Assembly: GCA_015484945.1 (NCBI GenBank) | Contig: WFUO01000015.1 | Location: 1 to 59,857, forward strand | Reading direction: 5' to 3' | DNA: 59,857 nucleotides | Source of the DNA: Gammaproteobacteria bacterium | Lineage (GTDB): Bacteria > Pseudomonadota > Gammaproteobacteria > WFUO01 | In this document: positions 1-59,857 of the stretch, one piece after another | Layout: each line of letters opens with the position of its first letter | How positions within the stretch are numbered: the first letter of the stretch is position 1 | Notes under the pieces: model-generated | Databases searched by the model: none | Seen by the model: only the letters and a program-made list of their open reading frames with translations | What the model was told of the DNA's origin: nothing | Program-made: the position numbers and the translations under genes

Positions 1-330
1 CGCGAGGTCGATGATGACAGCTTCACCTATGTCTGGGATCAGGCGAAGTACAACCCCATCACTGGCGAGATGCTGTGTCACATCCATTTCAATTTTCCCG
101 ATGGCTCGCGCATCGAGCGCGCGTTCACCTACGACTGGCGCCTGTGGAGCATCCCCGAGGTGATCGAGCTGTTGCGTGAAGCGGGTTTCAGCGATACCCG
201 GGTGTACTGGGAAGAGTTCCAGGACAGCGACGATGACGACGAATATCTCGAGGGCACCGGCAACTATCGTGCGGTGACCGAGATCGAAAACCAGGAATCC
301 TGGGTGAGTTACATCGCTGCCATCGTTTGA
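1..330 (+). CDS. C-terminal part of a probable class I SAM-dependent methyltransferase (5' truncated by window)
   Basis: Frame 1 open from base 1 to TGA at 330; acidic C-terminus with RAFTYDWRLWSIPEVIELLREAGF resembles the C-terminal part of SAM methyltransferases. Confidence 0.5.
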   Translation, partial: REVDDDSFTYVWDQAKYNPITGEMLCHIHFNFPDGSRIERAFTYDWRLWSIPEVIELLREAGFSDTRVYWEEFQDSDDDDEYLEGTGNYRAVTEIENQESWVSYIAAIV

Positions 331-744
331 TCAGCCGCCGATCACCGTGACCGTGATCCGGCGCCGGTGCCCCATGCTGCGATGTTCCCACAGATAGACG
401 CCCTGCCAGGTGCCCAGCGCGCACTGCCCTCGGGTGACCGGAATACCGAGACCGTTTTGGGTAAGGATACTGCGCACATGGGCCGGCATGTCGTCGGGGC
501 CCTCGGCGGTATGGATGAACATCGGATCACCGTCCGGCACCAGACGCGCCATGAAGGTTTCGAGATCGGCGCGCACATCCGGATCGGCGTTCTCGCACAG
601 GATCAGCGAGGCGCTGGTGTGATGCACGAACACATGACACAGACCGGTATCCACGCCGGATTCACGCACACCGCGCTGGAGCTCTGCGGTGATGTCGTAA
701 GTACCACGCCCACGCGTGGTGATGGTGAAACTGAACTGATGCAT
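331..744 (-). CDS. YjbQ/UPF0047 family protein (secondary thiamine-phosphate synthase type)
   Basis: 137 aa; HVFVHHTSASLILCENADPDVRADLE...GTWQGVYLWEHR is the UPF0047 signature. Confidence 0.9.
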   Translation of the reverse strand: MHQFSFTITTRGRGTYDITAELQRGVRESGVDTGLCHVFVHHTSASLILCENADPDVRADLETFMARLVPDGDPMFIHTAEGPDDMPAHVRSILTQNGLGIPVTRGQCALGTWQGVYLWEHRSMGHRRRITVTVIGG

Positions 745-776
745 GCGGGGCTCCTGTTGAAACCAAGGACAAGCTC

Positions 777-1130
777 ATGACGAATCATACACAGTCGGCA
801 GATATCTTCGATACCTCGCTGGAGGGCTTCGAGCGTCAGGTCATCGATGCTTCGTATCATCGCCCGGTGCTGGTCGATTTCTGGGCCGCGTGGTGTTCGC
901 CCTGTATCGTCATCGCCCCGGTGCTGGAGAAGGTCGTGCTCGCCCGCCGGGGCGAGATTGCCCTTGCACGGCTGGAAGTCGATGAGGGCGAGAACATGAA
1001 ACTGGCCGGCAGGTATCAGGTGCGCGGCTTTCCCACCATCATCCTGTTTCGCAACGGCGAGGAACAGGGGCGTTTCAGCGGCGCCCGGCCCGCGCACGAA
1101 ATCGAGGCATTTATTGATCGGTATCTGTGA
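777..1130 (+). CDS. Thioredoxin family protein
   Basis: 117 aa with VLVDFWAAWCSPCIVIAPVLEK and a cis-Pro region GFPTIILF. Confidence 0.9.
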   Translation: MTNHTQSADIFDTSLEGFERQVIDASYHRPVLVDFWAAWCSPCIVIAPVLEKVVLARRGEIALARLEVDEGENMKLAGRYQVRGFPTIILFRNGEEQGRFSGARPAHEIEAFIDRYL

Positions 1131-1152
1131 TTCCTTTTGCCTTCTCATTCAA

Positions 1153-1441
1153 ACGCAGGGACGCAAAGGCGCAAAGAACGCGGAGGTAATATCATAGTTG
1201 CCGATTGCCCGGCCTTTACACAGTTTCCTGTTGTCGTAAATACCCATGAATCACCAGAAAACATTTAACCACTGGGAACACGGGGAGCAGTGGGAAAAGC
1301 CTTGTTTATAAACCCGGTATTCGCTGTATTTCTCATGTTCAACTGAGCTTGCGGTTTGCTATAACGTGCCAGAAAATTTCATGCGCTTGACGAATTCGTG
1401 AACAAGCCTTCATTCCTCCGCGTTTTTTGCGTCTCTGCGTT
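1153..1441. repeat. Inverted repeat pair (acgcaaaggcgcaaag / ctttgcgtctctgcg type) bounding a non-coding segment
   Basis: Left arm aacgcagggacgcaaaggcgcaaagaacgcggagg (1153-1186); right arm cctccgcgttttttgcgtctctgcgtt (1415-1441) is close to its reverse complement minus one repeat unit. Confidence 0.6.
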
Positions 1442-1462
1442 CCATATTTCAGGTACGATATT

Positions 1463-1792
1463 TTATTTACCGGGCTGGTAGATGCGGGTGTTGAGGGGTT
1501 CGCCGTAGATGTCGATGTTGACGGCCTCTGTGCCCGGCATCCGGGTGACGATATAGCCGGCCAGCAGGCGGGCCATGTTGTCGTTGCCGGTTTCGATCGC
1601 GGTCATCAGCTTGTCGGCGACGATCTGGCAACGCTGTTCGGTATCCGGGCTTTCGATGAATTCCGGCCCCATCTTCCAGCCGCCATCCATGTCGCGGTCG
1701 ATCTTGTCGAAGAAGTCGTGCCCTTCCTCCAGTACCATCTCGGGTATCTCTATCTTGTGCAGCTCATTGCCGATATAGACGTCCAGCTTCAT
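1463..1792 (-). CDS. Hypothetical protein, 109 aa
   Basis: Intact ORF with coding-like composition, not overlapped by a better ORF. Confidence 0.6.
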   Translation of the reverse strand: MKLDVYIGNELHKIEIPEMVLEEGHDFFDKIDRDMDGGWKMGPEFIESPDTEQRCQIVADKLMTAIETGNDNMARLLAGYIVTRMPGTEAVNIDIYGEPLNTRIYQPGK

Positions 1793-1900
1793 GTTGCTAT
1801 CCTGTAGTGGTCGGGACGTGCGATTCTATCATATGCAGGGATTACAGCCCCGCCTGTCGGTGCCGATAAGGGGTGTATTGAGGTTGTTTGGGCGGATTCG

Positions 1901-3553
1901 ATGGCGCAAGACGGAACAACGCAGTCAAAGACCCTGCGCGATGTCAGGATACGTTATCTGAGACAATTGCCGGCGCGGGTTCAGCGGCTCGAGGATGGCT
2001 GGCGCGCGCTGGACGGCGAATCGTGCAGCACGGTGGCCGAGCGCCTGTATAACGAGTTGCATGGCCTCAAGGGCTCGGGCGCCACGTTCGGCTTTCCCGA
2101 GATCAGCGAAATCGCGCGTGAGCTGGAGGAGATGCTCGGTCATGGCGGTGAACCCGACGAAACCTGCCGGCGGCATTTCGGGCAGCGCCTGGCCAGGCTC
2201 AGGGAACTTGCCGATGAGCTCGCCGGTCAATCGCCGCCCGCAGTCGATACAGACGAAACACCGATGGTTCCGGTCGGTATCGGCAGGCGTCTGCTGATCG
2301 TCGATGACGATCCCGAACAGGCCGAGCTGTTGCGCCTGAAGCTGGAGCAATACGGTTATGAGGTCGGTATCCTGCAGGATCTCGGGCAGATCGAATCATC
2401 ACTGAAAGAACATGCCGTTGACGTGATCCTGATGGATATCGTACACCAGCACGACAAGGAGGCGGGCCTCAACATCATCAGCGAATTGCGCGACCACGGG
2501 ATCGACCTGCCGCCGTTGATCTTTACCTCGGCGCGTGGTGATATCCATGCCCGGCTGCGCGCCACCCAGGCCGGCGGCAGCGGCTATTTCGTCAAGCCGG
2601 TCGATGTCCAGGCGCTGGTCGATACGCTCGATCGCCTGGTGCAGGTTGCCGACGAAGAACCCTGCCGGGTCATGATCGTGGATGATGCCGCGTCACTGAC
2701 GGAATACTATCGCAGCGTGCTTGAGGAGGCGGGCATGCAGGTGTCTGTCGTGGACGACCTGTCACGCCTGTTGCCGCTGATGTCGGAATTCGCACCCGAG
2801 TTGATCCTCCTGGACACCTGTTTCGGCCGCTACAGTGGTATCGACATCGCCGCGATGATCCGTCAGGACGAGAGCTGGCTCAGGGTGCCGATCGTGTTCC
2901 TGTCGGGTGAATCCACGATCGAGCGGCGCCTGCAGGCGATCCGCGTGGGCGCCGACGACTATTTGACCAAGCCCATCCATGACGACTATCTGGTGACTTC
3001 GGTACGCATGCGTATCCGGCGTTACCGCAACTTGCGCATGATGATGGAACGCGACAGCCTGACCGGCCTGCTCGATCACGTGCATATCAAGGAGCGGCTG
3101 GACGTGGAGGTCGGGCGGGCATTGCGTCAGCATGCGTCACTGGTGTTCGCAATGCTGGATATCGATCATTTCAAGCAGATCAACGATCATCATGGACATG
3201 CCGCGGGTGACCGGGTGATCAAGAACCTGTCGCGCATGATGACACGGCGCCTGCGCAGTTCCGACATTACCGGGCGCTATGGTGGCGAGGAGTTCGCCGT
3301 AATCCTGCCCGATACCTCGATAACCGACGCCACGCGGTTGATGGATTCGCTGCGCGAACGGTTCTCCGACATGATACACGAGTCGGAAGGGCGGCGTTTC
3401 CGCGTGACGTTCAGCTGCGGGCTGGCGGCGTTTCCGGATTTCGATCATGTGCAGGGTCTGCTGGAAGCGGCCGACCGGGCGCTTTACCGGGCCAAGGCGG
3501 CAGGCCGCAATCGGATCGAGATCGCCACGCCTGACGATCAGGGTCAGGTATAG
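1901..3553 (+). CDS. Hpt-REC-REC-GGDEF response regulator / diguanylate cyclase
   Basis: N-terminal ELHGLKGSGATFGF (Hpt-like); two receiver domains (LLIVDDDPEQ..., VMIVDDAASL...); C-terminal RYGGEEFAVIL. Confidence 0.9.
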   Translation: MAQDGTTQSKTLRDVRIRYLRQLPARVQRLEDGWRALDGESCSTVAERLYNELHGLKGSGATFGFPEISEIARELEEMLGHGGEPDETCRRHFGQRLARLRELADELAGQSPPAVDTDETPMVPVGIGRRLLIVDDDPEQAELLRLKLEQYGYEVGILQDLGQIESSLKEHAVDVILMDIVHQHDKEAGLNIISELRDHGIDLPPLIFTSARGDIHARLRATQAGGSGYFVKPVDVQALVDTLDRLVQVADEEPCRVMIVDDAASLTEYYRSVLEEAGMQVSVVDDLSRLLPLMSEFAPELILLDTCFGRYSGIDIAAMIRQDESWLRVPIVFLSGESTIERRLQAIRVGADDYLTKPIHDDYLVTSVRMRIRRYRNLRMMMERDSLTGLLDHVHIKERLDVEVGRALRQHASLVFAMLDIDHFKQINDHHGHAAGDRVIKNLSRMMTRRLRSSDITGRYGGEEFAVILPDTSITDATRLMDSLRERFSDMIHESEGRRFRVTFSCGLAAFPDFDHVQGLLEAADRALYRAKAAGRNRIEIATPDDQGQV

Positions 3554-4944
3554 GCGCTGAGCCGGTTCCAGGCGTCCAGCGCGGCCACCTTGTAGGCCTC
3601 GGCCAGGGTCGGATAATTGAAGACGTTTTCCAGGAAGTAGTCCAGTGTGCCACCCAGCGTCAGTACCGCCTGGCCGATGTGGATCAACTCGGTGGCATGT
3701 TCACCCAGGATGTGAACACCGAGGATCTTGCGCGTGTCCGGGGCCACCAGCAGCTTCAGCAGCCCGCTGTCCAAGCCGATGATCTGTCCGCGCGCGGTCT
3801 CCCGCAGACGCGCGATGCCGGTCTCGTAGGGGATGTTCTTTTCGGTCAGCTCCTGTTCGTTCATGCCGATCATGCTGATCTCCGGTACCGCATAGATGCC
3901 GAACGGGAAGTGCTCGGGCGGGCTGGCATCACAAACGCCGAACGCATGACAGGCCACCAGCCGGCCCTGTTCCATCGAGGTCGAGGCCAGGCTGGGAAAG
4001 CCGATGACGTCCCCGGCCGCATAGATATGCGCCACACAGGTCTGGAAATGTTCATTGACCGGTATCCGCCGGCGCTCGTCGGGTTCGATGCCGGCCTTGT
4101 CCAGACCCAGGTCATAGGTCGATCCCATGCGTCCGGCGGCGAACAGGGCAACCTCGGTGACAATACGCTTGCCGCTGGCCAGCAACGTGACGACCTGGCC
4201 CTGTTCGTTTTTTTCCACGCTGGCCACCTTCTCACCCAGGCGGACCATGGTGCCGCGTTCACGCATGTAGTGCAGCAGTTCCTCGACCAGTTCATGGTCG
4301 AGAAAACCGAGCAGTTCCTTGCGTCCGTCGATCAGGGTGACCTTGGTATCCAGCGTGCCGAAGATGGACGCATATTCCACACCGATCACACCGGCACCGA
4401 TGATGGCCATGGTGCGCGGGGTCTTCTTCAGTTTCAACAGCGCATCACTGTCGATAATGGTTTCATTGTCGAATGGTACGTCGTCCTTCTTTACCGGCCT
4501 GCTGCCAGTGGCGATGAGGATCTTTTCGGCCTGGTAACAGGTGATCTCGCCGTCATGGCTCTCGACCTGAATGGTGTGCGGGTCCCTGAACGAGCCGACA
4601 CCGTAGATGACGTTGACGCCATTGCGTTGCAACTGGTCCTGGATGATGGATATTTCGTGCTGCAGGGTGATGTTCAGGCGCGTCATCAGGTCATCCATGG
4701 TCACGTGTTCCTTGAGCCGGTAGCCCTGACCATACAGTCCGCGCTGGTTCCAGCCCGACAGGTACAGGGCCGCCTCGCGCAGGGTCTTGCTCGGGATCGT
4801 GCCCGTGTGTACCGAAACGCCGCCAACTACCTGCTTGCGTTCGACGATGGCGACGCTCTTGCCCAGCTTGGCGGCCTGGATGGCCGCGCGCTGGCCCGCC
4901 GGGCCGCTGCCGATGACGAGAAAATCATAACGATGCATGTTCAT
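3544..4944 (-). CDS. sthA: Si-specific NAD(P)+ transhydrogenase
   Basis: 466 aa FAD disulfide-oxidoreductase fold; VIGSGPAGQRAAIQAAKLGKSVAIVE, GGVSVHTGTIPSKTLREA, AAGDVIGFPSLASTSMEQGR. Confidence 0.93.
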   Translation of the reverse strand: MNMHRYDFLVIGSGPAGQRAAIQAAKLGKSVAIVERKQVVGGVSVHTGTIPSKTLREAALYLSGWNQRGLYGQGYRLKEHVTMDDLMTRLNITLQHEISIIQDQLQRNGVNVIYGVGSFRDPHTIQVESHDGEITCYQAEKILIATGSRPVKKDDVPFDNETIIDSDALLKLKKTPRTMAIIGAGVIGVEYASIFGTLDTKVTLIDGRKELLGFLDHELVEELLHYMRERGTMVRLGEKVASVEKNEQGQVVTLLASGKRIVTEVALFAAGRMGSTYDLGLDKAGIEPDERRRIPVNEHFQTCVAHIYAAGDVIGFPSLASTSMEQGRLVACHAFGVCDASPPEHFPFGIYAVPEISMIGMNEQELTEKNIPYETGIARLRETARGQIIGLDSGLLKLLVAPDTRKILGVHILGEHATELIHIGQAVLTLGGTLDYFLENVFNYPTLAEAYKVAALDAWNRLSAYT

Positions 4945-5057
4945 CCTCCGGTTGATGAGACACTAATGAGCTTAGCGTCCGCTCACCGGATTTCTATAAA
5001 AATGATCGGGTCATTACCGCTGCCGGCAGGGAGGTTGAACCGTAACCGTTGAAAGGC

Positions 5058-5543
5058 TTACGGATTGGCGGGGCGTTGCCAGGTGCCGGACTTGCCGCCT
5101 GATTTCTTCAACAGGCGAATGTCGGTGAGCGTCATGCCACGATCGACGGCCTTGCACATGTCGTAGATGGTCAGCAGTGCGGTCTGTACCGCCTGCAGGG
5201 CCTCCATTTCGACACCGGTGCTGCCGGTGGTGCGTACCGTGGCGCGGCATTGCACCAGGTTTTGCACGGTATCGGGTTCGAGCTCGATGCCGACATGGGT
5301 CAGCGCCAGTGGATGGCACAGCGGAATCAGATCGGGTGTCTTCTTGGCCGCCATGATGCCGGCGATACGGGCCACGCCGAGCACGTCGCCCTTCTTGTGC
5401 CCGCCCTCGACGATCAGGCGCAGGGTTTCCGGCTGCATGCGGATGACGCCCTCGGCCACGGCCTCGCGGTGGGTGGCGGCCTTGTCGCCGACATCCACCA
5501 TCCAGGCCTTGCCTTTCTCGTCGAAGTGGTTGAGTTCGGACAT
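5058..5543 (-). CDS. moaC: Cyclic pyranopterin monophosphate synthase MoaC
   Basis: 161 aa; [60 protein letters not shown]. Confidence 0.95.
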
Positions 5544-5571
5544 GGCGGGCGGGTTTCCTGGCTGATTTCCG

Positions 5572-5588
5572 GTATAATGCCATTATAC
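5572..5588. promoter_or_regulatory. Perfectly palindromic double -10 element between divergent moaC and moaD
   Basis: gtataatg-c-cattatac: TATAAT can be read on both strands. Confidence 0.6.
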
Positions 5589-5622
5589 GGCCATCCCGGC
5601 CGCACAACCAGCAAGGCAGAGC

Positions 5623-5853
5623 ATGATCCAGGTACGTTATTTCGCCTCGTTGCGTGAACGCATCGGCCGCGACACCGACAGCGTGGAGGCCACACGGGTG
5701 CGCACCGTGGCCGATGTCTGGCAGGTGCTGCATCCGCAACAACCCATGCCGGCCAATACGCTGTGCGCGGTCAACATGGACTATGTGGATCCGTCCTCAC
5801 CGGTCACCGATGGCGACGAGGTAGCCTTCTTTCCGCCGGTTACGGGTGGCTGA
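5623..5853 (+). CDS. moaD: Molybdopterin synthase sulfur-carrier subunit MoaD
   Basis: 76 aa ubiquitin-like protein ending in GG. Confidence 0.93.
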   Translation: MIQVRYFASLRERIGRDTDSVEATRVRTVADVWQVLHPQQPMPANTLCAVNMDYVDPSSPVTDGDEVAFFPPVTGG

Positions 5854-6296
5854 TGAAGATCGACATCACAGACCGGCCCTTCGACCCCTGGCAATGCATT
5901 CAGACGCACCAGCGTGACGCGCTCGAGCCCGGCAGCCATGGCGCCATGACGGTATTCGTTGGCAGCATGCGTGATTTCAACGAGGGTGACGAGGTTCAGG
6001 CCATGGAACTGGAGCATTACCCGGGCATGACCGAAAGATTTCTGCAGCGCCTGGCCGATGAGGCCGGACAGCGCTGGTCTCTTCTCGACCTGCTCATCGT
6101 GCACCGTGTCGGATACCTGCAACCGGGAGATCCCATCGTGCTCGTCGCCGTCTGGTCGGCCCATCGCCTAGACGCCTATGAGGCGAACCGTTTCCTGATG
6201 GAGGCGCTCAAGTCCCGCGCGCCGTTCTGGAAGAAGGAACAGACGTCCTGCGGCCCGCGTTGGGTGGAGAAGAACACGCCAGGCTACGGGGCCTGA
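5853..6296 (+). CDS. moaE: Molybdopterin synthase catalytic subunit MoaE
   Basis: TGATG overlap with moaD; GAMTVFVGSMRDFNEG...LEHYPGMTE...KSRAPFWKKEQT. Confidence 0.95.
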   Translation: MKIDITDRPFDPWQCIQTHQRDALEPGSHGAMTVFVGSMRDFNEGDEVQAMELEHYPGMTERFLQRLADEAGQRWSLLDLLIVHRVGYLQPGDPIVLVAVWSAHRLDAYEANRFLMEALKSRAPFWKKEQTSCGPRWVEKNTPGYGA

Positions 6297-6441
6297 GGGT
6301 CCTTTTTCCGCTCCGCAACGGCTTTTTGCCAGCAAAAGGCTCAGGTTTTTGCTCGACAGGCCGATATAAAGGGTCTATAAGAAAAAAGCCAATAAAAATA
6401 AAGACCTCCCATCAGAGGTTTCATGAGGGGCGTGTCAAGTC

Positions 6442-9400
6442 ATGCTGGAACTGATCGTGCTGGGTGTTTCCGCGGTGCTGCAATACATTGCCGCGTTTCT
6501 GGCCATTCGCCTGACCGGTAAACTGGGTGGGTTGCTGGTCTGGGGGTCGCTGGCGGCCGCCCTGTTGCTGATGGCCGTGCGCCGCACGCTGACACTGGCC
6601 AACAATGTCTCGCGTTATCCCGACATCACGCTGACCCTGTCCACCGAACTCGTGGTATTGCTCATTTCGGTGCTGATGCTGTTTGCGATCGGTGCGATCC
6701 ACCCCATATTCCGCCGTTTCCGCGAGTCCAGGGAAGCCCTGATCGACAGCGAGCGGCGTTTCCGCGTGTTGTCCGACAACACTGCCAGCGCCACGTTCGT
6801 GTTCGACGAGTATTTCATCTACGCCAACCCGGCCGGTCTGGTCATGCTCGACTACCGGCTGGACGAACTGCGTCACAAGCGTTTCACGGACATCCTCGCC
6901 AGCGAGAGCAAACCGGCCTTCGACATCATGCTCGAACGTTTGCGGCGCGATCAGGGCAGTGTCCGTGAAGTGCTGCGTGTGCTTGACCGCCAGGGTGAAC
7001 GCCACTGGCTGGACATCACCTGTAGCGTCATCAATTATGATGGCCATCGCGCGATTCTGGCCACGGCGCTGGATATCAGCGAGAGCCGCAAGGCGGAAGC
7101 CGCCCTGCGCCAGTCGGAAGAGCGTTTCAGCAAGGCCTTTCATGCCAGTCCGGTGATGATCAGTATCTTCAGGGTCAGTGACGGCATGTGTGTGGATGTG
7201 AACGACACCTTCCTCAAGCGTCTTGGCTACGCGCGCGACGAGGTGGTGGGGCGCAAACAGGCCGAGTCCGGCATCTGGTCATCCTGCGCCACCTGTCAGG
7301 ACATGATGGGCATGCTCGATATCGTCGGCATGGGCGAGCAGATCGAAACGCAACTGACGACACAGGCGGGTGGTGAATTGCATGTCGTCGTTTCAGTCGA
7401 GCAGATCGAGCTCGACAATGAGCCCTGTGTGCTGGTTATGTGTCGCGACATCACCGAGGTGCGTCATGAGCAGAACGCCCGGATCGAACGCGAGCGCGGC
7501 CTGTTGCGCCAGCAACAGGCCCTGCTGGAGCTGTCTCACCAGTCGGTGGCCGGACGCCAGGACATGCAATCACTGCTCGAGCGCATCACCAAAAAGGCGG
7601 CCTGGACGCTCGATGTGGACCGGGTTGGTGTCTGGTTGTTCGATGAATCGGGCAGTCACCTGGTCAGCAAGGTCGTCTATGATCATCGAGAAGATGTGTT
7701 TCTCGTACCTGCCGAAGTGGCGTGTAACCGTCTTGGGGATTATTGCGAGCTGTTGTCCAGGCATCTGGTGCTGGCAGTCGAGGATGCCGCGCATGATCCG
7801 CGTATCGACGAAAAGGTGCGTGACGAATTGTTTGCCGATACCCGCGCCGTGATCGACGCCTCGGTACGCGTCAGCAACGAGCTGGTCGGGCGCCTGACAT
7901 TCGAGCACGGTCGTCCGCGCCACTGGCCGGTGGAGGCGCAGAACTTTGCCGCCACGCTGGCGGAAATGGTGGCGCTTGCGGTGGACGAGCAGCGGCGCAT
8001 CGATGCCGAACAGGCCCTGCACCGCGAGAAGGAGCTGGCCCAGACCACGGTGGACTCGATCGGCGACGGCGTCATCACTACCGATGTGCACGGGCATATC
8101 GAATTCATGAACCCGGTGGCCGAGGAACTGTGTGGATGGAAGGAAGCCGAAGCGCTGGGGCTGTCATTGATGCAGGTCGTCGATCTGATCGATGAGAAGA
8201 CACGCCGGCCGGTCGATGATCCCATCGCCGAATGCATCGGGCAGAACCGCAATATCCGTCTGCAGGGTTCGCTGTTGCTGATCAACCATGCCCGTTCACA
8301 GGAGTTTGCCGTCGAGGTGTCTGTATCCCAGATCCGCGGGCCGGACGAATCCCTGGCCGGCCTGGTGCTGGTGTTTCACGATGTCACCGAATTGCGCGGC
8401 ATGGCGCAGAAGATGTCCTACCAGGCACGTCACGATCTGCTTACCGGTCTGCTCAACCGGCGTGAGTTCGAACGCCGCCTGGAGGCGGCGTTGGCGAGTG
8501 CGCGCGATGAGGGACGGCGGCATGCGGTCTGTTATCTGGATCTCGACCAGTTCAAGGTGGTAAACGATACCTGCGGGCACGTGGCCGGCGACGAGATGCT
8601 GCGCCAGTTGGCGCAGAAACTGTCGGGCGTGGTACGCGACAGCGATACCCTGGCGCGGCTGGGCGGAGACGAGTTCGGTATCCTGCTGGACAGCTGCCCG
8701 ATCGACCGCGCGCGCGAGATCTGTCAGCAGTTACTCGATCTGGTGCGCGAGTTCCGCTTCGCATGGAAGGACAAGCTGTTCGAGATTGGCGTCAGTATCG
8801 GCCTGGTGCCGGTCAGCGCCGACAGCGGCAACCTGACCGATGTGCTCAGCGCCGCCGATTCAGCCTGCTATGTGGCCAAGGATCATGGCCGCAACCGCAT
8901 CCATATCTATCAGCCCGACGACAAGGCGTTGGCACGCCACCATGGTGACATGCTGTGGATGCAGCGTATCCAGCAGGCGCTCAATGAAGACCGTTTCGAA
9001 TTGCATCTGCAATTGATTCAACCCTTGTCGCACCATGAACGGCAATCCTGGCATGGCGAGTTCCTGCTGCGCATGCTCGATGAGCAGGGCAAGCTGGTCG
9101 GTCCCGGCTTCTTCATGTCGGCGGCCGAGCGCTATCATCTGATGCCGAGTCTAGACCGCTGGGTGGTGCGCAAGGCCTTCGAATACATTGGCCAGATACG
9201 CAATGTGTCTGATATCAGGGAATTCTCCATCAACCTGTCGGGACAGTCGCTCAACGACGAGAAGCTGATGAAGTTCATCATCGAGCTGTTCGACGAAATG
9301 CGGGTGTCCCCCGAGGAAATCTGTTTCGAGATCACCGAGACCGCGGTGATCAGCAACATGGCGCATGCGACCATCTTCATCGAGGTGTTGCGTGGCATGG

Positions 9401-9720
9401 GCTGCCGCTTCGCGCTGGATGACTTTGGCAGCGGCTTGAGTTCGTTCGCCTACCTCAAGAGCCTGCCGGTAGATTACCTGAAGATCGACGGCCGTTTCGT
9501 ACAGGACATGATCAACGACGAGATCGACCATGCGATGGTCGATTCGATCAACCACATCGGTCATGTCATGGGGATACGCACCATTGCCGAATTCGTCGAG
9601 AACGAGGCAACCCTGGAACGCCTGCGCGCATTGGGCGTGGACTATGCCCAGGGTTATGTGGTTGCCCGCCCGGTGCCGGTCAGCGAGTTGCCGCCGGTAC
9701 CGTGTGCAGCTCGAATGTAA
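6442..9720 (+). CDS. PAS/GAF-GGDEF-EAL c-di-GMP signalling protein with N-terminal membrane segments
   Basis: 1092 aa; hydrophobic N-terminus, PAS repeats, ARLGGDEFGILL, and EAL-domain motifs DDFGSGLSSFAYLKSLPVDYLKIDGRF. Confidence 0.92.
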   Translation: MLELIVLGVSAVLQYIAAFLAIRLTGKLGGLLVWGSLAAALLLMAVRRTLTLANNVSRYPDITLTLSTELVVLLISVLMLFAIGAIHPIFRRFRESREALIDSERRFRVLSDNTASATFVFDEYFIYANPAGLVMLDYRLDELRHKRFTDILASESKPAFDIMLERLRRDQGSVREVLRVLDRQGERHWLDITCSVINYDGHRAILATALDISESRKAEAALRQSEERFSKAFHASPVMISIFRVSDGMCVDVNDTFLKRLGYARDEVVGRKQAESGIWSSCATCQDMMGMLDIVGMGEQIETQLTTQAGGELHVVVSVEQIELDNEPCVLVMCRDITEVRHEQNARIERERGLLRQQQALLELSHQSVAGRQDMQSLLERITKKAAWTLDVDRVGVWLFDESGSHLVSKVVYDHREDVFLVPAEVACNRLGDYCELLSRHLVLAVEDAAHDPRIDEKVRDELFADTRAVIDASVRVSNELVGRLTFEHGRPRHWPVEAQNFAATLAEMVALAVDEQRRIDAEQALHREKELAQTTVDSIGDGVITTDVHGHIEFMNPVAEELCGWKEAEALGLSLMQVVDLIDEKTRRPVDDPIAECIGQNRNIRLQGSLLLINHARSQEFAVEVSVSQIRGPDESLAGLVLVFHDVTELRGMAQKMSYQARHDLLTGLLNRREFERRLEAALASARDEGRRHAVCYLDLDQFKVVNDTCGHVAGDEMLRQLAQKLSGVVRDSDTLARLGGDEFGILLDSCPIDRAREICQQLLDLVREFRFAWKDKLFEIGVSIGLVPVSADSGNLTDVLSAADSACYVAKDHGRNRIHIYQPDDKALARHHGDMLWMQRIQQALNEDRFELHLQLIQPLSHHERQSWHGEFLLRMLDEQGKLVGPGFFMSAAERYHLMPSLDRWVVRKAFEYIGQIRNVSDIREFSINLSGQSLNDEKLMKFIIELFDEMRVSPEEICFEITETAVISNMAHATIFIEVLRGMGCRFALDDFGSGLSSFAYLKSLPVDYLKIDGRFVQDMINDEIDHAMVDSINHIGHVMGIRTIAEFVENEATLERLRALGVDYAQGYVVARPVPVSELPPVPCAARM

Positions 9721-10201
9721 GGTTGTCCAGTTCGGCCATCAGCCAGGTCGGCTCGGCGCCTACACCCCCGGTAGAGCCCGGGTTGGCGTAGATCGTCTTG
9801 CCGCCGCGGACGTTCTCGATCTCTTCCACCGCGTGCCGGTGGTCATGACCGCAACAGACGATGTCCCAGTCGCCCGTGAGCGCCATCGCGCGCGCGTAGT
9901 GCGGATAGTGGACCATGAAGATGCGCCGCCCACCCAGTTCGATACCGGCATCCTGTCCGTGATAGACGATCTGGTTGCCCTCGCGCTGGCTGAGGTGGAT
10001 CAGGGAGACCAGGTCACCGGTGTTGTTGCCGTGGATGACATGGAACGGCACATTGATGTCCTGCACCACGCTCAATGTACTGGGCGCCACCACATCTCCG
10101 CAATGCAGGATCGCCTCGGCACCCAGTCGTACGGCGTCGATGGCCGCGGCCCTGAGCAGCGCGCGGTTGTCGTGGGTATCCGAGACAATGGCGATCTTCA
10201 T
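9680..10201 (-). CDS. YfcE/MJ0936-type metallophosphoesterase
   Basis: KIAIVSDTHDN, ILHCGDVV, VIHGNNTGD, VCCGHDHRHAVEE, NPGSTGG; 3' end overlaps the preceding gene tail-to-tail. Confidence 0.9.
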   Translation of the reverse strand: MKIAIVSDTHDNRALLRAAAIDAVRLGAEAILHCGDVVAPSTLSVVQDINVPFHVIHGNNTGDLVSLIHLSQREGNQIVYHGQDAGIELGGRRIFMVHYPHYARAMALTGDWDIVCCGHDHRHAVEEIENVRGGKTIYANPGSTGGVGAEPTWLMAELDNLTFELHTVPAATR

Positions 10202-10213
10202 GGGATACGCTCG

Positions 10214-10762
10214 TCAGAAGCAGGGCTTCTCGGGCGCATTCTGGAAGCGCTCGATACTGTCAAGGATCTCCTGGCGCGCGGCCTCGGCGTCGTCCCAGCC
10301 CTCGGTTCTGACCCACTTGTTGGGTTCAAGATCCTTGTAGTGCTCGAAGAAGTGCGCGATCTGGTCGAGCAGCATGGCCGGCATGTCGCCGGGCTCGCGT
10401 GCATGACGGTACAGCGTGCACAGCTTGTCGATCGGCACCGCGAGGATCTTCGAATCCGGGCCGGCCTCATCGGTCATGCGCAACATGCCGACCGGCCGGC
10501 AGCGGATCACCGAACCGCTGATCAGCGGCACCGGCGTGGCCACCAGCACATCGACCGGGTCGCCATCCTCGGACAGCGTGTGAGGGATATAACCGTAGTT
10601 GCACGGATAGTGCATGGCGGTGTTCATGAAGCGATCGACGAACATCGCCCCGGTTTCCTTGTCCACCTCGTATTTCACCGGGTCGCTGTGCGAGGGGATC
10701 TCGATGATGACATTGATGTCGTTGGGTACGTCTTTGCCGCTGGAGACTCTGTCAAGGTTCAT
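10214..10762 (-). CDS. ppa: Inorganic pyrophosphatase
   Basis: [44 protein letters not shown]. Confidence 0.95.
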
Positions 10763-10885
10763 GGCTCATCCCGTGATGGAAAGACAGCGGGCCGGTGGAT
10801 ACCGGCCCGCAGTGTTCAGGAAGGCGCCATTCTAGCCCAAAATCCCGGCCCCGTCACCGGGGGGGCGTGGGGGATCACGGCCGGT

Positions 10886-12925
<2,040 letters not shown>

Positions 12926-13114
12926 AAGCTACTCCTCCGTGTGAAACGGGTGTTGGAAGCGCCGATCGACTCATGTGTGGTTGCCGGGTGGTCCAAAAGG
13001 CCGGCTTCTGTAATGTGACCTGTTACAGTCCGGTCGTTTTTCCCGCCCGTCATCCCATACGGAATCGAGCTGCGTTTCTTGTTGTTGTGCGCCGGTGCCG
13101 CCGGCGTTGTCTTA

Positions 13115-13306
13115 TTATTCGAACGAGGTTCCCGGGGTCAAGCCGAAAACCTGTTCCAGATCAAACTCCACGATCATTTTATCGACCACCGCCTGGCCGT
13201 GCTCGCGTTGCACCTCGGCCAGGATCAGTCTGACGGCGTTGCGGTTGTAGCCGCCGCCGAGGCTGACCTGTACGGCGATCAGTTCGCGTGCCCTGTCGAT
13301 CGTCAT
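13115..13306 (-). CDS. Conserved-looking small hypothetical protein, 63 aa
   Basis: Intact ORF between hppA and the PFK gene, preceded on its own strand by a GC-rich hairpin. Confidence 0.55.
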   Translation of the reverse strand: MTIDRARELIAVQVSLGGGYNRNAVRLILAEVQREHGQAVVDKMIVEFDLEQVFGLTPGTSFE

Positions 13307-13320
13307 GTTGCGTTTCCCAA

Positions 13321-13353
13321 ACGCACACAGCCCGGTATCGGCCGGGCTGTGTG
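13321..13353. terminator. Strong GC hairpin between the PFK gene and the 63-aa ORF
   Basis: cacacagcccgg...ccgggctgtgtg perfect inverted repeat with short loop; no strong U tract. Confidence 0.5.
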
Positions 13354-13361
13354 ATGTCGTG

Positions 13362-14636
13362 TCAGATGCTGAACTTCTTCAATTTCTTCTTCACCGCGAC
13401 GTTCTTGAGCCGCACGTACTTCGGCAACCCGTTGCGATAGGGCGGATAGTCCTCGCCCTTGATCAGCGGCTCGAGATAGTTGCGGCATTTCTGGGTGATG
13501 CCGAAACCGTCGCGGGTGATGAAATTCTTGGGCATCATCTTCTCGACATTGGCCACTTTTGAAAGCGGCGCCATGCCCACCTTCCACTTGAACGGCTTGT
13601 CGGAGATGCGTTCGACCGTGGGCATGATGGAATTGTGCCCCTTGAGCGCGAACTCGACCGCGGCCTTGCCCATCGCATAGGCCATGTTGACGTCGGTTTT
13701 CGACGCGATGTGGCGCGCGGCGCGCTGCAGGTAGTCGGCCACGGCCCAGTGGTTCTTCAGGCCCAGTTCGCGCTGCACCATGCCGGCGATGACGGTGGCC
13801 GCGCCACCGAGCTGGGCATGGCCGAACGCATCCTTGAGGCCGGTGTCAGCGAGAAACTTGCCGTTCGGCCAGCGCACGCCCTCGGACACGACCACGGTGC
13901 AGTAGCCGTGGCGCTTGACTGTGGCCTCGACCTTGGCAAGGAATTTCTTCTGGTCGAACTGCACTTCCGGAAACAGGATCACGATCGGGATCGGCGTGTC
14001 CTCGGTCGAGGCCAGGCCGCCGGCGGCGGCGATCCAGCCGGCGTGCCGGCCCATGACCTCGACGATGAAGACCTTGGTCGAGGTCTTGGCCATGGACGCC
14101 ACGTCGAAGCTGGCCTCGCGGGTCGAAACCGCGATGTACTTGGCCACCGAACCGAAGCCCGGACAGTTGTCGGTGATCGGGAGGTCGTTATCCACGGTCT
14201 TGGGTACATGGATGGCCTGTACCGGGTAACCCATCTTTTCAGACAGTTGCGAGACCTTGTAGCAGGTGTCGGCCGAATCGCCGCCGCCGTTGTAGAAGAA
14301 GTAACCGATATTGTGCGCCTCGAATACCTCGATCAGGCGTTCGTACTCGCGCTTGTTGGCCTCCAGGCTCTTGAGCTTGAAGCGGCACGAGCCGAAGGCG
14401 CCGGACGGCGTGTGGCGCAATGCCTTGATCGCGGCGGCCGATTCCTTGCTGGTGTCGATCAGGTCCTCGGTCAGAGCGCCAATGATGCCATTGCGCCCGG
14501 CAAAGACCTTGCCGATCTTGTTCTTGTGCTTGCGCGCGGTTTCGATCACACCGCAGGCGGAGGCGTTGATGACGGCGGTCACACCGCCGGACTGGGCATA
14601 GAAGGCGTTTTTCGGAGCGGCTTTCTTGGTGGCCAT
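13362..14636 (-). CDS. pfp: 6-phosphofructokinase, PPi-dependent type
   Basis: MATKKAAPKNAFYAQSGGVTAVINASACGV; GGGDSADTCYKV; PKTVDNDLPITDNCPGFGSVAKY; start re-set to the ATG at 14636. Confidence 0.85.
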   Translation of the reverse strand: MATKKAAPKNAFYAQSGGVTAVINASACGVIETARKHKNKIGKVFAGRNGIIGALTEDLIDTSKESAAAIKALRHTPSGAFGSCRFKLKSLEANKREYERLIEVFEAHNIGYFFYNGGGDSADTCYKVSQLSEKMGYPVQAIHVPKTVDNDLPITDNCPGFGSVAKYIAVSTREASFDVASMAKTSTKVFIVEVMGRHAGWIAAAGGLASTEDTPIPIVILFPEVQFDQKKFLAKVEATVKRHGYCTVVVSEGVRWPNGKFLADTGLKDAFGHAQLGGAATVIAGMVQRELGLKNHWAVADYLQRAARHIASKTDVNMAYAMGKAAVEFALKGHNSIMPTVERISDKPFKWKVGMAPLSKVANVEKMMPKNFITRDGFGITQKCRNYLEPLIKGEDYPPYRNGLPKYVRLKNVAVKKKLKKFSI

Positions 14637-14676
14637 GTGCTTTCCTCTCTCTGGTATCTTGGGAGTTCCTGGTTGT

Positions 14677-15030
14677 CTATGCATCCCCGGTCTCAGACCG
14701 TCTTTCGCGTTCGTAGTCGGCCTGGGCCTGGAGCAGGGAAACGGTACATTCGGCCAGGTCGTCGTATTCCTCGACACCGGTGCCGAACTGCTGGTGAATA
14801 CGGTAGAAGAACTGGCAGCGATAGCGGCGGTCGCCGGTCTTGCAGATGACGAAGTGGCAGTCCTGATCTTCCCAGTACACCACCGGGCACAATGTGACCT
14901 CGCGGTCGGTCGGATGGAGGCGTATTTCGCTCTCTGCCAGTTCGATCTGGCGCGGCTCGCCGTAGCGTTCTTTCAGCGTCGTCTCGATGGTCCAGATTTC
15001 GCTGTCGGAAAAATCGTCGATCTTGTGCAT
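14677..15030 (-). CDS. Hypothetical protein, 117 aa
   Basis: Start re-set to ATG at 15030 (MHKIDDFSDSEIWTIETTLKERYGE...). Confidence 0.65.
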   Translation of the reverse strand: MHKIDDFSDSEIWTIETTLKERYGEPRQIELAESEIRLHPTDREVTLCPVVYWEDQDCHFVICKTGDRRYRCQFFYRIHQQFGTGVEEYDDLAECTVSLLQAQADYERERRSETGDA

Positions 15031-15372
15031 AATGCTTCCGGTTCCGTTGGTGGTTGCACCGGTGCCATGCGCGGGGCTGACAGCATAGCGCAAACCGCGG
15101 GCGCCTGCATGACGTTACATTGACTTGCACGCGCCGAAAAGGGTAGCTTAATTGCTGAACCGCCGACAGGGCTATGCAAAAAAATGTATATGCCCATGAA
15201 ATTTGCTGTTCATTGAGAAGGGTATTGGACATGCGCCGGCACGCAACCGCAGGGTTGGGTGGTTCGTGGCCTGGTGTCAGGCAGGGAAATACAATAAAAC
15301 CGCCTTCAGTTCAATGGGTTGCTGTATGTTGTTCACGATTGCGTCTGGCCGGATACAAGGGAGTTTGGAGGT

Positions 15373-16650
15373 ATGAGAATCGTATTGATCGGCCCGCCCG
15401 GTTGCGATGACTCGTCATGGGCCGACAGGTTGGCCGAAAGGTTCCGGTCGCTGTCGATCTCGGTGCCCGATCTCGTGCGCGAGGCCATCGCCGCCGGTAC
15501 GCCGGCAGGTGAGCAGGCACGCGAGGAGCAGCACGGCAGTGGCAGTGTCAGTGACGAGACCATGGTCGATATCCTGCTCGAACGTATCGAGCGGACAGAT
15601 GCCGGCAACGGTTTCATCCTGCATTCGTGGCCGCGCACGCTGAAACAGGCCGAGCTGCTCGACCACGGCCTGCACAAGGCCGGCAAGCCGCTGCACGGCG
15701 TGATTCAGCTGGAGGTCGATCTCGACATCATGCTGCAACGCGTCACCGGGCGCCGCGTGTGTACGAGCTGCGGTTATGTGCACAATGTGTTCACCAATCC
15801 GCCCAGCATGGATGGCCAGTGCGACATGTGCGGTGGCAATCTCAGGCATCGCGCCGACGATCGTGAAGAAACCTTCGAGACCCGCATGCGGTTCTTTGAA
15901 CAGAACACCATTCCGGTCATCGAATACTACCGTCAGACCGAGCGTCTGCAGCGCGTGCATGTGGTCGGCGATCCCGATCACGTGTTCGGGATCATCGCCG
16001 GTATCGCCAGCGACATGGCCAGTCAGGAACCAAAGGTCGTCGTCACCCAGGTCGAGCCCAAGGTGACCATGCGCGAACTCGAGGCCAAGGTGTTTGGTGG
16101 TCTCGGGCTGGATGATACGGTGCCCGTTGACGACGCCGATGTCCTTGATGCCGGTGACGAGGACATCCTGCCACCGCCCGCCGAGGAAGCCGTTACCCCG
16201 GCGGCAAGCGAAAAACCGGCAACCGCGGCCCGGCAAAGGACCGCCAGGAAGGCCACGGCGAAAAAGACCGCGGCCGCGAAGAAGGCGGTCAAAAAGACCA
16301 CCACAAACAGGAAGCCTGCATCACCGGCCACGAAGAAAAAGGCCGCTGCAGGCAAAAAGAAGACAGCCGGCAAAAAGAAGACAACCGGCAGGGCCACGAA
16401 AAAAACGGCCAAAAAGACGGCTGTGAAAAAGACAGCCAAAAAGACGGCCGTGAAAAAGACAGCGGCGAAAAAGAAGCGCCCGGTCGGCAAAAAGTCCGCA
16501 AAGAAGACGGTGACAAGGAAAGCGGCAGCCAAAAAGGTTGTCAAAAAAGCCGCCGCCAAAAAAACAGCCGTAAAAAAGAAAAAGGCCGCGAAGAAGACCG
16601 CCAAAAAACAGGCCGGCAGGAAAAAGGCCGCTACCAGAAAGAAACGCTGA
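15373..16650 (+). CDS. Adenylate-kinase-like protein with degenerate P-loop and Lys/Ala-rich histone-H1-like C-terminal tail
   Basis: ATG 15373 preceded by ggag; GPPGCDDSSW replaces GxPGxGKGT; zinc-type lid CTSCG...CDMCGG; HRADDREETFETRMRFF; tail of repeated KKTAKK/KKAAAKK. Confidence 0.9.
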   Translation: MRIVLIGPPGCDDSSWADRLAERFRSLSISVPDLVREAIAAGTPAGEQAREEQHGSGSVSDETMVDILLERIERTDAGNGFILHSWPRTLKQAELLDHGLHKAGKPLHGVIQLEVDLDIMLQRVTGRRVCTSCGYVHNVFTNPPSMDGQCDMCGGNLRHRADDREETFETRMRFFEQNTIPVIEYYRQTERLQRVHVVGDPDHVFGIIAGIASDMASQEPKVVVTQVEPKVTMRELEAKVFGGLGLDDTVPVDDADVLDAGDEDILPPPAEEAVTPAASEKPATAARQRTARKATAKKTAAAKKAVKKTTTNRKPASPATKKKAAAGKKKTAGKKKTTGRATKKTAKKTAVKKTAKKTAVKKTAAKKKRPVGKKSAKKTVTRKAAAKKVVKKAAAKKTAVKKKKAAKKTAKKQAGRKKAATRKKR

Positions 16651-16843
16651 CGGTGTTCACAAATCGGGCGCCGCAGTCACAATCGGCCTTTGTCAGACAC
16701 CCCGGATAGCGGTTATATTGTCCCGGCATGGAATAAACCCTGTGGCTGCTGCGTCACCACAAGCATGGCCGGGAAAACCAGGCCGCTCCGGTCATCCGTT
16801 GTCGGAGATGCATCTACAAAACAAATCGAGAGGAGTACTGTCA

Positions 16844-17308
16844 ATGATATCAACGAAGAAATTTTCGCTCATGGCCATCGTCCTGACGGCCGCCCTGGCG
16901 CTCACGGGTTGCAACCAGCAGGCCACCAAGAAGTCCGGTGGTGACGATTTCGGTCCCAAGCACAAGGTCGTGATCCAGGTCAGCACCCGTGACCCCCTGA
17001 CCCAGAAGATCGCCCTCAACAATGCCGCCAACCTGCTCAAGCACTACGGCCCCGACAACGTCAAGATCGAGATCGTCGCCTACGGTCCGGGCCTGAGCCT
17101 GCTCACCAAGAAGAGCAAGAACAGCCTGCGCGTACAGAGCCTGGCCATGTCCGACATCCGCTTCAGCGCCTGCCGCAACACCATGAAGAAGATCATGCGC
17201 AAGAAAGGCAAGATGCCCAAACTGACCCAGGGTGTGAAGATCGTCCCGGCCGGCGTGGCGCGGATTATGGAGTTGCAGGAGAAGGGTTACGCCTACGTCC
17301 GTCCCTGA
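16844..17308 (+). CDS. DsrE-family lipoprotein
   Basis: MISTKKFSLMAIVLTAALALTGCNQQ lipobox; MSDIRFSACRNTMKKI...GVKIVPAGVARIMELQEKGYAYVRP. Confidence 0.8.
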   Translation: MISTKKFSLMAIVLTAALALTGCNQQATKKSGGDDFGPKHKVVIQVSTRDPLTQKIALNNAANLLKHYGPDNVKIEIVAYGPGLSLLTKKSKNSLRVQSLAMSDIRFSACRNTMKKIMRKKGKMPKLTQGVKIVPAGVARIMELQEKGYAYVRP

Positions 17309-17312
17309 CCCG

Positions 17313-17363
17313 TACGGACGGCGTCTGCACATAATCCCAAACGGGGCCTTCGGGCCCCGTTTT
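17313..17363 (+). terminator. Terminator, copy 1 of a 51-bp direct duplication
   Basis: aaacggggccttcgggccccgttttt hairpin plus T tract. Confidence 0.85.
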
Positions 17364-17396
17364 TCGTTTGCGGCATTGATTTCGTATTCAGGGTAT

Positions 17397-17451
17397 TCGC
17401 ATAGAACCCCTTCGGGGTTCATCATGCGCGCCTTACCCTGCGGGTCAAGGC
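17397..17451. repeat. 55-bp double-hairpin element, copy A
   Basis: gaacccc-ttc-ggggttc and accc-tgc-gggt hairpins; 52/55 identity to 31695-31749. Confidence 0.85.
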
Positions 17452-17511
17452 GTCCGCTTTCCTCGCCGGCCTGCGCCTTGCATCCATCCGCCCGTACGGA
17501 TCAGGGTGTGA

Positions 17512-17562
17512 TACGGACGGCGTCTGCACATAATCCCAAACGGGGCCTTCGGGCCCCGTTTT
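17512..17562 (+). terminator. Terminator, copy 2 of the 51-bp direct duplication
   Basis: Identical 51 bp to 17313-17363. Confidence 0.85.
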
Positions 17563-17626
17563 CTTTTGCCGGCAAGGGCCGGCCACTTTGCGCTTTTGTC
17601 TTTCTCCTTTTCTTTTCTCCTGCCGG

Positions 17627-17684
17627 TTGAAATTTCTCTTTTTGTTCTCTAAACTTTCGGAAATGGGAGAACATTTAGAGAACA
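17627..17684 (+). promoter_or_regulatory. lexA-like promoter (TTGAAA-N17-TAAACT) with two inverted GTTC-N7-(G/T)TTC operators
   Basis: GTTCTCTAAACTTTC (17644-17658) and, inverted, GTTCTCTAAATGTTC (complement of 17669-17683); perfect 11-bp IR TGTTCTCTAAA/TTTAGAGAACA. Confidence 0.75.
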
Positions 17685-18292
17685 TACTGTTGTCACCCCG
17701 TCAGCGCGATGCGTGGCGTTTCATTCGCGACTACATCGCCACGCACGGCCACGGGCCGTCGCTGGCCGAGATCGCCGACGGCCTGGGCATCCGCTCGCGC
17801 GGGGTCGTGCACCGCCATGTGCGCGCGCTGGCCGATACCGGGTTGATCGAGCATCTGCCGGGGCGGCACCGGGGCATCCGCTTGTCCGGGGAAGGGGACG
17901 AGACAGGCACCCGTCGTGCGGTGTTGCCGCTGCTGGGACGTATCGCCGCCGGTGCGCCGATCGAGGCCATCCCGGATCAGCAGCAGGTCGATCTTGCCGA
18001 GTTCTTCATGGGGCCGAACCGCTTCGTGCTCCGGGTTCAGGGCGAGTCGATGATCGAGGCCGGTATCCTGCCCGACGACATGGTCGTGGTCGAGCGCCGC
18101 GAGACGGCGCGTGATGGCGACATTGTCGTGGCCCTGATCGATGGCCAGGAGGCCACGCTCAAGCGCCTGCAGCACAACCCCGACGGCAGCGTGACACTGT
18201 TCCCGGCCAACTGCCATATGGCGCCGATGATCTACCCGGCCGAGCGGGTGCAGATACAGGGCGTGGTGGTTGGCCAGATGCGAAGTTACTGA
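17663..18292 (+). CDS. lexA: LexA-family transcriptional repressor / S24 autopeptidase
   Basis: LSPRQRDAWRFIRDYIATHGHGPSLAEIADGLG HTH; cleavage site LLGRIAAGAPIEAI; GESM Ser; ATLKRL Lys. Start could be downstream (CTG/TTG at 17687/17690). Confidence 0.9.
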   Translation: MGEHLENILLSPRQRDAWRFIRDYIATHGHGPSLAEIADGLGIRSRGVVHRHVRALADTGLIEHLPGRHRGIRLSGEGDETGTRRAVLPLLGRIAAGAPIEAIPDQQQVDLAEFFMGPNRFVLRVQGESMIEAGILPDDMVVVERRETARDGDIVVALIDGQEATLKRLQHNPDGSVTLFPANCHMAPMIYPAERVQIQGVVVGQMRSY

Positions 18293-18359
18293 CAAGGCGA
18301 CTGAACCACGGAGATGGGGGGATATGGGGGAGCGAAAGATCATGCATGGTGGTTCGGAG

Positions 18360-18448
18360 CTGATCTGACAGCGCCTGTTTCAGACCTGGCAGGTCAGCGT
18401 ATTGGCCCTGTTTTCGAACCGGGCCTCATGCCTGCCCTGTCAGATCAG
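18360..18448. repeat. 12-bp perfect inverted repeat upstream of the polymerase gene
   Basis: ctgatctgacag (18360-18371) / ctgtcagatcag (18437-18448). Confidence 0.65.
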
Positions 18449-18517
18449 GACTGAACTGGTACGCCTCAGCCGGTTCAATATTCAGGCTGGTTCTGTGTTC
18501 CTGGTGGTTACTGAATC

Positions 18518-19759
18518 ATGATGCAGCTATGCCCGGTTTACTGGCCGCGCGCCATCATACACGTTGACATGAACGCCTTTTTCGCGTCCATCGAGCAGCG
18601 CGACTTTCCCGAGTTGCGCGGCCGCCCGGTGGTGATCACCAACGGTGAGCAGGGAACCTGCATCATCACCTGTTCGTACGAGGCGCGGGCGTTTGGTATT
18701 CACACCGGCATGCGCCTGCGCGAGGCGCGCCGGCGCTGTCATGACCTGGTGCGGCGCCCGGCACGCCCGGCTGTCTATGCGCGGGTATCGACCGCGATCA
18801 TGCGCGCGCTCGAGTGCGTCAGCCCCGATATCGAGGTGTTTTCGGTGGATGAGGCCTTTCTCGATGTGACCCGTTGCCAGCGCCTGCATGGTACCCCGTT
18901 GCGCATGGCGCGCATGGTCAAGCGGCAGGTGTATGAGGCGTCGGGGCTGCTGTGTTCGGTGGGCGTGAGCGGCGACAAGACCACGGCCAAGTTTGCCGCC
19001 AAGCTGGAGAAGCCCGATGGTCTGACGGTGATTCCGCCGTGGGAGGCGCGCGAGCGACTTGCCGGTGAGCCGGTCACGGCGCTGTGCGGTATTGCCGATG
19101 GCATCGCCGCCTTTCTGGCCGAGCACGGGGTGCGCCGCTGTGGCGAGGTCGGCCGCCTGCCGGTGAGTGTGCTGGCGCGGCGTTTCGGCAACCTGGGACG
19201 GCGCATCTGGCTGATGTGTCAGGGCGAGGACCCCGAGGGGCTGCATCCGCAGGCGCCGCCACCGAAATCGGTCGGCCACGGCAAGGTGACGCCGCCGGAT
19301 ACGCGCGACCGCAGGCTGATCCTGGCCTGGTTGCGGCACATGAGCGAGAAGGTCGGCGCGCGTCTGCGCCGTCACGGGCTCGCGGCGCAGGTGTTTCATG
19401 TCGGCGTCAGGACCAGCGCGGGCTGGATCGCCCGCAAGGCGCGCCTGCCCGTGCCCGGCAACCATGGTGGCGATATCTACCGGCTGGCACGAGGCGTGCT
19501 GGACGCGCTGTGGCGGGGCGAGGGCATTGGCCAGGTCCAGGTCACGGCGCTGGATCCACGGCCGGTGGCGCAACAGTGCGAGCTGTTCGGTGCCGGCGGC
19601 ACGGCGGGCGAGGTGGATGCCGCGATGGATCGTGTCAATCGCCGCTTTGGTGACCTGACCCTGGCGCCGGCGCGATTGCTGCAACGTTCTTGCATGCCGG
19701 ACGTTATCGCGCCGGCCTGGAAACCCGATGGCCTGAGGCAAACGATCGATGAGAGATAG
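18518..19759 (+). CDS. Y-family DNA polymerase (DinB/Pol IV type)
   Basis: IIHVDMNAFFASIEQRDFPELRGRPVVI; FSVDEAFLDVT; GVSGDKTTAKFAAKLEKPDGLTVIP. Confidence 0.93.
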   Translation: MMQLCPVYWPRAIIHVDMNAFFASIEQRDFPELRGRPVVITNGEQGTCIITCSYEARAFGIHTGMRLREARRRCHDLVRRPARPAVYARVSTAIMRALECVSPDIEVFSVDEAFLDVTRCQRLHGTPLRMARMVKRQVYEASGLLCSVGVSGDKTTAKFAAKLEKPDGLTVIPPWEARERLAGEPVTALCGIADGIAAFLAEHGVRRCGEVGRLPVSVLARRFGNLGRRIWLMCQGEDPEGLHPQAPPPKSVGHGKVTPPDTRDRRLILAWLRHMSEKVGARLRRHGLAAQVFHVGVRTSAGWIARKARLPVPGNHGGDIYRLARGVLDALWRGEGIGQVQVTALDPRPVAQQCELFGAGGTAGEVDAAMDRVNRRFGDLTLAPARLLQRSCMPDVIAPAWKPDGLRQTIDER

Positions 19760-19873
19760 CGCATACCGGTTGTTTTGCGGCGCATTGGACGCCGGTGGTG
19801 TTTGCCGCCCGCTATCCGGTTCGCCGGGCGGCGGGCCGGTTGCCGTGTTCGGCACGTTCGCAGGAACCTTGCC

Positions 19874-20284
19874 GTGTGCGGTGGCGTGACCTATGAGCAC
19901 AACGGCGAGGTCGTGCGGGTCTATTTTCCCAACCCGTACGCCAAACTGCCGGTACGGCGGCGCGCTGGCGGCAGCAGCCTGTTGAGCTGGGGGCGCCGCA
20001 AGGGCGAGCCCGGACGCCTGCCGCTGGGCGGCTGGGCGCGGCTCGAATCCATCCATGCCGGGCGCTGGGACCGCTGGCAACCACAGCCGGTGCGGTTGTG
20101 TGTCAGCAGTTTCATGGAAAAGGACATTCATGGCGTCAGCCACTGGTTCGATCTGACGCGTGGTCAGTGGATACAGGGGCTGGTGGCGCGCGAGGGTGAC
20201 GAGATGCGGGTCTATGTGGTCACCATCGTGCCCGAGATGGACGATGCCATTCATGAACGCTGGCCGCGCATCGTGACGGTATGA
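19874..20284 (+). CDS. SRAP-like (YedK/HMCES-related) protein, GTG start giving Cys2
   Basis: GTG at 19874 with aggaa upstream gives MCGGVTYEH...; GRRKGEPGRLPLGGWARLESIHAGRW; VYVVTIVPEMDDAIHERWPRIV. Confidence 0.75.
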   Translation: MCGGVTYEHNGEVVRVYFPNPYAKLPVRRRAGGSSLLSWGRRKGEPGRLPLGGWARLESIHAGRWDRWQPQPVRLCVSSFMEKDIHGVSHWFDLTRGQWIQGLVAREGDEMRVYVVTIVPEMDDAIHERWPRIVTV

Positions 20285-20376
20285 GTGCAGGGACAAGAGG
20301 CAGGATACAAGAGGGGCGCCGCGATGCGGCAACGTTTTTGTCTTTCCGCCCGAGTCTTTTATCTTGTCACCGCTTT

Positions 20377-21618
20377 TCAATGTTTCCGGTTGTAGCTGAA
20401 CCATGACAGCAGACGCACCATCTGGCGCGAAAGCCATTCGTGCAGGCGGTCACGCCACGGGCGGCGCAGCCACTGTTCGAGCAGGATCTCCTGGCTGTGG
20501 GCCAGGTCCTGTTCGAACTGCGCTGTGGCGGCAGCCAGTGTGGACGGGCAACGGATCTCCTGGTTGGCGTCCAGGTTCCAGCGCAGGTTCCAGCGGTCGG
20601 CATTGCTGGAGCCAACGCTGAGCCAGTCGTCGCAGATCAGTTGTTTGGTATGAATGAAACGCGGCTGGTATTCGAAGATGCGCACGCCGTGTTGCAGCAG
20701 CGCCGTGTAGTAGTGGCGTCCGGCGTGGCGGGTCCATGGATGATCGCTGTGCGGGCCGGGCAGCAGGATGCGCACATCCACACCGTGGTCGGCACGGCGT
20801 TTGAGGCTGCGCAGGAACTTGCGCGAGACGACGAAATACGGTGTGGTCAGCCAGACACGCCGGCTTGCGCGGCGTGTGTGCTGGATGAAGGAACGCATGA
20901 CCTCCGAATGCGTGGGCGAATGGCTGTCGGTGACACGTCCGAGGCAGCCGTCGGGCAGTTGCGGCGGCTGTGTTACGGGTGGCAACGGGGTACTGGCGTA
21001 ACGCCGCCAGCTGTCATGGAACAGACGTTGCCAGTCGCCGCAGCAAGGGCCCTCGATACGCGTCATGGTGTCATGCCAGTGGTGCCGGCCATGGCTGCGT
21101 GGGTCGAATTCATCGCAGATCCCGCTGCCACCGGTCCAGCATGTGCGGCCGTCGATGATGAGAATCTTGCGGTGCGTGCGGCGCAAATTGTGCATCAGCT
21201 GGCCACGCCGGAGCGGGTTGAAGAGGCACAGGTGAATACCGGCGCGCAACAGGCGCTGGCGGTCGCTCCGGTTGAGGTGCTTGCTGCCGTAGTCGTCGAG
21301 CAGCAGATAGACGAGTACGTTGCGTTCGCGTGCATCGACCAGCGCATCGATGAAACGGGTGGCGACATCGCCGGACTCGAACAGGTACATCTCGAACAGG
21401 ATGTGATCGCGCGCCGCGGCGATATCGTCGAGCATGGCGGGAAAATAGTTACCGCCATCGACCATGAAGCGGTAATGGTTGCCATGCCGCCATGGAAAAC
21501 GGTAGCGGCGGCCAGGCAGGGGAGCGGAGTTCTGTTTGCCGTCTGATGGAGCGTCGTGGTTCAGTGTTGGTTGCTCCCGTCGTCCTGGCGATGCTGTTTC
21601 TGCCATTGGCGATAGCAT
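20377..21618 (-). CDS. Cardiolipin synthase / phospholipase D-like protein
   Basis: Two HKD-type motifs: HRKILIIDGRTCWTGGSGI and HTKQLICDDWLSVGSSNAD. Confidence 0.9.
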   Translation of the reverse strand: MLSPMAETASPGRREQPTLNHDAPSDGKQNSAPLPGRRYRFPWRHGNHYRFMVDGGNYFPAMLDDIAAARDHILFEMYLFESGDVATRFIDALVDARERNVLVYLLLDDYGSKHLNRSDRQRLLRAGIHLCLFNPLRRGQLMHNLRRTHRKILIIDGRTCWTGGSGICDEFDPRSHGRHHWHDTMTRIEGPCCGDWQRLFHDSWRRYASTPLPPVTQPPQLPDGCLGRVTDSHSPTHSEVMRSFIQHTRRASRRVWLTTPYFVVSRKFLRSLKRRADHGVDVRILLPGPHSDHPWTRHAGRHYYTALLQHGVRIFEYQPRFIHTKQLICDDWLSVGSSNADRWNLRWNLDANQEIRCPSTLAAATAQFEQDLAHSQEILLEQWLRRPWRDRLHEWLSRQMVRLLSWFSYNRKH

Positions 21619-21740
21619 TCGAGACCACAGAAATAGACGATGTAATCGTCGGTTTCTGCCTTGTGGGCATCACCCAGGGGTACCTCGGTCAGACAGATCT
21701 CGCAGGCGACCTGTTCAGGCGTTTTGCGCTGTTCTGTCAT
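21561..21740 (-). CDS. Small four-cysteine protein (DUF3330-like), 59 aa, absent from the supplied ORF track
   Basis: Reverse strand: MTEQRKTPEQVACEICLTEVPLGDAHKAETDDYIVYFCGLECYRQWQKQHRQDDGSNQH*. Confidence 0.75.
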   Translation of the reverse strand: MTEQRKTPEQVACEICLTEVPLGDAHKAETDDYIVYFCGLECYRQWQKQHRQDDGSNQH

Positions 21741-21786
21741 GCCAGCCTCCTCGTTACAACGTGCTTTCCACTAGTATAGCGTTGCG

Positions 21787-22137
21787 TCAGGTCCGTTTGT
21801 GTCTGCAAAGACCGGCCAGGCGCCACAACAGGTAGAGCGCCAGTCCCCACAGCAGGCTGTTGAGCACGAATACCAGTTTGCCGTAACGCCGCCATTGCAC
21901 AGGATCGGCGATCATCCGGTCGATGAGGCTGAGCGGGAAGGACAGCAGTGCGGCGGCGCCACGCAGCAGGGAGGATTCGGTGCGTTCGAGACGCCGTTCA
22001 CGCAGTTGCTGCTGCAGGCGTTTGCCGAGCGCGGCGTCGATGGACCAGCTTGCGGCCATGTGCAGCAGCGCCAGGGAGAGGATGATGATCAGCGCACGGA
22101 ATGACCAGATCGTGTGCGGTACCGGCGCATCGGTCAT
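21787..22137 (-). CDS. Small membrane protein, 116 aa
   Basis: MTDAPVPHTIWSFRALIIILSLALL... with TM-like segments; ATGA overlap with the upstream reductase gene. Confidence 0.75.
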   Translation of the reverse strand: MTDAPVPHTIWSFRALIIILSLALLHMAASWSIDAALGKRLQQQLRERRLERTESSLLRGAAALLSFPLSLIDRMIADPVQWRRYGKLVFVLNSLLWGLALYLLWRLAGLCRHKRT

Positions 22138-23276
22138 GAAACGGCGGGCAGCAGTGGGGGCTGGTCGGTGTGGAAGAACCAGCGGTCGAGCACGAAGCGG
22201 CGCGCAAACCATTTCGAGCGCATCAGCCGGCGTCCGGCCATGAGCTTGAACCATTCCGGCAGTTGCAGGCTGTGGCTCTGGTCACGCTTGCCGAACCGCT
22301 GTATCAGGCGTTCTTCATATGCCGACAGCGTGGCGGCGCGGTAGTCGCCATCGGCTGCGGCGATCACATCGGAGGCCATCAACGCCGATTCGATGGCCGG
22401 GCGAATGCCCTCGCCACTCTGGGTATAGGCCAGCCCGGCGGCATCGCCGATCAGCAGCACGCCATCGTCTATGATCCGGCGCGGGGTGTCGCCGTAGAGC
22501 AGGTAGGCGTGGCCCTGCATGCGCGGCAGGTCGGCCGGGATTCGGCAGCGCCGCTGCAGGAATTCGACAAACGCCTGCACATGGGCGCCGAGTTTGCCGT
22601 TCTCGTCCTGGCGTCCCAGGCCGATGTTGAGATACTCGCCCTTGCGGAATATCCAGCCATAGCCCTTGAGATCCTCGCAGAAGAACAGCTCCGGGGTGTC
22701 GGCGCGTACCGGGCAGTCGCGCGCCTGTTCCGGTGTCATGCGGAATTCGATCTCCTGCGCCCTGACCGCCGCTTCGCCACTGCCGGGGCGGGCGCCGAGC
22801 AGGCGCGCCACGGGACAGAAGTGTCCGCCGGCGCCGACCAGCATCCGCGCCCGGATGTCGTTGTTGACCAGCCAGCCGTCGCCGTCGCGCTCGCATGACG
22901 ACAGTCCCTGACCCAGGCGCAGGCGCGCACCGCTGCGGCGCAGCAGGTAGTCGTCGAATTCGCGCCGCAGGATGCCATAGCTGACCGGCTCGCCATAGGC
23001 GGTTTCGACCTCCGGCTGGCCGATGATCCCGGTGCGGAAACCCGACAGGGGCTGGATGGTCAGCCCCTCGCGCGCATAGTCGTCGGCCTCGATGGCCAGG
23101 GACTCGAGCACCGCGGGGGTGATCCAGCCGGCGCAGACCTTGGCGCGCGGGAAGTCCTGGCGGTCGAGGATCATCACGTCCAGGCCCTGCTTGCGCAGCT
23201 GCCAGGCGCAGGTCGAACCCGCCGGGCCGCCACCGACGACGAGGACGTCGCAGTTGTCGGTCGTCCCTTCCATCAT
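22134..23276 (-). CDS. Geranylgeranyl-reductase-family FAD-dependent oxidoreductase
   Basis: CDVLVVGGGPAGSTCAWQLRKQGLDVMILDRQDFPRAKVCAGWI; DGVLLIGDAAGLAYTQSGEGIRPAIES. Confidence 0.9.
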   Translation of the reverse strand: MMEGTTDNCDVLVVGGGPAGSTCAWQLRKQGLDVMILDRQDFPRAKVCAGWITPAVLESLAIEADDYAREGLTIQPLSGFRTGIIGQPEVETAYGEPVSYGILRREFDDYLLRRSGARLRLGQGLSSCERDGDGWLVNNDIRARMLVGAGGHFCPVARLLGARPGSGEAAVRAQEIEFRMTPEQARDCPVRADTPELFFCEDLKGYGWIFRKGEYLNIGLGRQDENGKLGAHVQAFVEFLQRRCRIPADLPRMQGHAYLLYGDTPRRIIDDGVLLIGDAAGLAYTQSGEGIRPAIESALMASDVIAAADGDYRAATLSAYEERLIQRFGKRDQSHSLQLPEWFKLMAGRRLMRSKWFARRFVLDRWFFHTDQPPLLPAVS

Positions 23277-24559
23277 TCGGGCCTGTGCAGGTCGTCCCGG
23301 TACAGGTGGCTGCGCGACCAGGGCAGGTGATTGCTGCGTTCACGGTTGAACGTGACCTGGAAGAGCTGCAACTGGCCGGTCGTGAACGCGGCGATGGAAC
23401 CCACCAGGTACAGCCGCCAGGCGCGCACGAAATGTTCGTCGAACATCTCGCGCACCTTGTCCACGTTTTCTTCATAACGCTGATGCCAGTCGCTCAGCGT
23501 GCGCGCATAGTGAAGACGCAGGTTTTCGACATCGTTGATGGCGAAATGCCATGGTTCGAAGATCCGGGTCATCTCCTGCAGGCTGGGCGGACGCGCGCCG
23601 GGGAAGATGTGTTTTTCTATCCAGGCGTTCATCGGCGCCGGATAGTTGCGGCCGATGGTGTGGATCAGGCCACGTCCGTCGGCTTTCAGGCAGCGGTCGA
23701 TGACACGTCCCAGTTCATGGTAGTTCTCCGGTCCCACGTGTTCGAGCATGCCGACAGAGACGAAGGCGTCATACTGGCCATCGATGTTTCGGTAATCGTC
23801 CTCGACGTATTCGACGAGATCCGCCAGCCCCTCTTCCTCGGCTTTCTGCCGGGCAAAGGCGATCTGTTCCTTCGAGATGTTGTAGGCGCGAACATGCACC
23901 CCATAGTGGCGCGCCATGTGCCGTGCCAGGCCGCCCCAGCCACAGCCAGCCTCGACCACGGTCTCTCCGGGTTGCAGTTGCAGCTTGCGGCACACATGAT
24001 CGAGTTTGGCGCGCTGGGCCTGTTCCAGCGTCATGTCGTCGCGTGGATAATAGGCGCAGGTGTATTGCATGGCCTCGCGATCCAGCCACAGGCGGTAGAA
24101 ATCGTTGCCGATGTCGTAGTGGTGACTGATGTTGCGGCGCGCGCCCCGCTTGCTGGTTGAACGCCGGCGGCTGATCAGCGCATAGGCCAGTTTTTGCATC
24201 AGCCCGCCGCTGGCGGCATGGCGGGTATAGACGGTTTCGAGAAAACCGAGCAGGTCGCCCTCGACCTCGAGCTCGGCACTGCTGTAGGCCTCGCCAAAGT
24301 ACAAGTCGGGGTGATAGATCAAGCGCAGCAGTGTGGCGCGATTGTGGATGCGCAGGGTATAACGGTACTCGCCGCCCCTGGGCAGGCATTCACTGCCGTC
24401 CCACAATACGATGCGCACCGGCATGTCGCCGCAGCTGCGCAACAGACGCTCGGTCAGCCAGTGCGCCAGTCCGCCTGCGCGACCCATGCTGCGATGTGGT
24501 GTCAGGCCGCGTTCGACAACGGGTGTGGATTCGTTGGCAGTTTCTTGTTCCGTCCTCAT
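23273..24559 (-). CDS. cfa: Cyclopropane-fatty-acyl-phospholipid synthase family methyltransferase
   Basis: NISHHYDIGNDFYRLWLDREAMQYTCAYY; VVEAGCGWGGLARHMARHYGVHV; FVSVGMLEHVGPENYHELGRVIDR. Confidence 0.92.
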   Translation of the reverse strand: MRTEQETANESTPVVERGLTPHRSMGRAGGLAHWLTERLLRSCGDMPVRIVLWDGSECLPRGGEYRYTLRIHNRATLLRLIYHPDLYFGEAYSSAELEVEGDLLGFLETVYTRHAASGGLMQKLAYALISRRRSTSKRGARRNISHHYDIGNDFYRLWLDREAMQYTCAYYPRDDMTLEQAQRAKLDHVCRKLQLQPGETVVEAGCGWGGLARHMARHYGVHVRAYNISKEQIAFARQKAEEEGLADLVEYVEDDYRNIDGQYDAFVSVGMLEHVGPENYHELGRVIDRCLKADGRGLIHTIGRNYPAPMNAWIEKHIFPGARPPSLQEMTRIFEPWHFAINDVENLRLHYARTLSDWHQRYEENVDKVREMFDEHFVRAWRLYLVGSIAAFTTGQLQLFQVTFNRERSNHLPWSRSHLYRDDLHRPE

Positions 24560-24768
24560 GGCGAATTCCTTGCTTGGCTGCGGATGGCTGAATACCCAAG
24601 ATAAACAGACCCCGGCGAGAGGGTCAAGCCTCGGTCACATATATAAGAATCGACTGAAATGCTTTTCAAGGCCAGTGGACGGGAGTGAGGCGCTACACTC
24701 GCGGGTGCAATATTCTGGACGATACGGTATCGTGCCCGCGTATTGGCAACAGCGACAGGACGACCCGC

Positions 24769-26130
24769 TTGCACATCCATATTCTTGGCATTTGCGGCAC
24801 CTTCATGGGCGGTATCGCGCTATTGGCGCGCGCGGCAGGGCACACGGTGACCGGTTCCGATGCCAACGTCTATCCCCCCATGAGCGAACAGCTCGAGGCG
24901 CAGGGCATCCGTCTGCATGAGGGTTACGATCCGGCCTGCCTGGACCCGGCCCCGGACCTGGTGGTGATCGGCAACGCCCTGTCGCGCGGCAACCCTGCCG
25001 TCGAATACGTGCTCGATCGCGGGCTGCCTTATACCTCCGGGCCGCAATGGCTGGCCGAGCACATCCTGCGCGATCGCTGGGTGCTGGCCGTGGCCGGCAC
25101 CCACGGCAAGACCACCACGTCGGGCATGCTGGCCTGGATTCTGGAATCCGCCGGGCTGGCGCCAGGCTTTCTGATCGGCGGCGTAGCGGAGAACTTCGGT
25201 GTCTCGGCGCGCATGGGCGAGGCGCCGTTCTTCGTCGTCGAGGCCGACGAGTACGATACCGCGTTTTTCGACAAGCGCTCCAAGTTCGTTCATTACCGTC
25301 CACGCACGCTGGTGATGAACAACCTCGAATTCGACCATGCCGACATCTTTGACGACCTGGCCGCGATCCAGCGTCAGTTCCATCACCTGGTGCGCACCGT
25401 GCCCGGCCAGGGGCTGATCGTCAGCAACGGCGCCGACAGCCATCTCGACGAGGTGCTGGCGATGGGTTGCTGGACAACGGTCGAGCGTTTAACCGGCCAG
25501 GGTGTCTGGCAGGCGCGCGAACTGGCCGAAGACGGCAGCCGCTTCGAGGTGTTGCTCGAAGGCACGCCGCAAGGGGTGGTCGAGTGGGGCCTGCTTGGCC
25601 GGCACAACATGCACAATGCGCTGGCGGCGATCGCCGCCGCGCGGCATGCCGGGGTGCCGCCGGCGCAGGCCGTCGGGGCACTGGCCGGCTACCGCAACGT
25701 CAAACGGCGCATGGAGCTGCGTGCCGAGATCGGCGATGTGCGCGTGTATGACGATTTCGCCCACCACCCCACCGCGATCCGGACCACGCTTGCCGGGTTG
25801 CGGCATCATGTCGGGGAAGCCCGGATCATCGCGCTGCTCGAGCCACGTTCGAACACCATGCGTATGGGGATACACCGCGATACGCTGGCCGGTGCACTGG
25901 CGGATGCCGATGTGGTCATGCTGTATGCGCCGCCGGATCTGGACTGGCCATTGCAGCCGGTGGCGGACGCATTGGCCGGCAAGGCGCGGGTGTACGACGA
26001 TATCGCCGCCATGGTCGATGGTCTGATGACGATCGTCCAGCCCGGCGACCGGGTGCTGGTGATGAGCAACGGCGCGTTCGGTGGCATCCACCAGCGCATC
26101 ATCGACCGGTTGAAGGCAGAGAAAAGATAA
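24769..26130 (+). CDS. mpl: UDP-N-acetylmuramate:L-alanyl-gamma-D-glutamyl-meso-diaminopimelate ligase (TTG start)
   Basis: TTG at 24769 gives (M)HIHILGICGTFMGGIALLARAAGHTVTGSDANVYPPMS; GTHGKTTTSGMLAWILE. Confidence 0.92.
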   Translation: MHIHILGICGTFMGGIALLARAAGHTVTGSDANVYPPMSEQLEAQGIRLHEGYDPACLDPAPDLVVIGNALSRGNPAVEYVLDRGLPYTSGPQWLAEHILRDRWVLAVAGTHGKTTTSGMLAWILESAGLAPGFLIGGVAENFGVSARMGEAPFFVVEADEYDTAFFDKRSKFVHYRPRTLVMNNLEFDHADIFDDLAAIQRQFHHLVRTVPGQGLIVSNGADSHLDEVLAMGCWTTVERLTGQGVWQARELAEDGSRFEVLLEGTPQGVVEWGLLGRHNMHNALAAIAAARHAGVPPAQAVGALAGYRNVKRRMELRAEIGDVRVYDDFAHHPTAIRTTLAGLRHHVGEARIIALLEPRSNTMRMGIHRDTLAGALADADVVMLYAPPDLDWPLQPVADALAGKARVYDDIAAMVDGLMTIVQPGDRVLVMSNGAFGGIHQRIIDRLKAEKR

Positions 26131-26140
26131 CGGCGCAAAT

Positions 26141-26220
26141 CCAACACGGAGGTTACAGGGGCACAGAGGCTCAGTGAAGAATTTTCACAAACCTCTCTGT
26201 GTGCTTCGTGTTGAAAATTC
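26141..26220. repeat. cacagag-type inverted element
   Basis: caacacggagg...cacagagg / cctctctgtgtgcttcgtgttg, plus gaattttc/gaaaattc. Confidence 0.6.
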
Positions 26221-26280
26221 CATGGTTTCTGATTTGAGGCTTCCAGGCCACGGGTTTTTTCTTGCCGCTTTTATCTGTCT

Positions 26281-26883
26281 TCAAAACACCTGTGTGCCTC
26301 TGAGCTTGTCGAAGATCATCTCCAGCCGCGCCAGGGCGTCGTCCATCTGCAGCAGGTACTGTTTCTGGGCGCTGCCGAACGGCAGCATCTCGGCCAGCCG
26401 GTAGCCGACCCAGGCGGCATCGGCATAGCGCGTGTGCAGGGTGGCGTAGTGATGACCGGCCTGATCAATGAGCTTGCGCAGCAGGTCCACGAGCGGCAGG
26501 TATTTTGCCGGCAGGTCGATGTGCGGATCCTCGGGCAGCATCTCCACCCGCGCCACGCGCAGCTGGTTCTTGCGCACCTCGGAATCTGCGATGCGAAAAC
26601 GCTGGCCGCCATGCGCGGTGATGCCGAGCAGTCCGTCATGGCGCATGTGCCAGTCGATGACCGTGGCCAGGGTGCCGATCTCGTGGGTCTCGGCCGCCTC
26701 GCCGACCTCGCGTCCGGCGCTGATCAGGCACACGCCGAAGCCGGTGCCGGATCGGATACACTGGCTGATCATGTCGATGTAACGCGCCTCGAACACGCGT
26801 AGCGGCAACGGGCCGCCGGGAAACAGCACGGTATTGAGCGGAAACAGTGGCAGTTCGACGGTGTTCACGTTTCTTCGCCCCAC
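26281..26883 (-). CDS. LON peptidase substrate-binding (N-terminal) domain protein
   Basis: VELPLFPLNTVLFPGGPLPLRVFEARYIDMISQCIRSGTGFGVCLI. Confidence 0.9.
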   Translation of the reverse strand: MGRRNVNTVELPLFPLNTVLFPGGPLPLRVFEARYIDMISQCIRSGTGFGVCLISAGREVGEAAETHEIGTLATVIDWHMRHDGLLGITAHGGQRFRIADSEVRKNQLRVARVEMLPEDPHIDLPAKYLPLVDLLRKLIDQAGHHYATLHTRYADAAWVGYRLAEMLPFGSAQKQYLLQMDDALARLEMIFDKLRGTQVF

Positions 26884-27485
26884 ACCGGCAACAGGTCGTG
26901 GGGGATGTCGAGGTGATCGAGGATGCGGGCGACGACGAAATCGACGATGTCCTGCAGGGTCTCGGGCTGGTGGTAGAAACCGGGGTTGGGTGGCAGTATC
27001 ACCACCCCCATGCGCGCCAGGCGCAGCATGTTGTCCAGATGGATCTCGGAGAAGGGTGTCTCACGCGGCACCAGGATCAGCCGCCGGCGTTCCTTGATGA
27101 CCACATCGGCGGCACGCTCGATGAGATCGTCGCTGCGTCCATGGGCGATGGCAGACAGCGTGCCGGTGGTGCACGGGCACACCACCATGGCGTCCGGCGC
27201 GCCGGTGCCGCTGGCCGGCGGCGCGGTCCACTGCTCGCGCCCGAACACCCGCAACTGGCCCGGCGAGGCCTGGCACCAGTCACTCAGGTAGCGCTCGATC
27301 TCGGCGCTCCTGCCCGGCAGTTGCAGGTCGGTCTCCATGCCGATGACGATCTGCCCGGCCTGCGACAGCATCAGCCAGACCTGGCGATCGGCCGCTATCA
27401 GCTGCTCGAGCAGGGACAGGCCGTAGGGCATGCCCGAGGCGCCGGTCATGGCGAGGGCGATGGTCTGGAAATCGTTGCTGGACAT
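26865..27485 (-). CDS. ubiX: Flavin prenyltransferase UbiX
   Basis: IALAMTGASGMPYGLSLLEQLIAA; MVVCPCTTGTLSAIAHGRSDDLIERAADVVIKERRRLILVPRETP. Confidence 0.94.
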   Translation of the reverse strand: MSSNDFQTIALAMTGASGMPYGLSLLEQLIAADRQVWLMLSQAGQIVIGMETDLQLPGRSAEIERYLSDWCQASPGQLRVFGREQWTAPPASGTGAPDAMVVCPCTTGTLSAIAHGRSDDLIERAADVVIKERRRLILVPRETPFSEIHLDNMLRLARMGVVILPPNPGFYHQPETLQDIVDFVVARILDHLDIPHDLLPVWGEET

Positions 27486-29569
27486 GGAGATACCCCTGTT
27501 TTTTCAGGCGTTGCTTGCCGGAGTGATGCTGTTATAGCAGAAAGCCGCGTCTGGCGCAGTCGTATCAGCCACACCGAGCCGTCCCAGCGCACCCCGGCCG
27601 GTGGCCGCCGCTTGCGCTGGCGACGCTCGGCCTGCAGTCCGTGACCGCTGCCCACTGGCAGCAACGCGCGCAGCGGCGCGTCGAAGTCGTTGGTGGTGGC
27701 CGGATAGCTGAACAGATACAGGCGTCGTACCAGACGCTGACAGGTGACGTTGCCGATCCACAGCGCGACCTTGCCATCGATACGCAGCCGGGTCCGCCAC
27801 AGGCGCAGCACGAGCTGCCGGCCCCGATCGACCGGGCGCACCATGGCCAGTGTTTCGTAACGTCCGGCGTGCACATGCGGCATCACCGGCATGCGCGCGA
27901 TGTCCGGTTGCGGATGCAGCCAGTGCACGGCGTCGAGAAAGCGCAGCCGCCGCGCCGGGCGCCAGCCGCGGGCGGTGAGCCAGGCGCGGATATCCTGCAG
28001 CCGGCCGGCCCATTGCAGGGTCAGAGGGTGACGATGGCTGAGGCCGAGATCCTCGCGCCAGGCCGGCAGGCTTCGCCATCCGCCATTGCGCCAGCGCGCG
28101 GCCGGCATCACGCCAACCGGATGGCGGGGCTGGTAGCGGGCCGTCTGGCGCTCCAGATCAAGGACGATATGGCCGCCGCCGGCGACCAGCAGGGCCAGCA
28201 GCAGCCACGTGGCCAGACGCGCGGCCGGGATGTTGCGCAGACTGTGGCGTTGCCAGGCGATGCCGACCACGGCCAGCCAAACCAGGCCCAGGCCGAACCC
28301 GCCGGCCACGTCGCTGAACCAGTGGGCGCCGAGGTACAGGCGCGACAGGCCGATCATGGTCACCAGCAACGTGACGCACAGATACACCGGATAGCGCCAG
28401 CGCCGCTCGACACCGCGCGCGATGACGATGGCCGCAAAGCCATACACCAGCAGAGCCAGGGTGGTATGACTGCTGGGAAACGAGAAGCCTGCGATCACCG
28501 CCCCGGTTGGTCTCGGCACGGCGAGCAGGGATTTCAGCGCCAGCACCAGCGCCCCACCGAAGGCGATCGCCGCCAGCCAGTGCCACACCGCGGCGCGCTG
28601 GCCGTGCCGCCACAGCCACAGCAGGCCGGTAACACTCACCCCGGTCAGTGCCGGTGCCTCGCCGAGCATGGTCACGGCGGTCATGATGCTGTCCATGGCC
28701 GGTGTGCGCAGGCCTTGCAGGAGGCGGTAGATCCAGCCGTCCAGGCCGCTGATGACGTGGCCGTTGCCGGCCTGCCAGAGCATGACAAAAAACAGCACGC
28801 CGGCCAGCAACAGGCTCAGCGCCAGGCCGGTGAGTACCGGCGATTCGGGCCGGCGCGGGTCGATCAGGGCGGTGACGATGCGCCCGCCCAGCGGGTGTCT
28901 GCGCGCCCATTGCAGCAGCCGCGTGATCATGCGCCCGGTGCGGGGTGCCAGCACGCGGTAGCTGGTGCGCACCAGCCAGCGGATGAGCAGGAACAGCGCC
29001 ATCAGTACCAGCACCAGTGCCACCAGGCGCAGGGTCACCTCGGTAGCCAGCTCCAGCGTGGCGCCGAGGATCAGGCCCGGCAACAGATATACTGGCGCCC
29101 ACAACAGCGCCGAGATTACGTTGACCAGAAAAAATCGCCACGGCGGCATGGCCATCAGGCCGGCGATGGTCGGTATGATGGCGCGTACCGGGCCGACGAA
29201 GCGGCCGAACACCACGCTCTTGCCGCCATGACGTTCGAAGAAGCGACGGCCATGCGCGAACAGCCTGTGGTAGCGCCGCATCAGCCGCCATTGCGGCAAG
29301 GTGTCCCGAAAGTGATAGCCGAGCCAGAAGCTCAGGCCGTCACCGGCGATCGCGCCGGCCACGGCCCACAGTAAGGTGCTGGCCAGCGGCAGGCTGCCGT
29401 TGGCAATGAGGATACCGATGCCGATCATCAACGCCGCGCCCGGCACCAGGATGCCGACGATCAGCAACGATTCGCTGAACGCGACCAGGAAGACCAACAG
29501 GCCTGCCAGGGTCGGGTGCGCGCTGATCCATTGATCCAGCCACTGTAATACCGCCTGCGTCGTCTCCAT
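27446..29569 (-). CDS. DedA-PAP2-LssY multidomain membrane protein
   Basis: N-terminal DedA (FGRFVGPVRAIIPTIAGLMAMP); PAP2 (SFPSSHTTLALLVYG, SRLYLGAHWFSDVAGGF); C-terminal LssY-like. Confidence 0.85.
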   Translation of the reverse strand: METTQAVLQWLDQWISAHPTLAGLLVFLVAFSESLLIVGILVPGAALMIGIGILIANGSLPLASTLLWAVAGAIAGDGLSFWLGYHFRDTLPQWRLMRRYHRLFAHGRRFFERHGGKSVVFGRFVGPVRAIIPTIAGLMAMPPWRFFLVNVISALLWAPVYLLPGLILGATLELATEVTLRLVALVLVLMALFLLIRWLVRTSYRVLAPRTGRMITRLLQWARRHPLGGRIVTALIDPRRPESPVLTGLALSLLLAGVLFFVMLWQAGNGHVISGLDGWIYRLLQGLRTPAMDSIMTAVTMLGEAPALTGVSVTGLLWLWRHGQRAAVWHWLAAIAFGGALVLALKSLLAVPRPTGAVIAGFSFPSSHTTLALLVYGFAAIVIARGVERRWRYPVYLCVTLLVTMIGLSRLYLGAHWFSDVAGGFGLGLVWLAVVGIAWQRHSLRNIPAARLATWLLLALLVAGGGHIVLDLERQTARYQPRHPVGVMPAARWRNGGWRSLPAWREDLGLSHRHPLTLQWAGRLQDIRAWLTARGWRPARRLRFLDAVHWLHPQPDIARMPVMPHVHAGRYETLAMVRPVDRGRQLVLRLWRTRLRIDGKVALWIGNVTCQRLVRRLYLFSYPATTNDFDAPLRALLPVGSGHGLQAERRQRKRRPPAGVRWDGSVWLIRLRQTRLSAITASLRQATPEKTGVSPCPATISRPSPSP

Positions 29570-29733
29570 GCGCGCATTATGGGGGAAGGCGTGGCGGGCA
29601 TGAAACCGGTTTTGGTGTCATGTGGATGCTCTCTGCCGCCCTTTGGGTGGCGTGGGGCATCCGAACGCGATTGTCATATTTACGTCATAAAATAATTATA
29701 TTATTATATTCAGAATCACTATCCACACAGGCG

Positions 29734-29776
29734 ACTCAGCCAAGGGAATCCGCCCTTGGCTGAGTTTCCTTTTATT
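29734..29776 (+). terminator. Strong intrinsic terminator hairpin lying upstream of the DUF3579-like gene (possible attenuator)
   Basis: actcagccaaggg-aatccg-cccttggctgagt, 13-bp perfect stem followed by ttccttttattttt. Confidence 0.8.
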
Positions 29777-29807
29777 TTTCAAAAACTTTCAGTGAGGTAA
29801 TCCATCA

Positions 29808-30116
29808 ATGAAGAAAGGCTTCGTGCTGATCGGCGTCGATGAGGCGCGTGAAGAACCGTTTCGTCCCCGCAACTGGGCCGAGCGTATCGCCGGCAACCTG
29901 GCGCACTACGGCCAGGACCGCCGCCTGCGCTTTTCCGACAAACTGCTGCCGGTGATGGTCGGTAATCGCAAGTATCTGAAAGTAGGCCTGTCGCTCAATG
30001 AAACCCATCCCGAGGTTTACAACGAAGTCATGCAGTTCGCGCGTCTCAACGAGCTGACCGTGGACCTGCACAAAAACAGCGCCAACGACGGCGAAGAAGA
30101 CCTCAAGCAGGCGTGA
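29808..30116 (+). CDS. DUF3579-like hypothetical protein
   Basis: 102 aa; FRPRNWAERIAGNLAHYGQDRRLRFSDKLLPVM; gaggt RBS. Confidence 0.75.
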   Translation: MKKGFVLIGVDEAREEPFRPRNWAERIAGNLAHYGQDRRLRFSDKLLPVMVGNRKYLKVGLSLNETHPEVYNEVMQFARLNELTVDLHKNSANDGEEDLKQA

Positions 30117-30348
30117 CACAAGGGCGCGGGCCGTCCGGCCGTTGGTCTGTCAGGCCTGTGACGGGCGTTGTCAGATCAGGTCAGAACCAGGACATGCCCG
30201 GAAAACATTGTTTCACTAGCCTGGGTCACTGCTCTGCGTGCCCACCAGCGTTGAGCGAGCGCGGCTTGTTGGTGTATGGCGGTGGTGCGATTTGGATGCG
30301 TGGTTTATCATCGCGTTTCGTTTGGCCCAATAGATCACGAGGTTGCCG

Positions 30349-31629
30349 ATGACCGATTCCCACGCGCTGTTCGCCGCTGCCCAGCAGCACATCCCGGGCG
30401 GGGTCAATTCCCCGGTTCGCGCCTTCAAGGGCGTGGGGGGTGACCCGGTGTTCTTCCGCCGCGCAGCCGGTTCGCGTGTCTGGTCAGAGGATGGGCGCGA
30501 GTTCATCGACTATGTAGGCTCGTGGGGGCCGATGATCGTCGGTCATGCGCATCCGCAGGTGCTCGAGGCGGTGCGCGAAACGGCGGCCAATGGTCTCAGT
30601 TTCGGCGCCCCGACCGTGATCGAGACCGAGATGGCCGAGCGCGTGTGCGAACTGGTGCCATCGATGGACATGGTGCGCATGGTCAGCTCCGGCACCGAGG
30701 CGACCATGAGCGCCATCCGGCTCGCGCGCGGCTTCACCGGCCGCGACCGCATCGTCAAGTTCGAGGGCTGCTATCACGGCCATTCAGACAGCCTGCTGGT
30801 CAAGGCGGGCTCCGGCGCCCTGACGCTGGGTGTGCCGACCTCGCCGGGCGTTCCGGCATCGCTGGCCGGGCACACGGTCACGCTGGCCTACAACGATGCC
30901 GACCAGGTGCGCGAGGTGTTCGCCGATATCGGTGAAGAGATTGCCTGCGTGATCGTCGAGCCGGTGGCCGGCAACATGAACTGCATTCCGCCGCAGCCGG
31001 GGTTTCTGGAAACCCTGCGCGAGGTCTGTGACGCCAGCGGCGCGGTGCTGATCTTCGACGAGGTCATGACCGGCTTTCGTGTCGCCCTCGGCGGCGCCCA
31101 GGGCCACTACGGCATACGCCCCGACCTGACCACGCTCGGCAAGGTCATTGGTGGGGGCATGCCGGTGGGCGCGTTCGGTGGCCGGCGCGAGATCATGCAA
31201 CACCTGGCGCCGCTGGGGCCGGTCTATCAGGCCGGTACACTGTCGGGCAACCCGGTGGCCATGGCCGCCGGCCTCAAGACCCTGGAACTGGTTTCGGCGC
31301 CGGGGTTCTACGACGAACTGACGGACAAGACCCGGCAGCTGGTTGATGGCATCCTGGGCCAGGCGCGCCGGCATGGCGTGGCGTTGACCGCCAACACCGT
31401 TGGCGGCATGTTCGGGCTGTTCTTCACTGAAGAGGAAGCGGTCACCAACTTCGCCCAGACCAGTGCCTGCGACCAGGAACGCTTCCGCCGCTTCTTCCAC
31501 GCCATGCTCGACGAGGGCGTGTACCTGGCGCCCTCGGCCTTCGAGGCCGGATTCGTATCGTCCGCGCACAGCGAGGCCGACATCGACGAGACCATCGAGG
31601 CCGCCGGCCGGGTGTTCGCGCGTCTGTGA
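30349..31629 (+). CDS. hemL: Glutamate-1-semialdehyde 2,1-aminomutase
   Basis: [77 protein letters not shown]. Confidence 0.96.
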
Positions 31630-31694
31630 AAAGGCAGAGAAAAGAGACAAGATACAAGATACAAGAGAAAAGCATACCGTCCTCTGTGACTCCG

Positions 31695-31749
31695 TCGCAT
31701 AGAACCCCTGCGGGGTTCATCATGCGCACCTTACCCTTCGGGTCAAGGC
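31695..31749. repeat. 55-bp double-hairpin element, copy B
   Basis: 52/55 identity to 17397-17451. Confidence 0.85.
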
Positions 31750-31782
31750 TTCTGTGGCCTCTGTGCTGAACTCGCGTCGTTT

Positions 31783-31983
31783 GCTAGCCCGGATATTGCA
31801 TCAGCATCCCGAGAGCCGGCGGAATTCGCAGCCACAGCGAGCGAGAAACCGCCGGAATCGGGATAGAACCGCACGGTGAACAAACGGTTACCGGTGACAA
31901 TCTACAGTTTTTATCCATTTTGTACGCTGTTTCAGTTGGTTATGTTTTCAGTGCGGTTCGGCTGGTGCAATATCCGGGCTAGG
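31783..31983. mobile_element. MITE-like non-coding element, ~200 bp with imperfect 23-bp terminal inverted repeats
   Basis: gctagcccggatattgcatcagc (31783-31805) / gctggtgcaatatccgggctagg (31961-31983), 21/23 complementary; lower GC interior; no ORF. Confidence 0.6.
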
Positions 31984-32002
31984 CGTCACCAACTTTCCTC
32001 TT

Positions 32003-32641
32003 TTATCTTTTTTCTTTTCGCTGATTTTCAATCACTGCGACCAGTTCACGCGCCGCGGTCTCGATGTCGGCGGCGGCGAACACGCCATTGATGACGGCCA
32101 GCATGTCGGCCCCGGCCGCGACCAGCGGGGCGGCGTTGGCCGCGGTGATACCGCCAATGGCGGCCACCGCGCACGGTAGCTCGCGTGCCTGCTCGAGCAG
32201 GTGGAGATCGGCGCGCACGGCGTCGGGCTTGATGGCCGACGCAAAGAAGCTGCCAAACGCCACGTAGTCGGCCCCGTCCGCGGCCGCCCGGCGCGCCAGA
32301 CCGATGTCGTTGTAGCACGAGACGCCGACGATGGCCGAATCGCCCAGCCGTGCGCGGGCACTGGCAATATCTCCGTCGTCACGGCCGATGTGCACGCCAT
32401 CGGCCTCAATGGCCGCGGCCAGCGCCACGTCATCGTTGATGATGAACAGCGCGCCGAAGGCTCGGCACCGCGCCGCCAGTTCGCGCGCCTCGTTCAGTCG
32501 GCGCTCGTGGTCACCGGACTTGTCACGGTACTGGATCAGCCGGGCGCCGCCGCGCAGGGCGGCCTCGACCATGGCGGGTAGCTTCGGGCCGTTCCGCTCG
32601 GGCGTGATGGCGTACAGTCCGCGCAACGCAGAGCGATTCAT
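32003..32641 (-). CDS. thiE: Thiamine-phosphate synthase
   Basis: LRGLYAITPER; GGARLIQYRDKSGD; FIINDDVALAAAIEADGVHIGRDDGD; YVAFGSFFASAIKP. Confidence 0.94.
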   Translation of the reverse strand: MNRSALRGLYAITPERNGPKLPAMVEAALRGGARLIQYRDKSGDHERRLNEARELAARCRAFGALFIINDDVALAAAIEADGVHIGRDDGDIASARARLGDSAIVGVSCYNDIGLARRAAADGADYVAFGSFFASAIKPDAVRADLHLLEQARELPCAVAAIGGITAANAAPLVAAGADMLAVINGVFAAADIETAARELVAVIENQRKEKR

Positions 32642-33453
32642 GGTGTCTCGTCGTCCTGTTCTGCGCGCGCCCAGAACAGACGGTTGGGAATCTTCTGTCC
32701 CATGCCGATGCGATAACCCTGCTGTAATGATTGCCAGGTGTATTCCTGTGCCTGGTGGATGGCCGAGACCGGCTCGTTGCCCTGCGCCAGCAAGCCGGCG
32801 ATGGCCGAGGCCAGGGTACAGCCCGATCCATGATAGGCATCGGGCAGGCGTGGCCAGGTGAAGCGCTCGAGCAGCCGGTTGTTGCTGTACAGGCGGTTCT
32901 CGACATCGGGCGTATCCGCATGGGTGCCGGTTACGAGCACATATTCGGCGCCGCGTTCGAGCAGCGCCATGGCCGCGGCCGCTTCGTCGTCGGCCTCCGG
33001 GGCCAGCTGCCCGGCTTCGGGCACGTTGGGCGTCAGGACGGTGGTCTGGGGTACCAGCAGGGTCAGCAGGGCCTCGCGCATGTCGTCATTGGCCAGCGGG
33101 CTGCCGCTGCCGGCGGCCAGTACCGGATCGAGCACCACCGGGATCTCGGGATAATCCACGAGGATACCGTGGATGGCCTCGATCGCCCCGGTACTGCCAG
33201 TGAGCCCGATCTTGATCGCCGCGACCGGGATGTCCTCGAGAATGCAGCGCGCCTGTTCGATGATGGCCGCCGTGTCGATGGCGATCAGGGCGCGTACATC
33301 CACGGTATCCTGTACCGTGGCGATGGTGATCACCGGGCACGGATGACAGCCCTGGCTGGCGATGGCCTCGATGTCGGCCTGCAGGCCGGCGCCGCCACTC
33401 GGGTCGAGACCGGCAAACGCCAGAACAGCGGGGATGTCGGGATTCTCAGGCAT
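32638..33453 (-). CDS. thiD: Hydroxymethylpyrimidine/phosphomethylpyrimidine kinase
   Basis: VLAFAGLDPSGGAGLQADIEAIASQGCHPCPVITIATVQDT; YHGSGCTLASAIAGLLAQG. Confidence 0.93.
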   Translation of the reverse strand: MPENPDIPAVLAFAGLDPSGGAGLQADIEAIASQGCHPCPVITIATVQDTVDVRALIAIDTAAIIEQARCILEDIPVAAIKIGLTGSTGAIEAIHGILVDYPEIPVVLDPVLAAGSGSPLANDDMREALLTLLVPQTTVLTPNVPEAGQLAPEADDEAAAAMALLERGAEYVLVTGTHADTPDVENRLYSNNRLLERFTWPRLPDAYHGSGCTLASAIAGLLAQGNEPVSAIHQAQEYTWQSLQQGYRIGMGQKIPNRLFWARAEQDDETP

Positions 33454-33595
33454 TCGGCGCTCCATCGTGTGTGTGGCGATTGTATCACCACAGCCGCCGG
33501 TGGCGTATGACGGCGGACAAAAACCCGGTGAAATTGCGGGAATGATGCAGGGCCCGAAAACTTGGCTACACTCTGGAGAAGGGGGTGAGCCGCGC

Positions 33596-34093
33596 ATGGA
33601 CAATGCCTTCCACAACAACGAATCCGAGGATCTGGCGCGCTGCGCGCGCGAGTTCTGCTATCTGGTCGATGGCCTGCAACAGGCGGGCAGCGACTGGCTG
33701 GCGCAGTTGTCCAGCCTGTTGGTGCGCATTCATGCCGCTGTGATCCGCCTCGAGGGCGATACCGACGCGCGCCTGCCCGAGGCGCCCGGCCCCGACTACG
33801 ACAGCCGTTTCGAGCTGTATTCACGCCTGCGCCGCCTGCTGGGCGAGCGTGATCACTACTGGATGGTTTTCGACAGCGATGGCCAGGCCGCCGAACTCAG
33901 CGGCAGCCTCGCCGACGACATCACCGACATCTACTTCGAGCTCAAGCACGGTCTCGAACTGCTGGAAAAAGATCCCCAACGCGCCGCCAGGCAGTGGCGC
34001 ATAGGCTATCACCGGCACTGGGGTCAGCATCTGGTCGATGCCGAACGCCACCTCTACGAACTGCAGGTCAGCCGCGCCAGGCGATTCTCGTAA
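33596..34093 (+). CDS. DUF5063-like hypothetical protein
   Basis: 165 aa, ATG 33596; ...AREFCYLVDGL...DDITDIYFELKHGLELLEKD...QWRIGYHRHWGQHLVDAERHLY. Confidence 0.7.
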   Translation: MDNAFHNNESEDLARCAREFCYLVDGLQQAGSDWLAQLSSLLVRIHAAVIRLEGDTDARLPEAPGPDYDSRFELYSRLRRLLGERDHYWMVFDSDGQAAELSGSLADDITDIYFELKHGLELLEKDPQRAARQWRIGYHRHWGQHLVDAERHLYELQVSRARRFS

Positions 34094-34263
34094 TCCAGCC
34101 TTCCCGGGTTCCGGCAGCATGACAGGTTCTGTTCCGGTCTGACAGGCCGCACTCCGGGTGTGCAGTTATACGGGGCTACTCTGGTCATGTGCGAGGTATC
34201 GGGCGACACGCGAAAACGGTTATGCTGCCCGTTTTTCGTTAATGCGGGGAGAGCCCATCAGGC

Positions 34264-35952
34264 ATGTTATCGGCACTGAGAAAGTCGCTGAAAAGCAAAC
34301 CGACGTTCACTGAGATCAGAGCGAACATCCTTGCCGGATTGACTGTCGGGATCATCGCCTTGCCACTTTCCATGGCGTTGGCGATAGCAAGCGGTGTGCC
34401 TCCCCAGCATGGCCTGTACACAGCGATAGTCGCCGGTATCGTCATCGCGCTGACGGGCGGTTCCAAGGTCAACATATCCGGTCCCACAGCGGCGTTCGTG
34501 GTCGTTCTGCTGCCGATCGTGCAGATATATGGCATCGGCGGTCTTCTTGTCAGCGGTTTCATGGCCGGACTGATTCTCGTCATGATGGGTGCAGGCGGGC
34601 TGGGAAGATTCGTCGAGATCGTTCCCTATCCTGTCATCGTCGGGTTCACCTCTGGCATTGGAGTGGTGATCGGCACATTCCAGATAAAGGATTTTCTTGG
34701 TCTGGAGATGGCAACCATGGAAGGAGGCTATCTTGAAAAACTGGCGGGCATCGTGCATGCCCTGCCAACGATAAGCTGGCAGGAAACGCTGATCGGTTGT
34801 CTGACATTTTCGATACTGGTGATCTGGCCACGGTTTTGATCAAGTATTCCCGCACATCTCGTTGCCCTGATCGTTGGCGCTGTTGCCGCATGGGTATTGG
34901 GCAGATATATCCCCGGGTTTTCAGTCGATACGATTGGCAGCCGGTTTCATTATGAGATCAATGGTGTGACAGGTAGCGGGGTTCCGGCGGTTCTGCCCGG
35001 GTTCGAGTGGCCATGGAATTTGCCGGGGGCGGATGGCAAACCAATTGGCATCAGTTTCGATCTGGTCAGAACGCTGCTGCCATCTGCGATCACGATAGCC
35101 ATGCTGGGCGCGCTGGAGTCATTGTTGTGCGCAGTCGTTGCCGATGGCATGTCGGGCAAAAAACACAACCCGGATGATGAGCTCATCGGTCAAGGCATAG
35201 GCAACATGGTCGTGCCGTTGTTTGGCGGCCTGCCCGCTACCGCCGCAATTGCGCGAACAACGGCAAACATCAAGGCTGGAGGCAGTTTGCCGCTGGCCTC
35301 GGTTGTTCACAGTCTGTTTCTCGTAGCCGCCATTCTGATATTGTCGCCCTTGCTGTCATACATACCCATGGCCTCCATGGCTGCATTGTTGTTGATGGTT
35401 GCATGGAATATGAGCGAGGCCAGGCATTTTATTCGTACCGTCAAGGTGGCGCCCAGAGACGACGTGCTGGTTCTTGTTTTGTGCTTTTCACTGACGGTCT
35501 TGTTTGACATGACAGTATCCGTCGCTGTCGGGATAGGCATGGCTGGCATGCTGTTTATTCGCAGGAGCATCAACCTGGCTGCTGCAACAGAGGTTGAGAA
35601 CGATCACGAGAGTTACAATCTGCCCGACCATATAGCGGTATATGACATCAATGGCCCGCTGTTCTTTGGTTCAGCGCAAAAGGCATTGAAGACCATCACT
35701 ACGGTGACACCGGATATACGGGTCGTGATTCTTGACATGACGGAGGTCACGATGCTCGATATGAGCGCCATCATTGCCATGGAATCCATTGTCGATGATC
35801 TGGCCGCAAAGGATATTGCGCTGATCATTTACAATCTCAAGCCGCGCATGATGGCCAAGCTGAGGCGTGCGGGCATCAGAAAGCGCGCCGGAAAAATCGG
35901 CTTCTCGCGATCTCTCGAAAAAAGTATCGCCATGGCGCGAGACATGTTATAG
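34264..35952 (+). pseudogene. SulP-family anion transporter gene interrupted by an in-frame TGA (34837-34839)
   Basis: 34264-34839 and 34897-35952 are in the same frame; translation across the TGA reads ...LVIWPRF*SSIPAHLVALIVGAVAAW..., continuous SulP sequence with C-terminal STAS domain. Confidence 0.85.
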
Positions 35953-36525
35953 CAATTTCTCTCCGGGGGGATGGCGGCCGGTTTGCTGCGCCAGCCAGGC
36001 GATCCTGGCCGACAGTTCCAGAGAGCAGGTCCACTTGTAGGCCTGGTTGATGCTTTCGCCGCGGGCGTATGCGCCGTGCCCGCGCACAACCACGATGGGG
36101 TACTCACGCAGCGCGGCCGCAACCCGTTCCGGGCTTTCCTCCACATAGTCGCCATAGGCGATATTGAGTACCGGCACACGTGGAAAATAGTATTGGCCTT
36201 CGAAGTCGGACGGATGGAAGTCAGTACCGGCGAAGGTCATCGCCAGCGTATAGGGTCCGTGACTGTGGATTACCGCCTGGAAGTCGGCGCAGGCGCGATA
36301 GACGGCCGCGTGCAGCGGGGCGTCCAGCGAGGCGCCGGGTGCGGGCTTGCCATCCATCGGGCAGTGCACCAACGCATCGGCCTCCAGCAGGTCGGCACAG
36401 GCGCCGGTGGGAGTGACCCAGAAGCCGCCGCCATCGCGCACCGACAGGTTGCCGCTGTGCGAGTCGTTGAGGCCGTAGCGGCGCAGCCACTGGTAGTGCC
36501 GGATCAGGTCTTCCTGTGGTGTCAT
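35947..36525 (-). CDS. Class II aldolase/adducin family protein
   Basis: YGLNDSHSGNLSVRDGGGFWVTPTG; AVIHSHGPYTLAMTFAG; VVVRGHGAYARG. Confidence 0.88.
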   Translation of the reverse strand: MTPQEDLIRHYQWLRRYGLNDSHSGNLSVRDGGGFWVTPTGACADLLEADALVHCPMDGKPAPGASLDAPLHAAVYRACADFQAVIHSHGPYTLAMTFAGTDFHPSDFEGQYYFPRVPVLNIAYGDYVEESPERVAAALREYPIVVVRGHGAYARGESINQAYKWTCSLELSARIAWLAQQTGRHPPGEKLL

Positions 36526-36528
36526 GGT

Positions 36529-37341
36529 TCAGTAGCCCTCCTGTCGCAGGTCAAGACCCGGCGGAACGGCGGGCAGGCGTTCGATCGCGGTGTGGATGTT
36601 GCCATCGGGCAGGAGCGCCAGCCAGCGATAGCCTGGTGGTTGCGGATCGATGGCGAAACGCTCGCTACCGGGCAGGAACTGTATGCAGGTGGATGGTGTG
36701 CCGAGCAAACGGCAGCCCTTGTGCAGGGTGTCCATTGCCTGGTGGATGTGCCCGAACAGGATGCCGGTCACGCGCGGGTTGTTGTCGATGATGTGCCAAA
36801 AGGCATCCGCATTCTGCAGTTGCATGGTGTCCAGCCAGGCGCTGCCGGTGGCCACGGGCGGGTGGTGCATGCATACCAGCGTCCAGCGCTCGTGATCGGC
36901 CAGGCAGTGTTCGAGAAACTGCAGCTGACGGTCGCCGAGCCGTCCGGCCTCGCTGCCATCGAGGTGGGTATCCAGTAACACCAGTTGCCAGCGTTCCAGG
37001 ATCAGGCGCTGGCCATGCACGGTGGCATCATTGGCAAAGTGCCGAAACAGGGTTACCGGGTTGTCGTGATTGCCGGGCAGGATGGCCACCCGGTTGGCAT
37101 TTTTCTGCAGCTGTTCGCACAGCCACTCATAGGCGGTGTCGGATTCGTCATGCACCAGGTCGCCCGTCAGCAGAACCAGGTCGTGATCGGCATGCTGGCG
37201 CATGGCCTGCGCCAGACAGTCGAGGAAGCTGTCGCGGGTGTTCATGCCCAGCAGGGTGCCGGCAGGATCAGCGTACAGATGCGGATCGGTCAGCTGAACG
37301 ATGTGGATGGCCCCGGCCTCCTGCCCGTATCCGCTCGTCAT
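36529..37341 (-). CDS. cpdA: 3',5'-cyclic-AMP phosphodiesterase CpdA
   Basis: HIVQLTDPHLYADPAGTLLGMNTRDSFL; LLTGDLVHD; LPGNHDNP; MHHPPVATGSAWLD; GHIHQ. Confidence 0.92.
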   Translation of the reverse strand: MTSGYGQEAGAIHIVQLTDPHLYADPAGTLLGMNTRDSFLDCLAQAMRQHADHDLVLLTGDLVHDESDTAYEWLCEQLQKNANRVAILPGNHDNPVTLFRHFANDATVHGQRLILERWQLVLLDTHLDGSEAGRLGDRQLQFLEHCLADHERWTLVCMHHPPVATGSAWLDTMQLQNADAFWHIIDNNPRVTGILFGHIHQAMDTLHKGCRLLGTPSTCIQFLPGSERFAIDPQPPGYRWLALLPDGNIHTAIERLPAVPPGLDLRQEGY

Positions 37342-37354
37342 ATTCGGGCCAGCG

Positions 37355-37696
37355 CTAGTGGTTCAGGCGAGACAGCTTGCCGGCGTGCCAGAAACGGAAG
37401 CCGTCGAACCCGTAGCTGTTGCCTTCTTCATAGACACAGTCGTCCGGCGCCGTGTTGATCAGTACCGTGCAGGTCCCGGTCAGCGCGTTTTCGATGCTGT
37501 CGCCGTCGTAACGCATACGCAGCGCCAGCTGGCGCACGTGGGTGCCGTTGAAGCGCACCGGCTCGACCGGCTCGGTGATGAAATAACGGGCGTTTTCCGG
37601 TCCATAGACGATGAAACGTCCGCGCAGGCGCAGTGGATTGGGTCCGTCGTAGTCATCGGCGTCGTAGATCTCGAGCAGATGTTCGGTTTCGTTCAT
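37355..37696 (-). CDS. Hypothetical protein, 113 aa
   Basis: Intact ORF directly upstream of cpdA on the same strand. Confidence 0.65.
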   Translation of the reverse strand: MNETEHLLEIYDADDYDGPNPLRLRGRFIVYGPENARYFITEPVEPVRFNGTHVRQLALRMRYDGDSIENALTGTCTVLINTAPDDCVYEEGNSYGFDGFRFWHAGKLSRLNH

Positions 37697-37825
37697 GGGG
37701 CCTACCCTTGTCGTGCGGCTGCCTGTCGGTGATCAATCTATCCGCTCATGTGGCAGATGACAAGTCATAACCATGAAAAAATCCATGAAATAAACGGCCG
37801 TCCGGCCGTCTCGTCAGCATCTGCG

Positions 37826-39148
37826 TTAGCCGAGATCCTTGAACAGCACCCTGGCGTTGCGCCGGTAGTTGTAGAGATCGCGGCGGCGCAACGGCAGGCT
37901 GGCGATGTCGCCGGGCTGGAAGCCATGCTCGCGGAACCAGTGCGAGGTCACGGTGGTGAGAACGAACAGCCGCCCGATGCCTTGTTCGCGTGCCTGCTGC
38001 TCGATGCGGGCCAGCAGCAGGTCGCCGAAGCGTTGACCGCGGTAGTCGTTGTGCACCACCAGGCAGGCCAGCTCACCCAGGCGTTCACGCGCATAGGGGT
38101 ACAGGGCCGCGCAGCCGATGATCATGCCATCGCGCTCGATGACGCTGAAATGTCCGATCTCGGTCTCCAGCCGTTCACGCGAGCGCCTGACCAGGGTGCC
38201 GTCTTCCTCGCACGGCCGGATCAGTTCGATGATGCCGCCGACATCGTCGATACACGCCGGGCGCAGGGTTTCGTAGGATTCGGCCGTGACCAGGGTGCCG
38301 ATGCCATCGCGCGTGAACAGTTCCTGCAGCAGGGCGCCATCGATGTGGCGGTCGATCAGGTGTGCGCGACGGACGCCCGAGCGGCAGGCGCGCACGGCGG
38401 TGGCCAGATGCTGGCGAATCTCGTCGGGCAGCTTGCGGCGTTCGAGCATCGCGCCGGCCTGGGCCGGGTCGAGCTGCTGGATCAGCCGCCGGCGGCCGTC
38501 GCGCAGGCCGCGTTCGTTCATGAGCATGACCAGCTTGTCGGCATGCAGGCGCTCGGCGGCAAAGCCGGCCACATCCTCGGCGCTCAGGTTGAACACTTCA
38601 CCGGTGGGCGAATAACCGAGTGGCGAGAGCAGTACGATGTCGCCCTGGTCGAGGTGTTGGCGGATGGCGGCGGTGTCGATGCGGCGTACCTGGCCGGTCC
38701 AGCCGAAATCCACCCCGTCGCGCACGCCGATCGGGCGTGCGGTGACGAAATTGCCCGACGCAACGCGGATGCGCGCGCCGGCCATGGGGGTGTTGGCCAG
38801 GCCCATGGACAGCAGGGCCTCGATCTCGACCCGCGCGTGGCCCACGGCCTCCTTGACACAGTCCAGCGCAACGGCGTCGGTGATGCGCAGGCCCTGTGCA
38901 TAGCGTGAGGTCTTGCCGTGCCGTTTGAGGCGCCGTTCGATCTGCGGCCGGATACCGTGCACCAGCACCAGGCGGACGCCGAGGCTGTTGAGCGTGGCGA
39001 TGTCATGGATCAGGTGTTCGAAGCCCGCGTCCTGCAGCGATTCGCCGCCGAACAGGATCACGAACGTGCGCCCGCGGTGGGCATGGATGTAGGGCGACGT
39101 GGCGCGGAACCATTCGACGAAGGATTGCTGGTTGTTTTTGCCTTTCAT
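37826..39148 (-). CDS. argA: Amino-acid N-acetyltransferase (N-acetylglutamate synthase)
   Basis: FVEWFRATSPYIHAHRGRTFVILFGGE; GNAT domain CLVVHNDYRGQRFGDLLLARIEQQAREQGI; start re-set to 39148. Confidence 0.93.
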   Translation of the reverse strand: MKGKNNQQSFVEWFRATSPYIHAHRGRTFVILFGGESLQDAGFEHLIHDIATLNSLGVRLVLVHGIRPQIERRLKRHGKTSRYAQGLRITDAVALDCVKEAVGHARVEIEALLSMGLANTPMAGARIRVASGNFVTARPIGVRDGVDFGWTGQVRRIDTAAIRQHLDQGDIVLLSPLGYSPTGEVFNLSAEDVAGFAAERLHADKLVMLMNERGLRDGRRRLIQQLDPAQAGAMLERRKLPDEIRQHLATAVRACRSGVRRAHLIDRHIDGALLQELFTRDGIGTLVTAESYETLRPACIDDVGGIIELIRPCEEDGTLVRRSRERLETEIGHFSVIERDGMIIGCAALYPYARERLGELACLVVHNDYRGQRFGDLLLARIEQQAREQGIGRLFVLTTVTSHWFREHGFQPGDIASLPLRRRDLYNYRRNARVLFKDLG

Positions 39149-39295
39149 TTCAGTACGATAGCTTAACGCCACGGTGGCTTTCAAGTTGTTTGTCGCGGTT
39201 GCGGTCAGCACCGGCGGTGTTTTCGGGTTGCCATGCAATTTTCGGGTTAAGATGTTGTCCTACGAGCAGGAGCACGTGAAACAGGGAAATCATCC

Positions 39296-39817
39296 ATGAA
39301 ACGACACACGCTATCATTCGGCTTGCTGGTTCTGGCCCTGCTGACAACCCCCTTGTGGGCGGCGTCGGAGGCGAAGATTGACCGCGACAACATGCTGGTG
39401 GACTTCGCCGGGCAGCCACACCAGTTGGCCGACTATACGGGCAAGGGCAAGTGGCTGGTGGTCATGATCTGGGTATCGGACTGTCATGTCTGTAATGCCG
39501 AGGTGGGAAACTATGACCGCTACTACCGCGAGAACAAGGACATGAACGTGGCCATGCTGGGTATCTCGATGGACGGCTGGCGGGGGCGCGACGCGGCCAT
39601 GGCCTTCATCAGGCGTCACAAGGTCAGCTTTCCGAATCTGATCGGTACGCGCAGCTATGTCACCCAGTTGTATATGGACCTGACAGGGGTGTTCATGCGC
39701 GGCACTCCCGCGTTTCTGATCTACGATCCGGCCGGCAGGCTGCGCGCCCAGCAGGTGGGCGGGGTGCCGGTCAAGCTGATCCGCGACTTCATCCGCCGCA
39801 ACAGCAAGAGCAGCTAG
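39296..39817 (+). CDS. Exported thioredoxin-like/redoxin protein
   Basis: Signal peptide MKRHTLSFGLLVLALLTTPLWA; VVMIWVSDCHVCNAEV; GTPAFLIYDPAG. Confidence 0.82.
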   Translation: MKRHTLSFGLLVLALLTTPLWAASEAKIDRDNMLVDFAGQPHQLADYTGKGKWLVVMIWVSDCHVCNAEVGNYDRYYRENKDMNVAMLGISMDGWRGRDAAMAFIRRHKVSFPNLIGTRSYVTQLYMDLTGVFMRGTPAFLIYDPAGRLRAQQVGGVPVKLIRDFIRRNSKSS

Positions 39818-39952
39818 TCCGTATCCTGTCGTCCCGGGATATGTTAGTAAACCGTTACAGAGTAACGGTTATGCAAAAGCGGCTGGCCGTCTGTCAGGAG
39901 GGGCAGCCTGCGCTATAATGGCGCTTTGCGTTGACTCGAGACAGGTAGCGAC

Positions 39953-41800
39953 ATGCCCGAATACCGTTCCCGTACCACCACCCATGGCCGCAATATGGCC
40001 GGCGCACGCGCCCTGTGGCGCGCCACCGGCATGACCGATGAGGATTTCGACAAGCCCATCATTGCGATCGCCAATTCCTTCACCCAGTTCGTGCCCGGTC
40101 ACGTGCATCTGAAGGATCTGGGGCAACTGGTTGCGCGCGAGGTCGAAAAGGCCGGCGGCGTGGCCAAGGAATTCAACACCATCGCCGTTGACGACGGCAT
40201 TGCCATGGGGCATGGCGGCATGCTTTACTCGCTGCCGTCGCGCGAGATCATCTCGGATTCGGTCGAGTACATGGTCAACGCCCATTGCGCCGATGCGCTG
40301 GTGTGCATCTCCAACTGTGACAAGATCACCCCCGGCATGCTCAATGCCGCGCTGCGGCTCAACATTCCTACGGTGTTCGTATCGGGCGGGCCGATGGAAT
40401 CGGGCAAGAGTGTCATTCGCGGACAGGAGGTGCACCTGGATCTGGTCGATGCCATGGTCGCCGCCGCCAATCCGGACGAGACCGATGAAGAGGTCCTGCA
40501 AATGGAACGCTCGGCCTGCCCGACCTGCGGCTCGTGTTCCGGGATGTTCACGGCCAACTCCATGAACTGCCTGACCGAGGCGCTGGGTCTGTCGCTGCCC
40601 GGCAACGGCAGCCTGCTGGCCACCCATGCCGACCGCAAGCGTCTGTTCATCGAGGCCGGGCACCTGATCGTGGCGCTGGCGCGGCGCTACTACGAGCAGG
40701 ACGACGACTCGGTGCTGCCGCGCTCGATCGCCAACCGCCAGGCCTTCGAGAACGCCATGTCGCTCGATATTGCCATGGGCGGTTCCACCAACACCATCCT
40801 GCATCTGCTGGCCGCGGCACAAGAGGGCGGGGTGGACTTCACGATGGACGACATCGACCGGCTGTCGCGCAAGGTGCCCAATCTGTGCAAGGTGGCGCCC
40901 GCCACCCAACGCTATCACATGGAGGACGTGCATCGTGCCGGCGGTGTGATGGGCATCCTCGGCCAGCTCGATCGCGCCGGGCTGCTGAACCGCGGGGTCG
41001 GCACTATCCACAACCCGAGCCTGGCCGATGCGCTGGCGCAGTGGGATGTGTGCCGGACCAAGGACCCCAAGGTGATCAAATTCTATCGTGCCGGGCCCGG
41101 CAACGTGCCCACCCAGCAGGCCTTCAGCCAGGACAATCGCTGGGAGACGCTGGACATAGACCGCGAGGTCGGCTGTATTCGTGACGTCGAGCACGCCTAC
41201 AGCAAGGATGGCGGCCTGGCCGTGCTGTACGGCAACATCGCCGAGGATGGCTGTGTGGTCAAGACCGCCGGTGTGGACGAGAGCATTTTGACCTTCTCCG
41301 GCCCGGCGCGCATCTTCGAGAGTCAGGATGCCGCGGTCGAGGCCATCCTCGGTGACCGGATCAAGCCCGGCGACGTGGTCGTGATCCGCTACGAGGGACC
41401 GCGGGGCGGGCCCGGCATGCAGGAGATGCTCTACCCGACCAGCTATCTCAAGTCCAAGGGTCTGGGCAAGGTGTGCGCACTGATCACCGACGGGCGTTTC
41501 TCGGGTGGCACGTCCGGGCTGTCCATCGGTCATGCCTCGCCCGAGGCAGCCGAGGGCGGCGCCATCGGCCTGGTCGAGGAGGGCGACATCATCGAGATCG
41601 ACATTCCCGGACGCAGCATTCGTGTGGCGGTGGACGATGACGAGCTCGCCCGCCGGCGCGAGGCCATGGAGGCGCGTGGCGAGCGTGCCTGGCAACCGGT
41701 CGATCGCCAGCGTCCCGTGAGCCAGGCCCTGCGCGCCTATGCGGCCATGACCACCAGCGCCTCGCGTGGCGCGGTGCGTGATGTCAGCCAGCTGAAATAG
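39953..41800 (+). CDS. ilvD: Dihydroxy-acid dehydratase
   Basis: 615 aa; [63 protein letters not shown]. Confidence 0.97.
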
Positions 41801-41821
41801 ATACCACAACCGGCCGGGCCG

Positions 41822-41839
41822 CTGTCATACTGCTGTCAC
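41822..41839 (+). promoter_or_regulatory. Pho box upstream of phoB
   Basis: CTGTCAT-ACTG-CTGTCAC; -10 TATAAC at 41850, 10 bp downstream. Confidence 0.88.
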
Positions 41840-41881
41840 ATTCATCCCGTATAACGCCAGAAAAACGGGTATGAAACGCGC

Positions 41882-42574
41882 ATGAAAAAGATTCTCATCG
41901 TCGATGACGAAGCCGCTGTCAGGCAGATGGTCGCCTATGCTCTCGCGCGTGGCGGCTATACCGTGCTGGAGGCGGCCGATGCCGGTGAGGCCTTCGTGCG
42001 CATGGTCGATGACCGCCCGGATCTGGTGTTGCTGGACTGGATGCTGCCAGAGGTCAGCGGCATCGAGATTCTGCGCCGCATGCGCCGCGATGACGACCTG
42101 CGCCAGTTGCCGGTCATCATGCTGACCGCGCGCACCGAGGAGGAGGACACCCTGAGCGGGCTGACCAGCGGCGCCGACGACTATGTCACCAAGCCCTTTT
42201 CACCGCGCGAACTGATCGCCCGCATCGAGGCGGTGTTGCGCCGGGCGCAGCCCGAGACCGGTGATGACGGGATCATCGAACTGGGTGGTATTCGCCTCGA
42301 TGCCGCCGCCCATCGTGTCAGTTGTGATGCGGGCGAGATCAGTCTCGGTCCCACCGAGTTCCGCCTGTTGCAGTTTTTCATGCGTCACCCGGAACGGGTA
42401 TATAGCCGCGCCACGTTGCTCGACCAGGTTTGGGGACGCAATGTGTATGTCGAGGAACGCACCGTGGATGTCCATATCCGGCGCCTGCGCAAGGCGCTGT
42501 CTGCCTGTGGGCGCGACACCCTGGTACAGACCGTGCGTGGCGCCGGTTACCGCTTTTCTGTGCGGGCGTTGTGA
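41882..42574 (+). CDS. phoB: Phosphate regulon response regulator PhoB
   Basis: REC domain plus winged-helix (LGPTEFRLLQFFMRHPERVYSRATLLDQVWGRNVYVEERTVDVHIRRLRKAL). Confidence 0.96.
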   Translation: MKKILIVDDEAAVRQMVAYALARGGYTVLEAADAGEAFVRMVDDRPDLVLLDWMLPEVSGIEILRRMRRDDDLRQLPVIMLTARTEEEDTLSGLTSGADDYVTKPFSPRELIARIEAVLRRAQPETGDDGIIELGGIRLDAAAHRVSCDAGEISLGPTEFRLLQFFMRHPERVYSRATLLDQVWGRNVYVEERTVDVHIRRLRKALSACGRDTLVQTVRGAGYRFSVRAL

Positions 42575-43869
42575 TGGAGCATCAGCCGATGCGCCGTGAA
42601 TGGCTGCTGGCCTGGCTCTGGGTCGGCGGTGCAAGCGGGATCGGCGCCCTGCTGTCGTATCCCTGGACCGGCATCATCATTGGCCTGGCGAGCTATCTGG
42701 CATGGCATCTGTTCAATCTGCGCCGCCTGGTGCGCTGGTTGTCCGGTGACGGCAGTCTGCCAGGCGGCAGTCCCGGGGGCTGGGGCGAGATCTATCACGG
42801 TCTGTACCGGCTGCGCCGGCGCAGCCGGCGGCGCAAGAAGCGCCTGCGCAAGGCGCTCAAGCGTTTTCGTCAATCCACTGCCGCGTTGCCGGACGCCATC
42901 GTCGCGCTCGAGGATGACGAGTTCATCGATTGGTGGAATCCACCCGCCGGTGAATGGCTGGGGCTGCGCCGTCAGGACCTGGGACAGCCAATCAGCAATC
43001 TGCTGCGTGATCCGGCGTTGATCCACTTCCTGCGCGAACAGCGCGACCCGGACGAGGAGCTGACGATCGACGCGCCGATGGATCCGGCGCGCAAGCTGGC
43101 GGTCCGCCTGGTCGATTACGGCAAGCGCCGGCGCCTGTTGGTGGCGCGCGACATCACACGGCTGCAACGCCTGGAGCAGATGCGCAGCGACTTCGTCGCC
43201 AATGTTTCGCACGAACTGCGCACCCCGTTGACCGTCATCAGCGGATACCTGGAAACCCTGGAGGCGGATCCGCAACTGCCCGGTGAACTGAAAACGGTCA
43301 TTCAGACCATGGACGCCCAGGCGCAGCGCTTGCAGAACATCGTCAGTGATCTGTTGTTGCTGTCGCGGCTGGAGAACGGCGAAGGCCTGCGCCACGAGGA
43401 GGATATCGACATGCACGCCATGCTGGGCGCGATCGTCGAGGACGCGCGCGTGCTCAGCAACGGCCGGCACCGGATAGAGCTGGTACTGGAAAGCCACAGC
43501 GGCCTGCACGGCAACCGCGAGGAGCTGCACAGCGCATTCGCAAACCTGATCGGCAATGCGGTTCGCTACGTGCCCGAAGGTGGCAACATCACCGTAAGCT
43601 GGCGAGAGCATGACGATGGTCTGCAGATGTGTGTGGCGGACGATGGGCCAGGCATCGAGGCACGGCATCTGCCGCGCCTGACCGAACGCTTCTATCGGGT
43701 CGATACCGGTCGTTCACGCGAGCAGGGTGGCACCGGTCTGGGGCTGGCCATCGTCAAACATGTTCTGCTGAAACTGAACGGCGAGTTGCGAATCGACAGC
43801 GAGCCGGGGCGGGGCAGCCGCTTCTGCTGTCACTTTCCGTTGTCGGCCCGCAGCGGTTCGCTGTCATGA
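42574..43869 (+). CDS. phoR: Phosphate regulon sensor histidine kinase PhoR
   Basis: ATG overlaps phoB stop; [43 protein letters not shown]. Confidence 0.95.
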
Positions 43870-43900
43870 TAATGTCATGTGCGTTTCATATCCTTGTCAC
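43861..43900 (+). promoter_or_regulatory. Four-unit Pho box array upstream of pstS
   Basis: CTGTCAT GATA ATGTCAT GTGC GTTTCAT ATCC TTGTCAC, exact 11-bp period; -10 GACAAT at 43911. Confidence 0.85.
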
Positions 43901-43957
43901 ACGGCGTGCCGACAATGGCCGTACACAAACTCGACAAACCGTGTGAGGATTCATGCA

Positions 43958-44911
43958 ATGTTCAAGAAATATACCGTAGTTGCGGGCATGCTGGCCGCGT
44001 TGGCCAGTGTTCCGGCCATGGCGGGCAAACTGCCCGAATACCGGGCTACCAGTGGCGTCTCCGGCAACCTGTCGAGCGTCGGTTCCGATACCCTGGCCAA
44101 CCTGATGACGCTGTGGGCCGAGACGTTCAAGCGTTTCTATCCCAACGTCAATATCCAGATCCAGGCCGCCGGCTCGTCCACTGCGCCGCCCGCGCTGACC
44201 GAGGGCACGTCGAACCTGGGCCCCATGAGTCGCAAGATGAAGCGCCGCGAGATCGCCGCGTTCGAGAAACGGTACGGCTACAAGCCCCTGCGTATCCGGG
44301 TCGCACTCGATGCCCTGGCCGTGTATGTCAACAAGGACAATCCGGTCAAGGGGCTTACCATACCGCAGGTGGATGCCATCTTCTCGTCCACCCGCAAGTG
44401 CCGCTATCCGCACGATATCACCACCTGGGGTCAGGTCGGTCTCACTGGTGGCTGGAAACGCCGCCGCATTCAGCTTTATGGCCGCAACTCGGTGTCCGGC
44501 ACCTACGGCTATTTCAAGAAGAAGGCCCTGTGCAAGGGAGACTACAAGGCCACCGTCAACGAGCAGCCGGGTTCGGCCTCGGTCGTGCAGTCGGTGACCA
44601 GTTCCATCAACGGCATCGGCTACTCCGGTATCGGCTACATTACTTCGGGTGTGCGCGCGGTGCCATTGGCCAAGAAGCCGGGCAAGCCCTTCATCGCTGC
44701 CACCAAGGCCAATGCCTTGTCCGGCAGGTACCCGCTGTCGCGTTACCTGTACATCTACGTCAACAAGCGTCCGGGACAGCCGCTGTCGCCGATTGTGCGC
44801 GAGTTCCTGAAGATGGTGTTGTCACGCCAGGGGCAGCGCGTCGTCGCCAAGGACGGTTACATCCCGCTGTCGGCCGCGGTGATCCGCAAGGAGCTGGCAA
44901 AGCTCGACTGA
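43958..44911 (+). CDS. pstS: PstS-family phosphate-binding protein
   Basis: Signal peptide [62 protein letters not shown]. Confidence 0.92.
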
Positions 44912-44931
44912 CAGGGCGAGCCTGTTCTGCA

Positions 44932-44957
44932 AACCCCGCCGAAAGGCGGGGTTTGTG
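44932..44957 (+). terminator. Intrinsic terminator after pstS
   Basis: aaaccccgcc-gaaa-ggcggggttt followed by gtgtttt. Confidence 0.88.
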
Positions 44958-44966
44958 TTTTGGTCG

Positions 44967-44984
44967 ATGTCATATTTCTGTCAT
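44967..44984 (+). promoter_or_regulatory. Pho box immediately upstream of pstC
   Basis: ATGTCAT-ATTT-CTGTCAT; TAGTCT -10 candidate at 44995. Confidence 0.85.
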
Positions 44985-45006
44985 ATTGATCCGCTAGTCT
45001 GCGCGC

Positions 45007-47283
45007 ATGAAAAAAATTCCGGTCTCTTCTTGCCATGGTCTGGCCGCCGGCCGTCGTCAGCGCTGGAGAAACCTGCGCGACCGTCTGGCCCGGCACGGCA
45101 TTGCTCTGGGCGGGCTGGGCGTACTGATGGCCATCGTGCTGATCTTCTTCTACCTTGCATGGGTTATCTATCCGCTGTTCGTGCCCGCCAGTATCGAGCG
45201 CAGCGATGGCTATATCAGGCCAATGGCTGCGTTGGGCCCAAGCCTGGCGCTGGCGATCGAGGAGCAGAACCGTATCGGCATGCGCCTGACGCGCGACGGC
45301 AGCATGGTGTTCTTTCGTGTGAGCGATGGGCGCGTGGTGCGCCGCGAGCGGCTGCCGTTGCCAAAGGGGCGCCGTATCGTGGCGGTGGCCGAATCCGATC
45401 CGGCCACGCGCGTGCTGGCCGTGGGCCTGGACGACGGTCACGTCATCATCGTGCGACACGACTATCGCGCCGATTACTCAGCCAGGCGCAAGGATGCCAA
45501 TGGGCGCATGCTGGCGGTCATCCGCCCGCAACTGGTCTGGCCAGCCGGTCGGCGACCCCTGCTGCTGGACGAGCGGGGCGCCAGGATCACACAACTGGCC
45601 GTGCAGGCCGACGATGAGGGTCTGAGCGTGGTCGGCCTGACCGCCGATGGCCGGCTGGTCATGGTCTCGGCCGAGCTCGACGAAGGTGTCATGGAAGAAG
45701 ACGCCGAACTCACCCGTGCGAATCTGAAGATGAGGGTGCCCGTGGACTTCATGCTGCTTGACAAGGAACGGCGTTTTCTCTATCTGGCCAGCCGGGATGG
45801 CCGCCTGTGGCAGTTCGATGTCAGTGACCGTGAGGCCATCGAACCGGGACAACGGTTGCGCCTGACCGGCAGCGGCGAACGGCTCACGGCGTTGCGTTTC
45901 CTCGCGGGTGACGTGTCGTTGATGGCGGGCACCTCGCATGGGCGGGTCACGCAGTGGTTCAACGTGCGTGACAAGGGCAATCGTGAACGCCTGCGCCGTA
46001 TCCGCGAGTTCCGCGCCGGCGAGGGCGCGGTGCTGTACCTGCAGGCGGAGCCGGCGCGCAAGGGCTTCGTCACGGTGACTGGCGACGGCCGGCTGACGAT
46101 GTTTCATGCCACGGCGCAGCGGCAGGTGCTGCAACGGCGCATTGCTGTGCGACCGCCTTTGCGTCTGGCCATCTCGCCACGCCATAACGGACTGCTGATC
46201 GAGGATGCGCGCGGCATGCGGTTCTGGCGCGTGGACAACGAACATCCCGAGGTATCGTGGTCGTCGATCTGGGGCAAGGTTTGGTATGAGGGTTATCAGA
46301 AGCCGGCTTATGTGTGGCAGTCGTCATCGGCCAGCAATGATTTCGAGCCCAAGTTCAGTCTCACGCCACTGGTGTTCGGCACCCTCAAGGCGGCCTTTTA
46401 CGCCATGCTGTTTGCGATACCGCTGGCCATCATGGGCGCCATCTATACCGCCTATTTCATGTCACCGAAGATGCGCCGGCTGGTCAAGCCGACAATCGAG
46501 ATCATGGAGGCCCTGCCGACCGTGATCCTTGGTTTTCTCGCCGGCCTGTGGCTGGCGCCGGCCATCGAACGCAACCTGCCGGGGGTGTTCGCACTGTTGT
46601 TGCTGCTGCCGCTGGCGGTGCTGGTATTCGGCTGGTTCTGGCATCGTCTGCCGTCACACATCCGCCATCGGGTGCCGGATGGCTGGCAGGCGGCGCTGGT
46701 GATTCCGGTCATCGCCATCACCGTGTGGGCCGCCATTGGCGTCAGCCAGCCGCTGGAGAATGCCCTGTTCGACGGCGACATGCGTCACTGGTTGAAGGAT
46801 GCGCTGGGCCTGGACTTCGATCAGCGCAACGCCATGGTGGTCGGGTTTGCGATGGGTTTCGCGGTGATACCGACCATCTTTTCTATCGCCGAGGACGCCA
46901 TCTTCAGTGTGCCCAAATCGCTCAGTTTCGGCTCGCTGGCGCTGGGCGCCACGCCGTGGCAGACGCTGACTCGCGTCGTATTGTTGACCGCCAGCCCGGG
47001 CATCTTCTCGGCGGTGATGATGGGGCTCGGACGCGCGGTCGGCGAGACCATGATCGTGCTGATGGCGACCGGTAACACCCCGGTCATGGACATGAACATC
47101 TTCGAGGGCATGCGTACCTTGTCGGCCAATATCGCCGTCGAGATGCCCGAGTCCGAGGTCGCCAGTACCCATTTTCGGGTATTGTTCCTGGCGGCATTTG
47201 TGTTGTTTGTTTTCACCTTCCTGTTCAATACGCTGGCCGAGATCGTGCGCCAGCGATTGCGCAGAAAATACAGCGCCCTGTAG
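45007..47283 (+). CDS. pstC: Phosphate ABC transporter permease PstC, long form with ~400-aa N-terminal insertion
   Basis: 758 aa; permease core AIPLAIMGAIYTAYFMSPKMRRLVKPTIEIMEALPTVILGFLAGLWL and EAA region near ALGATPWQTLTRVVLLTASPGI. Confidence 0.92.
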   Translation: MKKIPVSSCHGLAAGRRQRWRNLRDRLARHGIALGGLGVLMAIVLIFFYLAWVIYPLFVPASIERSDGYIRPMAALGPSLALAIEEQNRIGMRLTRDGSMVFFRVSDGRVVRRERLPLPKGRRIVAVAESDPATRVLAVGLDDGHVIIVRHDYRADYSARRKDANGRMLAVIRPQLVWPAGRRPLLLDERGARITQLAVQADDEGLSVVGLTADGRLVMVSAELDEGVMEEDAELTRANLKMRVPVDFMLLDKERRFLYLASRDGRLWQFDVSDREAIEPGQRLRLTGSGERLTALRFLAGDVSLMAGTSHGRVTQWFNVRDKGNRERLRRIREFRAGEGAVLYLQAEPARKGFVTVTGDGRLTMFHATAQRQVLQRRIAVRPPLRLAISPRHNGLLIEDARGMRFWRVDNEHPEVSWSSIWGKVWYEGYQKPAYVWQSSSASNDFEPKFSLTPLVFGTLKAAFYAMLFAIPLAIMGAIYTAYFMSPKMRRLVKPTIEIMEALPTVILGFLAGLWLAPAIERNLPGVFALLLLLPLAVLVFGWFWHRLPSHIRHRVPDGWQAALVIPVIAITVWAAIGVSQPLENALFDGDMRHWLKDALGLDFDQRNAMVVGFAMGFAVIPTIFSIAEDAIFSVPKSLSFGSLALGATPWQTLTRVVLLTASPGIFSAVMMGLGRAVGETMIVLMATGNTPVMDMNIFEGMRTLSANIAVEMPESEVASTHFRVLFLAAFVLFVFTFLFNTLAEIVRQRLRRKYSAL

Positions 47284-47301
47284 CGGCTGATCGATGCACA
47301 G

Positions 47302-48966
47302 ATGAAACACGATTTCAGCCAATGGATAAGGTCGGGTCAGCCCTGGGTGTGGCTCAACGCGGCTGCGGTCGGCGCCAGCCTGATCATGGTCGTCGGCCTG
47401 CTCGGGCTGATTGCAGTACGTGGTTTGGGTCACTTCTGGCCAACCGCCGTGCATGAGTTGTCGTTCACCGGCAAGGATGGCCGCACCCGGCGTATCATCG
47501 CCGAGATCCGCGAGCGCGAGACCATTACCGCCACCCGCTTGCGCGAATCCGGTGTCGAGGTGCCGGCCGGCGTCGAGTCGGTCGAGCGCATGCTGCTCAA
47601 GACCGGTAACCGTGACATTCTGGGCAGCGATTTCCGCTGGCTGCTGGCCAGGCGTATCAGCGGCGATCGCACGCCAGCGACGCTGACGGTACTGGAACGT
47701 TACGAGTGGGGCAATTTCTACGGCTACCTGAAAAACGTCAAACAGCACGGCAAGGTGGTGGCCGAGGGTGATATGGCCTGGCCGGCGCTGCTGTCGCGCA
47801 TTGAAAGGGTCACGGCCCTGCACACGCGTATCCGGCGGATCGAGAAACACGATATCGGCGCCATCAACTACCGGCTCGAACGCCTGCGCCTGCGCGAGCG
47901 ACAGTTGCAGCTCGACGGCAATACCGATCCGGCGCCGCGCCGCGAGATCGCCGCCGAACGGCAGAAGCTCAAGGCGCGGTTCGCCGGGTTGCGCCGGCAG
48001 CTGGCCGATCTCAATCGCCGGATCCAGCGCGACAGCCTGGTCATGGAGATCATGGACGGACGCCAGGTGGAGATCCCGCTGGCCAAGGTCGTACGTGCCT
48101 ACCGCCCCAACGCCATGTCGTTGCCACAGAAGCTCGGTCACTATTTCGGAAAACTGTGGGAATTCGTCAGCGATGACCCGCGCGAGGCCAACACCGAAGG
48201 CGGTATCTTCCCGGCCATCTTCGGCACCGTGACCATGGTCATGCTGATGGCTCTCCTGGTCACGCCTTTTGGCGTCGTGGCTGCGGTCTATCTGCACGAG
48301 TATGCCCGCCAGGGTTTCGTGACCCGCATGATCCGTATCGCGGTCAACAATCTCGCCGGTGTGCCGTCCATCGTCTATGGGGTGTTCGGTCTCGGTTTCT
48401 TTGTCTATTTCCTTGGCGGCGTGATCGACGATCTGTGGTTTCAGGCTGCCAAACCGTCACCCACGTTCAAGACGCCGGGCCTGTTGTGGGCCTCGTTGAC
48501 ACTGGCATTGATGACGGTGCCTGTAGTGATCGTGGCTACCGAGGAAGGTCTGTCACGTATTCCGCGTGCGGTCCGCGAGGGCAGCCTGGCACTGGGCGCG
48601 ACCAAATGGGAGACCCTGTGGAAGACGGTGTTGCCGATGGCCAGCCCGGCGATGATGACCGGGTTGATCCTGGCGATTGCGCGCGCCGCTGGCGAGGTCG
48701 CGCCACTGATGCTGGTCGGCGTGGTCAAGTTGGCGCCATCATTGCCCATAGACGGTAACTTTCCTTTCGTGCACCTGGACCGCAAATTCATGCACCTGGG
48801 CTTTCATATCTACGACGTCGGTTTTCAAAGCCCCAACGTCGAGGCCGCCCGTCCCCTGGTGTATGCCACAGCGCTGCTGCTGGTGATGGTCATTGTGGTG
48901 CTGAACCTGAGCGCTATCATGGTGCGCAACCGCCTGCGCGAAAAATACCGGGCCCTGGAACATTGA
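47302..48966 (+). CDS. pstA: Phosphate ABC transporter permease PstA, long form
   Basis: 554 aa; [83 protein letters not shown]. Confidence 0.92.
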
Positions 48967-48974
48967 GGAAACAC

Positions 48975-49823
48975 ATGCTGAATGAAGATACCGCCAATGA
49001 TCTCCTGAACCATGCCATCGACATGGCCTCGCTGGGCATGGATGCGAATGAACCAGAGACCGAAACGCTCGAGACCAGTATCGAGGTTGAGCACCTGAGT
49101 CTGTATTACGGCGACAAGCGTGCGCTCAACGATATAAGCCTCAGGCTGCCCAGGAACAGGGTCTCGGCCTTCATCGGCCCCAGTGGCTGTGGCAAGTCAA
49201 CATTGCTGCGCTGCTTCAACCGCATGAATGACCTGGTCGATGGCGTGCGCATCGAGGGCACGATTCGTATCAACGGTCAGGACATCCACGCGCGGACAGT
49301 CGATGTCTCTGCTTTGCGCAGCAAGGTAGGCATGGTGTTCCAGCGGCCCAACCCGTTCCCCAAGTCGATCTACGAGAACGTCGCCTATGGCCTGCGTCTG
49401 CAGGGCGTGCGTGACCGGCGCCGGCTTGACGAAACCGTGGAACGCGCCCTGCGCGGCGCGGCACTGTGGGACGAGGTCAAGGATCGCCTGCACGAGAGCG
49501 CGCTGGGCATGTCGGGCGGGCAGCAACAGCGCCTGGTGATCGCGCGCGCGATCGCGGTCGAGCCCGAGGTGCTGCTGCTCGATGAACCGGCTTCGGCGCT
49601 CGACCCGATCTCTACGCTGAAGATCGAGGAACTGATCTACGAGCTCAAGGATCGCTACACGATCGTCATCGTCACACACAACATGCAGCAGGCGGCACGC
49701 GTTTCGGACTACACCGCGTTCCTGTACATGGGTGACTTGATCGAGTTCGACGACACCCGGCGTCTGTTCACCAATCCCGGCAAAAAACAGACAGAAGACT
49801 ACATCACCGGCCGTTATGGCTGA
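48975..49823 (+). CDS. pstB: Phosphate ABC transporter ATP-binding protein PstB
   Basis: [56 protein letters not shown]. Confidence 0.97.
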
Positions 49824-49839
49824 TCGACAGGAGGCCAGC

Positions 49840-50553
49840 ATGGACAAGACAAGCCTGGGACATCACATATCGCAGCAGTACAATGCCGAACTGGAAGGCG
49901 TGCGCAACCGGGTGCTGGCCATGGGGGGACTGGTCGAGCAGCAGATCGCGCAGGCCGTCGCATCCCTGTGCGAAGGCGACACCGCGCTCGCCGAAGCAGT
50001 CATCAACCGCGACGTTCAGGTCAATGCCCTGGAGGTATCGATCGACGAAGAATGCTCACAGATTCTCGCGCGCCGGCAGCCGGCCGCGAGCGATCTGCGC
50101 CTGATCGTGGCCATCATCAAAACCATCACCGATCTCGAGCGAATAGGAGATCAGGCCGAGAAGGTCGCGCGCATGGGCGAACGGCTGGCCGAACAGGATC
50201 AACCGCGCAAGGGTTATGACGAAATCCGCACTCTGGGGAGGCTGGCGGGCGAGATGGTGCGCGATGCGCTGGATGCGTTCGCACGCCTCGACACCGAAGC
50301 CGCCATGCAAGTGGTGCAAGGTGACGCGCAAGTGGATCACGAATACGAGGGCATCATGCGTCAGCGCATCACCCACATGATGGAGGATCCCCGCCAGATC
50401 ACCCGCTCACTCGATGTCATGTGGGCCGCCAGGGCGCTGGAACGGATAGGCGATCATGCGCGTAACATCGCCGAGTATGTGATCTATCTCGTCAAGGGCA
50501 AGGACGTGCGGCATACCAGTATTGAACAGATCGAGAAGGCCATACTCGACTGA
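49840..50553 (+). CDS. phoU: Phosphate signalling protein PhoU
   Basis: ATG 49840 after aggagg; DLERIGDQAEKVARMGERL; LERIGDHARNIAEYVIYLVKGKDVRH. Confidence 0.96.
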   Translation: MDKTSLGHHISQQYNAELEGVRNRVLAMGGLVEQQIAQAVASLCEGDTALAEAVINRDVQVNALEVSIDEECSQILARRQPAASDLRLIVAIIKTITDLERIGDQAEKVARMGERLAEQDQPRKGYDEIRTLGRLAGEMVRDALDAFARLDTEAAMQVVQGDAQVDHEYEGIMRQRITHMMEDPRQITRSLDVMWAARALERIGDHARNIAEYVIYLVKGKDVRHTSIEQIEKAILD

Positions 50554-50601
50554 CCGATCCGGGGCGGCGCTGGCTGTTGCCAGTATCACGTGGGTCAATT
50601 C

Positions 50602-50706
50602 AACACGGAGCACACAGAGGCACGGAGCCACGGAGAAAATGTAGGTGTTCAAACAGGCCTTTCAATCAACCCCTCTGTGGCTCCGTGTCTCCGTGATCTC
50701 CGTGTT
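50602..50706. repeat. cacggag/cacagag inverted element after phoU
   Basis: aacacggagcacacagaggcacggagccacggag (50602-50635) and its near-complement ending ctccgtgtt (50706). Confidence 0.7.
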
Positions 50707-50903
50707 TTATTCATGCCGCCTGCCAGCGTCACCCCGGATTCCGGCCTGCTGCCTTCATCAAGGCCAGGTTTCTGGCGGTGACCTGGTCATTGAACCCTTT
50801 GCGCCCTCCGCGCCTTGGCGTTCTTCGCGTTCATTCATTCACTCCGTGACGCCATGACGCTGTGATCTCCGTGTTTTATTCATGCCGCCTGCCGGCGTCA
50901 TCC
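50693..50903 (+). repeat. Direct repeat pair ~41 bp
   Basis: gtgatctccgtgttttattcatgccgcctgcc(a/g)gcgtca(c/t)cc at 50693-50733 and 50862-50902. Confidence 0.8.
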
Positions 50904-50971
50904 CTCCGAGGTCACCGTGCAGCTTTTATGTACTCAGTGTTCGTTTTGCACGGCCTGATGTGAGACGGGCT

Positions 50972-51640
50972 TTACAGGTCTCCCCAACTCGTTTTCTTGC
51001 GCCAGCGGATACGCGTGAGCATGATGCCGAACAGCATGCTGACGATGACGACCACGGCGCCGACCAGAAACCAGTCGCGCTTGCTGCGGTCGTTGAGGGA
51101 TTCGTTTTCCTGGCGCAGGCGTTGTAACTCCCGGTCGGTGGAGACCAGGCGTTCCTTGAGCGCGCGGTTCTCCTCGGCAAGCTGGATGGCGTTGGCCGAT
51201 ACGCGCCGTATCTCGGCCAGTTCACGCGCAAGCCGCTGGCTGCGCAGGCGCAGTTTGCCACGCGCTTTCTCGGCGGTGTTTTTCTGTTCGTTGAGGGCCA
51301 GCAGCTGCGCGCGCAGGCGCTGGTTCTCCGCCTGCATCTCGGTCAGGCGTTTTTTCATTGCCGCCAGTTGCAATCGTGCCGGTGGCTGTTTCATCAGGTA
51401 GCGGGTCAGCACCCAGCCGGTCTTGCCGGATGGCGTGCGCACGTGACTGTAGCCGCTCGTCTTGTCGGTTTCGAGCACTTCCAGGCGCAGGCCACTGGGC
51501 AGGCTGCGCAAAATGGCGTACTGGGTCCCCTTGCCGCGCCGCATGGTGATCTCCATCTGGTCGGAGACATATCGAACACTGGCCGCGGCACTGATGCCGG
51601 AAATCATGGTCAAAAGAAGCACGAGGGCGAATCTTTGCAC
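50972..51640 (-). CDS. TIGR04211-type SH3 domain protein with coiled coil and C-terminal TM
   Basis: Signal peptide; YVSDQMEITMRRGKGTQYAILRSLPSGLRLEVLE...GWVLTRYLM; coiled coil; WFLVGAVVVIVSMLFGIMLTRIRWRKK. Confidence 0.88.
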   Translation of the reverse strand: MQRFALVLLLTMISGISAAASVRYVSDQMEITMRRGKGTQYAILRSLPSGLRLEVLETDKTSGYSHVRTPSGKTGWVLTRYLMKQPPARLQLAAMKKRLTEMQAENQRLRAQLLALNEQKNTAEKARGKLRLRSQRLARELAEIRRVSANAIQLAEENRALKERLVSTDRELQRLRQENESLNDRSKRDWFLVGAVVVIVSMLFGIMLTRIRWRKKTSWGDL

Positions 51641-51927
51641 GCTGTTTTTCCTGTTGTCGTGGTTGTGGCGGGTGTACGAAGTCCCGCACCTATTGTAGGC
51701 GATATAAAAGCAGAAATAGCGCAGTTTGTCACATTAACCGACACCGGAGCTGGTTACACTCGATAACAGGGAAGCGTGCGGGATCCGGGAAACGAACACT
51801 GGGCAGATCCGTTCATCGGCGCCCGGCTACCGCTGGTGGATGACGTATGTTCAATTGTCGAAAACTGGTCTATGCTGCTATGGCGAAGGGCGTCACCCCG
51901 TCACGGAGGAACCGGAGTACAGCGATC

Positions 51928-53304
51928 ATGGCGATACCGGCGGAACTCGAACAATTCTTTCAGCAGCACGGAACAGTCTATGAAAGGATTCCGTACCGCT
52001 TTCAGGGTTCGGTTCGCAGCTCGCTGCGATCGCTCGGTATCCGGCCCGAGGACGTGGCCCTGGCGGCCGTGCTCAGGGACGACGAAGGCCTGGTGATGGC
52101 CATCTATCCGGCCACCGCGTCACTGGATATCGAAGCTGTCAACCGTGCGTTCGGGCGCCGGCTCACCCTTCTGCCCAACAACGAGATCCACAAGCGTCTG
52201 CACAAGTGCGATTCCGGTGTCTGCGTGCCACTGGCGGCCATGTACGGGCTCGAGGCCGTGATCGATGAATCGCTCGGTCATGGTGAGAATGTCTATTTTC
52301 CGATCAGCAAGCAATCCTTCATCCGCATCGACGGCGATGTGTTTCTGTCCCTGCAGGGCGAGCACTGGAGACAGCGTCCCATCGTGCATGGCGCCCGCCA
52401 GGAGTCGCAACCAGAATCAGGTGACGAGGTGGTCGATATCCGGCCACGTGCGCGCATACGTGAGCGTCTGCAGCGGGTCGAGGAGCTGCCGGCCATGCCG
52501 CGCATCGCCAACGAGATCCTCACGTTGAGCGCCAACCCCTATGCGAATGCCGCCGATCTGGCCGCGGTCATCGAGCAGGATCCCAGCCTGTCGGCGCAGC
52601 TGCTGCGCTATGCCAATTCGCCCTTCTATGGCTACAAGAACGATGTTCAGTCGGTGCAGGATGCCATCTCGCGCGTGCTGGGTTTCGACATGGTCATGGA
52701 CATGGCGCTGGGTATCTCGGTCGGCAAGGCCTTCCGCAATCCGGCCGACGGTCCGATCGGCCTGAATGCCTTCTGGCGGCATGCGATCTATTGCGCGGTG
52801 CTGACCCAGCGGTTGGGCAAGGCACTGCGGCCCACGCTGTTGCCGCGCCCCGGCATGTCCTATCTGTGTGGTCTTTTGCACAACTTTGGCCTGCTGCTCG
52901 AGGGGCATGTGTTTCCCAAGGAGTACGCGCGTCTCAACCGCATGGTCAGCACCCGTCCGGACGAGTCGTTGATCGAGCTCGAGGAAGAGGTCATGGACGT
53001 GACCCACATGGAGTCCGGCGCCTGGCTGATGACAGCCTGGAACATGCCCGACGAGGTCACGATCACGATTCGTGAGCATCACAACGAACACTACGACGGC
53101 ATTCATGCCGTGTATCCCAACCTGGTGCTGGTTGCCAACCGCCTGCTCAAGGGCATGCTGATCGGCGACGAGCCGCGTGATGATCTGCCCGATGAGGTAC
53201 TGGAACGCCTTGGCCTGGATACCGCGATGGTACAGGAGATCTTCCAGGCCATGATCGACAATCGTGTCGGCCTCGATTTCATGGCCTTGCAGATGGCGGC
53301 CTGA
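51928..53304 (+). CDS. YbaK/ProX-like deacylase domain fused to HDOD domain
   Basis: N-terminal AAVLRDDEGLVMAIYPATASLDIEAVNRAFGRRLTLL...; HDOD RLQRVEELPAMPRIANEILTLSANPYANAADLAAVIEQDPSLSAQLLRYANSPFYG. Confidence 0.85.
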   Translation: MAIPAELEQFFQQHGTVYERIPYRFQGSVRSSLRSLGIRPEDVALAAVLRDDEGLVMAIYPATASLDIEAVNRAFGRRLTLLPNNEIHKRLHKCDSGVCVPLAAMYGLEAVIDESLGHGENVYFPISKQSFIRIDGDVFLSLQGEHWRQRPIVHGARQESQPESGDEVVDIRPRARIRERLQRVEELPAMPRIANEILTLSANPYANAADLAAVIEQDPSLSAQLLRYANSPFYGYKNDVQSVQDAISRVLGFDMVMDMALGISVGKAFRNPADGPIGLNAFWRHAIYCAVLTQRLGKALRPTLLPRPGMSYLCGLLHNFGLLLEGHVFPKEYARLNRMVSTRPDESLIELEEEVMDVTHMESGAWLMTAWNMPDEVTITIREHHNEHYDGIHAVYPNLVLVANRLLKGMLIGDEPRDDLPDEVLERLGLDTAMVQEIFQAMIDNRVGLDFMALQMAA

Positions 53305-53374
53305 GCGGCGCGGTTGCCTGCGCCGGCGGGCCAAACACTTGTGTCGGGCGCATGTTCTCTTTTATCTTCGCTGC

Positions 53375-53716
53375 ATGTGTATCGTCCGGCTGAGCCAGTC
53401 CGATTTTCATCACGTCCTCGAGCGCACGTCCGGCCCGGCGCTGGTGTATTTCAGCGCGCCGGCCTGTGGCGCCTGCCGTCAGCTCAATCGCGTGCTCGAG
53501 GCCTTGTGCCGGCAGCATTCCGCGATCTCGGTGTTTCGTGTGGATGCGGAACAGGAGCCAGGCCTGGTGCGCGAGTTCGAGGTCTTTCATCTCCCGGCCA
53601 TGTTTCTCTATCTCGATGGCCGCTATCACCGTCCCGTGGATGCCGTGCCCGAGGTTTCGGCCATCGTTGCTGCAATAGATGAACTGGCGCGCAAACCTGC
53701 CCTGGAGGCGCCATGA
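53375..53716 (+). CDS. Thioredoxin-like protein
   Basis: ALVYFSAPACGACRQLNRVLEAL; VFRVDAEQEPGLVREFEVFHLPAMFLY. Confidence 0.85.
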   Translation: MCIVRLSQSDFHHVLERTSGPALVYFSAPACGACRQLNRVLEALCRQHSAISVFRVDAEQEPGLVREFEVFHLPAMFLYLDGRYHRPVDAVPEVSAIVAAIDELARKPALEAP

Positions 53717-54276
53717 TCATCGATCGTCAGACCGGTGAGTGCGTTGCCGCCCGCCAGGTGCCGTCACCGAACCACAATGCGCGTCCGGACCCCAACGACA
53801 TCAGTCTGATCGTCGTGCATGGCATCAGCCTGCCGGCGGGCGAGTTTGGTGGCCCGTGGATCGAACGCCTGTTCACCAATACCCTGGACAGCGGCGCGCA
53901 TCCTTCGTTTGCCGATCTCGAGGGAATCAGGGTCTCGGCGCATTTTCTGATCCGGCGTGATGGCGAGTTGATCCAGTTCGTGCCCGTGACCCGTCGCGCC
54001 TGGCATGCCGGGCGCTCGCGGTTCGATGGGCGCGAGGATTGCAACGATTTTTCCATCGGCATCGAACTGGAGGGCAGCGATGATATTGCCTACGAGGATA
54101 TCCAGTACCGGATGCTTGCGCGGCTGATAAAAGGTATCATCAACGTCTATCCGGCGATCACGCGCGAACGTATCGCCGGGCACAGCGACATCGCGCCGGG
54201 ACGCAAGACCGATCCCGGCCCGGCCTTCGACTGGACGTGCCTGTACGCGCTGCTGGATACCGAGCAAAAGGGGTGA
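53713..54276 (+). CDS. ampD: 1,6-anhydro-N-acetylmuramyl-L-alanine amidase AmpD
   Basis: SPNHNARPDPNDISLIVVHGISLPAGEFGG; AWHAGRSRFDGREDCNDFSIGIELEG; AGHSDIAPGRKTDPGPAFDW. Confidence 0.95.
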   Translation: MIIDRQTGECVAARQVPSPNHNARPDPNDISLIVVHGISLPAGEFGGPWIERLFTNTLDSGAHPSFADLEGIRVSAHFLIRRDGELIQFVPVTRRAWHAGRSRFDGREDCNDFSIGIELEGSDDIAYEDIQYRMLARLIKGIINVYPAITRERIAGHSDIAPGRKTDPGPAFDWTCLYALLDTEQKG

Positions 54277-54279
54277 ACG

Positions 54280-55188
54280 ATGATTCTGGTAGCCGCCGTG
54301 ACCGCGGTCATTATCGAGCTGTTTCTGTCCGGCATCTCCGGCTTGCGCCACTACCGCTGGTTTCTTCGCTATCGTGACTGGTTGATGGGGCGCCTGTCCG
54401 ATGTGTCGCAGCTGCAAGGCGCGGGCGGTGTGCTCATAGTCCTGCTGCCGGTGGTTGGTCTTGTGGCCGTGTTCCAGATCGCCCTGCGCGATGTCATGCT
54501 CGGCTTGCCGTGGCTGCTGTTTGCGATCATCGTGCTGGTCTGGTGCCTGCGCTATCAGGCGCTGGATCATTTGATCGACGTTTTTACCGAGGCCAGCGCC
54601 CCCGCGGCCAGTGACGAATCCGCGCAGGAGAATGAATTTACGGCGCGCCAGGCCGCGGCCGGCATCCTGCACCGCGAAGTGCCGGCCGGCCCGCAGCGCG
54701 CCGCGGCGCTGACCGAGGTGTTGCTGGTCGAGGCTCACGAGCGCCTGTTCGGCGTATTGTTCTGGTTCATCGTGCTCGGTCCGGTGGGCGCGGTGCTGTT
54801 CCGGCTCGCGTGGCTGCTGGAGCAGCACGCCGATGACGAACGGCCTGCATTTGCCGAGGCCAGCCGCAGGCTGTACGGTATCCTTGCCTGGTTGCCGGCA
54901 CGCACACTGGCGGTCAGTTATGCGCTGGCCGGCAGCTTCGAGGACGCGATTCACGACTGGCAACGTGGCGAGGACAACGATCCGCTGTCGCCCGAGGCCA
55001 GTACCACAGTGCTGGCCACCACCGGTTACGGCGCACTGACCGCGGATCGCTATGCGATCGAGAACGCGGACGACAAAACCTGTCTGGAACCCGAGGCCGT
55101 GGCCGCGGCCCAGGGCCTGGTGATGCGTTCGTTGCTGATCTGGGGTGTCACCCTGGTATTGCTGGCGCTGGCCGGCTGGGCGGCATGA
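54280..55188 (+). CDS. ampE: AmpE-like regulatory signalling modulator
   Basis: Multi-TM protein directly downstream of ampD; AAAGILHREVPAGPQRAAALTEVLLVEAHERLFGVLFWFIVLGPVGAVLFRL. Confidence 0.85.
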   Translation: MILVAAVTAVIIELFLSGISGLRHYRWFLRYRDWLMGRLSDVSQLQGAGGVLIVLLPVVGLVAVFQIALRDVMLGLPWLLFAIIVLVWCLRYQALDHLIDVFTEASAPAASDESAQENEFTARQAAAGILHREVPAGPQRAAALTEVLLVEAHERLFGVLFWFIVLGPVGAVLFRLAWLLEQHADDERPAFAEASRRLYGILAWLPARTLAVSYALAGSFEDAIHDWQRGEDNDPLSPEASTTVLATTGYGALTADRYAIENADDKTCLEPEAVAAAQGLVMRSLLIWGVTLVLLALAGWAA

Positions 55189-56090
55189 GTGGCGATCGTA
55201 TAGGTATCGACCTGGGCGGCACCAAGATCGAGGCCGTGCGTCTTGATGCCGGTGGTCGGGTGATGTTCCGCGAGCGCATCGCAACGCCACAGGGTGACTA
55301 CCGTGCCATACTGCACGCCATCGCCGGGCTGGTCGAGCGGGCCGGGGCGGATGTCGGCCACCGCGCCACGGTGGGCATTGCCACGCCGGGCGCCATCTCG
55401 CCAGCCACCGGGCTGATGAAGAACAGCAATTCCACCTGTCTCAACGGCCAGCCGCTGCGCGAGGACCTGCAGGCCCTGCTCGGGCGCGAGATCCGCATCG
55501 CCAACGATGCCGACTGCTTCGCCCTGTCGGAGGCCACCGACGGCGCCGGGGCAGGCGCCGTGAGCGTGTTCGGCGTCATCGTCGGCACCGGCACGGGTGG
55601 CGGGCTGGTACATCGGGGGCGCCTGGTGCAGGGTCCGAATGCGATCGCCGGCGAGTGGGGACACAACCCCTTGCCATGGCCGGGCGACGACGAGCGTCCG
55701 GGGCCGGCCTGTTACTGTGGCAAGCACGGTTGTATCGAGACCTTTCTGTCCGGTCCGGGTATGAGCCGTGACTACCTGTCGCATACCGGCCGTGAACTGC
55801 CGGCACAGCGTATCGTCGCGCTGGCCACACAGGGTGATGCCGACGCGCAGGCCTGTCTGCAGCGCTACATCGACCGCATGGCACGGGCCCTGGCCGGCAT
55901 CATCAATGTCTTCGATCCCGAGATTATTGTGCTCGGCGGTGGTATGTCCAACATCGCCCACCTGTACGACGAGGTGCCGGCGCGCTGGAGCGAGTATGTG
56001 TTCTCAGACCATGTGGCCACCCGGCTGCTGCCGCCTGTACATGGGGATGCAAGCGGCGTCCGCGGTGCCGCCTGGTTGTGGAATGACTGA
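55185..56090 (+). CDS. ROK-family sugar kinase (fructokinase / N-acetylglucosamine kinase type)
   Basis: RIGIDLGGTKIEAVRLDAGG; GVIVGTGTGGGLVHRGRL; CYCGKHGCIETFLSGPG. Confidence 0.92.
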   Translation: MSGDRIGIDLGGTKIEAVRLDAGGRVMFRERIATPQGDYRAILHAIAGLVERAGADVGHRATVGIATPGAISPATGLMKNSNSTCLNGQPLREDLQALLGREIRIANDADCFALSEATDGAGAGAVSVFGVIVGTGTGGGLVHRGRLVQGPNAIAGEWGHNPLPWPGDDERPGPACYCGKHGCIETFLSGPGMSRDYLSHTGRELPAQRIVALATQGDADAQACLQRYIDRMARALAGIINVFDPEIIVLGGGMSNIAHLYDEVPARWSEYVFSDHVATRLLPPVHGDASGVRGAAWLWND

Positions 56091-56109
56091 CACCCTTGTC
56101 GCAGATATT

Positions 56110-57309
56110 TCATACGGATTGTTGCGGCAGCCGTAGCGACAGCGTCGCGGCAGCCAGCACGAAGGCTGCCGAGATCCACAGGCAGCCGGTCAGTCCCCAT
56201 TGCTGGTAGGCCCAGCCGGACAGCACCGTACCGGTCAGGCGGCCACCGGCATTGGCCATGTAGTAGAAACCCACATTCATCGATACCCGCTCGCTTTCCG
56301 ACCAGGCCAGGATCAGGTAGGAGTGCACGGCCGAGTTGAGCGCGAACACGATGCCAAACATGGCCAGGCCGGTAACCAGCACGATGCCGGCCGGCAGGCC
56401 CATGTGCAGCGCGATGGCGATGGCTGCCGGCAAGATGGCGAGCAGGAACGCCCAGTAACGCGCGGTGCGCCCGTCCGGCCCGTGACCGTGATGGCTGTGA
56501 CGGATCAGTCGCGGCGCGCTGGCCTGGATGAAGCCGTAGCCGATCACCCATAATGCCAGGAAGCCACCCACCTGCATGAACTGCCAGCCCAGCACCTGGT
56601 ACAGGAACACCGGCAGCGCGACGACGAACCAGACATCCCGCGACCCGAACAGAAAGAAGCGCGCGGCCGAGAGCCGGTTGATGGCCGGCAGATTCGAGAA
56701 GACCTGACTGAATTTCGGCTTGCGCTTCATCTTGCCGACGCCGCCCGGCAGCATCACGAAGGTGATGATCAGCACAGCCAGCAGCATCCCGGCCAGCACG
56801 AACAAGGCGCCGCGGAACTGCAGCCATTGCAGCAGCGCGGCGCCAACGAAGAAGCCGGCGCCCTTGAGCGCGTTCTTCGAGCCGGTCAACACGGCAACCC
56901 ACCTGAACAGCCGTGATTCGCCACCCTCGCCGGAGAGGGTCTTGACCGAGGCCTTGGCCGACATCTTGTTCAGGTCCTTGGCGATGCCGGACAGGGCCTG
57001 GGCGAACATCACGTACGGCACCGACAGCCACGCATCGGGTACGGTCAGCATCAGCAGGGCCAAGACCTGCATCGCCATGCCGATATGCATGGTCAGGTTC
57101 AGACCGATGCGGGCGCCCAGCCAGCCGCCGATGAGGTTGGTGACGATGCCGAAAAACTCGTAGAACAGGAACAGCATCGCCACCTCGAACGGTGAATAGC
57201 CGAGCAGGTGGAAATACAGCACCACCAGCATCCGTATCGCGCCATCGGTGACCGTGAAGGCCCAGTAGCCCCCGGTGACGACCAGGTAGTTGCGCAGTCC
57301 CTGTTCCAT
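56110..57309 (-). CDS. arsJ: Organoarsenical (1-arseno-3-phosphoglycerate) efflux MFS transporter ArsJ
   Basis: NYLVVTGGYWAFTVTDGAIRMLVVLYFHLLGYSPFEVAMLFLFYEFFGIVTNLIGGWLG; linked to a GAPDH gene and arsR. Confidence 0.88.
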   Translation of the reverse strand: MEQGLRNYLVVTGGYWAFTVTDGAIRMLVVLYFHLLGYSPFEVAMLFLFYEFFGIVTNLIGGWLGARIGLNLTMHIGMAMQVLALLMLTVPDAWLSVPYVMFAQALSGIAKDLNKMSAKASVKTLSGEGGESRLFRWVAVLTGSKNALKGAGFFVGAALLQWLQFRGALFVLAGMLLAVLIITFVMLPGGVGKMKRKPKFSQVFSNLPAINRLSAARFFLFGSRDVWFVVALPVFLYQVLGWQFMQVGGFLALWVIGYGFIQASAPRLIRHSHHGHGPDGRTARYWAFLLAILPAAIAIALHMGLPAGIVLVTGLAMFGIVFALNSAVHSYLILAWSESERVSMNVGFYYMANAGGRLTGTVLSGWAYQQWGLTGCLWISAAFVLAAATLSLRLPQQSV

Positions 57310-57315
57310 TGCTTG

Positions 57316-57729
57316 TTACCGGATCCGGTAGCGGACATGGCAGGCATTGCAGCGCTGCATCAGTACAGAGAAGCCTTTGAAGGTCTGCCGCGGGTCTTCT
57401 TCCTCGATCTTGAGGGCCAGGCGACTGGCTTCGTGGTGCATGGCCGTGCCCAGCGCCTGCATCGGTTTCGGCATGAATTTCGCCATGTGGCTGGCGCCGT
57501 GCGCCCTCAGCGAACTTACGCCGATCCGGGTTTCGATAACCCGCGCCGCCTGGTTCCATTTGCCGGCCGCGATCAGGCGCTGGGCCTCGGCCAGCGCGGC
57601 CAGGTGATCGCGCATGTTGCCGAGCATGTGTGATTGCATGTGCGAGGGCAGTTTGACGTGTTCGCGCGTGTCTGCCGCCTGTACAACTGAAAAAGACAGC
57701 AGGAACAACAGGGTCGTGATCATCTTCAT
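57316..57729 (-). CDS. Exported c-type cytochrome with C-terminal heme motif (c'/c556-like)
   Basis: Signal peptide MKMITTLLFLLSFSVVQA; single CNACH near the C-terminus; helical body. Confidence 0.8.
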   Translation of the reverse strand: MKMITTLLFLLSFSVVQAADTREHVKLPSHMQSHMLGNMRDHLAALAEAQRLIAAGKWNQAARVIETRIGVSSLRAHGASHMAKFMPKPMQALGTAMHHEASRLALKIEEEDPRQTFKGFSVLMQRCNACHVRYRIR

Positions 57730-57730
57730 C

Positions 57731-58741
57731 TCAATCAGCCTCCAGGTTGAGTGCGACCTTGCGCGCCAGCTCCATCATCCGGTTCACATAGCCCCATTCG
57801 TTGTCGTACCAGGCCAGCACCTTTAGCTGGGTCTTGTCGATGACCATGGTCGATAGCGCATCGATGATGGCCGAGCGCGGGTCATCCTTGTAGTCGATCG
57901 ATACCAGCGGGCGTTCCTCATAGCCGAGGATGCCTTGCAGTTCGCCCTCGGCAGCCTGTTTGAACAGGGTATTGACCTCGTCGGCCGTGACCGGGCGCGA
58001 GGTTTCGACAACCAGGTCGGTCAGCGAGGCATTCAGTAACGGTACCCGCACGGCCAGGCCGTTGAGCCTGCCCGCCAGTTCCGGGAAGATCTTCGTGATC
58101 GCCTTTGCCGAGCCGGTCGTGGTCGGGATCAGCGACTGGCCGCAGGCACGGGCACGTCGCAGGTCCTTGTGGCCCTTGTCAACAATGGTCTGGGTATTGG
58201 TGATGTCGTGGATGGTCGTCATCGTGCCATGCACGATGCCCACCTGTTCATGCAGCACCTTGATTACCGGCGCCAGGCAGTTGGTCGTGCACGAGGCCGC
58301 GGTAAGCAGGTGATGTTGCGCCGGGTCGTATTCACCATCGTTGACGCCATAGACGATATTCAGCGCGCCATTGACCGGCGCAGCGACGATGACCTTTTTC
58401 ACGCCCTGGTCGAAATAGACCTGCAGTTGTTCGGGCTGGCGAAAACGGCCGGTGGCCTCGATGACGATATCGCAGGCCGACCAGTCGGTATCGGCAATCG
58501 CCTCGTTGCCGGTGTAGCGGATGCGTTTGCAATCGACCAGCAGATCCTTGCCCTCGACCTTGCAGACATGAGGGAAACGGCCGTGCACCGAGTCGAACTC
58601 AAGCAGGTGAGCCGAGCCGTACACGTCGCAGGCCGTCTCGTTGATCTGGACGATATCGAGTTCGTCGAAGTGCCAGCCGGCGCGCAGGCCCAGCCGGCCC
58701 ATGCGTCCGAAACCGTTGATGCCGATACGGGCAGCACACAT
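57731..58741 (-). CDS. ArsJ-associated glyceraldehyde-3-phosphate dehydrogenase
   Basis: [52 protein letters not shown]; operon context with arsR and arsJ. Confidence 0.9.
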
Positions 58742-58790
58742 GATTTTTCTCCCTTACAGATCTATGTACAGATTGACAAACACTGGCGGG

Positions 58791-59144
58791 TCACGCGCAG
58801 CAGGCAGATCCGGGCCGGTTGGGCATGCCCCGCAGGCGGATCAGATCATCGCTGAAGACCGTTTCGGTCTGGGTGCGTTCGTGGGCCTGTATGAGAACGC
58901 CACGTACCCATTCGGGCAGATCGTCGGCCAGCCGGTAATGGACCCAGGTGCCGGCCCGGCGGTCGCTGACGATACCGGACTCGCGCAGCACCGCGAGATG
59001 CCGCGAGATCTTCGGCTGTGAGAGAGCCAGCGCATGGGTCAGTTCGCAGACGCATAGCTCACCCTCCTGCAACAACAGCATCAACACGCGCAGGCGTGTC
59101 GGGTCGCTGAGGATTTTGAACAGTTGTGTGGCTTCAATGTCCAT
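58791..59144 (-). CDS. arsR: ArsR/SmtB-family metalloregulator
   Basis: FKILSDPTRLRVLMLLLQEGELCVCELTHALALSQPKISRHLAVLRESGIVSDRRAGTWVHYRL; CVC motif and C-terminal CC. Confidence 0.93.
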   Translation of the reverse strand: MDIEATQLFKILSDPTRLRVLMLLLQEGELCVCELTHALALSQPKISRHLAVLRESGIVSDRRAGTWVHYRLADDLPEWVRGVLIQAHERTQTETVFSDDLIRLRGMPNRPGSACCA

Positions 59145-59153
59145 GGCCGAGTA

Positions 59154-59193
59154 ATATATGCAAAAACATATATATGGTCAAGCATATATATTG
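59154..59193. promoter_or_regulatory. AT-rich palindromes, candidate ArsR operator
   Basis: atatatg-caaaaa-catatat and tatatatggtcaagcatatata. Confidence 0.65.
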
Positions 59194-59194
59194 C

Positions 59195-59857
<663 letters not shown>

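Follow-up and report, generated by a model that had tools for sequence, protein, structure and literature searches.

A lysine-tailed, zinc-LID adenylate kinase family beside the pyrophosphate-dependent phosphofructokinase gene of Gammaproteobacteria, with recurrent loss of catalytic residues

Background

Adenylate kinase (Adk) is a textbook essential enzyme, and a gene whose product has the Adk fold signature, but not the catalytic residues, raises the question of what such a protein does and what allowed it to change. A gene of this kind lies in the window analyzed here, by which we mean a whole stretch of 59,857 nucleotides, contig WFUO01000015.1 of a gammaproteobacterial MAG. A sequence-only reading had proposed a nucleotide-sensing or nucleoid-binding pseudo-kinase, marked by a histone H1-like tail, rather than a housekeeping Adk. 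The literature searched holds no description of a Lys-tailed Adk, of a bacterial pseudo-Adk or of an Adk beside a PPi-dependent phosphofructokinase (PPi-PFK), and a pseudoenzyme review leaves Adk unmentioned; neither the Lys-tailed family nor its repeated loss of catalysis seems to have been reported there.

The Adk-like protein of the window

The gene and its recognizable parts are the following:

15373..16650, plus strand: Lys-tailed Adk-like protein, 425 aa, catalytic residues gone (translation, Pfam matches, alignment)
15391..15420, plus strand: degenerate P-loop GPPGCDDSSW, with K13D; family consensus GAPGSGKGTQ (alignment of orthologues)
15454..15591, plus strand: NMP (AMP)-binding domain, eroded (T31V, G32P, M53Q etc.), R36 present (conserved-column comparison)
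15610..15639, plus strand: GFILHSWPRT (consensus GFILDGFPRN), Mg-site D84 changed to His, R88 present (alignment)
15739..15861, plus strand: zinc LID, with C130, C133, C150, C153 and the phosphate-gripping R123, R127, R160 (Pfam, alignment)
16063..16149, plus strand: linker helix-like motif VTMRELEAKV...TVPVDDADVLD (common to some other members, e.g. G045, G055, G034, f44, f132)
16228..16647, plus strand: H1-like Lys/Ala-rich tail, 140 aa with 53 K and 10 R (composition)

The start codon, ATG at 15373, is backed by a family-wide M1-R2 start, and codon-position GC of the ORF (0.66/0.43/0.77) follows a gene-like pattern with strong bias. The 425-aa translation confirmed the main features read from the letters: residues 7-16 are GPPGCDDSSW, with Asp at position 13, residues 80-89 are GFILHSWPRT, the four LID cysteines and the LID arginines are all in place, and the tail, residues 286-425, contains 53 K, 35 A, 21 T and 10 R among its 140 residues (K+R = 63). 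Pfam ADK (PF00406) matches the protein at 111.7 bits (E 4.6e-32, cut-off 26.8) and ADK_lid (PF05191) at 44.2 bits, the Cys4 pattern being that of the zinc-LID subtype; zinc-LID Adks are also its best solved relatives. Scores fall below the NCBIfam cut-offs for Adk (best equivalog 193.6 bits, 251 needed) and below that of subfamily TIGR01351 (164.6 vs 168). AlphaFold, run on 68 aligned family members, returned an Adk fold with pLDDT 96, as it would from such an alignment whatever the loop mutations; judged from this model, nothing in the sequence would forbid the Adk fold, activity being a separate matter.

Among the hallmarks of a functional Adk, the P-loop GxPGxGKGT with Lys13 and the Asp84 of LDGFPR, the Mg site, are replaced (GPPGCDDSSW and LHSWPR), and R36, R88, R123, R160 and R171 are all found. 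Compared with 85 intact orthologues, the protein has lost A8, G12, K13, G14, T15, Q16, T31, G32, D84, G85 and F86, and retains R36, R88, Q92, R123, R127, R160, R171 and every zinc ligand. The claim that phosphate-binding residues had been lost is right, with the small correction that R36 and R88 of the AMP site are also kept; what has gone is the P-loop, together with the Mg-site Asp and one half of the signature of the NMP domain. A sequencing error, named by the same reading as a possible source of the loop variant, was ruled out, along with a frameshift or point error, by the scattered substitutions, the stop-free frame and the independent losses in other lineages.

In E. coli Adk, the K13Q change cuts kcat to 0.0002 of the wild-type value, and the mutant fails to rescue yeast (PMC5028032). 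Since this single substitution is nearly fatal, the combination of K13D and D84H should, on established Adk enzymology, yield a dead enzyme, and the window protein has very likely lost catalysis.

The view that this is not the housekeeping Adk, which would fall if the genome had no other adk, was borne out by the genome search that had been suggested along with it. The MAG (1.81 Mb, 76% complete) contains, besides the window protein, exactly one PF00406 match, at G000:C24, a canonical, intact, non-zinc Adk with a GGPGAGKGTQ loop and LLDGFPRT; Adk activity need not, therefore, come from the window protein.

The locus and the family of tailed orthologues

Three genes on the opposite strand lie upstream of the adk-like gene, in the order hppA, pfp, small conserved protein; the counts for the last refer to members classified as altered or intact as defined below:

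10886..12925, minus strand: membrane proton-translocating pyrophosphatase, hppA (PF03030, 923 bits)
13362..14777, minus strand: PPi-dependent 6-phosphofructokinase, pfp (NF010675/PRK14072 PPi-type model, 661.8 bits)
14677..15030, minus strand: small conserved protein between pfp and the adk-like gene (found next to 31 of 38 altered and 24 of 80 intact members)

Searches of the class Gammaproteobacteria, of named genomes and of the order of G349 produced 124 further tailed orthologues. A zinc LID is common to them, as is a C-terminal tail that is rich in Lys and Ala and in most cases 70-440 residues long, and they usually feature a GAPGSGKGTQ loop and LDGFPRN. The group was defined by a divergent PPi-PFK within 1.5 kb, a basic tail and a zinc LID, all of which the window protein has, the PFK gene lying 637 bases ahead of its start and on the other strand. 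By its position, the window gene is an orthologue of a Lys-tailed zinc-LID Adk that occurs across the Gammaproteobacteria. Members were scored as altered on K13, G14, T15, R36, D84, R88, Q92 and the LID arginines, with a strict class defined by loss of K13 or D84. Altered tailed members number 39, one of which, from a named genome, comes without a copy count.

Where enough upstream sequence is available, a divergent PPi-PFK neighbors all 38 altered members and 57 of the 80 intact ones, and hppA often adjoins the PPi-PFK (26 of 42 intact, 24 of 32 altered). PPi-PFK and HppA have been proposed to lower the ATP cost of the Calvin cycle in chemolithotrophic symbionts (PMC4949241), and in Methylococcus pfp and a pyrophosphatase share one operon (PMC6543838). 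Two RuBisCO large-subunit matches occur in the window genome and, together with its PPi-type PFK and HppA, fit the ATP-economising proposal; carriers of the tailed Adk include a lucinid symbiont, of Ctena orbiculata (L038).

Other features of the locus may be listed briefly. The small protein at 14677-15030 belongs to no family in Pfam, NCBIfam or PHROGs and is rare in single-Adk genomes. Directly downstream of the tailed adk lies a gene (16718-17308, plus strand) for a DsrE/DsrF-like domain protein with a lipoprotein-like N-terminus, and a DsrE/DsrF-like gene has the same position in G055, G258, G244, G340 and G427; a lexA-like gene and an ORF resembling, by eye, a Y-family DNA polymerase follow at 17588-19759 (plus strand). 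A linker motif, x[TS]xx[ED]LExxV, is found between core and tail in scattered members, and TxPVDxxDxLD in the window protein and G045. An Rfam scan of the window gave no match, a promoter scan of the divergent intergenic region detected no sigma-70-like site, and all six terminator-like matches fall inside the tail-coding sequence and were taken as composition artefacts.

The window protein shares with the zinc-LID Adks of Bacillus and Geobacillus (1zin, 1p3j, 5g3y) the fold, over residues 1-212, the Cys4 site and the LID and core arginines; unlike them, it has no P-loop Lys or Mg-site Asp, carries about 210 extra residues ending in the Lys/Ala tail, and comes from a genome with a second Adk. 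Intact Lys-tailed Adks beside PPi-PFK, such as those of G034, G014 and G290, have the same position, zinc LID and tail, with a core about 42-49% identical, but retain GAPGSGKGTQ and D84 and can serve as a genome's sole Adk. The KKTAKK/AAKK composition of the tail is common to H1-like and AlgP-like tails, the one in the window being attached to an Adk fold, and the likeness is one of composition. The 335-aa NCBIfam model PRK13808/NF010381, "adenylate kinase", matches residues 1-127 at 124.8 bits, far under its 426-bit cut-off; this model, too, presumably includes a C-terminal extension.

Recurrent loss of catalytic residues

Altered sites were found in none of 40 single-Adk genomes and in 38 of 79 multi-Adk genomes (Fisher p=3e-9, kinship ignored), and loss of K13 or D84 in 0/40 and 22/79, respectively (p=8e-5, kinship ignored); the association with copy number is confounded by kinship, which inflates these tests, and the pairs available for an independent-pairs test were too few for a decision. 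Copy numbers were taken from MAGs, not all of them complete, but missing contigs hide extra Adks and can only shift a genome from single to multiple, so that no altered single-Adk cases are created in this way. The further Adks retrieved from the altered genomes of the earlier searches (L132-L151) are without exception intact in the loop, the AMP site and LDGFPRT; those of genomes added by later order-level searches enter as counts. A third Adk type, with a GAPGAGKGTV loop and a zinc LID, is the backup in many altered genomes (L132-L136, L138, L142, L144, L145, L147, L150, L151).

On a maximum-likelihood tree, parsimony counts at least 8 changes for the strict state and 9 for the broad one, some of which may be reversals or rest on weak branches. 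Intact and altered members occur within the same genus in three instances (G290 vs G043/G183/G369; G131 vs G244/G340/G427; G352 vs G143), and in genus g263, which is Ca. Thiodiazotropha-like, every sampled member is altered, all in one clade. The window protein falls with the f44 set (96/80), and its end branch, at 1.8, is very long. Members altered at a single residue (G14, e.g. G14R; R88, e.g. R88E) may still be active.

All 40 tailed members that are sole Adks have an intact site and carry the tail, which most likely predates catalytic loss and is best understood as an ancestral extension that an active enzyme already carried. The idea that the tail marks the pseudo-kinase is consequently not supported, and its new acquisition by a pseudo-kinase is ruled out. 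As the only Adk found in those 40 genomes, the intact tailed members probably work as enzymes, and it might be argued from them that the window protein is itself a weakly active, locally tethered Adk still aiding the PPi module; given K13D and D84H combined, when K13Q alone is so damaging (PMC5028032), this is highly improbable.

Retained regions and selection

Conservation in at least 95% of intact members defines 70 columns, 27 of which are lost in the window protein. The loss is concentrated in the phosphate- and AMP-binding parts and spares the LID, as the sequence-only reading had sensed: 17 of 20 LID columns survive, compared with 26 of the 50 in the rest of the protein (p=0.014). Averaged over altered members, the LID retains 91% of such columns, the P-loop 77% and the NMP domain 53%, and each of the 18 altered representatives retains more of its LID than of its NMP domain, although part of this contrast is built in, the altered class being defined by P-loop, AMP-site and D84 loss. 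Less circular evidence is offered by the NMP columns other than R36, by the window protein's own pattern and by eight divergent intact controls, one of which (G274) clearly shows the reverse, the others keeping both LID and NMP domain.

The zinc Cys4 site is retained in 39 of 39 altered members, and G10, G80, P87, Q92, R123, G126, N138, D151, G154 and E165 in every one of them. All but one also retain a substantial basic tail, several tails running into contig ends. The exception, G379 (L167, 4448-5194), carries G14R and has a tail nearly gone, of 35 aa.

Over the core, dN/dS in close altered pairs is about 0.02-0.2, for example 0.022 in G370/G397 (T15E, R36D, D84V) and 0.105 in G045/G185 (K13R, G14N, D84V), and 0.015-0.07 in intact pairs; such low values indicate that in those altered lineages the gene is not decaying. 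Order-level searches around the window genome, G043, G045 and G244 returned only 1-4 genomes, and the one around the window genome only itself, with no relative close enough for dN/dS. Selection on the window protein has thus to be gauged from other altered lineages, and it would be under the same purifying selection as these relatives.

These data bear on the possibility that the window gene is redundant and decaying, drifting towards loss since a second Adk became available, with a tail that persists as change-tolerant low-complexity sequence. The very long end branch, the 27 of 70 conserved columns lost and the redundant Adk in the genome would all be accounted for; yet a 425-codon open frame with gene-like codon-position GC, the selective retention of the LID, the low dN/dS of altered relatives and the uniformly altered g263 clade argue against decay, which we regard as unlikely.

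The retained R36, R88, Q92, R123, R160 and R171, and the PPi-PFK and hppA neighbors, might instead suggest an enzyme with new chemistry, such as a hydrolase or transferase for Ap4A, nucleotides or PPi-related compounds that works through the LID arginines. An E. coli D84A structure (8rj9) holds, according to its title, two ADP from enzymatic Ap4A hydrolysis, so that an Asp84-less Adk can, as far as that title goes, have side chemistry. The P-loop Lys is gone in the window protein, however, different altered lineages have lost different residues, and the alignment reveals no new catalytic set common to all, which makes new chemistry distinctly improbable.

Discussion

Orthology, position, the pattern of loss, the co-present intact Adks and purifying selection in close altered pairs are computed results; that the window protein shares this selection and has lost activity, what it binds, and its regulatory role, we infer. 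The altered tailed Adk probably does a non-enzymatic job. An ancestral tail, together with a catalytic half that erodes in the presence of a backup Adk while LID and tail stay, points to a second function of LID and tail at the pfp locus, and the reading that we favor, with some confidence, is that of a repurposed pseudo-Adk in a PPi-glycolysis/CBB locus, acting by its LID and tail and not by phosphotransfer. The proposal of a protein that is not a housekeeping Adk, shaped by selective loss, survives in this form without its link to the tail; the PPi-PFK/hppA position and the recurrence of the loss had escaped it.

The likeliest course of events is that a second Adk took over AMP/ADP balancing, relaxing selection for phosphotransfer, after which the protein would have lost its catalytic loop, its Mg-site Asp and its AMP domain, repeatedly and independently. 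Selection would have kept the fold, the basic tail and the zinc LID, including the arginines that bind phosphate. The LID of the pseudo-Adk may close on a nucleotide or polyanion and the tail may anchor it to an anionic polymer, whether DNA, RNA or polyphosphate, so that the protein could serve the neighboring PPi-glycolysis/CBB module as a tether or an adenylate-responsive regulator.

A partial parallel is found in the trypanosome AdoMetDC prozyme, reported to be a catalytically dead paralogue that regulates its active partner (PMC5201418). In both cases a dead copy is kept in a genome that has an active copy elsewhere; the prozyme acts on that partner, whereas the conserved neighbor of the window gene is PPi-PFK, not an Adk.

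It is conceivable, though we hold this only tentatively, that a pseudo-Adk class has arisen about eight times, with LID and tail selected, to serve the divergently encoded PPi-PFK/H+-pyrophosphatase module of autotrophic and symbiotic Gammaproteobacteria as a regulator or tether that is non-catalytic and responds to adenylates or PPi. Orthologues at one locus, with repeated catalytic loss that in this sample occurs only where a backup is present, and with LID and tail kept, constitute a natural experiment that separates the catalytic role of Adk from a second role. It points to a further function of the Lys-tailed Adk, tied to the PPi-based sugar phosphate metabolism that carbon-fixing bacteria and symbionts use.
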